A stretch of 64,000 nt of DNA from an uncultured Pseudomonadales bacterium (GTDB lineage Bacteria; Pseudomonadota; Gammaproteobacteria; Pseudomonadales; Pseudohongiellaceae): NCBI GenBank assembly GCA_949372635.1, contig CASIAB010000005.1, positions 124,001-188,000 of the forward strand, read 5' to 3'. The notes beneath the pieces were generated by a model that saw nothing but the letters and a program-made list of their open reading frames with translations, was not told the DNA's origin and ran no database searches. A program made the translations under genes and the position numbers. Shown piece by piece: positions 1-64,000 of this stretch (within the stretch, counting starts at the first letter, position 1; each line of letters begins with the position of its first letter).

Positions 1-96
1 CGGTACGTGATTTAACAAAGTGCCATTACGCAAAATAGTCTAAGATATTTGTAATACGTTCTAATAAGCCCTATTGAATTCTGAATTGGATCAGCC

Positions 97-1842
97 ATGC
101 GAGCAAGTAAATACCTAATAGCGACAGTGAAGGAGACCCCTTCAGATGCTGAGATAGTCAGCCATCAACTGATGTTACGAGCAGGTCTTATACGAAAGCT
201 CGCCAGCGGACTGTATACATGGCTGCCGTTAGGGCTGCGTGTACTGCAGAAAGTCAGTCAGATCGTTCGTGAAGAGATGAATAAATCCGACGGGATGGAA
301 GTATCTATGCCTGTAGTTCAACCTTCGGAGCTCTGGGAGGAATCTGGACGCTGGCAACAAATGGGCCCAGAACTGGTTCGTTTTAAAGATCGCCACGATC
401 GCGATTTCTGCCTAGGCCCAACTCACGAAGAGGTAATTACCGACCTCGTTCGAAACGAGTACAGCAGCTATCGCCAGCTGCCGGCGAATATCTATCAGAT
501 TCAAACTAAATTTCGAGATGAGCGACGCCCGCGTTTTGGTGTCATGCGCTCACGAGAATTCATTATGAAAGATGCCTATTCCTTTCACGCGAGCCAGGAA
601 TGCTTGGATGAAACCTATGCAGTCATGCATCAGACCTACTGCAATATCTTCGACCGCCTCGGCTTACACTATCGCCCGGTGATTGCCGATTCCGGCAGTA
701 TTGGCGGCAGCACATCCCATGAATTCCACGTGCTCGCTGATAGCGGCGAAGACGAAATCGTTTTTAGCAGCGAATCCGATTACGCAGCAAACATCGAACT
801 TGCCGTCGGCACACCGGCGCCAGCCGGTGATGAAGATGACGGTGAACCTAAATCTCGCGAACTGGTAGATACTGGTCAGGCGAGCACTATCGAAGAAGTA
901 GCCGCTAAACTAAAAGTCTCGCCACAGCGCATAGTGAAGACACTTTTTGTGCATGCAACCAACGACGAGGGAGAGCGCACAGATAATCTCGTCGCGCTCT
1001 TGCTGCGTGGAGATCAGGAACTCAATGAGACCAAGATTTCAAAAATCAGCGGACTCGCCTCTCCACTAGAATTTGCAGATGACGATCTGATCCAGAAAAA
1101 AGTGGAATGTTCCGTAGGCTCGCTAGGACCTGTTGGCCTCTCAGATTTAGGCATACGCTGTATTGCTGACAACAGCACCAGCGAGATGCACAACTTCGTC
1201 TGCGGCGCGAACAAGCCCGGTTATCATTTCATCAACGCAAACTGGGACGATGACTGCAGTCCCGAAGCTATCATGGACATACGCAAGGTTCGAGAAGGCG
1301 ATATCAGCCCTGACGGTAAGGGATTCTTATCAATTAAACGTGGCATCGAGGTAGGTCATATATTTCAGTTGGGGACTAAATACAGCGAAGCCCTAAATGC
1401 AAAGGTGCTCGATAAGAACGGTAAGTCCGTGGTTATGCCCATGGGCTGCTATGGTATCGGCGTGACACGAGTCGTCGCTGCCTGTATCGAACAGAATCAT
1501 GACGCGCATGGAATCATCTGGCCCAAAGCTATCGCGCCCTTTCAACTGGTAATCATTCTGATTGATGCGCACAAGTCTGAACAGATTGTCGAATTTGGAA
1601 ATAGCCTTTATGAACAAGCCAAGGAGATTGGTGCAGAGGTACTGCTGGACGACCGCGACAAGAAAACCAGCCCAGGCGTGAAGTTCGCCGATTCTGAACT
1701 CATGGGTATACCCCATCGCTTAGTAGTGTCGCCGCGGTCACTAGCAGACGGCGTGATAGAGTACAAGAATCGCGCAACAACAGATAAACAGCTAATCGAG
1801 ACTGACGCAATCGCCTCTTTCCTGCCGAAACTTTTTAGCTAG
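97..1842 (+). CDS. proS: Prolyl-tRNA synthetase
   Basis: 581-aa ORF with class II aaRS motifs and bacterial ProRS architecture ([46 protein letters not shown]...). Confidence 0.97.
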
Positions 1843-2239
1843 CGGCTTAATCAGGATGTTCTCGCGTTTTTACGCAGCCACTTGCCAAACATGAGTAGAG
1901 GTCACAGAGAAATGCCAGCGACTAACGTATCCTAGCCGGCATCGATCTGCGAAACACACCCTATGAGCCTATCATTCATAAGCCTGCGAAACCTCCTAGA
2001 GCACGTCAAAGCCAGCATCAATGGCTACTTCTGCGGCAAGTTGCACCTCATTTGATGTGTGGAAGGGGAAGGCGCTGCGCAGCTATAATGCAGATACGCT
2101 GAAGCGCGCTTCAAATTCGAACGAACAGCTTCTGGTAACAGATTTTATGAGCGCCTCAATGAGAAGATTGAGAAAAGTTGGGAAATAAAGCGTTTTAGGA
2201 AAGCTCAGAACAACATACAGATTCTCGAGGAGCAGTGAA

Positions 2240-2596
2240 ATGACAAACATCAGCATCTATCACAACCCCGAGTGTTCGAAATCCCGGGCGGCATTAGCGC
2301 TGCGTGAAGAGAACGATGTCAGCCCGAAGATTATTTATTATTTAGAAACACCATCTAACATCGGGGATCTAAAGTGCTTGCTAGGAAAATTCGGCCTGCA
2401 GCTGCAGGACACCATTCGCGGTTCGGAAGAAGACTTCGATGCACTTGGTCTTGGTGACGGAATCCTAAGCGAAGAGATAGTTCTGGATCTGTTGCAGAAA
2501 CATCTGCAGCTTTTGCAGCGCCCCATCGTGATCAAGGGTGACAATGTCGTCATCGCTAGGCCGCCAGAAGATGTTCTCAGCCTAATTGGAGAGTAA
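2240..2596 (+). CDS. arsC: ArsC-family (Spx/arsenate reductase-like) protein
   Basis: 118-aa ORF starting ISIYHNPECSKSRAAL, typical ArsC N-terminus. Confidence 0.88.
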   Translation: MTNISIYHNPECSKSRAALALREENDVSPKIIYYLETPSNIGDLKCLLGKFGLQLQDTIRGSEEDFDALGLGDGILSEEIVLDLLQKHLQLLQRPIVIKGDNVVIARPPEDVLSLIGE

Positions 2597-3199
<603 letters not shown>

Positions 3200-3208
3200 T
3201 TACCGACT

Positions 3209-3589
3209 ATGACATCACCCAACACCCTGCCCCCATCCATCGAGCTTCTTCGCAAATCGCTTCTCGCTGCTTACTACGCATTGCTAATCAACTTCGTTGT
3301 CAGCGCGCTAATGGTATTTGGAGAGTTTCGCCCTGCAAGCCTCGCGATCTGGCTTATACAAGTCACTCCCTTGCTCATATTCGCGCGAGGGCTACACTAC
3401 GCGAACCTGCGAACCTACGGCTGGGTGTCATTCGTTATTCTCTTGTACTTTATGCACGGGGTTTTGATTGCCTTTCGGCCAGGACAATTCTGGTCCGGAC
3501 TCGTTGAGGCTCTGCTCTGCACGGTGATATTCGTGTTGCTAATATTGTTTATTCGGCAGTATAGAGATCACTATCAGGTATCTCTCTAG
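3209..3589 (+). CDS. DUF2069-like small membrane protein
   Basis: 126-aa hydrophobic ORF with several TM segments, directly downstream of wrbA. Confidence 0.7.
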   Translation: MTSPNTLPPSIELLRKSLLAAYYALLINFVVSALMVFGEFRPASLAIWLIQVTPLLIFARGLHYANLRTYGWVSFVILLYFMHGVLIAFRPGQFWSGLVEALLCTVIFVLLILFIRQYRDHYQVSL

Positions 3590-3613
3590 ATTCTCTGATC
3601 GTTGCCAGCTGAG

Positions 3614-4312
3614 CTACCATCCAAGCGTAGATTTCACCAGCGGTACTGTCAGCTTGCGTTGCTGTTGCATCGAGCTATGATCCAACTCATCTAATATCTG
3701 CATCAGAGCAGATAGATTTCGCTCCGCGCGCAATAGAATAAATTCCCCTACAGCATCGGGCAAGTCGAAGCCCCGCTGTCTCGCACGTAACTGGAGAGCC
3801 GACAATTTATCTGAATCACTCAACTCGAACAGCTGAAACAATAGGCCGGACTGTAGCCGCGAATGCAAATCGAGCAGTTGAATAGTGAGTTGCTGAGCTG
3901 CCATGTGGCCCGCAACGATAAGCTGAGTGCCGGTCTGAAGCATCGCATTAAAAGCAGTAAACAGCGCTGCCTCCCACTCAACATCGCCAGCAATATTTTC
4001 GATATCATCGATACAAACCAAAGAGAGAGACTCTGCACCTTCTAGGATTTGTGGCGCAAACTGAGATTGATCAGCGAGCGGCACATAAATGGCGGTTCGG
4101 CCCTCGGCAGTAGTCTTGTTGCAGGACGCCTGCAGTAAATGACTGAGTCCAGGCGACCCATTGCCCCAAATATAGAGGAAGGGTTCTTTCTCGCCCGCTG
4201 CAAGAGCACTCACAAGAGGTTGGTTCACGTCAGTTACGAAGAAATTTTTAAATTGGGCATCGTCATCGAGGCCTACACCCAGCATTAGCTGATCAGGCTT
4301 AGAATTTGGCAT
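3614..4312 (-). CDS. hda: DnaA regulatory inactivator Hda
   Basis: DnaA-like AAA+ ORF (LYIWGNGSPGLSHLLQA, SLVCIDDIENIAGD, LSALQLRARQRGFDLPDAVGEFILLRAERNLSALMQILDELD). Confidence 0.92.
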   Translation of the reverse strand: MPNSKPDQLMLGVGLDDDAQFKNFFVTDVNQPLVSALAAGEKEPFLYIWGNGSPGLSHLLQASCNKTTAEGRTAIYVPLADQSQFAPQILEGAESLSLVCIDDIENIAGDVEWEAALFTAFNAMLQTGTQLIVAGHMAAQQLTIQLLDLHSRLQSGLLFQLFELSDSDKLSALQLRARQRGFDLPDAVGEFILLRAERNLSALMQILDELDHSSMQQQRKLTVPLVKSTLGW

Positions 4313-4315
4313 TGG

Positions 4316-5452
4316 CTAGCGCGTCCAACGGTAATGCAACAACGTCGCGAGACTGCTCTCATCTAAAGTGTTGTAGATTGGTAAGAGGTCGCGATCCAGC
4401 GCGATCTGCTCATACAACTGCCGCGCGTCTCCTACCAAGCTTAATTCCAATTCGATCCGCTCTCCATCTACCGCAGCCGTGGTCACTAAAGCTACCAATC
4501 CAAGATTTTCAACGTAGTTGAGAAGCGAAGAATAAGCATACAGATTCTTGATACCATCGATTCGTAGACGAATCGTCTCACCGTCGATCGACTCGGGGAG
4601 GATCGCGAAATAGCTAGCTAACTGCGTAGTGATTCGATTGAGCGGATCATACAAATAGGTTTGTAACTCACTATCGAAACCATCGAATATGTAAGCTTGG
4701 TCCTGAAACTGAAACTGCCAAAGGCCTACTAATTCGCTACTAGCGGTAAAATGGAGACGGCCAGCTAATATACTATCCGCTCCATAGCGCTCGCTCGCGC
4801 TAGAAATGACCGCTTCGTCGAGATTCCAGGCGACATTTTCAGAGAGCGCTTTCCTATCCTCGAAATCTAGAACGGGAAAGATGATTGGTAACCCCCGAGC
4901 TGCCGCAAAATCTTGCATCACCTGAACTATTTCTGGATTACTCTCCGCTGTCAAAAACTCGCGGTCGCCGGCAGAGTTCTGCAACACCATCCAGACCAAT
5001 ACGCTGGGTCTATTGCCGTCCCAGACAGGAATACCGGCATCGGCAAGCAGTTCATCGATAAGTGCGGCAGCGAAATTTATAGAAATAATGCGCTGTTCAG
5101 CCGTATAGAACTGCTCTTCATCGGTATCCGCAGACGCAGTATTGTCTTCGAGAGGCAGCTGAATCGATTCGCTTATATAACTCGTGGCCTCAACGTAATT
5201 CTGCGCCTGAGCGATTGCCCTCTCAATGGCTGGGTTCTCCAACCAGCGCGGGTCTCCACTGACTTTCACTACCACGGCTGCAAACGCTTCCCTAAAAGCC
5301 CTATTGCGCTCGGCCTCGCCATCATTCGTGACTGGGATTTGCTGGCTGTACAGCCCACTGACCTGCAGCGCTGCGCTCGGCTGCCATGAAATAAGCAGCA
5401 GCGTAAGCAGCATGAGGGAATACCGGACGATTTGTTTCAGTTGGGCGATCAT
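4316..5452 (-). CDS. DUF2066-type exported protein
   Basis: Signal-peptide N-terminus followed by VSGLYSQQIPVTNDGEAERNRAFREAFAAVVVKVSGDPR; adjacent to hda and divergent to purM as in many Gammaproteobacteria. Confidence 0.8.
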   Translation of the reverse strand: MIAQLKQIVRYSLMLLTLLLISWQPSAALQVSGLYSQQIPVTNDGEAERNRAFREAFAAVVVKVSGDPRWLENPAIERAIAQAQNYVEATSYISESIQLPLEDNTASADTDEEQFYTAEQRIISINFAAALIDELLADAGIPVWDGNRPSVLVWMVLQNSAGDREFLTAESNPEIVQVMQDFAAARGLPIIFPVLDFEDRKALSENVAWNLDEAVISSASERYGADSILAGRLHFTASSELVGLWQFQFQDQAYIFDGFDSELQTYLYDPLNRITTQLASYFAILPESIDGETIRLRIDGIKNLYAYSSLLNYVENLGLVALVTTAAVDGERIELELSLVGDARQLYEQIALDRDLLPIYNTLDESSLATLLHYRWTR

Positions 5453-5673
5453 GGGCAGAATAATACTGTAAATCATCCCGCAAAGGGAAATTCCAGCGTG
5501 GTTCTATGTCTAGCGACTTGTCTGCTCGCTTAGCTATCCTATCTCTACAACCAATTTACTTGATGAGGCATTGACAGAAGGACATTTAGTCACTGACGGG
5601 AGCACAGCATCTTGATAAAATGCGCGACTAAATTAGCGGGCCAAATCCAATCCCGACACATAGGAAATATGCG

Positions 5674-6747
5674 ATGACATCTAGCGATGAAAACGGCAAG
5701 CCCGCCTCCAATTCAACACCATCTTTAAGCTACCGCGATGCAGGCGTCGATATCGACGCTGGCAATGCACTAGTTGATGAAATTAAGGCAGTAACACGCA
5801 AGACGAATCGCCCTGAAGTTCTTTCCGAACTAGGTGGCTTCGGCGCCATGTGTGAGATTCCCAGCGGATATAAGCAACCCGTATTGGTTTCAGCTACTGA
5901 TGGTGTCGGCACGAAGTTAAAACTTGCCATAGAAATGGGCAAGCACGACACAATCGGTATCGACCTGGTTGCCATGTGCGTAAATGACCTCATCGTCTGC
6001 GGTGCCGAACCGCTGTTCTTTCTGGACTACTACGCAACTAGCGGCCTCAATGTAGCGAGCGCGGTTCAGGTAGTGAAGGGGATAGGCGCAGGTTGTGAGC
6101 TAGCCGGTTGCGCACTTATCGGAGGTGAAACCGCCGAGATGCCAGGCATGTATTCCGACGAAGACTATGATCTCGCGGGTTTCTCAGTCGGCGTGGTTGA
6201 GAAATCCGAGATCATTGATCAGAAAAAAGTTGTCGTCGGTGATAACTTGATCGGGCTAACTTCCTCAGGTCCCCATTCCAATGGCTACTCATTAATCCGT
6301 AAGATCATCGAGGTCAGTGGCTCCAAATTAGATCAACCGTTTGGCGAAAGCACGCTGGGGGAAACTCTGCTCGAACCAACTAAAATTTATGTGAAAACAA
6401 TCGCCGCATTAGCCGGGTCTGTCGATATCCATGCGCTGGCCCATATAACCGGGGGAGGAATTACCGAGAACCTTCCGCGCGTATTGCCCGAAGCTGCTCA
6501 AGCACAGATACGAGCCGATGCCTGGGTCCGACCAAAGATTTTTAACTGGCTACAAGAAAAAGGCGGAGTAGCCGATTCTGAAATGTTGAGGACCTTTAAC
6601 TGCGGGATTGGAATGATCCTCTGCGTCTCAGCAGAGCAAACCCAACGAACACTAGAGATTCTTAACAAAGACTCCGATCAGGCATTTCTCCTCGGTAGTG
6701 TGGCTAGTCGCGATAGTGACGAAGACGCTTCCGTAGTTATACTTTAG
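5674..6747 (+). CDS. purM: Phosphoribosylformylglycinamidine cyclo-ligase
   Basis: [18 protein letters not shown]...[14 protein letters not shown]...[10 protein letters not shown] motifs. Confidence 0.97.
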
Positions 6748-6764
6748 CGCCAAAAGCCCTAGTC

Positions 6765-7419
6765 ATGCACAACAATCATCGTTCAGTAGTAGTTCTAATA
6801 TCCGGAAACGGGAGCAATCTACAAGCTCTCATGGATTTTAGCAGCGCTGGAAACTATAGAGTCAGAGGCGTTATCTCTAACGAGCCAGACGCATACGGGC
6901 TGCAACTAGCGAAACAAAGCAATATCCCAACTACGAGTAGTCGACCATAAGCTATATGCGAGCCGCGACTTATTCGATCAGGCGCTGAGCCAAGCCATAG
7001 ATGAGTATGAGCCTGGTCTTATTGTGCTAGCGGGCTTCATGCGCATTCTCGGCGCCGACTTTGTTAAGCGTTACCGAGGGAAAATTCTCAATATCCACCC
7101 TTCTCTGCTCCCAAATTACCCGGGCACTAACACACATCAGCGGGTGCTCGACGCAGGCGAAAAAATGCATGGCGTTTCGGTGCACTTTGTAACAGAAGAA
7201 CTCGATGGCGGGCCAGTGATCGCTCAAGAGTCTATTGCTATCGAGTCAATAGATAATGCAGAGACTCTCGCTTTGAGAATCCATGAGAAGGAGCATGTTC
7301 TCTACCCTGCCGTAGTCTCTTTATTTGCCGATGGTAGGTTATCTCTCGATGAAAACAGTGCCTTTCTGGACGAACAACTTCTGCCAGAAACAGGCCAGCG
7401 ATTAACGGTTCATGAGTAA
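6765..7419 (+). pseudogene. purN: Phosphoribosylglycinamide formyltransferase, disrupted by one +1 frameshift
   Basis: 6765-6950 encodes VVLISGNGSNLQALMDF; 7024-7419 encodes LAGFMRILGADFV...NIHPSLLPNYPG...HFVTEELDGGPVI in another frame. Dropping one base near 6934-6937 restores NIPTTVVDHKLYASRDLFDQAL. Confidence 0.9.
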
Positions 7420-8160
7420 AAAAGCCACAGCAATACTTTTGACTTTTACTCTTAACAGTTTTGCTAGCTACTGCTGCGCGCAGAACACACCCCTGCTAGA
7501 ATATGTCGCACAATACGAAGCTAGCGCTAACGGCCTGGCGGCGACAGCTACCCGCAGCCTTAGCAAAATAGATGAGAGCTCGTACCGTTTGAGCAACTCT
7601 TTAGAGGCCAGTATCGCAGGACAAGCTTTAGCAAATCTGGAACAAGCGAGCGAATTTCTCATTGACGGCAAGCGAGTCGTTCCCCTCCATTATTCCTCCC
7701 AACTCAGCGGCGTAAGCAGGGCCAGTCACGCCATCTTCTTTAATTGGGGCATGCAGAAGTAGCTCTAAGCACAGAAGGCAACGAGAGCTGGCAGTTGCAG
7801 TTAAAAGAAGGCGTCATGGATCAGCTCAGCTATCAGGTTTCGATAAGGCAGGCCCTGATCGACAACACTGAGGACGAAACCAGCTTCTTATTCGGAATTG
7901 TCGATGGCGACGCCATTCAGATGCAGGAGTATCGCTTAGTCGGCGAGGAAATTATTTCTACACCACTCGGCGAGTTAAGCACCTTAAAACTAGAACGAGT
8001 CCGCGAAGCCTCAGATGAACGTGTAACAGAAATTTGGCTAGCTATAGAGTGGAATTTCCTCCTCACCCGAATAGAGCAGTTAAACAACTCAGGCCTTCGA
8101 ATTAGTTTGGAATTAAAATCGGCTGTACTAGACGGAAATACTGTCAGGGGGAATAACTGA
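7412..8160 (+). pseudogene. DUF3108-like exported protein, split by a frameshift
   Basis: Two ORFs (7412-7762, 7744-8160) join at a GGGG run near 7745-7749; position after purN fits a DUF3108 protein. Confidence 0.65.
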
Positions 8161-8163
8161 TGA

Positions 8164-9729
8164 CTATACAGAAGCTGATTTATTTTTACCTGCAATATCT
8201 AGCGCTTCGACGCCTTCCTCAGAACTAGACTCTGACTCAGATTCTTGCGGCTTCTGCAGGTTGTATTTGCGCATTTTTTCCACCAGCGTCGTTCTACCCA
8301 ACTGCAGCCTATTAGCCGCCCGAGCGACCACCCCGCTGCTGTCCGATAGTGCTTTCTCGATAAGATCTCTCTCTAAATTGGAGAGATATTCTTTTAGATC
8401 GATTCCGGTTAAGGGCAATAGACAGCTTCCTAAATCTAATGCAGCTGCGTCCTCTCGAACCGAGCGTTTCTGCAGCCGCACCACGCTGGCATCTGCAGAG
8501 GTATCCAAGCCGATCGAATCCAGTGGCGAAGCCGCATTGCCATCAAAATATTTTCGAAATTTCTCGGGCAGATTTTCAACACCCACAATGCCGTGGGGAT
8601 AGAGAATAGCCATACGTTCTACCAAGTTTGCGAGCTCCCTCACATTACCTGGCCATTCGTAATTACAAAGAGAGTTAATTGCTGCAGAATTAAATCGAAT
8701 AGAACCGCGCTTCTCTGATTCCATAATGGTGATCAATTCATTAAGCAGCAAGGGAATATCTTCGGGTCGTTCGCGCAAGGACGGCATCTCGATAGGAAAG
8801 ACATTGATTCGATAATAGAGATCTTGCCGGAATTCGCCGCGCCGGATCATCTCTTCCAAATCTTTGTGGGTTGCAGCCAAAATTCTGACATCGGCCTGCA
8901 ATGTGTTCACGCCACCAACTCGTTCGAAGCTGTGCTCCTGCAAGACTCTTAGCAGCTTCACCTGCATGCTCAAAGGCATGTCGCCAATCTCATCTAGGAA
9001 TAACGTTCCGCCGTCGGCTAATTCGAATCGTCCAGCCCTGGATGCGATTGCACCCGTAAAGGCGCCCTTCTCATGCCCGAACAATTCACTTTCGAGAAGC
9101 TCACGAGGTATCGCTCCACAGTTTATTGGGATGAATGGTTTTTCTGACCTGTTAGAGTTCAGATGTAGGTTCCTCGCCACCACTTCCTTCCCCGTACCTG
9201 ACTCTCCCGTTATCAGCACACTAACTTCTTTGCAGGCTACCTGGCCCATCATGTAACGCACTTTCTGCAAGACATCGCTCTCTCCTACGAGACTGCGAAA
9301 CATAGTAAAGTCACGCACCCCGTCGAAATTACGAAGCCGATTGAAATTTTCATGAAATATTTTGGCTTTATGTAGAGCATCCAGCAGTGGTTGATAACTT
9401 AGCTGAGTGGGCAACTGTGCTGTAATAGCGGAATGCAATTTAGGATCTAATTTTTCGGGGAGATGCTGCTCACCCACCAAGATAAAAGGCAAACCTCCTT
9501 CCCAAGTGTGCAGTTCTTGAATCAGAGAGGCTAACCCCTTTCCATTGCAATTAGCGACTATCGCTGCCGAAAACTGCGAGCTTTTTAGTCCACTCTCCTC
9601 CACCTGAATAACCCATGCAGCAGTATTAACTGACGTGATCGATTCGCCAAGAAACGCGAGTACCGTTCTAAGATTTTGACTCGATTCGTCATTGTCATCG
9701 ATTAGCAATATTGGGGCTTTCTCAATCAT
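8164..9729 (-). CDS. fleQ: Sigma54-dependent activator, FleQ/FlrA family
   Basis: Receiver-like N-terminus, AAA+ domain with GESGTGKEVVARNLH, ESELFGHEKGAFTGA, GGTLFLDEIGDMPL, NYEWPGNVREL, and C-terminal Fis-type HTH. Confidence 0.9.
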   Translation of the reverse strand: MIEKAPILLIDDNDESSQNLRTVLAFLGESITSVNTAAWVIQVEESGLKSSQFSAAIVANCNGKGLASLIQELHTWEGGLPFILVGEQHLPEKLDPKLHSAITAQLPTQLSYQPLLDALHKAKIFHENFNRLRNFDGVRDFTMFRSLVGESDVLQKVRYMMGQVACKEVSVLITGESGTGKEVVARNLHLNSNRSEKPFIPINCGAIPRELLESELFGHEKGAFTGAIASRAGRFELADGGTLFLDEIGDMPLSMQVKLLRVLQEHSFERVGGVNTLQADVRILAATHKDLEEMIRRGEFRQDLYYRINVFPIEMPSLRERPEDIPLLLNELITIMESEKRGSIRFNSAAINSLCNYEWPGNVRELANLVERMAILYPHGIVGVENLPEKFRKYFDGNAASPLDSIGLDTSADASVVRLQKRSVREDAAALDLGSCLLPLTGIDLKEYLSNLERDLIEKALSDSSGVVARAANRLQLGRTTLVEKMRKYNLQKPQESESESSSEEGVEALDIAGKNKSASV

Positions 9730-9913
9730 TATAATCGACTCAGGTCACTCAGTTATATTCAGTAATAGAGCAATAAACTAGATCCCGGAATTGCACTACG
9801 GGGTTTATTAGTAGCTTCGCCACAGCGAGATTTAAGTTCAATTAGACCCGCTAGGAGAACATTAGTCAAACGTACTCAGCGCCGTTGAAGCGTTATTTTC
9901 AAAGGAGGTGATA

Positions 9914-10054
9914 GTGAGAAAAAATAGGGTTTGGCGCGATCAAAAAATTCGAATTAAGAGAGCTTCCGGCCTAGCGTTACTCTCAATCTGGCATGAGACT
10001 TTCCGCCAAAGCAGGCAGCTGAAAATAAACCCCCGACGGAGGTCGCTCACTTGA
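9914..10054 (+). CDS. Candidate small basic protein (46 aa, GTG start)
   Basis: AAAGGAGGTGATA (13-nt match to the anti-SD complement) lies 5 nt upstream of GTG; translation VRKNRVWRDQKIRIKRASGLALLSIWHETFRQSRQLKINPRRRSLT. Not in the supplied track. Confidence 0.35.
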   Translation: MRKNRVWRDQKIRIKRASGLALLSIWHETFRQSRQLKINPRRRSLT

Positions 10055-10483
10055 AGGCCGATAGCTGAGCTCCCAAAATCAGACTACTACAATGCCTCTC
10101 TCTACTTTGCAACATTGCTTCCCGTATCAGCGCATGCAGTACAGGCCATATCGATAAAGTTTGATATTTTCTGCGCTGATATGAGTTGGCATATCTTCTT
10201 GTTCTGAGCAAATAAACCATTAGAGACTAATTCGCCTTTGTGATGACTCTGTTACAAAGAAGCCATTACCTTTCTTTATCAACGCGTCATAGGCAACCCT
10301 GTCACCTGCGCAGGTTTCTCCCGCCTGATCTACTAGCGAGGCATCGAAGGGATTGCCGCTTACGATTTTTATGTCTAGATTTTTCCCCCATGCATCCATA
10401 CCTTGGCAATTTTTCGCCATGCTGCATAGCAGGTCGCGTTTCGAAATCAACAAGTCGATTATCTGCGCTTGCTACACAATTGG

Positions 10484-10524
10484 TTTCGCCCTTTTCTCTA
10501 GTAGAACTTGAGAAAAGGGCGAAA
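10484..10524. repeat. Perfect 15-bp inverted repeat, 11-nt loop
   Basis: tttcgcccttttctc - tagtagaactt - gagaaaagggcgaaa; no adjacent T-tract. Confidence 0.8.
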
Positions 10525-10756
10525 TAACACCACAACTCACCGGATCAGGCAGTCGATGGCATCGGGTTGAATTTCTTTGATCAGTTGACGCTAAACTCCT
10601 GAATTGCCTATCAGGTTACTTCTCTCATGAAGCCACATGAATTTGATGGGATGCTTGAGCAGAAAAGCTCAATAAAATGAACTTCGCTGCCTTAATTTCT
10701 TAACTTGCTATAAAATCAAAGCCATCACAGCTTATAGCAAATACGGTAATAATTAG

Positions 10757-11221
10757 GTGAGCACACCAACAGATCAACATACGTGGGATTATTCCGCCCC
10801 TCACGTGCATCCCATAAGAATCGTGAAGTCTGATATCGATGGCATGGGACATGCGAATAACGCCTGTTATGTGATTTGGTGCGAGCAGTGTGCTTGGAAT
10901 CATTCCGAATTTTTGGGCCTAGGCATAAAAGACTATCAGCGCCTGAATCGCGGTGTAGCAATCCGCAAAGCGAGCTATGAATATTTCTTGCCGTCGTTCG
11001 AAAATGAAGATCTGCTAATTGCTACATGGCTAACAGCCTGTGACGGAAAATTCCGCCTCGAGCGGCGTTTTCAGATGATTAACCTCGCTACGGGCCAAAC
11101 AGTTCAACGAGGTCATTGGGAATTAATCTGCGTGACCCTCAGCAGTGGAAAAGTGACGAAGTTTCCAAATGAATTTACCGAATGCTATGGCAATGCCGTA
11201 GTGTCTTCTGCGCACCTCTAG
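10757..11221 (+). CDS. Acyl-CoA thioesterase (4HBT/hotdog) family protein
   Basis: VKSDIDGMGHANNACYVIWCEQCAWNHSEFLGL is the hotdog thioesterase signature. Confidence 0.8.
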   Translation: MSTPTDQHTWDYSAPHVHPIRIVKSDIDGMGHANNACYVIWCEQCAWNHSEFLGLGIKDYQRLNRGVAIRKASYEYFLPSFENEDLLIATWLTACDGKFRLERRFQMINLATGQTVQRGHWELICVTLSSGKVTKFPNEFTECYGNAVVSSAHL

Positions 11222-11663
11222 CACCCTGTGTGAACTAAATTGTGCCTGTGTAGCTATAGCGCAAAGCTCATTGCTCGGAAAACGAAAATAATTCCATAAA
11301 TTTGAATAAATTCAAGCGCGGTAGTTACTGCTATTCAGCGGTAGTAAGCACTTCGCCTGCCCATTAAATTCGGCCCAATTATTCACGAATTGATAATTTT
11401 AATCATTTTTTACAAATACTTAGGAAGCTTTGGCCCTAGGCTAATCACTGCAGTTTGTTGATAGTGAGAGAGTCGCGCAGACCTTAAAGATATCAATTTA
11501 GCTGTCGTTATAGATTAGACCCGCAGCTACACCAGCCCGAAGATCGAGCCTGTTGCGGAATCAAGATTGCCCAAAACTACAGCTGGGTGGCCTTTGCAAT
11601 TGCCCCCTTTAACAGTCGAAAACAAGTAATGATGATCAGGGAATTAGCCGCGTCAAACAGGGA

Positions 11664-11984
11664 TTGAGAAGAATTACTTCCGTGAAAAAAAATACTTCAG
11701 CACCAAGCTCTCCTGGGAAGCACCACAACGCTAGCCAAGAGATGCTTAGGCCCGTGGTTACTCAGCTAAGAGCCAATATCACTAGCGCGCCCGAGACAAC
11801 GCAGCCCGATGTGGACTTGAACGAACTCCGCGCTGCGATTGATGAACTCCCCGAATTGAATGTAACCAAGGTTGTCGCTCTCCATCGCAGAATCGTCAAT
11901 GGTGACTTCAAGATCGACTCCGAACGCCTCGCCGGCAAGCTAATCGAGCTAGAATCCTCTCTGGACTCTCAATACTCAGACTAA
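11664..11984 (+). CDS. flgM: Anti-sigma28 factor FlgM-like
   Basis: Short protein with C-terminal helices ELRAAIDELPELNVTKVVALHRRIVNGDFKIDSERLAGKLIELE typical of FlgM. Confidence 0.8.
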   Translation: MRRITSVKKNTSAPSSPGKHHNASQEMLRPVVTQLRANITSAPETTQPDVDLNELRAAIDELPELNVTKVVALHRRIVNGDFKIDSERLAGKLIELESSLDSQYSD

Positions 11985-12654
11985 TGATCTAACTTCCAGC
12001 TAAGTGGCGGCTCCAGCAACTGCAGCCTAGCAAGGTCTTCTGGCCGGTCTACATCCCACAACGTATCTAATAGCCTATACGTCAGCTCCTTGGCTTTGAG
12101 GGTCTCTAGAGTTCTGTGCATGACCTGATCGGTTCCCCAGGGTATATCCTCAAAAACCGCCGTTATTGGGCGTCGCATACCTACCAACACATAGCCTCCA
12201 TCCTCCGCCGGGCCTAGAACTACATCGACACCAGATTCCAGAGCAAGTAAAGCCTGATCTAGATAGCGCTCTGTCAGAGCCGGGCAGTCAGTACCTATAA
12301 GAACGACGCTTTCAACATTCTCCTCCTGCAGAGTCTGCCGGATGGCAGCATCCATTCTCGCACCCAAGTCTTGCCCATTCTGAAGATATATATTTTTTTA
12401 TTACATATAGATACAAAGTCTTTGTTATAACAGTTCGAGGTTACCCATAAGTCCCATGCAGCAATCTGCGCCTGAGCAAGGAGCTGGCCTAGGCGGGCGA
12501 GCATGGCCCGGTATACAACGAGCGCTTCTTGAGCGCCAATCTCGATCGCTAAGCGCGATTTAACCTTTCCAAGGAGTGGCTCTCGGGCGAACACTACGAT
12601 TCGAGAGCACGGATGCCCGGTAGCGGGGTCAGGGACTGTTCTTTGCTCAGTCAT
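11981..12654 (-). pseudogene. TIGR04282-type glycosyltransferase (DUF2064; rSAM/selenodomain-associated transferase 1), frameshifted at an A7 run
   Basis: N-terminal FAREPLLGKVKSRLAIEIGAQEAL and C-terminal LGARMDAAI...VVLIGTDCPALTERYLDQAL are in different frames, joined at poly-A (coding strand) 12393-12399. Confidence 0.83.
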
Positions 12655-13351
12655 GGCTGGGGTAGTAGATCTCACGCAGTTTCTGGGGCTTCACACCAAT
12701 AAAATAGAGGAAACGCAGCCTCCACATCAGCAATATCGTCGAAATCAGTCCATTCTCCTCCCAGCGCCTGCTTGAAGTAGTTACCAGCCCTACTGGCCTA
12801 GCGGGACTACCTCTGCGCCTAAGCACCTTGCTGATAGCAATGTCTTCCATCAAAGCGAGCGGCGGGAAACCCCCTACTTCTTGAAACAGCTCCCTCTCCA
12901 CGAACAATGCCTGATCACCGGTTGAGACCGACGTGAGGCGGGCTCGCAAGTTCATCATCGCAGCCACCACACGAAAAGCAAGCTGGGGCTTGCTTAGCTT
13001 AATGTCGAACCAGCCCCAGCGACTGTCTTGGGCTGTCAGGGCGTTGCAGATGCACTCATCGGCATTAATAGGAAGCTCGGTATCCGCATGGAGAAACAGC
13101 AGGATGTCTCCCTTAGCCTCCGAGGCACCATGATTCATTTGATTGCTGCGCCCAGCGGCGCTGACCTCACACCTATCCACCAAGCCTTTAGTCTGCTCTA
13201 CCGTGGCATCAACGCTGCCGCCATCGATGACGATGACTTCATGCCCTTTCGCCCGATAGCACTGCAACCGCTGTAATTGCTCACGCATGAGCCTAGCTTC
13301 GTTGCGTACGGGTAAGACCAAGCTTATCGTCTTCAAATCGGTCATTCTCAA
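12647..13351 (-). CDS. TIGR04283-type glycosyltransferase (rSAM/selenodomain-associated transferase 2)
   Basis: ISLVLPVRNEARLMREQLQRLQ...VIVIDGGSVDATVE...LLFLHADTELP...STGDQALFVERELFQEVGGFPPLALMEDI. Confidence 0.85.
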   Translation of the reverse strand: MRMTDLKTISLVLPVRNEARLMREQLQRLQCYRAKGHEVIVIDGGSVDATVEQTKGLVDRCEVSAAGRSNQMNHGASEAKGDILLFLHADTELPINADECICNALTAQDSRWGWFDIKLSKPQLAFRVVAAMMNLRARLTSVSTGDQALFVERELFQEVGGFPPLALMEDIAISKVLRRRGSPARPVGLVTTSSRRWEENGLISTILLMWRLRFLYFIGVKPQKLREIYYPSHD

Positions 13352-13526
13352 CTCGTAAAATTTTCAGCTCGCCATGATAGCTGCTTGAATTTAAGACATT
13401 TTATGCTAATTCGAGCGATTCTGCTCCAGCTTCTTGCCAACCAAAACGTTATTTTGGTCCAAATACTCCGCGACTGGCGTGGTATTCAATAGGATGCCTG
13501 ATTTAGCTTTACTTCACCTTATTTAG

Positions 13527-13600
13527 TGGTCTGTGATGTAGGACTCAAACCCCGAGTAGAGAGAGGTTTATGCTTCACCAATCTGCCGCATCAAATGACC
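13527..13600 (-). other. tRNA-like / degenerate tRNA sequence
   Basis: 74-nt stretch GGTCATTTGATGCGGCAGATTGGTGAAGCAT...GGGGTTTGAGTCC...ACCA resembles D-arm, T-loop and CCA end, but stems are imperfect. Confidence 0.25.
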
Positions 13601-13767
13601 TCTTTTACAGTGATCTAAAGCAATAAAAATAGTGCTTATCTGATCTTGTATTCGGCAGGCTCTTGGTTTTTAATACGCTGCCGATAGAAGCGGTACACAG
13701 CGTAAACTCAGAGCTACAGCAAGCTGCGAGCAGCACCCAAAATATTTTATGTCGACTTATCTGCCAG

Positions 13768-14016
13768 ATGGCGGGTGGAACAGAAACAGTGGATTCTAAG
13801 AACTTTTACATAGTGGCAAGTGCGCCAAACGAACCGAGCTTGCAAGTTAAGATATCCGGACCGTATCTCACTAAGCAGGCCGCCCAGGCAGATCTGTCGG
13901 CTGCGATAGTTGAGGCCAAGGATATCGACCCCAGCGCCGCGAACTACGACTACAGCATAGACAAAGTAGAGAGTCGCAAGCCAGGCGTGATCCAGCATAT
14001 GGCCTCTCACGCCTAA
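13768..14016 (+). CDS. Hypothetical small protein
   Basis: ORF NFYIVASAPNEPSLQVKISGPYLTKQAAQADLSAAIVEAKDIDPSAANYDYSIDKVESRKPGVI; protein-like composition. Start uncertain (track gives 13663). Confidence 0.5.
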   Translation: MAGGTETVDSKNFYIVASAPNEPSLQVKISGPYLTKQAAQADLSAAIVEAKDIDPSAANYDYSIDKVESRKPGVIQHMASHA

Positions 14017-14306
14017 CAATCGAGCTATACCCGCTACTCTCACAACTAGATCTCTCGAGCTCCCTTAAACTAGCCCCTCTCCAAATATGGGTGTACACTT
14101 TACGACAACACCTCAGGTTTTACCGCTTACTTTATTGCTCCACTCAATCCGTACACAACGAGTTTTACAATAAAAACTGAGTCACTGCCTTTCATATTGG
14201 CATAACACAGCTATTTCGGTACCGCCATTCACTGTCAAATCTTGATCGTGGAGTCCCTGAGTAGCCACAACAAAGCGAAAGATCGCTAGACCGAAAAGAG
14301 GTTCTT

Positions 14307-14741
14307 GTGAAAAAACTAAGCGCACTGCATCACATCAGCATTATCGAATCCCGTGGCACAAATTGCGCCTGGGTACGCATCAAATACGATAGTAAGAGCT
14401 TCCAACAGTCCTTCCCCTTCAAGAAATTCGGTGGCAAGGCAAAAGCCATAGCCGCTGCAAAAAAGAAGAGAGACATCGAAGGTAAGAAGATTTACGGCAG
14501 CAATTGGCCCTATGCGAAATTCAGCCCGCGTAAAGTATCACCACTGAATAGCTCCGGCGAGATTGGGGTTAGCTATTCAGAGAAAGATCATTCCTGGGTT
14601 GCAACTTGGCAGGAAGGCAAAGGCGTAAAGAGAAAGCAGAAGAATGCGTACTTCTCGATCAATAAGTTCGGCGATGATAAAGCAAAAGCGAAAGCGGTTA
14701 AGGCAAGACGCAGCGCTGTTCGAGCAAATAAGATTGGCTAG
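14307..14741 (+). CDS. AP2-like DNA-binding domain protein
   Basis: 144-aa Lys-rich protein with two AP2-like segments (SRGTNCAWVRIKYDSKSFQQSFPFKKFGGKAKAIAAAKKKRD and IGVSYSEKDHSWVATWQEGKGVKRKQKNAYFSINKFGDDKAKAKAVKARR). Confidence 0.6.
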   Translation: MKKLSALHHISIIESRGTNCAWVRIKYDSKSFQQSFPFKKFGGKAKAIAAAKKKRDIEGKKIYGSNWPYAKFSPRKVSPLNSSGEIGVSYSEKDHSWVATWQEGKGVKRKQKNAYFSINKFGDDKAKAKAVKARRSAVRANKIG

Positions 14742-14750
14742 CCATCTCTA

Positions 14751-14781
14751 GTGAAGCAATCTATTATTTAGGTTGCTTCAC
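14751..14781. terminator. Candidate hairpin terminator
   Basis: GTGAAGCAA ... TTGCTTCAC 9-bp stem just after the AP2-like gene; weak T-tract. Confidence 0.45.
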
Positions 14782-14817
14782 CTGTATTACTCAACTCGAA
14801 CTACTCGCTCTGCATGC

Positions 14818-16063
14818 TTACGGAGCTTCCCAAATTTTCCTTGTATCTAATAAATTCGTATACACTAAGTTTGCATCGAAGCTCAACCTGTCTAAGCCAT
14901 AGACCTCAAACAACGCCTCAAACCCTGCTACAGCCTCATCCGTGTCACTATCGATCGACACAATAAGATCATCCAGGGCTGCTGTATCCGACAATGCCTG
15001 CGCCGTATGCATCAACCCCGCATCTCGCATACCGGCGATCATAACTACTTGCGTATCCGTGCTCGCAGGAAATGTTGAAAACATCCCATAGTCCCGAAAT
15101 GGATCCCCTTCCTCCGGCAATCCAGCATCGCTAGTGTAGTACTCAGCCGTTTTGGTATTGAATAACTCATCGTAGCTGCGGCCAATTCGGAGTCCAGAAC
15201 CTGCGAAAGTCATGCTGGTCAGTTTTTCTAATGCGCTGATATAACCAATATAGACAATGTGATTGCTGCGAATATCTGCAGTTGTTAGATCGGACATCAT
15301 CGTAATATTTACCGCCTTACCGCTTTTCTGCAAGATAGGCACAATCTTAGCTAGCGCGTATGCACTGCCCTCAGGCATATAACTTAAATCTAGATCCAAA
15401 TAGTTTTCTGTGTGTTCGATATCGCTGAACTGCAGATCTTCCAAATCGCTACTAGAGTTCACATTAAACTCGCGCACCATACGCGCAACATTGCCGTTGG
15501 CATTTAGCTCCCCGAATATGTAGTAGTCGCCCATAACTATCAGAAGCGGTTTGTCGTCACCCAACACAGCTTCCCATAGCGGATGCGCTGCAGCGAACTG
15601 CGATGGCGGCCTGCTCGCTTCGCTTTGCTGACTGAACATATACACAAGATTCGCACCAAGCAGAACGACGAAAGTGAGCAACAGGGCGTTGCTCACACCA
15701 AGCTTCGCTAGTGAAAAACTTGTGGCCTTAGCGATAGGCGTGACGGCGATTGCCGCTAGAGAATAGCTTCCCTTCGGAATAACCAATTTGTAGGCAACAT
15801 CCAATTCATTCTGCTCATAGTAGGCATGTAGCTTCTTGCGCAGCTGGTGCACATACACACGTACCGATGAGTCCGCAGACACATCGAAATCACTATCCTT
15901 ACCCAGCACATCCGTCGCCAGCTCAATCTCTCTTCGGCTGTCGGTTCTGGGCAGAGCAGCTAACGAGGTACTGTAGCATCGCTCCGTAATGCTTCGACCT
16001 ACCCAATATGCCGCTGGAGATAATACGCTGGCACAACTCGTCAAGCTCCGAAGAGCTAAACAC
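14818..16063 (-). pseudogene. Winged-helix membrane regulator with a large C-terminal extracytoplasmic domain; N-terminus frameshifted
   Basis: C-terminal frame has EIELATDVLGKDSDFDVSADSSVRVYVHQLRKKLHAYYEQ (wHTH) and TM ALLLTFVVLLGANLVYMF. The expected upstream segment DELCQRIISSGILGRSKHYGAMLQYLVSCSAQNRQPK is in another frame, with an extra base near 15930. Confidence 0.7.
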
Positions 16064-16383
16064 GTCCTGTATAGAGAGGATGGCTTGTGTGGACTTATCG
16101 GTCTGGAGTCATGGTTTGGGAAACGCTGCAAGTTGCTGTGTTAATTGTCAAATGGGGAGTATACCAGCTTTAATTCTAGCGAAAAGATTCAGCTCCACTT
16201 CTTCCCAGGCATTCGATCAAACAAAGGGAGATACCAGATATCACACTATCTTATAACGGTTTATTGGGATTTTGAATACAAAAGGAATTGAGCCGGAATC
16301 AATTCTGCATAACGCCAAACAGCAGGGTATTTAGAAAAGGGAACAGACAGGAAACCAGAGAGAGGAAAAAGCCAGGACTGTGC

Positions 16384-17676
16384 CTAGCCTTTGAGTAGCG
16401 AGGCCTTTAGCTTGTCATTAAACTCGATATTGCCTTCGGTGACGTACTGCTCGTGATTACGTTCGATATGGCCCAGATCATAGAGGTAGTTAGCCATCGC
16501 CCCATAGGATTGAGCGAGACCTTTGTCGCTTAAGTCAGCCGACGCATGGATCTGGTGCACCTGCGCCCCATTGCCCAAATGGAATCGAGCGACAGGATCC
16601 ATGGGATATTTCCCCTTCTTTGCTAACAGGAGATAGTTCAGCATTAACTTGCGTATGGTCTCTTCATGCTCGGCCACATTGCCCGCAACAATGTCCAAAG
16701 AGCGCATCTGCGTCTTCAGCTCGAGCAACTCAACACTGTCTATCTCCGCATCAGCATCCAGCCAGCGTTTAAAGCCAGGAATCGGAGACAGCGTCACAAA
16801 CTGCTTAATAGACGGATAGTCCGCCTTCAGCTCCTGCACCACCTGCTTAATGAGGAAGTTACCGAAGGAGATATTCTTCAGACCCGGCTGGCAATTGCTA
16901 ATGCCGTAGAACGTAGCAGTAGTAAATTTCGTAGGATCGACATCAACTTTAGGCGTATCATTCAATATCGAATCGATAGAGTTAGGAATCTCATTACTCA
17001 GCGCAACCTCAACAAAAATCAGCGGCTCATCCGTCAGCGCCGGATGAAAGAAAGCGAAGCAACGCCGGTTCGGTCGGTCCACACGACTGCGCAGGTCGTC
17101 CCAGTCCTTAATCGCGTGCACAGCCTCATAGCGAATAATGCGATTGAGAATAGCTGCTGATGTAGACCAATCGATGGTCTGCAACAGCAGGAAGCCACGA
17201 CTGAACCAGGAGCGAAACAGGTGCATGAAGTTTTCGTCGACTGCCGACAACTGAGGGTGTTCACGCAGGAGGCTAAGCAGGTCTTTGCGCATGCCCACTA
17301 GGTCATGCGTTGCCCCGGGAGTTTGATTCAAGCGCCGAAACAATTCTACGCGTCGCGGCTCTGCTGCATGATAGAGGCGATTCAGGTTAGTACTACTTGG
17401 GTCTGCATCGAAGGTGTCGAAAGCTAACTTAACGCTAGCAGGCTCCGTATTGAAGTTTTGTTCTATGTTGAAGAAGAATTCTTTCCTGCCTTCGTCGTCC
17501 AGGCCCTTATAGACATCCAGCAACTCGCGCGCAGCGACGATCGCAGACACCTCGCCCGTGTTGCCCATTAGGCGATCGAGCAAATCATCAATATTGGGAG
17601 CGCCGTTCTTGGAGAAACGATCGCGCTGACGAGCGACCAAGCCGCTTAGGAAGTCTTGGAATTTATTAAAGGTCAA
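16384..17676 (-). CDS. Malonyl-CoA decarboxylase
   Basis: 430-aa MCD-family ORF (CFAFFHPALTDEPLIFVEVAL, FVTLSPIPGFKRWL, DPVARFHLGNGAQVHQIHASADLSDKGLAQSYGAMANYLY). Confidence 0.92.
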   Translation of the reverse strand: MTFNKFQDFLSGLVARQRDRFSKNGAPNIDDLLDRLMGNTGEVSAIVAARELLDVYKGLDDEGRKEFFFNIEQNFNTEPASVKLAFDTFDADPSSTNLNRLYHAAEPRRVELFRRLNQTPGATHDLVGMRKDLLSLLREHPQLSAVDENFMHLFRSWFSRGFLLLQTIDWSTSAAILNRIIRYEAVHAIKDWDDLRSRVDRPNRRCFAFFHPALTDEPLIFVEVALSNEIPNSIDSILNDTPKVDVDPTKFTTATFYGISNCQPGLKNISFGNFLIKQVVQELKADYPSIKQFVTLSPIPGFKRWLDADAEIDSVELLELKTQMRSLDIVAGNVAEHEETIRKLMLNYLLLAKKGKYPMDPVARFHLGNGAQVHQIHASADLSDKGLAQSYGAMANYLYDLGHIERNHEQYVTEGNIEFNDKLKASLLKG

Positions 17677-17985
17677 TATTTTAGACTCAAATTTTACTTA
17701 TCAATTCGTAGTAAGCTTACCATAATTAAAGTGCATAAAAATCCATCAACATGATGATGGAGTCGCTCTGACATTCCCACTGAATTATTAACACTTACGG
17801 AATCAAGAATTTCAGTTTAAACAGCCCTCTGATCAATACCGTTCTTAATAGTTCAACTAGCCCATCACCTTTTGAAAGGTCATGCAAAACAACCTGTCCA
17901 TATAGCGGATACTCAAGTCACAACGAAGATTTCGCTCGCCTCAAGCAGTTCGCAAATAGCCCCTGTGTCAGTTAGATAGTCATAT

Positions 17986-18060
17986 ATTGTCAACAATTAT
18001 GTTGCTTATATGGTCAAATTCTATTAATAATCGCATTCTTATTCAAATTATTGTTGACAT
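17986..18060. promoter_or_regulatory. Candidate GntR operators: ATTGTCAACAAT (17986-17997) and inverted ATTGTTGACAT (18050-18060)
   Basis: TGTCAACAAT occurs in opposite orientations in the 90 bp before the GntR gene. Confidence 0.5.
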
Positions 18061-18069
18061 ATATTTCTA

Positions 18070-18739
18070 ATGAGCACCGAAGCCATCCCTAAGCTTTCAA
18101 CTCTCGCCGATACGGTCTTCGGCCAAATCCGCACCGCCATCGTCAAAGGCGAGCTGGCACCTGGCTCCAAGGTCAACGAACCCCAATTAAGTAAGCAGTA
18201 CGGCATTAGCCGTGGCCCGCTGCGTGAAGCTATACGGCGGCTTGAGGGCTGCAAACTAGTGGAGATCACACCTAATGTCGGCGCTAAGGTTGTATCTCTA
18301 AATATCTGAACAAGCCATTGAAATATATGAAATTAGAGAATCCCTCGAAGGCCTGGCCTGCCGTCTAGCAGCGAGCCGCGCGAGTGCCAATGATTGCCTG
18401 AAACTACGCGAACTACTGTCGAATCATGAGAAACAGATAGAGTCAGAAAATGGCCGCCTGTACTACCAGAAGGAAGGCGACCTGGATTTTCATTACCTAA
18501 TCGTCCAACTTAGCGGAAATACTCGGCTTTTCAATTTCTTATGTGGCGAGTTGTACCACCTCCTCCGCCTGTATCGAGTGCAGACAAGCAGCGGCCCTTC
18601 CCGACCAGAGCAAGCTTTTAAGGAACACCACCAGATTGTCGATGCCCTTGAGAATAAAGATGAGGAACTCGCGGAGCTGCTGATGAAAAGACATATAGCT
18701 GGCGCGAAAAAGACACTAATAAAACAATTCAATCAGTAA
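18070..18739 (+). pseudogene. GntR/FCD-family transcriptional regulator of the prp locus, frameshifted
   Basis: wHTH DTVFGQIRTAIVKGELAPGSKVNEPQLSKQYGISRGPLREAIRRLEG; FCD part SEQAIEIYEIRESLEGLACRLAA...EHHQIVDALENKDEELAELLMKRHI in the +1 frame after ~18304. Confidence 0.85.
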
Positions 18740-18779
18740 TTTAAAGAATTATTCAAATACTCAGTTTAAGGAGCACGCT

Positions 18780-19663
18780 ATGAACTCACTTTCTGCCGGC
18801 GCAAAGTTTCGCAAGGCACTTGCTGAGAACCATCCCTTGCAAGTTGTCGGTGCAATCAATGCCTATTGCGCCATGCTCGCCGAAGATTCCGGTCACAAGG
18901 CTCTCTACCTATCCGGTGCTGGCGTGGCAAACGCCTCCTACGGCCTGCCGGATCTAGGCATCACAAGTCTAAACGACGTAATTCATGATGTTGAGCGCAT
19001 CTGCGGTGCATCGGAGCTACCTCTCTTAGTAGACATCGACACGGGCTGGGGCGGCGCGTTTAACATCGCTCGCTCAATCAAGGCTATGGAGCGCGCAGGT
19101 GCTGCTGCCGTGCATATCGAGGACCAGGTTTCGCAAAAGCGCTGCGGCCACCGGCCAAATAAGGCGATTGTGAGTCAAGTGGAGATGGTCGATCGTATCA
19201 AGGCTGCGGTGGACGCCAAGAGCGATAGCGACTTCGTGATCATGGCACGAACCGATGCGCTGGCTGTAGAGGGCATGGAATTCTGCTGTCGAGCGGGCTG
19301 TTGCCTGCGTAGAAGCTGGCGCCGATGCTATTTTCCCCGAGGCGATACTCGAGCTGGATCAGTACCGTCAGTTCGCCGAAGCCGTTAAAGTGCCGGTGCT
19401 GGCAAATATCACTGAATTTGGCGCGACGCCGCTATTTAACTGCGAAGAATTAGCGGAGAACGGCGTCTCTATGGTGCTTTACCCGCTTAGCGCCTTTCGC
19501 GCCATGAGCAAGGCGGCTCTGGATGTGTACCAAACCATCGCCATCGCTGGCGACCAAAAGGCCTGCGTTGAAAAAATGCAGTCTCAGAACTGAATTATAT
19601 GAGGTACTGGGATATCACGTTTATGAGCAGAAGCTCGACGCTCTTTTTGAAAGTGAAAAATAG
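18780..19663 (+). pseudogene. prpB: 2-methylisocitrate lyase, two +1 frameshifts
   Basis: [37 protein letters not shown], then [12 protein letters not shown] and YPLSAFRAM. Removing one base at ~19280 and the T at 19591 restores [21 protein letters not shown] and QSQNELYEVLGYHVYEQKLDALFESEK. Confidence 0.93.
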
Positions 19664-19817
19664 AATAAAGCATCTTTAATTCAATAGCTAACGAGATCTA
19701 TGCAACCTTATTTTTAGATAAGCTATCTCAATAAACTTAGTCAGTATTTGAGAGCAGAAATACGCAGCTTTACAATCACCGAACATCTGAATCGATTTAA
19801 AGAATAGGAGAGCAAGA

Positions 19818-20944
19818 ATGGCAGAGAAGAAGCTGGGCGGCGCAGGGTTGCGCGGACAAGTTGCGGGTGAGACGGCCCTTTGCACTGTAGGCAAAACAGG
19901 CACAGGGCTAACCTATCGCGGTTATGACATCAGCGTACTGGCAGAGAATGCGAAATTTGAAGAAGTCGCCTATCTATTGTTAAAGGGGACGACTTCCCAC
20001 CCGAGAGGAACTTAGTAGTTATATAAATAAAATCAGATCACTAAGAGAACTACCTCAAGCCGTAAAAGATGTTTTAGAACGCATCCCCGCCGACGCACAC
20101 CCCATGGATGTAATGCGCACTGGCTGTTCGATGCTGGGCAATCTCGAGATCGAAAAGGACTTTTCAGAGCAGGATGAGGTGATAGACCGCCTACTTGCGG
20201 CCTTTCCTTCTATCATTTGCTACTGGTATGCCTTCTCCCATGAAGGAAAGCGCATCGAAACAGCACTGGATGACGACTCTATAGGCGGCCATTTCCTGCA
20301 TATGCTGGGCGGTGAAGCCCCCAACGAGCTCTTCACGCAGGTGATGAACGTATCGCTGATTCTGTATGCCGAGCACGAATTCAATGCCTCTACCTTTAGC
20401 GCTAGGGTCTGCGCCTCCACTCTATCTGATATGCATTCTTGCATAACCGGCGCTATCGGCACGCTGCGCGGGCCTCTTCATGGCGGAGCCAACGAGGCAG
20501 CCATGGATATGATCGAAAACTGGACTAGCGCGGACGAGGCCGAAGCCGAGATCATGGCCATGCTCGCACGTAAGGACAAGATCATGGGCTTTGGGCATGC
20601 GATCTATAGCGAATCAGACCCACGCAATACCATCATCAAGCTAGTGGGCAGAAAAACTCGCAGCTCATGTCGGCGATACTGTTCTATATCCGGTATCCGT
20701 GCGCTGTGAGGAGGTGATGTGGCGTGAGAAGAAGCTGTTCTGCAACGCCGATTTCTTCCATGCCTCCGCCTACCATTTCATGGGCATACCGACGAAGCTG
20801 TTTACCCCTATCTTCGTAATGTCCAGACTCACCGGCTGGGCGGCCCACGTTAAGGAACAGCGCTCCAATAATCGCATCATCCGTCCTAGCGCCGACTACA
20901 CCGGCCCAGAGACTAGCGAGTGGGTGGATATAGCCGACCGCTAA
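19818..20944 (+). pseudogene. prpC: 2-methylcitrate synthase, two +1 frameshifts
   Basis: Three ORFs in different frames together match PrpC (TALCTVGKTGTGLTYRGYDI; HPMDVMRTG; DDDSIGGHFLHML; GFGHAIYSESDPRN; NRIIRPSADYTGPE). Breaks at GGGG 19985-19988 and GGG 20646-20648. Confidence 0.93.
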
Positions 20945-20999
20945 CGCCTTAATTACATTATATAAACTATTTATTTATCTGATTTATAAGGAATTATAA

Positions 21000-22448
21000 G
21001 TGTCTAACAATGTAGAAATTAACGCCCGTCCTGAGCCAGATCAGGTACTCGTCGACATCGCAGATTACATCTGCGATTATGAAATCAACTCCACCGAGGC
21101 CTACGATACCGCTCGCAACTGTCTCATGGATACACTCGGCTGCGGCCTGCTCGCCCTGCGTTTTCCTGAATGCACCAAATTACTTGGACCTCTCGTCGAG
21201 GGCACCGTGGTTCCCAATGGAGCTCGCGTTCCCGGCACACAGTTTAGACTAGACCCTGTCAAGGCCGCTTGGGATATAGGTTGTATCGTCCGTTGGCTGG
21301 ACTATAACGACACTTGGCTAGCAGCGGAATGGGGCCACCCTTCCGACAATCTAGGCGCGATTCTCGCAGTCGCCGACTTCCTCTCGCAGCAAAATGTAGC
21401 TGCTGGCAAGCCGCCTCTCACCATGCATGACGTGCTGACAGCAATGATCAAAGCACATGAAATACAAGGGGTTTTGGCTCTGGAGAACAGCTTTAACCGT
21501 GTAGGCCTCTGCCACGTCTTGCTGGTTCGTGTCGCATCGACAGCCGTAGCTACACAGATGATGGGCGGTACTCGCGAACAAATCATTGACGCCCTGTCTC
21601 AAGCTTGGCTGGATGGCTCTAGCCTTCGTACCTACAGGCATTCGCCGAACGCCGGCCCTCGCAAGTCTTGGGCTGCGGGTGACGCAACCTCGCGCGCTGT
21701 GCGCCTGGCAGACTTCACGATGCGCGGAGAGATCGGCTACCCTAGCGTGCTCACCGCGCCAACTTGGGGCTTCTATGATGTTTCTTTTAATGGAAAACCT
21801 TTCCAATTTACAAGATCTTATGGCAGCTATGTAATGGAAAACATCTTATTTAAGATATCCTTCCCTGCCGAGTTCCATTCCCAGACTGCAGCCGAGGCCT
21901 CAGTTCAGCTTCACCCAGAGGTTAAAGATCGTTTGCCGGAGATCGAGAAGATCGTTATCCATACTCATGAGTCTGCGATACGTATCATCAGCAAGAGCGG
22001 CCCACTGAATAACCCAGCCGACCGTGATCATTGCCTACAGTATATGACAGCCGTACCACTCGCCTTTGGCAATTTGGTAGCTGAGGACTATGAGGATAGT
22101 TTTCACGCGGCCAACCCGATAATCGATGAGCTGCGCGAGAAGATGGAAATACATGAGAACCCCACCTACTCAAAAGAGTACTTGGAACCCGAGAAACGCT
22201 CTATCGCTAATGCTATGCAGGTCTTCTTCAAAGACGGCAGCAGCACCGAACAAGTAGAAATCAACTACCCTGTTGGCCATCGTCGCCGTCGCGAGGAAGG
22301 CATTCCACTTCTAGAGGAGAAGTTCAAGGCCAATCTAGCTACACGCTTCCCAGCCAAACGCAGCGCCAAAATCTTCGAGCTCTGCAAGGATCAGAAGGCT
22401 CTTGAGCAAACTGCCGTTAATAACTTTATGGACCTTTTTGTCATATAA
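21000..22448 (+). CDS. prpD: 2-methylcitrate dehydratase PrpD
   Basis: 482-aa intact ORF, GTG start; [62 protein letters not shown]. Confidence 0.96.
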
Positions 22449-23072
22449 AACATTAGTTAAGCATACCAAATTTATGTTTTTAAATGATTTGCAACTATAA
22501 AACCGAAGATGAAGAACGCGTCAGCAAAGACTCGGGCTCCATCTTCGACTTTTCAAGGACACACGACCGTAGCAATAGATGGCCTGCCTCACAGAGTTAA
22601 CACCTGCCCTCGCGCAGTAAATGCAGACGAATAAATACTCACCCAAGTCTTATCATCCTCGTCCCATAGGGCTTGTCTAGCCCAGTCCGCTAGAACTGGA
22701 ACTCCAACATACTAGCATCCTCCCATTCTCCCGCACCGCTGCGCCCAATTAGCCAAAACTGCTATTCCCTGTGCGCGCAGCTGTACAGTGCAATCTTTCT
22801 CCTGACTCCGAGCGCGCTTCACTTTATGCGCATTGTCTGTCTAGGTTTTTCCTATGAGAAATCAGCGAATCCGGCATCATCAATGAATTATTGACAACTT
22901 AGATTATTTTTAGTTTGTAAAGATTTATTTTAAATAAATTTCTCTATAACTTCATAAACACCGCACTAACTTCTCACAAAAAGAGATTTATGCGGAAGCA
23001 CAGCACGTGTATGACAAACGCAGAAATCTATTTAAGCGTGCACATCCTTGTCATTTTACGAACCCTGCACGG

Positions 23073-23100
23073 CTTGAAACCGTTTGGCCTATCCCCATAT
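23073..23100 (+). promoter_or_regulatory. Sigma32 heat-shock promoter
   Basis: CTTGAAA (23073-23079) - 13 nt - CCCCATAT (23093-23100), matching CTTGAAA/CCCCATNT, about 100 nt before hsp20. Confidence 0.88.
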
Positions 23101-23106
23101 TGGACA

Positions 23107-23205
23107 CTGTAGCGAGCGCTCAAGAGAGGCTCGCACACAGCCCGATCGATTCGATGGGCAATTAAACTCAACTACATATTGCTTAAAAGAAAGGATATGA
23201 ATATG
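23107..23205 (+). promoter_or_regulatory. Candidate ROSE-like RNA thermometer in the hsp20 5'UTR
   Basis: Final hairpin CAUAUUGCUU-AAAAGA-AAGGAUAUG (23175-23199) sequesters the SD; UUGCU opposes AGGA as in ROSE elements. Two further hairpins lie upstream. Confidence 0.6.
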
Positions 23206-23679
23206 CGTACATTAGATTTTTCACCCTTATACCGCTCCACCGTGGGCTTTGACCACCTATCTTCGTTGCTGGACTCTGTAAATCGCGGCGATGCCAATCA
23301 ACCTAGCTATCCCCCATACAACATCGAACTTCTAGAGACGGATAAATACCAGATCACTATGGCCCTAGCTGGCTTCGAAGAAGCCGAGTTGGATATACAA
23401 ACTGAGAAGGGAACATTGACGGTTGCTGGCCAAAAGGCCGGCGAAGGGGCAACTGGTCGAAATTATCTACACCAGGGCATCGCCGCACGCAATTTCCAGC
23501 GGCGCTTTCAGCTGGCCGACCATGTTGAGGTTACTGGCGCACACATGGACCATGGCCTGCTCTACATAGACCTAGTACGTGAGATTCCTGAGGCTATGAA
23601 GCCGAAGAAGATCACCATCGGTAGCGAACAAGCCGCGTTTATCGATGTAAACAAGCAAAACGCTGCACAAGTAGCATAA
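23203..23679 (+). CDS. ibpA: Small heat-shock protein, Hsp20/IbpA family
   Basis: MRTLDFSPLYRSTVGFDHLSSLLD...YPPYNIELLETDKYQITMALAGFEEAELDIQTEKGTLTVAGQK. Start after SD AAGGA chosen; track starts at 23179. Confidence 0.93.
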   Translation: MRTLDFSPLYRSTVGFDHLSSLLDSVNRGDANQPSYPPYNIELLETDKYQITMALAGFEEAELDIQTEKGTLTVAGQKAGEGATGRNYLHQGIAARNFQRRFQLADHVEVTGAHMDHGLLYIDLVREIPEAMKPKKITIGSEQAAFIDVNKQNAAQVA

Positions 23680-23706
23680 ACAGCTAGTTAATAGCCAAAG
23701 ATCAGG

Positions 23707-23736
23707 GCGCCATGGTTTGTTCATGGCGCTTTGTTT
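23707..23736 (+). terminator. Rho-independent terminator of hsp20
   Basis: GCGCCATG-gtttgtt-CATGGCGC followed by TTTGTTT. Confidence 0.8.
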
Positions 23737-23946
23737 GATACACGCTCGAGAACTTAACCCTGCCTGCCCTACTAGCGGCGAATTCAGACAGGCTTGTGAG
23801 TTTGTTGTAAACCTTTTGAGCGTTTAAAAAGAAAATAGAGCAGCATTAACCCAAAGCAGAGTGAAATATGAAAATTATTAATAACGCAACAGGAGGCTGA
23901 ATACCTGTTTGAAAGATTGCTGGCCAGCAAAAGCTTAAGTGATCAG

Positions 23947-25200
23947 CTAGTCCAACTTATGGACGACGAGCCCGCTCTTTAGCTTGGGCTCAAACCAAGT
24001 AGACTTAGGCGGCATAACCTCGTCCGCATCGGCGATAGACATCAGGCTTTCAATTGAAGTTGGGTATAGAGCAAAAGCAGCCGCCCATTCCCCTGTATCG
24101 ACTCGTCTTTCTAGCTCCGCTAAACCTCTTATTCCACCTACGAAGTCCACTCGTTTGTCGGTACGCTGATCTACTATGTCTAGCAACGGCGTAAACACGC
24201 AGTCCTGCAATATACTTACATCTAAACTGCTCACCGGATTCGCCTCATCGATTTGCGAAGTTAGATTGTTATTACTTTTAAGCGTGTACCATTGCCTGTC
24301 TAAGTAGAGCGCAAAATCTCTAGCAGAATCTGGCTTCGCTGCCTGCAGGTCTGTCTTTTGAATATCAAAGTTTGCACTTAGCTTCTCCAAAAATTCTGCA
24401 CTATCGGCACCGCGTAAATCTTTTACGATCCTGTTGTAGTCAAGAATCTGCATTTGATTGTCGGGAAATAATACGACGAGGAAATAATTATACGACTCAT
24501 CGCCTCTATGCTCAGGGTTCTGCTTTTGGCGCAGATGCTTCACACGCAATGCCGCCGCAGACCGGTGATGGCCATCTGCGACATACAGATGCTTGATCTT
24601 GGAAAATGCAGCTTCAATATCAGCAGATAGCGTTACATTTTCCACAACCCAGAACACATGTCGTGTGCCGTCTTCCGCTTCGAAGTCGTACTCTGCATCC
24701 GTAGCCATAACCCTGGTGATTAATGCATCCACTTCGACATGGGCTTTATAGGTTAGAAATACCGGGCCAACCTGCGCATCCAATGCAACCATGTGATTAA
24801 CCCTGTCGTCCTCTTTTACTGGGCGTGTGAATTCATGCTTCTTGATCAGGTTGTTCTCATACGCATCCACTGAGGCTGCCGCCACAAGACCCACCTGCTC
24901 GTGCTCTCCCATCACCTGCTTGTACACATAAAGCTTCTCTTCGCGGTCTTGCTTTAGCGTACCCTCTGCTTGGAATCGATCTAGGTTTTCCCTGCCCTTC
25001 TCATAAACTGATTGATCGTGTACATCTACCGATGCATCCATATCAATTTCTGGCTTGTTAATGTGCAGAAAGCTAAGGGGATTATCCTTGGCGAGCTCGA
25101 ACGCCTCTTCTCTATTGAGAACATCGTAAGGATCAGAGGCAACTTTCGCTGCAAGCTCTCTGCTTGGTCGAAGACCCCGAAAGGGTTTAATCAATTTCAT
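23947..25200 (-). CDS. DUF1015 family protein
   Basis: MKLIKPFRGLRPSRELAAKVASDPYDVLNREEA...HVFWVVE...LYVADGHHRSAAAL...NYFLVVLFPDNQMQILDYNR. Confidence 0.88.
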   Translation of the reverse strand: MKLIKPFRGLRPSRELAAKVASDPYDVLNREEAFELAKDNPLSFLHINKPEIDMDASVDVHDQSVYEKGRENLDRFQAEGTLKQDREEKLYVYKQVMGEHEQVGLVAAASVDAYENNLIKKHEFTRPVKEDDRVNHMVALDAQVGPVFLTYKAHVEVDALITRVMATDAEYDFEAEDGTRHVFWVVENVTLSADIEAAFSKIKHLYVADGHHRSAAALRVKHLRQKQNPEHRGDESYNYFLVVLFPDNQMQILDYNRIVKDLRGADSAEFLEKLSANFDIQKTDLQAAKPDSARDFALYLDRQWYTLKSNNNLTSQIDEANPVSSLDVSILQDCVFTPLLDIVDQRTDKRVDFVGGIRGLAELERRVDTGEWAAAFALYPTSIESLMSIADADEVMPPKSTWFEPKLKSGLVVHKLD

Positions 25201-25561
25201 TGTGAATTCCAATTGTATTCGCGTCTCTTTCGTGGATATCAAAAATGCCATTCATGACTTTTTGATATGTCATGCCGAGTGCTGTTAGATTTATTTGCTA
25301 CCAAACACATATTCGCCCTGCTAATTTCGCTCCTGCGGGTTTATCTGAAATTTTCTATCCTATCCAGAAAAGCCTAATAAGGGTATTATCGCACTTTACT
25401 TGCAACCACGAAAACTGCTTTTCCGCCCCATCCTAATTCTGCAGTCTGCACTCTTCAAGCGCCTCCGAGAAAGCTTCGACTTCTTATATTTTCGCACTAC
25501 TTAACTCGCCTCTGAAGCCCAATAATTCGAAAATGCGAACTGACTGCGACTTACCAACAAC

Positions 25562-26080
25562 TCAGACAATGTCGAGCTCCGGATATGCAAAATTTGGTGC
25601 GTCGTTCCTACTCGCCTCATTGACAATATTGGAGGCATTATAGAGTCGCGTAATACTCTCCAATCTAGCCGATAGATTCACAATATCGCCGATCACTGAA
25701 TAGTTCATTCGCTTGCTGGAATCCAGATTGCCTGCAACTACGATGTCTGTCGTAATTCCTACGCATACTGACAGGCCGGAACCCATTTTCTCCAATCCCA
25801 CTGTTATATTTAGAAGAGCGCTCTTTGCGTTGGCGGTGTTAGTTGTTCCCTTGATCGGTACTCCGAATAAGGCCATCACGGCATCGCAGTTGTACTTGGC
25901 CACTATTACCTGATGTAACTCAGCATATCACTGATAGTGCTGAGCACTATGTTTGGTGCCTATAACACCCCCTTTGGAAGCAGCTCTTCGCAGAGTGTGG
26001 TGAAGCCGCGAATGCCCGAAAATAGAATAGTAACTACTCGTTCACCGCCGCCGAGTTCGACGGGGTTATTGAGCAACTAG
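25562..26080 (-). pseudogene. Class III adenylate/guanylate cyclase catalytic-domain remnant
   Basis: NPVELGGGERVVTILFSGIRGFTTLCEELLPKGVL* followed by ...CDAVMALFGVPIKGTTNTANAKSALL...VCVGITTDIVVAGNLDSSKRMNYSVIGDIVNLSARLE, with internal stops and missing core residues. Confidence 0.88.
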
Positions 26081-26089
26081 TCAAGCAGT

Positions 26090-26677
26090 TCACACAAGGT
26101 GCTTTTCTAATGCCTTTCTGACTTCAGCGGAAGAGAACCCTCGGGATATCAAGAACCCGGATAATTTTCTGTGCTTTTTAGAACCGAAGCTCAGTTTTTC
26201 TTGGCTTCGAAGCCTCTTGGTGGTCAACTGGCCAGCTGAAATTTGCCAGTGTTCGTCAGCTTTACTGAGATATCTAGCTATAACCATCTCACTCACTCGC
26301 CTTCCAGCCAGATCAGCACGTATGTGCAAGTAGGCAAACCCTCTAGACTTGCGGTACCTCACGTAAGATTCAGTGAAGCGATCATCTGACTGTAAATCCT
26401 CAGTCTTCAGAACATCAAGCACTTCGAGTAGCAAAGAGCTATCCGATTCCGGAAATTTTTTATTCAGTTTTTGGGTAAGTTCATAAAAAGAATGTTCCCG
26501 ACGGGCCAGATAGTCCATTGCGGCCCGCCGAAGAACAGGGGCATCGTTACAAGATGCTGTCTCGGATACTTTACTAGTCTTCCTACTTCTAGTCTTTTCT
26601 GATCTTTCCACTTTATCCGAATTATAAATCGACTCTTCATTATCAGCAGGAGAAGGGCCTATTGATAACGAAGGCAT
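26090..26677 (-). CDS. recX: Regulatory protein RecX
   Basis: AAMDYLARREHSFYELTQKLNKKFP...DRFTESYVRYRKSRGFAYLHIRADLAGRRVSEMVI; directly after recA. Start uncertain. Confidence 0.87.
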   Translation of the reverse strand: MPSLSIGPSPADNEESIYNSDKVERSEKTRSRKTSKVSETASCNDAPVLRRAAMDYLARREHSFYELTQKLNKKFPESDSSLLLEVLDVLKTEDLQSDDRFTESYVRYRKSRGFAYLHIRADLAGRRVSEMVIARYLSKADEHWQISAGQLTTKRLRSQEKLSFGSKKHRKLSGFLISRGFSSAEVRKALEKHLV

Positions 26678-26691
26678 CTGAGTCTGCAGCT

Positions 26692-27774
26692 CTAGCTGCC
26701 CTTCTTCGCGTCAGCTAAAACTATAACGTCATCATCATTGGCTGGCGTCTCTTCGGAGTTAGCTGCCTCTTCGGTATCGCTACCTAATAACTGAGTACGA
26801 ATCTGCAATTCGATTTCTTCAGCGGTATGCGGGTTCTCTTTCAGAAATACAGCGGCATTCTTCTTGCCTTGGCCGATTTTCTCGCCTTTGTAAGCATACC
26901 AAGCGCCAGATTTCTCTACCAAACCCTGCTTTACGCCTAGGTCGACAATCTCACCTAGGTGAAAGATTCCCTTCCCATACATGATCTGAAATTCCGCCTG
27001 CCTAAAAGGTGGTGCTACCTTATTCTTAACAACCTTCACCCGAGTCTCGTTTCCGACGACCTCGTCACCCTCTTTGATCGAACCGATGCGACGAATATCC
27101 AATCGCACAGAGGAATAGAATTTAAGTGCGTTGCCACCGGTAGTGGTTTCAGGGGAGCCAAACATAACACCAATCTTCATCCGAATTTGGTTAATAAAGA
27201 TAACCAGGGTATTCGAGTTCTTGATATTGCCTGTCATCTTTCTGAGAGCCTGAGACATCAGCCGAGCCTGCAGCCCCATGTGGGTGTCGCCCATGTCGCC
27301 TTCGATTTCTGCCTTAGGAGTCAAGGCGGCTACTGAGTCGATTACTACAACATCCAATGCCCCGGAGCGCACAACCATGTCGCAGATTTCTAATGCTTGC
27401 TCACCGGTATCCGGTTGGCTCACGAGCAGATTATCGACATCGACACCCAGATTACCGGCATAGATAGGATCGAGCGCGTGTTCCGCGTCAATGAATGCGC
27501 AGCTACCGCCTGCTTTTTGTGCTTCGGCGATAACCTGTAAGGTTAATGTCGTTTTACCAGAGGACTCTGGCCCGTATATCTCAACAACCCTGCCTCGCGG
27601 AAGACCGCCTATGCCTAGCGCGATATCTAGCCCTAATGAACCAGTAGAAATAGCCGGTATCGGTTCGCGATCGGTATCTCCGAGTCGCATCATAGAACCC
27701 TTACCAAATTGTCTCTCGATTTGCGTCAGTGCCGCCGCTAGTGCCTTTTCCTTGCTGCCGTTATCTTCAATCAT
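26692..27774 (-). CDS. recA: Recombinase RecA
   Basis: [30 protein letters not shown] etc.; start chosen at [16 protein letters not shown]. Confidence 0.98.
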
Positions 27775-27907
27775 CTTAATTTCCTTGTGTTTAAATTCAC
27801 AACTGAAGCCTGGTTCCATGAGTAAAGCAGTTGTCGGGTTTCCCCTTACACTCAGTTTCCTGAGCCCCTATAAATAGTAGCCTGTCCCCAGCTACTTACT
27901 AAATTTT

Positions 27908-28198
27908 CTAGATACTTTCTCCAGCAATTCTCCTAGCCGACTGGTCAATGCATAGCTGCACCAACTTTTCCGCTAGGCGTTCGCTGTTTATCTGGTGGCT
28001 CAAACTAGATGTCACTTCCATAACCATCGATGGACCCGCAGCGGGTAACATCGAGTTCAGCCATAAATCGTATAGTCCTGTCGCTGTGGTAGCGATCGAC
28101 CCTAACCTAGCAGATGTATTATTTGTTAAACCGTTTGTTAAACCATCTTCTAAATTTCTTGCCGGATTGCTAACTGTGTTTCTAATTGAACTATGCAT
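27908..28198 (-). CDS. Unrecognised 96-aa ORF between pncC and recA, preceded by tandem LexA boxes
   Basis: MHSSIRNTVSNPARNLEDGLTNGLTNNTSARLGSIATTATGLYDLWLNSMLPAAGPSMVMEVTSSLSHQINSERLAEKLVQLCIDQSARRIAGESI. Confidence 0.65.
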   Translation of the reverse strand: MHSSIRNTVSNPARNLEDGLTNGLTNNTSARLGSIATTATGLYDLWLNSMLPAAGPSMVMEVTSSLSHQINSERLAEKLVQLCIDQSARRIAGESI

Positions 28199-28267
28199 CG
28201 TCTTAACCTAATTCTATTAATTTTAGCTATTGCCTGGTTTCTCGAGGCTTCAGCCGTTTCATATATG

Positions 28268-28283
28268 CTGTATATACGTACAG
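28268..28283. promoter_or_regulatory. LexA (SOS) box 1
   Basis: CTGTATATACGTACAG, CTG-N10-CAG consensus. Confidence 0.88.
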
Positions 28284-28305
28284 CACAATTTTAACCAAAT
28301 TTATA

Positions 28306-28321
28306 CTGTATATACAACCAG
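28306..28321. promoter_or_regulatory. LexA (SOS) box 2
   Basis: CTGTATATACAACCAG, CTG-N10-CAG, 38 bp from box 1. Confidence 0.8.
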
Positions 28322-28358
28322 TATATTGGCAAAAATCCCAATTCCTTTAGTTTTCTTA

Positions 28359-28859
28359 TCAATTGATTAGCAGAAGGCAGCCTTCGAGCGCGGCAAGGAC
28401 CGTTGCGCGCCTGACAGACTCTCTGCCTCCGCTGAAATGAAAGCAACGAGCTAAACTCTTATCTTCCCACTGCCAGGCAATCCAAACCGTACCCACGGGT
28501 TTTTCCTCGGTGCCACCATCCGGCCCGGCTACGCCGCTGACGGCAACAGCTAGATTTGCCCTGCTGCCCTGAATAGCTCCTGCTGTCATAGCTAGCACTG
28601 TTGCCTCGCTCACGGCACCAGGGCCGTCTATGCTGAACAAAGCTGGAGGAACGCTTAACAAGCGCTGCTTTGCCTTATCGGAATAGGTGACGAAGCCGCT
28701 ATCGAACCAGGCAGAACTGCCGCTGAGCGCGGTAAGCGATTGGGATATCCATCCGCCGGTGCAAGATTCAGCGGTCGAGATAATAATTTTTTTTGCGAGG
28801 AGTTTGTCCGCAAGCTGTAGGACAAGTTTGGAAATCGCGTTAGAAAGGGAATCAGACAT
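28359..28859 (-). CDS. pncC: Nicotinamide-nucleotide amidase (CinA C-terminal family)
   Basis: IISTAESCTGGWISQSLTALSGSSAWFDSGFVTYSDKAKQRLL; GVAGPDGGTEEKPVGTVWIAW. Confidence 0.94.
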   Translation of the reverse strand: MSDSLSNAISKLVLQLADKLLAKKIIISTAESCTGGWISQSLTALSGSSAWFDSGFVTYSDKAKQRLLSVPPALFSIDGPGAVSEATVLAMTAGAIQGSRANLAVAVSGVAGPDGGTEEKPVGTVWIAWQWEDKSLARCFHFSGGRESVRRATVLAALEGCLLLIN

Positions 28860-29073
28860 ATACTCATGTTAGCGAGTTCGACAGTTGATGTGAACCACGA
28901 TTAAGCCGCTGCAGCCAATCTTCTGCATGCCCTAAGTGCGCCAGTTTTTTAACCCAGCTAAGAAAGCAATTTAGCGATGCCACCGCTTCGCCAAACCGTG
29001 TAGAATTCTGAATCACAGCAACGCAGAATAAGAACAAAACTCACCTCATTCAGACAATTCAGTAGTTAGCCAT

Positions 29074-31707
29074 TTGACCGACGCACAAACACACACCCCC
29101 ATGATGCAGCAATTTTTGCGCATCAAAGCCCAGCATCAAGACAGCCTGTTGTTCTACCGCATGGGTGATTTCTATGAGTTGTTTTTCGAAGACGCGAAGA
29201 ACGCGTCCAATATCCTAGGCATAACACTCACAGCACGCGGCAAGACCGCCGGCGAGCCTATTCCTATGTGCGGCATACCCTATCATGCGGCTGACCGTTA
29301 TCTAGCGAAACTCGTTGACGCTGGGGTATCAATCGCGATCTGTGAGCAGATCGGAGATCCTGCCACAAGTAAGGGCCCCATGGAGAGACAAGTGGTTAGA
29401 ATCATCACGCCGGGGACGGTGAGTGATGAAGCTCTACTCGACGAGCACCGCGACAATTGTCTGCTGGCCATCAGCGCGACGGTAAGCGCCACCGGCACTC
29501 AAAAAACCTATGGCATCGCCTTCTTGAATATAAGCAGCGGTAGGTTTGTGCTCAGTGAGTTGCAAGGACTCGATGCACTGACGTCGGAGATAGGCCGCAT
29601 TCAGCCGGCTGAAATACTGCTACAGGAAGAATTAACTGAGGTCGAAGCAGCACTCAACCATCCGGCAAAACGCCGGCGACCGATATGGGAGTTCGAGATT
29701 GAAAACGCGAATAGAGTCCTCACAGAGCATTTCAATACGCGCGACCTTTGTGCTTTCGATTGTCAGGATCTAAGCGCTGCTTTACAGGCCGCAGGCTGCC
29801 TCTTTCAATACGCTAAGGAAACACAGAAATCGGACCTACCTCATATTCAAGGTATACAGGTAGAGCGCCAGGAAGATAGCGTCACCTTAGATGTCGCCAG
29901 TCGCCGCAATCTCGAATTAGATATCAATCTAGCCGGGGGTAAAGACAACACCCTGCTTTCGGTCATCGACCGCACGGCAACTACGATGGGCAGCCGCCTA
30001 CTTTCGCGCTGGATCAACAGACCACTGCGCGACCGAGAACAGCTGCAACGACGGCAACAGGCTGTCGCCGCCGTGAAGAGTGATTTCCATTTTGAAGCAC
30101 TTTATGAAGTGCTGAAGACCATCGGTGATTTGGAACGTATCATTGCTAGACTTGGGTTACGCTCGGCACGGCCGCGTGATCTTGCAAAGCTGCGCGATGG
30201 CCTGTGCCAACTTCCTGAACTACAGCAAAAGCTAGCCACAATTTCATCGACCTACGTTGGCGAACTAGCGAAGCGCATCGGGGAATATCCGCAGCAAAGT
30301 AAACTATTAATTCGTGCTATGAAAGAAAACCCGCCAGTCGTTATTCGCGAGGGAGGTGTGATCGCCGAAGGTTACGATGTCGAGCTTGATGAACTGCGCA
30401 ATCTGAGCAGCAACGCAGGTCAATATCTTGTCGATCTCGAGCTGCGAGAAAAAGAACGCACTGGCATAAGTACACTCAAGGTCGGTTACAACCGCGTGCA
30501 CGGCTATTACATCGAAATTAGTAAGGGTCAGGCTAGCACCGAATTGCCTGCCGAATACGTTCGACGTCAAACACTGAAGAACGCCGAGCGTTTCATCACA
30601 CCCGAATTGAAAGAATTCGAAGACAAAGTGTTAAGCGCACGCAGTAAATCATTGAGTCGCGAGAAGGCTCTATATGAGGCACTGCTAGAAGAGCTCGCCA
30701 CCCAGCTCACTAGACTAATTGCCAGCGCCAAAGCGCTTGCCGAGCTAGATGTGCTCAACTGCTTCGCCGAACGCGCCGTGAACCTTGAATACTGTGAACC
30801 CGAGTTAAGCGATAAGCCTGGGATAACTATAGATGGTGGCAGACACCCAGTCGTGGAGAAGGTCACTAGCGACACATTCGTTGCCAATGATCTCTGTCTA
30901 AACCTTAACCAGAAGATGCTAATCATTACTGGGCCGAATATGGGCGGTAAGTCTACTTATATGCGACAGACAGCCCTTATCGTATTGCTCGCCTTATGCG
31001 GCAGCCATGTCCCGGCTGCAACAGTAAAGCTCGGGCCGATCGATAGAATATTCACTCGCATCGGCTCATCCGACGATCTCGCCGGCGGTCGTTCTACTTT
31101 CATGGTGGAAATGACCGAAACAGCGAATATTCTGCACAACGCTACAAAAGATAGCTTGGTTCTTATGGACGAGATTGGTAGAGGCACCAGCACTTTCGAC
31201 GGACTGTCTCTAGCATGGGCTGCCTCGGTCTATATCGCAGAACAGGTGAAAGCCTACACCCTGTTTGCCACACACTATTTCGAGCTTACCCTTCTGCCTG
31301 AGACTTTCGAGACGATAGTTAACGTGCATCTAGATGCTATTGAGCATGACAATGGCATCGTATTCCTGCATTCAGTCAAAACGGGCCCTGCCAACCAGAG
31401 TTATGGCCTACAGGTAGCGCAGCTAGCAGGTATACCGCGCGCGGTTATCGAGAAAGCACGTAAAAAGTTGCAGCAATTGGAGAATGAAACTTCGGTGCAG
31501 CCATCTGCCAAGCCGGCCGGCACTAGAAGACCCCCACCATCCCCTTCTATGCCTTTAGGCGGCCTCGATTCGCCGTTTCAAAGTGAGATGTTCGCTACTG
31601 CGCCGCATCCCACAGTCGATTTTCTGCAGAAGCTGGAGGTTGATGACATTACGGCGAAAGAAGCACTGAAAATCCTCTACGAACTGAAACAGAAAGCAGA
31701 CAGCTGA
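29074..31707 (+). CDS. mutS: DNA mismatch repair protein MutS
   Basis: 877 aa; [34 protein letters not shown]...[22 protein letters not shown] start. Confidence 0.98.
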
Positions 31708-31912
31708 ATGTAGGGCCTAAATAAAAAACTCAGGCAATAAATCCTCCAGCACAATGGAAAACTGCCGAAAAAAACTGATAGAATGCACGCCGCGAAGCCG
31801 CGCCATCGCACGCTAAAGGGCGGTACAAAGCTAACTAGGCTCAGCGATGCGCCAGATTGGCGCAATTGAAAAGATCAGCCAGAATTACCGGAATCAAAGG
31901 TTTGGAGATAAC

Positions 31913-32236
31913 ATGACATTCATAGTAGGTGATAATTGTATTCGCTGTAAGCACACTGACTGTGTTGAAGTATGCCCGGTAGATTGTTTCTACGAAGGAC
32001 CTAACTTTCTGGTAATTCACCCGGACGAGTGCATAGATTGTGCGCTATGTGAGCCAGAATGCCCGGTTGATGCAATTTACGCGGAAGACGAACTACCCGA
32101 AGATCAGCAGGGTTTTCTAGCATTGAATGCCGAGCTGGCGGAAATTTGGTCAAACATCACCGAGAAGAAAGATGCTCTGCCTGATGCTGAGGAATGGACT
32201 GACAAGGCACAAAAGCTGCAATTCCTAGAGCGCTAG
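31913..32236 (+). CDS. fdxA: 7Fe ferredoxin FdxA
   Basis: [60 protein letters not shown]. Confidence 0.95.
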
Positions 32237-32280
32237 TCGCCGACTGGCACTAGTTACTTTCGAGTCACAAGAGATAAAAT

Positions 32281-32308
32281 AAAAACGCAGACTTCAGTCT
32301 GCGTTTTT
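32281..32308. terminator. Bidirectional terminator between fdxA and nlpD
   Basis: AAAAACGCAGACT-tc-AGTCTGCGTTTTT, perfect 13-bp stem with A/T flanks. Confidence 0.92.
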
Positions 32309-32334
32309 ATTTCTTTGCCATTAGCTTATAAAAC

Positions 32335-33339
32335 CTATTTAGAAGGCAACAATCTCGACGGGTCCACCGAATCTCCAGCCTCACGAATCTCAAAGTGCAA
32401 CATAGCTACGCCAGAAGAATTTTCACCCACCTCGGCTATCTTCTCTCCCACACGCACTCGACTTCCAACGTTAACCAGCATGCGGCTATTGTGTGCATAG
32501 GCACTGAGGTAGCGATCGTTGTGCCGAACGATAATCAAGTCTCCAGAACCTTGAATTCCACTACCTGAATAGACTACATCACCGTCGCCAGCGGCTAGCA
32601 CCGCGTCGCCAACACTGCCGCTTATATCCAGGCCCTTACTGATCCCAGATTGGAAGCCTCTAATCAATCGCCCCGGATGCGGCCACTGCCAACTTATAGC
32701 CCGCGGCGTGCTGGCAACCGGCTGACGCATTACCGAGCCCGATGTGCCACCTCCTGCTCTAGACCGAGCCACCGAATTATTACCGACGGCCGTACCTAGG
32801 TTCGCTGTTGATACCGCGCTGCCAGCACTAACTATGTTATTCAGGTCGAGGTTGATTTCCTGATCGACAAATATTGTGTAAGGAGGATTCAAGCGATTAG
32901 CGATAGCTAAGCTGCGGAAATCAAGATCGTACTGAAAGGCAATGGAGAACAGCGTATCCCCAGAACCCACAAGATGCGACGTTGGCCCATCCCTATTGAA
33001 ATTAGAACTGCCTCGGTTAGAATTGCTAGAGCCAACAGGATCAGATATCGAACCATTTCGAGCAGCCTGAGACCTTCCAACACTAGCTCCCAAGTTCGAA
33101 GAAATCACCTCCGGCACTGATCCATTCCCACCATTACTTGAAGACACGGTAACCGGCCTAGAATTCTCAACACGAAAACTGCTCTGCGGCGTAGAACTAT
33201 CGACAATTATAGGTGCTGAAATAACCTGCTGCTCACCTTGTTCCGAAATCGGCGCCTGATATCCTCCCCCACAGGAAACCAACAGCAAGGGGCAGCTCAG
33301 AATCAAGGACACACGGAATTGTCGATACAGGGAATTCAT
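32335..33339 (-). CDS. nlpD: Lipoprotein with LysM and M23/LytM domains, NlpD family
   Basis: Lipobox SLILSCPLLLVSCGGG, LysM HLVGSGDTLFSIAFQYDLDFRSLAIANRLNPPYTI, LytM GLDISGSVGDAVLAAGDGDVVYSGSGIQGSGDLIIVRHNDRYLSAYAHN. Confidence 0.93.
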   Translation of the reverse strand: MNSLYRQFRVSLILSCPLLLVSCGGGYQAPISEQGEQQVISAPIIVDSSTPQSSFRVENSRPVTVSSSNGGNGSVPEVISSNLGASVGRSQAARNGSISDPVGSSNSNRGSSNFNRDGPTSHLVGSGDTLFSIAFQYDLDFRSLAIANRLNPPYTIFVDQEINLDLNNIVSAGSAVSTANLGTAVGNNSVARSRAGGGTSGSVMRQPVASTPRAISWQWPHPGRLIRGFQSGISKGLDISGSVGDAVLAAGDGDVVYSGSGIQGSGDLIIVRHNDRYLSAYAHNSRMLVNVGSRVRVGEKIAEVGENSSGVAMLHFEIREAGDSVDPSRLLPSK

Positions 33340-33340
33340 A

Positions 33341-34255
33341 CTAGTTAGAGCTTTCCGATGGCTTAGTGGAAAATACCACTTGCAGTAACACAACAATTGC
33401 AACGCCCAACACAAGACACACTAGTGCTGGCAGGAGCATCGTATAGCCTCCTCCCGCCTTCTGCCAAGGCCAGAGTGCAGACACCGAGCCTAGCAACATC
33501 CCTGTGATGAATCCGTAGCTCAACTGGTGATGGTCATGAAGTAACCAGGACAATAACCTAGAGAACGCAAGCAGGCCGACGCCACAGCCAAGCATGAAGA
33601 CCAGGATATAGGGCAGATCAAAGCCAAGCAGCGCGCCCAAAATAAATTCATAAACGCCTAACAACAATAGAATAAAGGCACCGGACAAACCTGGCAATAG
33701 CATCGCGCTAATCGCTATAGCGCCACTAAAAAAAACATAGATCAGCGACAGCTCTGTAGAACGCGGGCTTACGAATCCTATGGACACTGCCAACAAAAAC
33801 CCAAAAAATAACGCGAGGATGTTTTGCCAAGCGCCAAACGAAAATTCATTTCGCAGCAAGGCACTTGACGCCAAAACCATGCCGATAAAAAATCCCATTA
33901 GTGGTACAAAATAATCCTCCAAAAGGAATAGCACAGTATTCGCCGAGATCAACAGCCCACAAAGAATTCCCAAAGCGAGGATAAGCAAAAATGTTCCGTT
34001 GATATACTGCCAGAACGCATTGAACTGACCGGTAAACAAGAGTCCACACGCGCGCTGATCGACAGCGCGAATAGAAAATACGAATTGATCATAAATTTTC
34101 GTAATGACGGCAATAGTACCGCCGGAAATACCAGGAACAGAATCACCGACTCCCATTGCTACGCCCTTTAAGAACAGCATCACTTTTTCACGACGGGTCT
34201 CTATTGAGCCGGTGGTTTTATACGTCTGCCTGCTTGAGTTTTCGGACATGATCAA
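33341..34255 (-). CDS. DUF368 polytopic membrane protein
   Basis: FLKGVAMGVGDSVPGISGGTIAVITKIYDQF signature and many TM helices. Confidence 0.9.
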   Translation of the reverse strand: MIMSENSSRQTYKTTGSIETRREKVMLFLKGVAMGVGDSVPGISGGTIAVITKIYDQFVFSIRAVDQRACGLLFTGQFNAFWQYINGTFLLILALGILCGLLISANTVLFLLEDYFVPLMGFFIGMVLASSALLRNEFSFGAWQNILALFFGFLLAVSIGFVSPRSTELSLIYVFFSGAIAISAMLLPGLSGAFILLLLGVYEFILGALLGFDLPYILVFMLGCGVGLLAFSRLLSWLLHDHHQLSYGFITGMLLGSVSALWPWQKAGGGYTMLLPALVCLVLGVAIVVLLQVVFSTKPSESSN

Positions 34256-34288
34256 GCCATTGAGGAATAGTTTTGAATGCGGAAATTC

Positions 34289-34972
34289 TCAGTGATGTAG
34301 TTGACCAATTAAAAGCGGGACGAAACGCACAGATTCAAGCACTTCAGCCGTAAAGTCTTTACCTTGGCGCGTGATCAGTTGCAATTCCTGCTGATCGTCG
34401 CCACCTACGGGTATAACCAAACGGCCACCATCTTTTAGCTGCTCAAATAACTCGCGAGGAACCTGCTGTGGTGCGGCTGTAGTAATGATGGCATCATAAG
34501 GCCCGTTGTTTAGCCAACCTGCGCTGCCATCTCCATGCCGGTAATTGATATTGCGCAGCTTAAGCAGTTTAAGGTTTTTCTTAGCGCGATCCAGCAGCGG
34601 CTTGATACGCTCAACGGTGAAAATCCTCTTCGCCAACTGCGCCATCACGGCGGTCTGATATCCGCACCCAGTTCCGATTTCCAACACCGAGTCTATCGGG
34701 CCGCTCTTCAACAAGGCCTCCGTCATCTTGGCGACAACATAGGGCTGCGAAATTGTTTGGTTATGACCAATAGGCAGGGCCACATCCTCGTAGGCTCGGT
34801 GGGAGAGCGCCTCGTCAAGAAATATGTGCCGTGGCGTTGAGCGGATAACGTCCAACACCTCCATACTGCTGATCCCCTGATCGATCAATCTACCCAGTAG
34901 TCGCTCTCGCGTGCGTTGAGACGTCATCCCAATGCCGCTTAGATTTGCTTTACTGCCTCCACTGCTGCTCAA
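34289..34972 (-). CDS. pcm: Protein-L-isoaspartate O-methyltransferase
   Basis: [62 protein letters not shown]. Confidence 0.95.
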
Positions 34973-35000
34973 TTCGAATATCCTTTTTAATATGGCTTCA

Positions 35001-36206
35001 TCAACTGACGGTTTTCCGGCTGGGCTCTCGAGTCACACAGAGCTCTCTGAGCAGACTCGTGGCGTAGGCTCCCTTCCCTAGAGAGAAGTCGAGCAGTAAG
35101 TTGCTAGCCCCATCTTTTTGTTCGCTCTTTTGCCATTCCCAAGCGAGATCGATGGGGCGAAAGCGCAGCGGTCGTCGTGCTGTCTTCAGACCGAAATGCC
35201 GTAAACCTGCCAGCAGCGTCTTGAATTGTTTACACACTGCTTCTTCAATATCGGCAGCTTCGCCGGAGCTTATATACTTATCTTTAGGATCAACCTCGCC
35301 GGGGAGAGGGCCGGTGATATGAATATCGAAATCTTCTAGCCTTTGCTGCAGGCTCCAATCCCACTCAACCCCTGTCGCTAGCGCGAATGAGCGGTCCGTC
35401 CCCGCCAAATTCAACACATCACCAGCTGTATAGGCGTTCCAATTGCCCAGCTCCAACCTCCGCGACAATAATTGATTGAATAAATAGGACCTAGCGGCCG
35501 AAAACAGCATGCTGCGCTTGAATCGCTGCTTCGGAATCGCAGCTGCGGCGATATCAATGGCGCTGCCCGAATCTGCATCCAAAGCGTCGTTCATCCAGGC
35601 TTGAACATGAGTGAGGTTACTTAAGCCTCTGCCAAAGCGCTGTGAACCGAAGTAGTTTGGTACGCCACCTGCTTCAATTTGAGCCAGTCTTTCCTCGAAG
35701 TCGTCTCTTGAACCATCACAATCTCGCAGCAATACTTTAAAATGGTTAGAGCGATGACTCCCGATCTTGAGTTTGCGTGAGTTTCTATGTGTTTCGATGA
35801 TGCGCAGAGAGTGACTCTCGCAAGCCGTAAGTTCAGACTCCCTGACTGCTGGCAACTTTATGCTGAACCACTGGCGCGTCTCGGCGCGGCGGTCTTTCAT
35901 GCCGGAATAGCCTATCTCCGAGCCATGAACGCCAGTTATCTCACTCAGTTTCTTTGCCACATCCAAAGTGGATCGATCGATCTTCTCGATCCAAAGATAG
36001 GCATGCTCGCCCTTCTCGGTAAATGTAAAGCTGATATGCTCATCAACACGAAAATCGGTGAATTCTTGTTTGAAGGTTGCTGCGAACCCTGGCTTTCCAT
36101 TCGCAAAGGCCAGAGTATCGAGGCTACTGAAGGTCGCAGCAGCAGGACTTGCAGGCTGGTTAGGAGAGTTTTCAGTCATGGCCAGCAAGCAGGACCACTG
36201 CGGCAC
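35001..36206 (-). CDS. truD: tRNA pseudouridine(13) synthase TruD
   Basis: [63 protein letters not shown]. Confidence 0.95.
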
Positions 36207-36681
36207 ATGCTATGCCCTCTTTCCGGCCAATGGCCCCTAAGCCTTCAGTGGTGGTCGCTTTTAAGTTGACCCGCTGCTCCGGCAATTCTAGCAAGTTAGC
36301 CAAGCTGGAAATCATGTTAACGCGATGAGGAGTTAATTTCGGCACTTCTGCTATCACTGTGATATCTACGTTCACAAGATAGTGTTGCCGTGCGCCCATT
36401 ATTACTAGCACCTGTTGCACTAGATCAGCACTCGCAACTCCGGCGAACTTAGGGTCTGTATCTGGAAAGTGCTGGCCTATGTCGCCCTCACCTAACGCAC
36501 CGAGTATGGCATCACAGGTCGCGTGCAGAATCACGTCGCCATCTGAATGTGCAACTAGACTCATTTTATCCGCCAGCACGATGCCCGCTAAGGTAAGCGG
36601 CTTCTCCTCAACGTACGAAAGTTCGAAACGATGAACGTCATAGCCATGCCCAATGCGCAGATTATTTGGATTCATTGTCAC
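36172..36681 (-). CDS. ispF: 2-C-methyl-D-erythritol 2,4-cyclodiphosphate synthase
   Basis: [65 protein letters not shown]. Confidence 0.97.
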   Translation of the reverse strand: MTMNPNNLRIGHGYDVHRFELSYVEEKPLTLAGIVLADKMSLVAHSDGDVILHATCDAILGALGEGDIGQHFPDTDPKFAGVASADLVQQVLVIMGARQHYLVNVDITVIAEVPKLTPHRVNMISSLANLLELPEQRVNLKATTTEGLGAIGRKEGIACAAVVLLAGHD

Positions 36682-37381
36682 TAGCCTGATTTTTTAGGAT
36701 TTGACTTGCCAAGAGCAGATCTGACTCAACAGTTATTTTGATATTGTCCTTACTGCCTGCAATCATTATAGGCTTAAAACCTGCCACTTCCATCGCCGCC
36801 GCCTCGTCGGTCACCTGCTCACCGCTGGCCACCACTGCCTCTAGAGACGCTTTTAGCTGAGCGAAGCGAAACATCTGCGGCGTAAGTGCATTCCAGTACG
36901 ACTCCCTGTCGACAGTTTCTATAACAGTCAGGTTTGCCCCAACTTTCTTAAGAGTATTGTCTACGGAAGAACCTAACAAACCACCTACGGGATGAAGTGA
37001 AACTTTTGAAATCAAGCTTTCTATATCGGAAGTTCGTACGCAGGGTCTAACCGCGTCATGCACTAATACCCAATCATCTTTATCTGCAAACTCTGTAATA
37101 GCAGTGAGACCATTTAGGACTGATTGGTAGCGCTCGTCCCCACCTATAACAGTTATAATACGGTTTTCGACTTCTTCAACGATTGATTCTTGCAATCTAG
37201 CCCATTGATTATCCTCGGAGTGAATCACAACGATAATTTTTTGAATCTCACTCACCGCGCTCAACCGGCGCAACGCATGCAAAATTAGCGGAGCTCCATC
37301 TATCGTGAGATATTGCTTGGGGATTACAGATCCCATGCGACGACCAATGCCTGCGGCCGGCAAGACAGCCCATATTGTCAT
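36662..37381 (-). CDS. ispD: 2-C-methyl-D-erythritol 4-phosphate cytidylyltransferase
   Basis: WAVLPAAGIGRRMGSVIPKQYL; DDWVLVHDAVRPCV; overlaps ispF. Confidence 0.97.
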   Translation of the reverse strand: MTIWAVLPAAGIGRRMGSVIPKQYLTIDGAPLILHALRRLSAVSEIQKIIVVIHSEDNQWARLQESIVEEVENRIITVIGGDERYQSVLNGLTAITEFADKDDWVLVHDAVRPCVRTSDIESLISKVSLHPVGGLLGSSVDNTLKKVGANLTVIETVDRESYWNALTPQMFRFAQLKASLEAVVASGEQVTDEAAAMEVAGFKPIMIAGSKDNIKITVESDLLLASQILKNQASDNESK

Positions 37382-37424
37382 AGTAAGGTCTTCTAAATTG
37401 CAGAATCAGAGTCGATTGTGCTGA

Positions 37425-37703
37425 TTATTTCTGAGTAGGGACAAGCAAATAGAATGTTTCGCCCTTCTCGATCATGCCAAGTTCAGAGCGCGCCCGTTCT
37501 TCTACAGCCTCAAGCCCATTCTTCAGATCAAGCACTTCGATCTCAACCAGGCGGTTGCGCTGCTCTAACCCTTCATTGTTTGCGCGTTGCGCTTCGACTT
37601 CCAACTCCAACATATTCAGCGTGCGCACGCTATCTTCACCCAGCCAAAGCTGATATTGCAGAGTAAAAAAAGCGAACCCAAGAAATCCAAATATTATTTT
37701 CAT
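37425..37703 (-). CDS. ftsB: Cell division protein FtsB
   Basis: 92-aa TM plus coiled coil, YQLWLGEDSVRTLNMLELEVEAQRANNEGLEQRN; between ispD and eno. Confidence 0.9.
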   Translation of the reverse strand: MKIIFGFLGFAFFTLQYQLWLGEDSVRTLNMLELEVEAQRANNEGLEQRNRLVEIEVLDLKNGLEAVEERARSELGMIEKGETFYLLVPTQK

Positions 37704-37793
37704 AAGCCTTTTTACTGAAATCGAATCCTAAAGGAGGTCGATCTCAGTATGTTGCGTGCCTCTCTAACTAATCGCATCCAGAGGCCGCACTAT

Positions 37794-39101
<1,308 letters not shown>

Positions 39102-39148
39102 TTATGGATATTAGTTAATTCAGAAAATGAAAATAAAACACCTAAATC

Positions 39149-39994
39149 CTATGCTGTATCCAGCGCTGGCAGCGACTTGATCAGAGCATCGAGCTCGCGC
39201 ATCTGCTGCAAGAAGGGCCGAACAGCTTCCAATCTCAAGGCACAGGGCCCATCGCATAACGCTTTGTCTGGATCGGGGTGTGCCTCAATGAAAAGCCCCG
39301 CTATGCCCTGCGACAAGCCAGCACGAGACAACGCAGTGACATATCCTCTGCGCCCGCCAGCCGCATTGGCGAGGCCGCCAGGCTTCTGCAGGGCATGCGT
39401 CGCATCGAACATTAGCGGGCTACCAAATTGTTTCATTACTGTAAAACCCAGCATATCGACAACTAGGTTGTTGTAGCCAAAGCTGCTGCCACGCTCGCAG
39501 AGAATCAGACGCTCATTCCCCGCCGATTCAAATTTCTTAAGGATATGGCCCATTTCCTGCGGCGCCAGAAACTGCGCCTTCTTAATATTGATGATCGCGC
39601 CACTTTCGGCCATGGCGACGACAAGATCCGTCTGCCTAGACAGGAACGCAGGCAACTGCAGAATATCAGCGACCTCAGATGACGGCCCGACCTGGGATAT
39701 TTCATGCACGTCGGTAATCACGGGAACGCAAAACTGCTCTTTGATCTCGGAGAGTATCTTTAACCCTTCGTCCAGCCCGGGCCCACGATAAGAATCTTTA
39801 GAAGAACGATTTGCCTTGTCGAATGAGGCCTTGAATACATAGGGAATATTGAGCTCATCAGTTACTCTGAAGAACTGCTCGGCCACAGTCATTGCCAAGT
39901 CTCTCGATTCCAGCACGTTCACCCCTGCGAATAGTACAAAGGGCTGATCGTTGGCAATGGTGAAATTCCCAAGCTTAATTTGCTTTGCTCTCAT
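39149..39994 (-). CDS. kdsA: KDO-8-phosphate synthase
   Basis: [48 protein letters not shown]. Confidence 0.97.
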
Positions 39995-40024
39995 GATTAG
40001 ATATCGGGTCCTTTTTCCTGGCGC

Positions 40025-41821
<1,797 letters not shown>

Positions 41822-41859
41822 CTAAGGAACCAAAATGCACCCGAGCGCGCAGCAAAAAT

Positions 41860-43215
41860 TTAAGCTCGCAGCGCAAGGTTGGGTGGCTCCCATTCGATAA
41901 CGCAGCCAGGCTGGGTGCCCTTCGCTGAAAGCTCCTCACTGACCCCGACACCCGGAATATAGGACAGAACATCGCCGTCATAAAACAAAGGAATGCGACT
42001 TCTCAACCACGGTGGAACTTCGCTTTCCTGAAGAATTTTTTTCAGTGTCTTTCTCGGCCGTCCAGCTAGACGACAAGTTTCGCCACCGCGCCTATGCCGT
42101 ATCGACAGTTTACTGAGCTTGTTTGCGCAAATCCCTGCGCCCTGCCTCTCGCGAATTCGAAGCGTGCCATTGCCTGGCAGTATGACGTCTCCCCCGACTG
42201 GCAATCTACTCATAGCACCTAAATCGGAAGTATCTAAATCTCGCTCGAGCTCGGCTGGGTCCAATGCGTACAAACTCTCGCGAAAGCAAAAGACCTGAAA
42301 ATCCTCTGCTATAAATTGACCGCTAGCACTTTGCAAAACCTTTTTGCCCAGCTGTTGAAGCTTATTCCAACCAAGCTCCTTTGCACCTAAGCTTGCAAGC
42401 CAATGACGCAGCACATTGCGCCGCCTTGGCTCCGCGAGCGCTAACAGCTTTTCCCTACTGACAATTGACTTCGATTCTGCAGCTATCTGGTCTAAGTCGA
42501 TCGCAGCTAGCTCCTGAAGCAGTGCCTCGCTCTCGCTAGCGAGCACTGCCGACTTCGACCAGCTCTGTCTATACCCCGGCCAACGCGCCTCGATAAGTGG
42601 CAGTAAGGTATGACGACAATAATTTCTATCGAAGCCTTCATCCTTATTTGAATGATCCTCGACCCAAATAAGCTGCTCAGATTCAGCGTAGCTTTGGAGC
42701 TCTTTTCGATCGATATCTAATAACGGGCGCAGCAGCCTCGTCGCTCCCAACATGCGGCTACGCGGAATACCGCTGAGCCCGCGACTCCCAGAGCCGCGAA
42801 CTAGACGCAGCAGCAGGGTTTCCATCTGATCGTCGCGGTGGTGCGCCAGCAGCAATTCTTCGTCTGGCTGCAATTCAGCCTCGAATTCACGATACCGCGC
42901 CTCTCTGGCCGTATTTTCGATGCCACTACTACCGGATATCTCCACCCGAGTGCTAATGAATTCCACACCGAGCAGTGCACACTGGCATTGGCAGTGTTGC
43001 TCCCAGCTCTCTGTCTGATCCTGAAGTTGATGATTGATGTGCAATGCACGCAACTTAAAAGCTGCGCCGGAGTGATCGCGTAGTCTAACCATGGCGTGTA
43101 GAAGTACAACAGAGTCCAAGCCACCGCTCAAGCCGATTAGGAATTTACGCGTAGAGGCTAGCTCAACCAGAGCTGCTTCTAACTTGTCGTGAAGCGCTTG
43201 AGGAGAATTATTCAT
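41860..43215 (-). CDS. tilS: tRNA(Ile)-lysidine synthase
   Basis: FLIGLSGGLDSVVLLHAMVRL PP-loop; LLLAHHRDDQMETLLLRLVRGSG. Confidence 0.95.
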   Translation of the reverse strand: MNNSPQALHDKLEAALVELASTRKFLIGLSGGLDSVVLLHAMVRLRDHSGAAFKLRALHINHQLQDQTESWEQHCQCQCALLGVEFISTRVEISGSSGIENTAREARYREFEAELQPDEELLLAHHRDDQMETLLLRLVRGSGSRGLSGIPRSRMLGATRLLRPLLDIDRKELQSYAESEQLIWVEDHSNKDEGFDRNYCRHTLLPLIEARWPGYRQSWSKSAVLASESEALLQELAAIDLDQIAAESKSIVSREKLLALAEPRRRNVLRHWLASLGAKELGWNKLQQLGKKVLQSASGQFIAEDFQVFCFRESLYALDPAELERDLDTSDLGAMSRLPVGGDVILPGNGTLRIRERQGAGICANKLSKLSIRHRRGGETCRLAGRPRKTLKKILQESEVPPWLRSRIPLFYDGDVLSYIPGVGVSEELSAKGTQPGCVIEWEPPNLALRA

Positions 43216-43310
43216 GATCTGTAGGTATATCAGCGCTATAGTTTGATTCATTTAAGAAAGGAGAGAAGCTGCGCCTCCCTCGGCAGCGACTGCGATTTTT
43301 TTTCTTCGAA

Positions 43311-44264
43311 CTAGGTTGATATACCGTAGCTCATCAATCGCTTATAGCGACGCTCCACCAGCTCATCAAGATCTATAGCGGTCAAGCGGTCTAACTGTTC
43401 GATTAACGCTGCTTTGATACTCGCGGCCGTCGCAGCGACATCTCTGTGTGCGCCTCCGAGTGGCTCAGGTATTGTGTGATCCACTATACCAAGCTCTTCT
43501 AATCGCTTAGAAGTCACACCCATAGCTTCTGCAGCGGCTGCCGCGTGATCGGAAGATTTCCAAAGAATGGTTGCACAACCCTCGGGAGTGATAACAGTAT
43601 AAGTCGAATACTGCAGCATATTAAGCTGATCAGAGACGCCGATAGCGATAGCGCCACCAGAGTTTGCCTCACCGGTTACCGTCGCAATAAGCGGCGTCCT
43701 TACGTGAGACATCATCGCCATATTCACGGCGATTGCTTCGTTAATTCCACGCTCTTCCGAATCCATTCCCGGGTAAGCGCCAGGTGTATCTATGAAGCTC
43801 AGCACAGGAAGTCTATATTGTTCTGCTAGAAGCACTAGTCGTCTAGCCTTTCTATAACCTTCTGGCCTAGGCATGCCGAAATTATGTCTAACTTTTTCTT
43901 TTGTGCCTCTGCCCTTCTGATGACCGATCACCACGACTGGACGACCATCTATCTTTGCCAATCCACCGATTAAAGCCTGATCGTCGGCGAACAGACGATC
44001 ACCATGCAGTTCATCGAAATTTGTAAAAATGTGCTCGAGATAATCGAGTGTATAAGGTCGCAACGGATGCCGAGCAACTTGGGAAATTTGCCATGAAGAG
44101 AGGTTCGAGTATATTTTCTCAGTGAGCTTTGTGCTCTTGTTTTTCAGGTTCTGGATTTCTTCGGCGATATTCAACTCATTGTCACTGCCCACCAATCTTA
44201 GCTCAATGATCTTAGCCTCTAACTCCGCAATGGGCTGCTCAAATTCGAGATAATTAGGATCCAT
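43311..44264 (-). CDS. accA: Acetyl-CoA carboxylase carboxyltransferase subunit alpha
   Basis: [47 protein letters not shown]. Confidence 0.97.
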
Positions 44265-44306
44265 ACTGTATTCAACTTTTCCTGCTAGTTTGATTTTCAT
44301 GGGTGT

Positions 44307-47300
44307 CTATTTGTAACTTAACACTACTTTATCTTTACCGTACTCGAGCCGCAGACGCTGAATCAGGTCATCGGCAGGCGACACGACCCACTCTTGGCCC
44401 AGCATTATACACCCTATAGAGTCAGCGCGCTGATAGCGCACCATGACCTGGCAGCCCTCTCCCTCGTCCACCGCACCCCATACTGCTTGGCCACTGGGCG
44501 GGAACTGTCCGAGATGTTTATGACGAGTACTAATTCCCGCGGCAGAACTACCCCCTGAACCGTTTGCAATTGCTGCATCCTCTACTTCCAAAACCTCGGC
44601 TGTTTTACGATAAGGCTCAAGGATGCGCGCGAGATGCTCGCAGAAATTGCTGCCCAGCAACTCTGATTCGAGATTCAACGCCACCCGGTGTGCATTGCGT
44701 TTTCGCGCCTGTGCTAATGTCATTACGCTCTTGCCGCGGCCTCGCATACCGCCGTTATAGTCATCGATGCTTATCGCGCACTCCACCACCATGATCACAT
44801 CTTTGTTTAGCGTCTCTCTGTATTTCTCGTATTCTTTGGCGAATAAGGAAAATTCAAAGCGTGCTGATCTGTCGTCCAATACTAGGAATGCTATGGTATC
44901 CCCAACCTTGTTCTTCATAGTACGTATGCTATGCAAAACACCAGCGATAGTCTGGGGCCCTCGCTCCGGCCTTAAATTGACCAGTCTATTCTTAGTAATA
45001 CGGGAAAGCTCATCCAGGAATTCGTCGATGGGATGACCTGACAGCCACAAACCCAGAGTCTCCTTCTCTACCTTGAGGCGATGCTGTTCCGCCCAGGCAC
45101 GGACTGTAATATTAGAGACATTGAGATCTGCATCTTCCATGCCCGTCGGCGCAATCTCGCCGAACATATCCTCAACACCACTAGCCTGATTTCGTCTGGA
45201 TTGCTCAGCTGCCTGCATGGCCTGCGGCAACAAAACCGAGAGCAAAGCACGCGCATAGTCGAGATCACCTTCCGCCATATTGTCCAAAGCACCGGAGCGG
45301 ATCAACGCTTCCATGGTGCGTTTATTGATGTTCTGCGTCTCCACTCTCTGGCAGATGTCCAGCAGATTCGTAAATGGCCCTTCTTTTCGCGCGGCGAGTA
45401 TACTGCCAACTGGACCTTCACCCAATCCCTTGATGGCGCCTAGGCCGTAGACAATTTCGTCCTTCTCGTTTACCGTAAAATTGTACTGGCCACGATTGAT
45501 ATCCGGGGGCACTATGACCAGCTGCATCGAGCGGCACTCATCAATCAGGGTCACGATCTTATCGGTATTCTGCATTTCAGCCGTAAGCACTGCCGCCATG
45601 AAACAGGCCGGATGATGCGTCTTCAGCCACGCTGTTTGATAAGAAACTAGCGCATACGCTGCCGAGTGCGACTTGTTAAAGCCGTAGCCCGCGAACTTCT
45701 CCATCAGATCAAAGATAGAGGCGGCTAGGTCAGCATCGATTCCCCTCGCTTCGGCACCCTCTTGGAATAAGCTACGCTGCTTCGCCATCACTTCTGGGTT
45801 CTTCTTACCCATAGCCTTACGTAGAATATCTGCGCCAGCCAATGAGTAGTTCGCAAGAACCTGGGCGATCTGCATCACTTGCTCTTGATAGAGAATTACT
45901 CCGTAAGTATTACCGAGGACCGACTCCAACTCAGCATGTGGATAGATCACTTGTGTGCGGCCATGCTTGCGGTCGACAAAATCATCCACCATGCCAGACT
46001 GCAATGGACCAGGTCGAAACAAGGCCACCAAAGCAATGATATCTTCAAAACTACTTGGCACCTGGCGCTTAATCAGATCCTTCATTCCGCGAGATTCGAG
46101 TTGAAAAATCGCCGTTGTCTTACCCTCCTGCAACAGTCGATATACACTTTCGTCGGTTAGAGGCAGTTTGGTGATATCGACCGGCGGCTCGCCTTCGCCT
46201 GCCCTAGCGTTAATCATCTTCACGGCACAATCGATTATGGTTAGAGTGCGCAGCCCCAGGAAGTCGAACTTCACTAAACCTGCTGTCTCCACATCGTTCT
46301 TATCAAATTGAGTAACTAAGCCTTGACCTGATTCGTCGCAATACAGCGGCGTAAAATCAGTTAGCTTGGTAGGCGCGATAACCACGCCACCGGCATGTTT
46401 GCCAACATTGCGGGTTATACCCTCCAGTTTGTAGGCCATCTCCATGATTTCCTGAGCGTCCTCATCAGAATCAACGAATTCACCCAGCAGCGGCTCCACC
46501 TCAAACGCCTTCTTTAGGGTTATGCCAGGCTCGAAGGGAATCAACTTGGAAAGCTTGTCAGCCAACATATAAGGCTTGCCCTGCACTCGCGCCACATCAC
46601 GTACTACAGCCTTTGCGGCCATGGTACCAAAGGTAATGATTTGCGATACCGCATCTTGGCCATACAAATCGGCTACATGCGCAATAACGCGGTCGCGGCC
46701 TTCAATACAAAAATCCACATCAAAGTCGGGCATCGACACCCTTTCAGGGTTAAGGAAACGCTCGAACAACAAATCGTATTTAAGCGGGTCTAAATCGGTA
46801 ATTCTTAGCGCGTAGGCGACAATGGAACCTGCACCCGAGCCACGCCCTGGCCCGACAGGTATATCATTGTCTCTAGACCACTGAATAAATTCCATCACGA
46901 TAAGAAAGTAGCCTGCGAAACCCATCTGGTTGATGACGCCCAACTCGAACTCCAAACGCTCCCAATAGGGTTTCTCGACGTCTTTATTTTCGTAATCGTC
47001 GCCATAGAGGGTACGTAGCCGTTCTCTCAGCCCATCGGAACTCAGTCCGGAAAAATATTGCTCCATATCCATGCCTTTGGGCACGGGATAATTCGGTAAA
47101 CACGGTTTGTCTAGTACCAGTGAAAGATTGCAGCGTTTTACGATTTCCCAAGAGTTCTCCAACGCCTCAGGAATATCGCTAAATAGCTCTCCCATCTCGT
47201 CCCGAGTCTTTAAGTACTGTTGGTCGGTGTAATTGTGAGGTCGTCTCGAGTCATTTAGCGTGCGCCTCTCATTGATGCATACGCGCACTTCGTGCGCATC

Positions 47301-47939
47301 GAAATCATCCTGATCGATGAAGCGCACATCGTTCGTTGCGACCACTGGCGAGTTCGTCTCGATAGCCAGAGCGACAGCCGCATCGATGTAGTCCTCTTCT
47401 TCTGCTTTGCCCACACGCTGCAGCTCTAGATAGAAACTTTGCGGGAATAATTGCTCCCATTCAGCCAGCAACTCCTTAGCTAAGTCTTTTTCATCTGCCA
47501 GCAGTGCTAGTCCTATATCGCTGCTCTGCGCACCCGATAAAGCGATAAGGCCATCGACACGCCCTGCCAATTGCGATTTGCAGACAGACGGCTCACTCTG
47601 GCTAGGGTTCTCGGTGTACAACTCGGAGATAAGTTTAGTCAGGCTGAGATAACCAACCTCGTTCTTGACCAATAACACTAGGCGAGTCTGTTTCGATCCG
47701 TCGTCGCTCTCAACCAGTACATCACAGCCGCAGACGGGCTTGATGCCGGCATTGAGGGAGCCGGTGTAAAATTTAATGAGGGAAAACATATTTGCCAGGT
47801 CGGTAATAGCAACCGCTGGCATAGATAATTCGCGCAGCCTCACAATAAGCGGTTTGATGGTAACGATACCATCATTGATTGAAAATTCGGTGTGAAGTCT
47901 GAGGTGTGCGAAGGGCGGATTAGGCAAATTTTCAGACAT
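44307..47939 (-). CDS. dnaE: DNA polymerase III subunit alpha
   Basis: 1210 aa; [72 protein letters not shown]. Confidence 0.98.
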   Translation of the reverse strand: [1210 protein letters not shown]

Positions 47940-48011
47940 TTAAAAATCTAATTATTGAGTGGCGTAGAAGTCTCCAATATACCTTTTTTTTATTAGAAAC
48001 GGGACAAAATT

Positions 48012-48629
48012 TTAAGGCCATTCAGATGCTTTCAGGACCCTCGCGACGGGCGCGAACGTACGCCGATGAATAGGCGTAGCCCCAAGGGCTTCAATCGCTG
48101 CTAGGTGCGCCGATGTTGGGTATCCCATATTACTTGCAAAGCCATAGCCCGGGTATTGCAGATCCAGTTCCTGCATCTCCTTGTCACGAGTCACCTTCGC
48201 AATAATCGAAGCAGCGCAGATGCTCGGGACTAAAGAGTCGCCTTTAACTACAGCCTCCGAGTGATACTTCCATTTAGGGCAGCGGTTACCATCGACGTAA
48301 ACGAACTCGGGCTGAACCTTCAGGCCTTCGACAGCCCTACTCATTGCCAGCATGCTCGCATGCAATATATTGATCTGCTCGATCTCCTGTACCGATGCTC
48401 GACCTACCGCATAGCAGTGAGCGTTCATTACAATGGCATCGAAGCATTCCAGCCTCTGCTTGTGGGACAGCTTCTTCGAGTCAGCTAGGCCGTTGATAGG
48501 CTTTACGGGATCAAGTATCACTGCCGCGGCGACAACGTCCCAGGCCAATGGCCCGCGACCCACTTCATCAGTACCCGCTATCAAGGTATAGGGTTCGCTA
48601 GCCGGAGAAAATGGAGGCTCGCTCTTCAT
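48012..48629 (-). CDS. rnhB: Ribonuclease HII
   Basis: [38 protein letters not shown]. Confidence 0.95.
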
Positions 48630-48632
48630 TTA

Positions 48633-49790
48633 CTAACTGCTGTCTTTCTCTATAAGAGATGCTATGGCTAGACCAGCCGCAGAGGAGGCACCGAGGCGCA
48701 GACTCTTATGTATTTGCTCAAATTCCAGCATTGTCGCTTCGTAATCCTCCCCACCAGTCATGTGCCGGACTATCCCTTCACGTACTTTTTTCACCGTGAG
48801 ATCATGCTGAATATATTCGGGCACTAGCTGCCGTCCCGCAAGGAGATTCGGCAAAGCAACATACGGGATCTTTACTAAACGCGAGGCGATGGCAAATGTG
48901 ATTGCCGCAAGTTTATACCCTACGATCATAGGTCGTCTTAAGAGCAACACCTCCAAAGTAGCAGTACCGGAAGACAGCACGACTAAATCCGCCGCACTGA
49001 TTGCTGCGTGAGAATCATCGACTAAAATAAATTGCTCGCCTGGAATTATTGACTCTTCACGAAGTAGAGCATCGACCTGTGCTTTGTTCTCCGCGCTGCT
49101 AGTCGGAACTAGAAACTTTAGCTGCGGACACGTAGCTAGCGATTCCACCGCTGCTGCAAAAAATACTGGCGCAAGCCGTTTGATTTCGCCACCGCGACTG
49201 CCTGGCATCAACGTAACTAGTTCGTCATCTCGATTGAGGCCAAATTGCTCACGTGAAAATAGCTTCTTATCTTCGAAACCGATGGTATCTGCCAATGGGT
49301 GACCTACACACTTAACATCGACACCATGTTGTGTATAGACTGCCGTCTCAAACGGAAACAAGGTCAGCATTAAATCTACTGCCCTCTTCACCGTATGGAT
49401 TCGTCTCTCACGATAAGCCCAAAGGCTAGGACTGACATAATGAACCGTTTTAATCTTATCGAGCTTCAGCTCTTCTTCGAGGCGCAAGTTGAAGTCGGGG
49501 TTATCAATACCTATAAAGACGAGTGGGCGCCTTTCGGCGAAAAATTGTTTGAGCCGTTTCTTCAGCGCAAATAGCTCGGGCAATCTGCTTAAGGGCTCGA
49601 CGAAACCCATAACCGAGAGCCTATCCATCTCAGCAAGGGAGTTAAACCCGAGCGCAATCATATCTGGCCCACCAATACCGGCAAATTCCGCATCGGGGTA
49701 TTTGTTACTCAAAGCTGAAATCAGACCAGCACCTAGGATGTCTCCTGATTTTTCGCCAGCAACAATTCCGATTAGAGGGGCATTACTCAT
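48633..49790 (-). CDS. lpxB: Lipid-A-disaccharide synthase
   Basis: IGIVAGEKSGDILGAGLISAL; YVSPSLWAYRERRIHTVKRAVD; LMPGSRGGEIKRL. Confidence 0.96.
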   Translation of the reverse strand: MSNAPLIGIVAGEKSGDILGAGLISALSNKYPDAEFAGIGGPDMIALGFNSLAEMDRLSVMGFVEPLSRLPELFALKKRLKQFFAERRPLVFIGIDNPDFNLRLEEELKLDKIKTVHYVSPSLWAYRERRIHTVKRAVDLMLTLFPFETAVYTQHGVDVKCVGHPLADTIGFEDKKLFSREQFGLNRDDELVTLMPGSRGGEIKRLAPVFFAAAVESLATCPQLKFLVPTSSAENKAQVDALLREESIIPGEQFILVDDSHAAISAADLVVLSSGTATLEVLLLRRPMIVGYKLAAITFAIASRLVKIPYVALPNLLAGRQLVPEYIQHDLTVKKVREGIVRHMTGGEDYEATMLEFEQIHKSLRLGASSAAGLAIASLIEKDSS

Positions 49791-49890
49791 AGTATGAGGT
49801 ATCGTGGTTAGTGACTTTCGTTACATTCGTCGTTTTAGCTACTTAAGTAACCAACGATGCCTGAGTATATGAAGAAGTGAATTCAAATTT

Positions 49891-50664
49891 TTAGCGGTGT
49901 ATGCCTTTCTTCGAACTCTCCAACGAGTCGATGAGAAGCTGCAGCGCATCACAGTCTTCGCGCATGATCTTCAATTGGACGATGGCGTCCTGCAGAGAGT
50001 GGCCGCGCATATAGATGACCTTATATGCAGTACGCAATTGCTTGATAGTAGGCTTCGCAAAGCCCCGACGCTCCAAGCCTATAGTATTAACCGCCCTCAC
50101 TGCAGCAGGCTGGCCGCTAACGATCATGTAGGCAGGCACATCGTGATCGATATGTGTCACGCCGCCAACCATAGCGTGAGCACCGATCTTGAGAAATTGG
50201 TTTACGCCCGCATAGCCGCCAAGAATGGCCCAGTCATCTACTTCAACGTGGCCTGAAATCCCCACGTTATTCGCAAAAATTGTATTGTTTCCTACAATGC
50301 AATCATGAGCGATGTGCACATAGGGCATGAGTAGGTTGTCGCTACCGATTCGGGTGAGACCGCCACCGAAGCCAGTTCCCCGGTGCAGATTAGAACCTTC
50401 CCGTAAAACGTTGCGGTCACCAATCTTAAGCCAAGTTTGCTCACCCTTAAACTTTTTATCTGCAGGATCTTCACCGATTGAGCTGAATTGAAAAATGCGA
50501 TTGTCTTTGCCGATTTTGGTGTTGGCGCGAATCATCACATGCGAATCGATGACAGTGCCAGATCCAATCTGCACATTGGGCCCTACAATAGTCCAAGGAC
50601 CAATCGTTACATCAGAATCTATTTCAGCTTTAGGGTCTATCCTGGCGCTGGAATCAATCGACAT
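49891..50664 (-). CDS. lpxA: UDP-N-acetylglucosamine acyltransferase
   Basis: Hexapeptide-repeat protein, [29 protein letters not shown]; overlaps fabZ. Confidence 0.97.
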
Positions 50665-51103
50665 CCACCTTCCTCTCTGCGCACATAATGATCATTGTTC
50701 CTACAAGCTCTTCACCCACTGAAGCACGGCAGGCAAACTTATAAATACCGCGCTTATTGGTGACGATTTCGGCCTCTAGAGTAAGACAGTCGCCTGGTAT
50801 CACCGGTCGTCGTAAGCGCACATTATCGGCCCCAACGAAATAATAGAGATAACCGTCCTTCGGTTTCTTTTCCTGACTCTTGAACCCCAAAACACCAGCA
50901 GCTTGAGCCAGCGCCTCAATGATGAGCACACCCGGCATGATAGGTTGATTCGGAAAATGGCCGTTGAAGAATGGCTCGTTCACAGTAACGTTCTTGTAAG
51001 CCACGATAGACTTACCGAGGTCCATCTCAGTTACTCTATCCAACAGCAGGAAAGGGTAGCGCTGAGGGAGATACTCTTTAATTTCTTCGACGGTCATTAA
51101 CAT
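50654..51103 (-). CDS. fabZ: 3-hydroxyacyl-ACP dehydratase FabZ
   Basis: [48 protein letters not shown]. Confidence 0.97.
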
Positions 51104-51203
51104 GTGTGGTTCTCTAGTCTGCCCTGCGCTCGATCATTGCGAGCTAGGTTAATTTTTATTTCGATGGCTTCTGAAGCGAAGCTCTTGCCCAGATTCAATC
51201 GAC

Positions 51204-52235
51204 CTAGTTTTTATCGGTCGAACTCTCAATTTCTTTCAATCTCTTCGCGATGCTATCTAGTTGCTGGAACCGAATCGCATTGCGCTTCCACTGCGAAGTC
51301 TTCGCTTGGATTGTACCAGTAGAGTACATACCGGGCTCTGAAATTGACTGACTCAGTAGCGACATGGCACTCACCTGCACCCTATCAGCGATAGATATAT
51401 GGCCCACTACCCCGGACCCGCCACCCATGATGCAGTATTTACCTATTGTCACACTGCCGGCAATGGCAGCGCAGCCACAAATTATTGTGTGCTCACCAAT
51501 CTTGCAGTTATGGCCGATCTGAACCTGGTTGTCGATCTTCACACCATTACCAATTTCAGTGTCTTCGAGAGCGCCCCTATCTATCGTGCTACCGGCACCG
51601 ATCTCGACATCGTCGCCTATTTTAACTCCACCGAGCTGATAGATTTTAACAGACTTGCTACCATCGAATGCAAAACCAAACCCATCGGAACCGACTACAG
51701 AGCCAGAATGAATCTTTACGTTTTTTCCTAAGACAACGCCATGATAGAGAGTTACGTTACTATACAATTTACAGCCTTGGCCTAGACTCACATTCTCACC
51801 TACATAACAGCCCGCACCGATCACAACGTCGTCGCCCAGCGACACGTTGGCTGCAATTACTGCATTTGCAGAGATGCTAACATTTTTGCCGAGCACGGCA
51901 GAATTATCCACACTTGCTGATTCATGGACGCCAGTGGGAGGCATTGGTGAATTATTGAATAACGCAGTAGCTTTCGCAAAAGACACATAGGGAATGCCTG
52001 TCACAAGTTTGTTGCCTGGACAGCTATCTAGATATTTTTTATCGATGAGTATCGCAGACGCCCTACTATTTTTTAGCTGGCCTACGTAGGAAGGATTGCT
52101 TAGGAAACTCAGCTGGCCGGGCTCGGCATTCTGGAGAGTAGCTAGGCCAGTTATTTCGCACTGGCCATCGCCGATTAGTTTAGCGTCTAGCAATTCCGCC
52201 AGATGCGCCAATGTATATTTTGTTTTATGTGTCAC
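51204..52235 (-). CDS. lpxD: UDP-3-O-acylglucosamine N-acyltransferase
   Basis: LSFLSNPSYVGQLKNSRASAILI; IHSGSVVGSDGFGFAFDGSKSVKIYQLGGVKIGDDVEIGAGSTIDRGAL. Confidence 0.97.
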   Translation of the reverse strand: MTHKTKYTLAHLAELLDAKLIGDGQCEITGLATLQNAEPGQLSFLSNPSYVGQLKNSRASAILIDKKYLDSCPGNKLVTGIPYVSFAKATALFNNSPMPPTGVHESASVDNSAVLGKNVSISANAVIAANVSLGDDVVIGAGCYVGENVSLGQGCKLYSNVTLYHGVVLGKNVKIHSGSVVGSDGFGFAFDGSKSVKIYQLGGVKIGDDVEIGAGSTIDRGALEDTEIGNGVKIDNQVQIGHNCKIGEHTIICGCAAIAGSVTIGKYCIMGGGSGVVGHISIADRVQVSAMSLLSQSISEPGMYSTGTIQAKTSQWKRNAIRFQQLDSIAKRLKEIESSTDKN

Positions 52236-52264
52236 CTGACACTAACCTGATAATGAGGATTCCT

Positions 52265-52822
52265 TTACGGCTCAGTCTGCGTATTTTCATTCAATTTTGC
52301 AGTAACCTTTGCGGTAATATCCAATACTGGCGCAAAATAAGGAGAACTATCCGAATTGAGAATCAAATCGTAACCGCCCTCTGCGACCACATCGGTAACT
52401 GCCTCGGCAAGATCGCCTTGCATACTTTCGAGAAACTGCTGATTCTTTGCCTGCAATGATGTTTGAACTCTTTCTTGTATCAGTTGCAACTGAACCTGCA
52501 AGTCCTGAGCATTAGAATTCATACGGCTAATTTCTTGTTCGCTCATAACAGCTTCGTTCTGATTAAACTCTTCACGCAGAGCAGTTAGCTGTTCAGTAAG
52601 CTCTTGAGCTCTTTCCTCATCTGTACTAAATTCCTGCTCCAATTCTTCTTGCACGACACGAGCCGCATCAGAATTGAACAATGCCTGTAATGCATTCAGC
52701 ACACCTATCTTGGTATCCTGAGCAGCGGCACCTTGAGATACAAGCACCAAACTCAAACAGACAATTAGACTCTTAAATATTTTCACAATAATTCTCCAAT
52801 TCTTACTAACACTATTGAGCAT
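52265..52822 (-). CDS. skp: OmpH/Skp family periplasmic chaperone
   Basis: Signal peptide then TKIGVLNALQALFNSDAARVVQEELEQEFSTDEERAQELTEQLTALREEF; between bamA and lpxD. Confidence 0.9.
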   Translation of the reverse strand: MLNSVSKNWRIIVKIFKSLIVCLSLVLVSQGAAAQDTKIGVLNALQALFNSDAARVVQEELEQEFSTDEERAQELTEQLTALREEFNQNEAVMSEQEISRMNSNAQDLQVQLQLIQERVQTSLQAKNQQFLESMQGDLAEAVTDVVAEGGYDLILNSDSSPYFAPVLDITAKVTAKLNENTQTEP

Positions 52823-52965
52823 GCGCTCAAATAACTATCTATAACTAACACTACATTATTCAGTAAGGCGTCTAAATTCGTCGTCATTATGTACTGAATT
52901 TTGCAATCCCTGAATCTTGACTATTCGAGCTATACCGTATTGCTAATCCTTTAAATCAAGCCAGT

Positions 52966-55647
52966 CTAGAAACCATTTCCAACCGTAAAATCAAAGCTCT
53001 TTAAATCATCCCCTTCTTTGCCAAATGGTTTCGCCACATAGAATGTTAACGGGCCAAATGGCGACAGATAAGTAACACTAATTCCTGCAGAGTATCTAAC
53101 TTCACCCAAATCGAAATCTGTACAATTCTTTAAAAGTGTCTGTCGTTCCGTACAATGCGACGAGAACACATTTCCCGCGTCAATAAAGAAAGCCGACCTA
53201 ACTTGACCCGAAGCGTCCATAAACGGAATTGGGAATAATAGCTCCAATGTCGCGGTAGCCAGTATATTACCACCAAAACTGTCATAATCCTCGTCTAGGT
53301 AAAAACTTTGTACTGCCAGAGCGATTTCCTGATTTCCCTCTGAATCTAGCACCGGCTGGCCGGTCTCATCGAAAAGGCCTGTAGTTTCATAACCTGCATC
53401 CCTGTTTAAACCTACTGCAGAGCCATCCTCTCGGCGCTGGATTTCACCATTTTCATCTCGCAAAAGCGTTAGCCCGTATTCAGTCAGATATCTGGCGCCT
53501 GGGGTGCTCTGTGGCCCTAGGCTATTGTCTTCGAAGCCGCGCAAGACACCACCCGCGTTTACGTTTAGACCGCCAGCAAAGTAGTTATTAAAGAAGGGCA
53601 TTTGTTCAGTATTACCATATCCAATGCCATAGCCCAGATTCGTTCTTAAGCCTACAACCCAGCGCTGATCCTGAGAAAGTGGCCAATACATCTCATTGTT
53701 GTAGTTGATTCTGGCATATTGCAAGTCACTACCGGGCAATGTGACTTCTAGACCGACACGGTGGAGCGCGCCGCTGGTAGCCATCTGTCCGCGGTTTAGA
53801 GTGTTGCGAAACCAATTGCCTGTAATCGTAAAGTTATCGAAGGTATCCCCATATTTGTCAACAAAACCTTGATCTATATTTGTCTGGAGCTGCAGTGGGC
53901 TTAGTGAATTCACATCGCCTAATACTGCATCAGTGACGGGACCATCAAAAGCGTTGCTGTTAGCGGGCGTAATCACATATTTATCTATTCCGTCGAAAAA
54001 AGTAGGACTGGAAACTATCTCTTGAACAGAACCGAGCCCCGCACTCAGCTCCGTGTGCGTAAATCCAACATCAAACCCTAACAATGATATCTCACTCAAG
54101 GGGTAACTAAAGCTCAAGGATCCACCGTAGGAAGAGGTATTGAAAGCAGAAACGTTCCAAGGAGACTCCATCTTCTGAGCGAACAGATTGAATCCCCTAC
54201 TCACTCCGTCAGGCGTAAAATACGGATCTTGATACTGAAAATTTAGACCAGTCTGGAAGCGGCTTTTATTGATGCCAACACCCAATGTCTTCCCGGTCCC
54301 CAGAAAATTCTGTGCCTGTAGGCTGGAGCTGATGAAGAAATTACCACCCCCACCTGTGCCGACCTGAAAGCTGATGGCGCCAAAATTTTGTTCCAGCACG
54401 TCATAATTGACATCTATCTGATCTTCCGTGCCTGCAACCTCGATCGTATCAACTTCGACAGTTTCGAAGTAGCCGAGTCGCTGCAGACGAATTTTGGATT
54501 GTTCGATTTGCAGGCTTGACGCTGGAGCAGACTCTAGCTGTCGCAACTCTCTTCGTAGGACATCATCAGCGGTCGATATGTTGCCTGCGAAATTAATACG
54601 ATTTACATAGGTCCTTTTGCCCGGCTCGATGAAGAACGTTACATCAACGGTTTCATCTTCATCGTTGACTTCTGGCACGCCAGTGGCTTCAGCAAAGGCA
54701 TAGCCTAAGTTGCCAAGAAACTGAACCATGATTTCTTCAGTTCCCGTGACAAGACCCTGCGAATAGATCTGTCCCGGGCGCACGAATACTGCCGCCCTCA
54801 AAAGAGCCTCTGCATCTACTAGGTCGCCGGCGAGATCTACTTCGTTAATAGTGAACAGGTTTCCCTCGGTCAAATTAATAGTGATATAGACTTCTTTGCG
54901 ATCCGGCGTGATGGAGATAGGTGTGGAATCGATATTAAATTCTACAAAACCGTTATCAAGATAGAAGGATTCTAGGCGTTCGAGATCGCCAGAAAATTGT
55001 TCGCGCGAATAACGGTCCTTGCGGCTTAAAAGCATGAACCAAGGCTTCGTACCTAACTCGAACAGACCAAGCAGGTCTTCCTCATTGAAGGCCTGATTGC
55101 CTACGATGTTAATGTGGCGTATGCGTGATTCTTCGCCTTCGTTGATGCTCAGACTGATACCAACACGGTTCCGCGGCAGTTCTTCAACCTCAATGTCCAC
55201 TGACGCACCATAGCGACCACGAGACGAGTACACGTCCTGTATTCCTTGGCGAATTACTTCTAGCGCGGGGCGCGTGAAAATCTGACCTTCGGCAATGTCT
55301 GCCTCCGCCATGTTGTCAATGATATCTTCAGTCTCAAGAACGCTATTTCCTTCGATGGTAATTTCAGCAACGGAGGGCCTTTCCAAAACCGTAACAATAA
55401 GCACATTCCCTTCGCGTGCCACCTCGATCTCATCAAAATATTCTGACTGAGAAAGCTCTCGAATAATTTGCGCTGAGATGTCAGCCGTAACTTGATCACC
55501 TATGCCTACGGGTAATAGGTTGTAGATTATCCCGGGCGAAATGCGTTGATAGCCATCAACGATTATGTCGGCTATTACAAATTCCTGTGCGTTGAGGGAC
55601 TTTGAAATTCCAAAAGCCACCAACAAACAAAAAAGTAGTTTTTTCAT
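52966..55647 (-). CDS. bamA: Outer membrane assembly factor BamA
   Basis: 893-aa POTRA/Omp85 protein, FVIADIIVDGYQRISPGIIYNLLPV; C-terminal FGPLTFYVAKPFGKEGDDLKSFDFTVGNGF. Confidence 0.97.
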   Translation of the reverse strand: MKKLLFCLLVAFGISKSLNAQEFVIADIIVDGYQRISPGIIYNLLPVGIGDQVTADISAQIIRELSQSEYFDEIEVAREGNVLIVTVLERPSVAEITIEGNSVLETEDIIDNMAEADIAEGQIFTRPALEVIRQGIQDVYSSRGRYGASVDIEVEELPRNRVGISLSINEGEESRIRHINIVGNQAFNEEDLLGLFELGTKPWFMLLSRKDRYSREQFSGDLERLESFYLDNGFVEFNIDSTPISITPDRKEVYITINLTEGNLFTINEVDLAGDLVDAEALLRAAVFVRPGQIYSQGLVTGTEEIMVQFLGNLGYAFAEATGVPEVNDEDETVDVTFFIEPGKRTYVNRINFAGNISTADDVLRRELRQLESAPASSLQIEQSKIRLQRLGYFETVEVDTIEVAGTEDQIDVNYDVLEQNFGAISFQVGTGGGGNFFISSSLQAQNFLGTGKTLGVGINKSRFQTGLNFQYQDPYFTPDGVSRGFNLFAQKMESPWNVSAFNTSSYGGSLSFSYPLSEISLLGFDVGFTHTELSAGLGSVQEIVSSPTFFDGIDKYVITPANSNAFDGPVTDAVLGDVNSLSPLQLQTNIDQGFVDKYGDTFDNFTITGNWFRNTLNRGQMATSGALHRVGLEVTLPGSDLQYARINYNNEMYWPLSQDQRWVVGLRTNLGYGIGYGNTEQMPFFNNYFAGGLNVNAGGVLRGFEDNSLGPQSTPGARYLTEYGLTLLRDENGEIQRREDGSAVGLNRDAGYETTGLFDETGQPVLDSEGNQEIALAVQSFYLDEDYDSFGGNILATATLELLFPIPFMDASGQVRSAFFIDAGNVFSSHCTERQTLLKNCTDFDLGEVRYSAGISVTYLSPFGPLTFYVAKPFGKEGDDLKSFDFTVGNGF

Positions 55648-55720
55648 TTGCGCTGCATTCTCAATTTATTGCGTTACTTGGCGGCGAGTTTGTTAATTTT
55701 TCTATTTTATTTATTTTTTG

Positions 55721-57091
55721 TTACAACAAACGACTAACATCGTTATACATAGCTAAAACCATAATTCCCGAAATCAACAACAATCCCAGCTGTAATCCTA
55801 AGGCCTGAATTCGCTCGGGCACCGGCCTTCTGATGACAACTTCAATTGCATAAAATAAGAGATGCCCGCCATCAAGAACTGGGATAGGTAACAAGTTCAT
55901 AACGCCCAGCGAGATACTCAGCAGGGCCAAAAAACCTAAATAGAATTCAAGACCATAGGTTGCTGTCTCTCCTGCCACCCGTCCAATAGTTATTGGCCCA
56001 CCGATATTTTTTGGCGAGATCTCCAAGGTGACCATTTTCTTCACAGAATTTAATACAAAAGCCGACATTTCCCATGTCTTGAGAACAGCCGGCTGAATCG
56101 CCGATAGCAAATTGTAATTTAACTGCCGCGTTGTTGTCTGCACATAGGCGCCAATACTGCCAACTGAAGTACCATCATCAAGCGTCGTTGCTTTCGGCGT
56201 CATAATCAAGTCAGTGTTGATGCCACCACGTTGGACCACGACATCAAGTATGAGTTCCGGGCTCGCTCGGATCACCTCTACCCAATGTGTCCAACCGCTT
56301 ATTGTTGTGCCATCCACAGAGATAACCTCATCGCCTTCTTGCAGATTAGCGGCCTCTGCAGCACCACCGGGAACAATACCGCCAATATTCGCTGGAATTT
56401 CGCCAATAATACCGAGATTTCCGACAGGATTTGGTTCTGTGTCTGCTGCCATCCAGGTATTTATTGGAACTTGTAAATTTCTCCGTCTGCTCGAATCCGC
56501 AGGGCCGACAGTTAAGATTATTTCGCCGGTTTCACCCAGTCGGGCGAGCATCTGTATGTTGACTTGCTGCCAGTTGATAGTTTCTTTACCGTCCACAGCG
56601 GTAATTTCATCGCCGGCTTTTAGTCCCGCTGTATCTGCAATAGAGTCTTCTATTACACTGCTCACTATCGGCGCAATACCAGAAACGCCATAGAATATAT
56701 TTATCAGCCAGAATACGAATATCGCCAACAAGAAATTCGCGATAGGACCCGCCGCTACAATCGCCGTCTTCTGCCACAGAGGTTTGCAGGCGAATGAGCC
56801 CTCGCGCTGGATCGCGCTCAACCCGCTTGTATCCGCAACAGTGCTATCTTCTTGGCCCAGCATCTTAACGTAGCCGCCCAGTGGAATTGGTGCGATGACA
56901 TACTCAACTCCATCCTTGCCAACCCATGTCTTGACAGCCTTGCCAAAGCCGATAGAAAATTTAAGCACCTTTACGCCGCAGCGCCTAGCAACCCAGAAAT
57001 GGCCAAACTCGTGGATCGTCACCAATATACCGAGGGTTACTAAGAGGGCTATAACGCTTATTAAAATTTCAAGTATCATAAATTTTCGCAA
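55721..57091 (-). CDS. rseP: Site-2 protease RseP
   Basis: LVTIHEFGHFWVARRCGVKVLKFSIGFG (HExxH), PDZ domains, LLPIPVLDGGHLLFYAIE. Confidence 0.97.
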   Translation of the reverse strand: MRKFMILEILISVIALLVTLGILVTIHEFGHFWVARRCGVKVLKFSIGFGKAVKTWVGKDGVEYVIAPIPLGGYVKMLGQEDSTVADTSGLSAIQREGSFACKPLWQKTAIVAAGPIANFLLAIFVFWLINIFYGVSGIAPIVSSVIEDSIADTAGLKAGDEITAVDGKETINWQQVNIQMLARLGETGEIILTVGPADSSRRRNLQVPINTWMAADTEPNPVGNLGIIGEIPANIGGIVPGGAAEAANLQEGDEVISVDGTTISGWTHWVEVIRASPELILDVVVQRGGINTDLIMTPKATTLDDGTSVGSIGAYVQTTTRQLNYNLLSAIQPAVLKTWEMSAFVLNSVKKMVTLEISPKNIGGPITIGRVAGETATYGLEFYLGFLALLSISLGVMNLLPIPVLDGGHLLFYAIEVVIRRPVPERIQALGLQLGLLLISGIMVLAMYNDVSRLL

Positions 57092-57102
57092 CAGCGCTAG
57101 AT

Positions 57103-58311
57103 CTAGGTACTAGCGCCACGACACAAATCCTTTAATATCAATTCTTTAGCTAGTCTTCTAGCTTGTCGGTCACGGTCTTGAATGATAGCGAGAGTAGGCG
57201 CCGGTTCACAAGGTATTTGTGACCTAACTGCCTCAATTATTGAGGGAATTTCCGCAAAACCGATCTCTCCACCCAAAAATGCCTCAACTGCCACTTCGTT
57301 TGCAGCATTAAGAACCGCCGGCGCCGTTCCGCGCTCGCCTGCAGCCTCCATACCTAAGCGCAGGCAGGGGAACCTGAAAAGATCGGGCTTGGAGAATTGC
57401 AAAGACTCCTCCACCGTCAGGTCAAGCGGAGCAGCTCCTGACTCGATCCGCTCCGGCCATGCCAACCCATAGGCGATAGGAACTCGCATATCGGGATTGG
57501 CCATCTGGGCCAACACCGAACCATCTTTATAGTGAACCATAGAGTGCACAATGCTCTGCGGATGAATCAATACATCAACCTGCGATGGATGTAGATCAAA
57601 GAGATAACACGCCTCAATAAACTCTAACCCCTTGTTCATCATTGTCGCGGAGTCGACGGATATCTTCCTACCCATTGACCACTTGGGATGCTGGCATGCT
57701 TGATCAGGCGTGACTGACTCCAACTGCTCAATCGGCGTGTTCAGGAACGGGCCGCCCGATGCCGTCAATACAACCTTCACAACACCAGTATCAGACTCTA
57801 TATGTACGCTGCTCTTCGTTTGCGGCAGACACTGAAAAATTGCATTGTGCTCGCTGTCGATCGGTAAAATCTCTGCGCCAGATTCCCTCGCCGCCTGCTT
57901 CAGTAAGTCTCCAGTCATCACCAGAGATTCCTTATTAGCAAGTAACAGGCGCTTGCCATTTGAAGCTGCCGCAAGTGTCGATTCGAGACCAGCCGCGCCG
58001 ACTATTGCAGCCATCACTATATCGACATTTGGATTACTCGCCACCTCAGTCAATCCAGACTCACCAATCAGCAACTTGGTATCTAGATTGCTCCCAAGTA
58101 GTAACGCTTTAAACTCTGGAGCGGCGACTTCGCTTAACACAGCGAATTTTGGCCTGTATTTCTCGCACTGTTCGAATAGTAGTTTCGCGTTTCGGTAAGC
58201 GGTAAGTGCAAAAACTTTGTAGGAAGGATTCTCATCGATTACGGCCAACGTGCTTGCGCCAACCGACCCAGTAGAACCGAGGATGCTGATCTGAAGATTG
58301 CTACTCGTCAC
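57103..58311 (-). CDS. dxr: 1-deoxy-D-xylulose 5-phosphate reductoisomerase
   Basis: ISILGSTGSVGASTLAVI; LLLANKESLVMTG; PIDSEHNAIFQCL. Confidence 0.97.
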   Translation of the reverse strand: MTSSNLQISILGSTGSVGASTLAVIDENPSYKVFALTAYRNAKLLFEQCEKYRPKFAVLSEVAAPEFKALLLGSNLDTKLLIGESGLTEVASNPNVDIVMAAIVGAAGLESTLAAASNGKRLLLANKESLVMTGDLLKQAARESGAEILPIDSEHNAIFQCLPQTKSSVHIESDTGVVKVVLTASGGPFLNTPIEQLESVTPDQACQHPKWSMGRKISVDSATMMNKGLEFIEACYLFDLHPSQVDVLIHPQSIVHSMVHYKDGSVLAQMANPDMRVPIAYGLAWPERIESGAAPLDLTVEESLQFSKPDLFRFPCLRLGMEAAGERGTAPAVLNAANEVAVEAFLGGEIGFAEIPSIIEAVRSQIPCEPAPTLAIIQDRDRQARRLAKELILKDLCRGAST

Positions 58312-58312
58312 G

Positions 58313-59188
58313 TTAGAGACTCACCTGCAATTCGCTATCGAGAACTAACATCATTGTAAGTACAAACAGCGGTGTGGCTGCTACGAGACCATCCACCCTA
58401 TCAAGCACACCGCCATGCCCAGGCAGCAGCGCGCCGCTATCCTTAATCTCGCAATTGCGCTTGAGCATGCTCTCTATGAGGTCACCCACTACGCTAAAGA
58501 ATGTGACGCCTACTGACAACGCCAGCAAGGCAATGATCTGCATTGCAGATAGTGTTTGGAGATTGTTGTGCATTAGCCAGACAAACAAACTTGCCACCAA
58601 AAAACAGGCAAACGTTCCGCCCCATACACCTTCCCAAGACTTCTTCGGGCTCAACTTAACGGCCAGCTTTCTCGATCCAAAATTTACTCCAACGACATAG
58701 GCCCCCACATCGACCGCCGCCACCAAAATCACTAACGCTAGGACCAAATAACCAGAGGGAACAAGGTATTTCAAAACCACAATACCAACAAAGGCTGGCA
58801 TCAACACCAAAACACCCATAAGCGCAATTTTCGACTCATCGTTCCACAGGACGCTGTTCTCAGGATAACCGAAAAGGAAAAATAAAGATATCAGCCAAAA
58901 AAGCAGACCCAGAATCAGCACGAGACTAGCTCGAAAATCATCGATGCTTTGTGCGTCGGCCGAGAGTCCCAAAAGAAAGAAACAAGCAACCAACATCGCA
59001 GCTATACTAACGAGGTATGGTAGCTTAGCTATTTTTTTATCCGGACTGACAAGCCCGGCCCATTCCCATGCGGCCATTAGAATGACGCCAGCAACAAACA
59101 GCGAGAAATAAAAAGAAGACAACTGAGTAGTGGCAACAATCAAGGCCACCAAAAGTAATACGGCGGTAATGACTCGCTGCTTTAACAT
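58313..59188 (-). CDS. cdsA: Phosphatidate cytidylyltransferase
   Basis: MLKQRVITAVLLLVALIV; SPKKSWEGVWGG; VVGDLIESMLKRNCEIKDSGALLPGHGGVLDRVDGL. Confidence 0.96.
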   Translation of the reverse strand: MLKQRVITAVLLLVALIVATTQLSSFYFSLFVAGVILMAAWEWAGLVSPDKKIAKLPYLVSIAAMLVACFFLLGLSADAQSIDDFRASLVLILGLLFWLISLFFLFGYPENSVLWNDESKIALMGVLVLMPAFVGIVVLKYLVPSGYLVLALVILVAAVDVGAYVVGVNFGSRKLAVKLSPKKSWEGVWGGTFACFLVASLFVWLMHNNLQTLSAMQIIALLALSVGVTFFSVVGDLIESMLKRNCEIKDSGALLPGHGGVLDRVDGLVAATPLFVLTMMLVLDSELQVSL

Positions 59189-59189
59189 C

Positions 59190-59933
59190 TTAGTCACTCG
59201 TAGTTTCCTGTTCATCATGACTGCCATAACGACGCTGGCGATTTGCAAAATCATCGAGCGCTAGTTGCAACTGTGCATCGTCGAAGTCTGGCCAATAACA
59301 GTCTGTAAAATAGAGTTCGGTATAGGCGAACTGCCAAAGTAGGAAATTACTAATACGCTGCTCGCCACCAGTACGGATACAAAGGTCTGGATCCGGATAG
59401 TAGCTGGTACTCGTGTGCTGCCTTATCAAATTAACATCGATTGCGTCTGCCGACAGCTCTCCCGAAGTAACCTTGTGGACTATGCTTGTCATTGCGTTTG
59501 CGATATCCCAGCGCCCACCGTAGTCTGCCGCGACAATCACTGTCATACCAGTATTATTACGCGTCAACTCTTCAACCTCACGCATGTTTTTCTGCAATTT
59601 CTGCGAGAAGTTGCTGCGATTTCCGATGAACTGTAGACACACATTCCTCTTGTGTAGCTGGTTGATTTCTTTACGCTTTAGGACGGTAACAAAGAGCGCC
59701 ATAAGGCTCTGAACTTCCTTTCGCGGACGCACCCAGTTCTCACTACTAAAAGCAAACAAGGTGAGGTATTTGATACCCCTAGCGAGGCAGGAATAAACAG
59801 CCTCTCGCGCCACTTCGGCGCCAAAGCGATGACCAGATTTTGCAGGCAGATCACGAGATTTGGCCCAGCGGTTACTGCCATCCATAACTATGGCGATATG
59901 CCGAGGTAATTCCGGTTTGCTAGCAGATGTCAT
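59190..59933 (-). CDS. uppS: Undecaprenyl diphosphate synthase
   Basis: HIAIVMDGSNRWAKSRDLPAKSGHRFGAEVAREAV; DLCIRTGGEQRISNFLLWQFAYTELYF. Confidence 0.97.
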   Translation of the reverse strand: MTSASKPELPRHIAIVMDGSNRWAKSRDLPAKSGHRFGAEVAREAVYSCLARGIKYLTLFAFSSENWVRPRKEVQSLMALFVTVLKRKEINQLHKRNVCLQFIGNRSNFSQKLQKNMREVEELTRNNTGMTVIVAADYGGRWDIANAMTSIVHKVTSGELSADAIDVNLIRQHTSTSYYPDPDLCIRTGGEQRISNFLLWQFAYTELYFTDCYWPDFDDAQLQLALDDFANRQRRYGSHDEQETTSD

Positions 59934-59999
59934 TTACAGTTACCACATCTCTAATGACCGGAGGTCCCATGGTGTCCGCCGACTGAAGCAATCGCGAGC

Positions 60000-60557
60000 T
60001 CAGAAGGACAGCAAATCGGCTTCTTTAGCCTGAAATGAAGACTCAATAGTCGCAATATGTTTGTTGGTAATCTTCTGTACTTGATCTTCGGCTCTGTGCT
60101 GTTCATCTTCACTAATTTCTTTTTCTTTTTCTAGCTCTTTGAAGTCGGAGTTCGCATCTCTTCGAATATTTCGAATCGCGATTCTTGCATTCTCTGCCTC
60201 GGCCTTAGCCTGTTTCGTATACTCTTTACGCGTCTCTTCAGTTAGAGGCGGCATTGGTACACGAATAGTGTCACCATTATTTGAAGGGTTCAGCCCTAAG
60301 TCTGATTTCATAATGGCTTTCTCAATCTCTCCGATCATTGGCTTTTCCCAGGGAGAAATTATCAGAGACCGACCCTCTTCTACCGTGACATTAGCTAGTT
60401 GGCTCAAAGGCGTGTCTGAGCCATAGTAGGACACTTGTACGCTGTCTAGTATATCGGGGTGCGCCCTTCCCGTTCGAATCTTCTTAAAAGCATCATCTAA
60501 CGAGGCTATGCTCTTTTGCATCCTCTCGTCTGCGTCGGCTATAGTTTCATCGATCAT
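60000..60557 (-). CDS. frr: Ribosome recycling factor
   Basis: MQKSIASLDDAFKKIRTGRAHPDILDSVQVSYYGSDTPLSQLANVTVEEGRSLIISPWEK. Confidence 0.97.
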   Translation of the reverse strand: MIDETIADADERMQKSIASLDDAFKKIRTGRAHPDILDSVQVSYYGSDTPLSQLANVTVEEGRSLIISPWEKPMIGEIEKAIMKSDLGLNPSNNGDTIRVPMPPLTEETRKEYTKQAKAEAENARIAIRNIRRDANSDFKELEKEKEISEDEQHRAEDQVQKITNKHIATIESSFQAKEADLLSF

Positions 60558-60646
60558 TGTCTGGCTCCTTGCTCTTTAAACCTAGCTCCACGCAACAAGC
60601 ACAGAGTATTCATCAATTTTACTTAATCAAAACCCAGCACCATCAA

Positions 60647-61366
60647 CTAAGCGATGTGAGTGCCGTCAGGCTTGCCCATAACATTGTTCAACAATGCACC
60701 GGGGGTGTTCATATTGAAAACTTTAATTGGCACCTGATGATCACGGCTTAAACAGATAGCCGTCAAGTCCATGACACCGAGTTTCTTTTCGATTACTTCA
60801 TCATAGGAAAGATTATCGTACTTAACCGCATCCGAATCCAACTCCGGATCGGAGGAATAAACACCGTCCACCTTAGTGGCTTTCAAGATTAGATCCGCAT
60901 CGATCTCGATTCCACGCAGGCAAGCCGCAGTATCCGTGGTGAAGAACGGATTTCCGGTTCCTGCGGAGAATATAACGACATCGCCTGCGTCTAGATGTCG
61001 AATAGCCGTGCGCCGGTCGTAGTGCTCTACGACACCGCTCATGGGAATGGCCGACATGACACGAGTGGGAATGCTCGCTCGTTCGAGTGCGTCGCGCATC
61101 GCAAGCCCATTCATCACAGTCGCTAGCATACCCATGTGATCACCGGTTACACGCTCCATTCCCGAAGCATGCAGGGCAGCACCGCGGAATAGATTACCAC
61201 CACCAATGACTAAGCCTATCTCCACTCCCAGTCCAACCAGCTGGCCTATTTCTACAGCCATACGATCGAGTACTTTAGGGTCTATGCCAAAATCGCCATC
61301 ACCGGTGAGCGCCTCACCGCTTAGCTTTAACAAAATACGATTGTACCTGCGTTCCTTGTTTGGCAT
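60647..61366 (-). CDS. pyrH: UMP kinase
   Basis: [55 protein letters not shown]. Confidence 0.98.
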
Positions 61367-61395
61367 TTTTCAATGGCACCCCTATTTTTGTGCTC

Positions 61396-62274
61396 CTAGG
61401 AGCCTTTAACTTGAGCCGCAACTTCATCGGCAAAGTCTATTTCTTCTTTTTCGATGCCCTCGCCCACTTCGAAGCGAACGAAATGAACTACGCTCGCACC
61501 GGCATCCTTAAGTAGTTTACCGACAGTAACATCCGGGTCTTTAACAAAAGGCTGTTCCAACAAGCTTACTTCAGCGACGAATTTTCGCAATCTACCACTA
61601 ATCATTTTCTCGATGATTTCTTCCGGTTTGCCACTTTCGCGTGCTTGCGCAGAATATATCTCAGTCTCTTTCGCTATTTCTTCCTTAGGCACATCTTCTG
61701 CTCTGACTACCAATGGGTTTACAGCAGCTATATGCATGGCCACATCACGAGCGAGCGCTTCATCACCGCCGGTGACCGAGATCAGAACCGCGATTCTATT
61801 ATTGCTATGCACGTAACTTTCAACGATGCCGGTGCTCTCATCAGTTAATTGCAAGCGCTCTACACGACGCAAATTACAATTCTCACCTATTTTTTGGACC
61901 AAAGCAGAACGCGCATCTTCCAAGCCCGCCCCTAGCAATGCAGCGACATCGGCCTCCCTTTTCGAGTAAGCAAGCTCCAACACCTGTTGTGAAAAACCGA
62001 GGAAATTATCGTCTCTAGCGGCGAAATCAGTTTCTGAATTGACTTCAATAATGACACCAAAGTTGCCATCCTCAGCAATCTTAGTCAGCACCACACCTTC
62101 GGAAGCAACACGACTCGCTTTCTTGGCAGCTTTGATACCACTCGCCTTTCGCAAATCATCAATTGCCTTATCCATATCTCCTTCGGCTTCGGTCAATGCC
62201 CTCTTACAATCCATCATGCCCAAGCCGGTTCTTTCACGTAACTCTTTAACCATGCCCGCTGTAATATTTGCCAT
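61396..62274 (-). CDS. tsf: Elongation factor Ts
   Basis: ITAGMVKELRERTGLGMMDCKRALTEAEGDMDKAIDDLRKASG. Confidence 0.98.
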   Translation of the reverse strand: MANITAGMVKELRERTGLGMMDCKRALTEAEGDMDKAIDDLRKASGIKAAKKASRVASEGVVLTKIAEDGNFGVIIEVNSETDFAARDDNFLGFSQQVLELAYSKREADVAALLGAGLEDARSALVQKIGENCNLRRVERLQLTDESTGIVESYVHSNNRIAVLISVTGGDEALARDVAMHIAAVNPLVVRAEDVPKEEIAKETEIYSAQARESGKPEEIIEKMISGRLRKFVAEVSLLEQPFVKDPDVTVGKLLKDAGASVVHFVRFEVGEGIEKEEIDFADEVAAQVKGS

Positions 62275-62334
62275 CTCTTAATGCCTCTTTCTAGTCATCT
62301 TGAAGAGCGCGCTCTTCTATTAAATCATCTGTAA

Positions 62335-62357
62335 AAAGGGGGCTATCCGCCCCCTTT
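62335..62357 (-). terminator. Attenuator/terminator hairpin between rpsB and tsf
   Basis: On the minus strand AAAGGGGGC-ggata-GCCCCCTTT followed by TT. Confidence 0.78.
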
Positions 62358-62400
62358 ATCCAACTCTACCCTTACTACTGCTACGCAGGAAATTCTTCTA

Positions 62401-63465
62401 TTAAGAATCTTTCTGGGCAGCCTTTTTCTTGGCTGGAGCTTTCTTCTTAACAGGTGCCTTCTTAACAGCTACCTTCTTCTTGGCTGGAGCTTTCTTCTTA
62501 GCAGAAGCTTCAACTTCCGCTACTACTTCTGCAGGCGCAGCTTCAACTTCAACTTCCGCTACCACTTCTGCAGGCGCAGCTTCAGCTTCAACTTCCGCTA
62601 CTTCTTCTGCAGGCGCAGCTTCAGCTTCAACTTCCGCTACCACTTCTGCAGGAGCTTCTTCTACAGGCGCAGCTTCGGCTTCGATTGCTGCCTCTGCAGC
62701 CGGCGCCGCTTCTATTTCTACTGTAGCTTCAGCAGCTGCATCATCTTCTATCTCGATGAATTCGCTATTTCCGCCGGCAGGGCCATTTCTCTCACGCCCT
62801 TCAACACAAGCATCGGCGATCGCTTCTACATACAACTGAATTGCACGTATCGCATCATCGTTACCTGGAATTACGGTAGTGACACCGTCAGGGTTACTAT
62901 TGGTGTCAACGATACCAATCACTGGGATCTTCAGGTTGTTCGCTTCAGTAACAGCAATACGCTCATGATCTACGTCGACTACGAATATCGCGTCAGGCAA
63001 GCCACCCATATCCTTAATACCACCGATACTGCGCTCAAGTTTTTCCTTGGCGCGAGTTCGCATTAGAGCTTCTTTCTTGCTCAAACGGCTCAATGTGCCA
63101 TCTGTTTCTTGCTGCTCAAGATCTTTGAGACGCTTAATAGAACCACGAATAGTCTTGTAGTTAGTCAACATACCACCGAGCCAGCGATGATTTACATAGG
63201 GCATTCCTGCGCGTTCTGCTTCCTGCTTAATAATTTTGTTAGCCGCTCGCTTCGTGCCGACGAAAAGAATTTTCCTTTTCTTTTCAGCAAGATAGGATAC
63301 TTCTTCAAGTGCGGAATTGAGCGCAGGAACGGTGTGCTCGAGGTTGATGATGTGAATTTTGTTTCTGGAGCCAAATATATATGGATCCATTTTTGGGTTC
63401 CAATAGCGACACTGGTGCCCAAAATGCACTCCTGCACGGAGCATATCTTTCATATTTACAGTCAT
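62401..63465 (-). CDS. rpsB: 30S ribosomal protein S2 with a long low-complexity C-terminal tail
   Basis: [50 protein letters not shown]; tail of Ala/Glu/Val repeats followed by KKKAPAKKK. Confidence 0.97.
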
Positions 63466-63868
63466 GTTGTTTCCTTCGGTTTGGGTTAGGCCTCCATACA
63501 CCCCATGGCTCAACCAATCTGAAATACAGCTACAGAGAGGCACCCAGAACTCATGTGACGGTGTATGTGCGACGTTAGTTAAGTTTAATTTTAGCCTTCA
63601 AGACCCCTTACCCCCACCAGACTCATATGAGAGTTGGAGGCAGCAACCGAGAAAACGCGCAGCTTTATACCACAATAGCGCTGCTACTGAAAGAAAATAT
63701 CACATTCAGACTAAAGAGAAAATGCTCGCTACGGCCCGTGCCAAGCCGGCTTCATACACACCCGAAAACCCGCAGCCCCTGTTACAAAGGTTGCTCCTGC
63801 ATTACAATACTAAGCATTTGCCGTTATCGGTCTTATCCTTAACAACTTTGGAAATAACTGGCACCTCA

Positions 63869-64000
63869 ATGACGATTCATATTAAAACAGCGGACGACAT
63901 TGTGAAAATGCGGGTAGCGGGCAAGCTGGCATCCGAAGTCTTGGAAATGATAGGTCCGCACGTGCAGCCTGGAGTTAGCACAGGCGAGCTGGATAAGATT
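63869..64000 (+). CDS. map: Methionine aminopeptidase, N-terminal part, cut by the window end
   Basis: MTIHIKTADDIVKMRVAGKLASEVLEMIGPHVQPGVSTGELDKI; divergent from rpsB. Confidence 0.93.
   Translation, partial: MTIHIKTADDIVKMRVAGKLASEVLEMIGPHVQPGVSTGELDKI

Follow-up and report, generated by a model that had tools for sequence, protein, structure and literature searches.

Few bacterial regulators have been studied as thoroughly as RecA, whose control is commonly ascribed to LexA alone. In the window analysed here (the whole 64,000-nucleotide stretch of DNA from an uncultured Pseudomonadales bacterium), the gap between pncC and recA measures 584 bp and holds two LexA-type boxes together with a 96-aa open reading frame, ORF96. 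This raises the question of whether ORF96 is a gene, and what kind of sequence surrounds it ahead of recA. The parts of the locus discussed below are as follows.

28359-28859, minus strand: pncC (CinA domain; CinA Pfam E 2e-51), the upstream flank
28305-28332, minus strand: sigma70-like promoter TTGCCA-N16-TACAGT (9/12 match), overlapping LexA box 1
28306-28321, minus strand: LexA box 1, CTGGTTGTATATACAG, the ancestral recA box (CTGG-N8-ACAG, one mismatch), over the promoter-like hexamers
28268-28283, minus strand: LexA box 2, CTGTACGTATATACAG, a perfect CTGT-N8-ACAG with palindromic half-sites
28206-28209, minus strand: AGGU, weak Shine-Dalgarno (SD) sequence of ORF96, with the ATG 7 nt further; position common to most ORF-bearing relatives
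27908-28198, minus strand: ORF96, clade-specific protein-coding gene, 96 aa, ATG start
27997-28062, minus strand: Stem A, a long hairpin in the ORF96 core (arms 28062-28045 and 28015-27997; covariation, 32 species)
27876-27896, minus strand: Stem B, AGUAGCU/AGUAGCC-GGGGACA-GGCUACU, loop NNGGANN in all cases
27851-27864, minus strand: Stem C, CUCAG-GAAA-CUGAG, of lower conservation
27799-27834, minus strand: element D, ACAACUG..CUUUACUCAUGGAACCAGGCUU..CAGUUGU, hardly varying, with a CANGGA loop in which N is free
27782-27786, minus strand: recA SD sequence AAGGA, also an A(N)GGA motif
26692-27774, minus strand: recA (E 7e-146)
26090-26677, minus strand: recX, downstream of recA

LexA boxes and the proposed SOS transcript

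The pncC-recA gaps of 70 congeneric genomes and of 19 genomes from other genera of the family were compared. Ten further genomes of the genus gave no pncC match, and since full-length recA was absent from their matches too (one held a partial recA at a contig end), they are uninformative on loss of the ORF. Counted within the window alone, neither box is significant: CTGT-N8-ACAG occurs once against 0.65 expected, and one-mismatch matches number 20 against 20.2 expected. Comparative evidence nevertheless shows both to be real. A box pair spaced 37-38 bp apart recurs in about 56 of the 70 congeneric gaps; the other genera mostly carry a single box (19 gaps). Box 1 is almost invariant within the genus and reads CTGGTTGAATATACAG in most other genera, and box 2, 38 bp downstream, is mostly confined to the genus. 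Their coordinates and their distances of 70 and 108 bp to the ORF, as originally noted, are correct. One subclade (L091, L095, L096, L098, L099, L101, L103 and L107-L109) has a single box and a short leader, with about 125-205 nt separating box and recA, in which neither Stem A nor Stem B can be recognised.

The only sigma70-like hexamer pair found on the minus strand (28332-28305) lies on the distal box; about 1.2 matches of 9/12 are expected, which makes it weak taken alone. No terminator-like site was found between the LexA boxes and recA. One SOS transcript carrying ORF96 and recA is thus the natural reading. pncC, ORF96, recA and recX all lie on the minus strand, in agreement with the order and orientation first described, and the box lies at the promoter and is conserved across relatives, as in a LexA-regulated unit. 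The proposal that ORF96 would be the first gene of a LexA-controlled transcript is supported by these conserved boxes, as far as can be read from sequence. In its box over the promoter and its gene order the locus resembles the gammaproteobacterial LexA-controlled pncC-recA-recX arrangement, but it differs from the usual LexA-controlled recA promoter in the second box 38 bp downstream, a leader of ~520 nt and an extra gene at the head.

We posit that the gap comprises a LexA-controlled promoter and a structured 5' leader of the recA mRNA, ~520 nt long. Upon DNA damage LexA would be cleaved and a single ORF96-recA(-recX) transcript would be made. The weak SD of ORF96 would direct synthesis of a small SOS protein, largely disordered but ending in a helix and working in trans, and ribosomes on ORF96 would have to open Stem A. 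Loops B and D, together with the recA SD, would tune recA translation, most simply as sites for a CsrA/RsmA-type protein that recognises A(N)GGA.

Coding evidence and distribution of ORF96

Homologues of ORF96 occur in 12 species, every one of them between pncC and recA, and thus in only 12 of the 70 congeners whose locus is assembled; where relatives have named records, all of these are MAGs. The carriers are monophyletic in a PncC+RecA tree (SH-aLRT 94), and every member of this clade with an assembled locus carries the ORF. The distance from ATG to core varies (126, 126, 162, 114, 117, 60, 60, 78, 78, 162, 78 and 75 nt), always by multiples of three. Across the homologues frame 0 has no stops versus 3-14 in the other frames, and the ratio pN/pS, a check of the dN/dS type that had been suggested at the outset, is 0.43 in the ORF96 frame versus 1.14 and 1.23 in the two others. 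When Stem A is left out, synonymous changes make up a share of 0.441, with a maximum of 0.362 under permutation of alignment columns (0 of 1000 permutations), and with the Stem A codons included the observed share was likewise never reached by column permutation. The core is the slowest part (pS 0.19).

These comparisons argue that ORF96 is a real coding gene, restricted to one clade of 12 species. Absence of the frame from relatives had been named as the observation that would speak against a gene, and the frame is kept in all 12. Of the alternative offered by the first-pass annotation, a non-conserved leader ORF, the position in the leader stands and the lack of conservation does not. In one of the 12 (L072) the frame is shifted after the core, so the C-terminus is probably dispensable or changing in that species. 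A search of viral contigs returned no match, thus giving no sign of a phage origin, and no second copy of the leader was found in the window's own genome.

The N-terminus of the predicted protein is variable and rich in Ser and Thr; it is followed by an invariant core (GLYDLWLNSMLP-x2-(G/S)-x-SMV-x2-VTSS-x-SHQI) and a C-terminal helix (SERLAEKL). Its AlphaFold model (mean pLDDT 56) shows two helices, the remainder being of low confidence. The description as an ORF of unrecognised family holds: no family match was obtained in Pfam (E<=1), NCBIfam, PHROGs, PADLOC or PDB sequences, and PF03846 (SulA) was not matched in Pfam at the same threshold. Reading the sequence by eye revealed no long hydrophobic run, consistent with the reported lack of an obvious transmembrane segment, the hallmark of membrane-bound SOS inhibitors (YneA, SidA, TisB-like). 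Elsewhere in the window's own genome, a PF03846 match lies within a 247-aa frame (G000 contig C7:384844-385059), and likewise in frames of most congeners (usually about 215-315 aa). Judged by its length this 247-aa frame looks ImuA-like rather than SulA, which suggests a genus without classical SulA.

A structured recA leader overlapping the gene

ORF96 lies within a recA 5' leader of ~520 nt that is structured and genus-specific. The leader folds more stably than its shuffled versions (z = -3.9 against 100 shuffles), and in the 58 congeners without ORF96 the stretch from box to recA usually still spans 100-600 nt. Stem A reads UGGCUGAACUCGAUGUUAC...GUGACAUCGAGUUCGAGCCA in the window, coincident with the ORF96 core, and is built from different letters elsewhere in the genus, for example GCUGGGUUGGAUAUUG...CAAUAUCCAACUCAGC. 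Over 24 distinct versions 93.9% of cells are paired and 11 of 17 pairs have changed on both sides, which is far above all slid registers and was equalled in 0 of 500 shuffles; picking the 3' arms for their complementarity with a 5' arm held as anchor somewhat favours pairing, but not to the observed degree. In Stem B, 4 of 7 pairs show double changes.

Element D (ACAACUG-cau-UACUCANGGAACCAG-cau-CAGUUGU) lies about 45 nt before recA. By pattern it is present in 66 of 70 genus leaders, and a covariance model recovers it from 58 of 62 genus sources versus 0 of 19 from other genera; a search across the order found it in 1 of 142 genera. For the 14-nt pattern of its loop, a genome contains about one match. 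Its two arms hardly vary, so that their pairing is presumed; covariation was looked for in this stem and not found. An Rfam search of the leader returned only microRNA/snoRNA-type matches far below gathering scores. Comparison establishes Stem A, Stem B and element D as three RNA elements conserved in the genus.

Two further observations concern element D. In the species of the window loop D has T at its free position, creating an in-frame ATG (27819-27817) 45 nt upstream of the recA start, and the ORF caller extends recA through it to 27819. This is unlikely to be the true recA start, because many relatives carry another base there. In most congeners outside the ORF clade (leaders L073-L130), ACAACU stands directly before the recA AUG and can pair with AGUUGU, the 3' arm of D, enclosing the SD. 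Such pairing may represent an on/off switch lost in the window's clade, where it is absent; no covariation supporting it was found among congeners.

The relation between hairpin and gene is informative on their relative age. In the sister species L073, L082 and L074 Stem A is kept almost letter for letter, and the ORF frame contains stops or shifts, which argues that Stem A is older and more widespread than ORF96. Since sister and outgroup species retain Stem A with a disrupted frame, overprinting on a pre-existing hairpin is the most likely origin of ORF96. The locus thus offers a coding ingroup and homologous non-coding DNA in both sister and outgroup, the configuration required of a de novo gene; that an older ORF was lost in all sisters, rather than gained in the ORF clade, keeps a slim chance. 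Among the ORF carriers, L003, L006, L008, L009 and L071 have lost one Stem A pair through a synonymous change of ACA to ACT, and several pairs are broken in L007. Here the protein sequence appears to be held while the hairpin loosens, the opposite of what an RNA-only origin of the frame predicts.

We therefore consider it probable that ORF96 is a clade-specific small-protein gene of the SOS response, overprinted on a conserved riboregulatory recA leader. Whether the gene was born on a functional, covarying hairpin, inherited LexA control at birth and is now replacing RNA constraint by coding constraint appears to us evenly balanced. If true, the locus would capture a new SOS effector while it is emerging, at a still two-layered stage whose place on the tree can be given. 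Overprinted orphan genes of bacteria (PMC4683798, PMC5810103) are likewise young protein genes on already functional sequence, but in those cases the older layer is a protein gene, whereas here it would be a covarying RNA hairpin. This would be a rare case of RNA structure as the older function beneath a young gene, with outgroups available for dating.

Possible functions of leader and product

How the leader might act is suggested by its loops. One reading is that recA translation is repressed by a CsrA dimer spanning the roughly 33 nt between loop D and the recA SD, with extra sites in the loop of Stem B or C. In loop D (CANGGA) the GGA is kept and the preceding base drifts (C 26, T 24, A 9, G 7), and in loop B the base before GGA is G in 35, A in 9, C in 1 and T in 1. 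Published criteria for CsrA/RsmA targets ask for A(N)GGA at the SD, at least three sites and at least two pairs of sites less than 60 nt apart (PMC4066749). All three features are found in 45 of 68 genus leaders versus 0 of 19 from other genera, and also in the leader of the window, with sites at -86, -43 and -10; the last 130 nt of the leader hold 2.94 A(N)GGA sites versus 1.54 after shuffling. The regulator itself is encoded in 122 of 137 family genomes. The genome of the window gave no csrA match, which looks like an assembly gap because contig C3 begins within or right at lysC, the gene ahead of csrA in a relative. Against this reading, GGA is common and overlaps SDs, and the SD is nearly always A(N)GGA-like (in 18 of 19 other genera too), making that criterion nearly free and no proof alone. 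The GGGGA of loop B would be a weak or non-standard CsrA site, and loop D conserves more letters (UACUCA..AACCAG) than CsrA requires. We thus regard CsrA/RsmA control of the recA 5' UTR as a tentative proposal, plausible though somewhat short of an even chance. It would add translational to LexA control of recA. The structured leader itself, with its CsrA-like loops, is undescribed and extends across a whole genus.

A role of ORF96 in cis is rather doubtful in our view, yet it deserves consideration: as a leader peptide, its translation through Stem A would control recA and the product itself would be minor. ORF96 overlaps Stem A exactly and ends 134 nt before recA, and in E. coli iraD CsrA control acts via a short upstream ORF (PMC5574718). 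Amino-acid selection, however, extends over most of the length, also outside Stem A; the frame neither overlaps nor couples to the recA start, and most congeners do without it. Still more sceptical is our view of the opposite extreme, that the frame is open only through RNA-structure constraint on the DNA and no protein is made. The core, which evolves most slowly, does coincide with Stem A, but the coding signal is strongest outside the hairpin, the length changes respect the reading frame and the synonymous change described above costs five species a pair of Stem A, which together make this account very improbable.

The first-pass annotation favoured a checkpoint effector or RecA modulator, for which we found no homology, genomic association or confident fold pointing to either role; a function as division inhibitor is neither supported nor excluded. 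Like SulA (PF03846), YneA and SidA-type inhibitors ORF96 is small and putatively LexA-controlled, but it shares no sequence similarity with them, as had been noticed before, and lacks a transmembrane segment or functional link. A lineage-specific SOS effector of this kind, with an incidental leader RNA, is consistent with the first position of ORF96 in the presumed transcript, with selection on its protein sequence and with the apparent lack of a stand-alone SulA in its own genome, where PF03846 matches only within the ImuA-like frame. ORF96 nevertheless resembles no family and is confined to 12 of 70 congeners, nothing obviously takes its place at the locus in related species that lack it, and a covarying leader is not incidental. 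We consider this explanation unlikely, if less so than an absence of any protein.

In 2017, Ching et al. reportedly described a long structured recA 5' UTR in Acinetobacter baumannii that is LexA-independent and contains no ORF. Both leaders are unusually long and folded, and both are from Pseudomonadales; homology does not seem to be indicated, because the element found here matches 1 of 142 genera of the order. CsrA/RsmA-repressed leaders (PMC4066749) share with ours the A(N)GGA motifs in loops and SD and sites less than 60 nt apart, and iraD (PMC5574718) shares the short ORF in the leader. Here, in contrast, the target is recA under LexA, the ORF encodes 96 aa, stops short of the recA ribosome-binding site and is clade-specific, and the CsrA sites are predicted.

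In other clades, an f2-frame peptide opening at Stem A (MAELDV../MNVAGLDI..) was rejected as coding, its lengths, starts and stops being inconsistent. Short frames of the form MNVA(G/R)LDIA.CALQPA begin at Stem A in L085, L086, L089, L093, L094 and L100, in a different frame and not consistently open, and a second leader peptide is possible in this group. Just past recX, a 113-aa minus-strand ORF (25562-25903) partially matches class III adenylate/guanylate cyclases (PF00211 positions 84-140) and looks like a truncated cyclase remnant.
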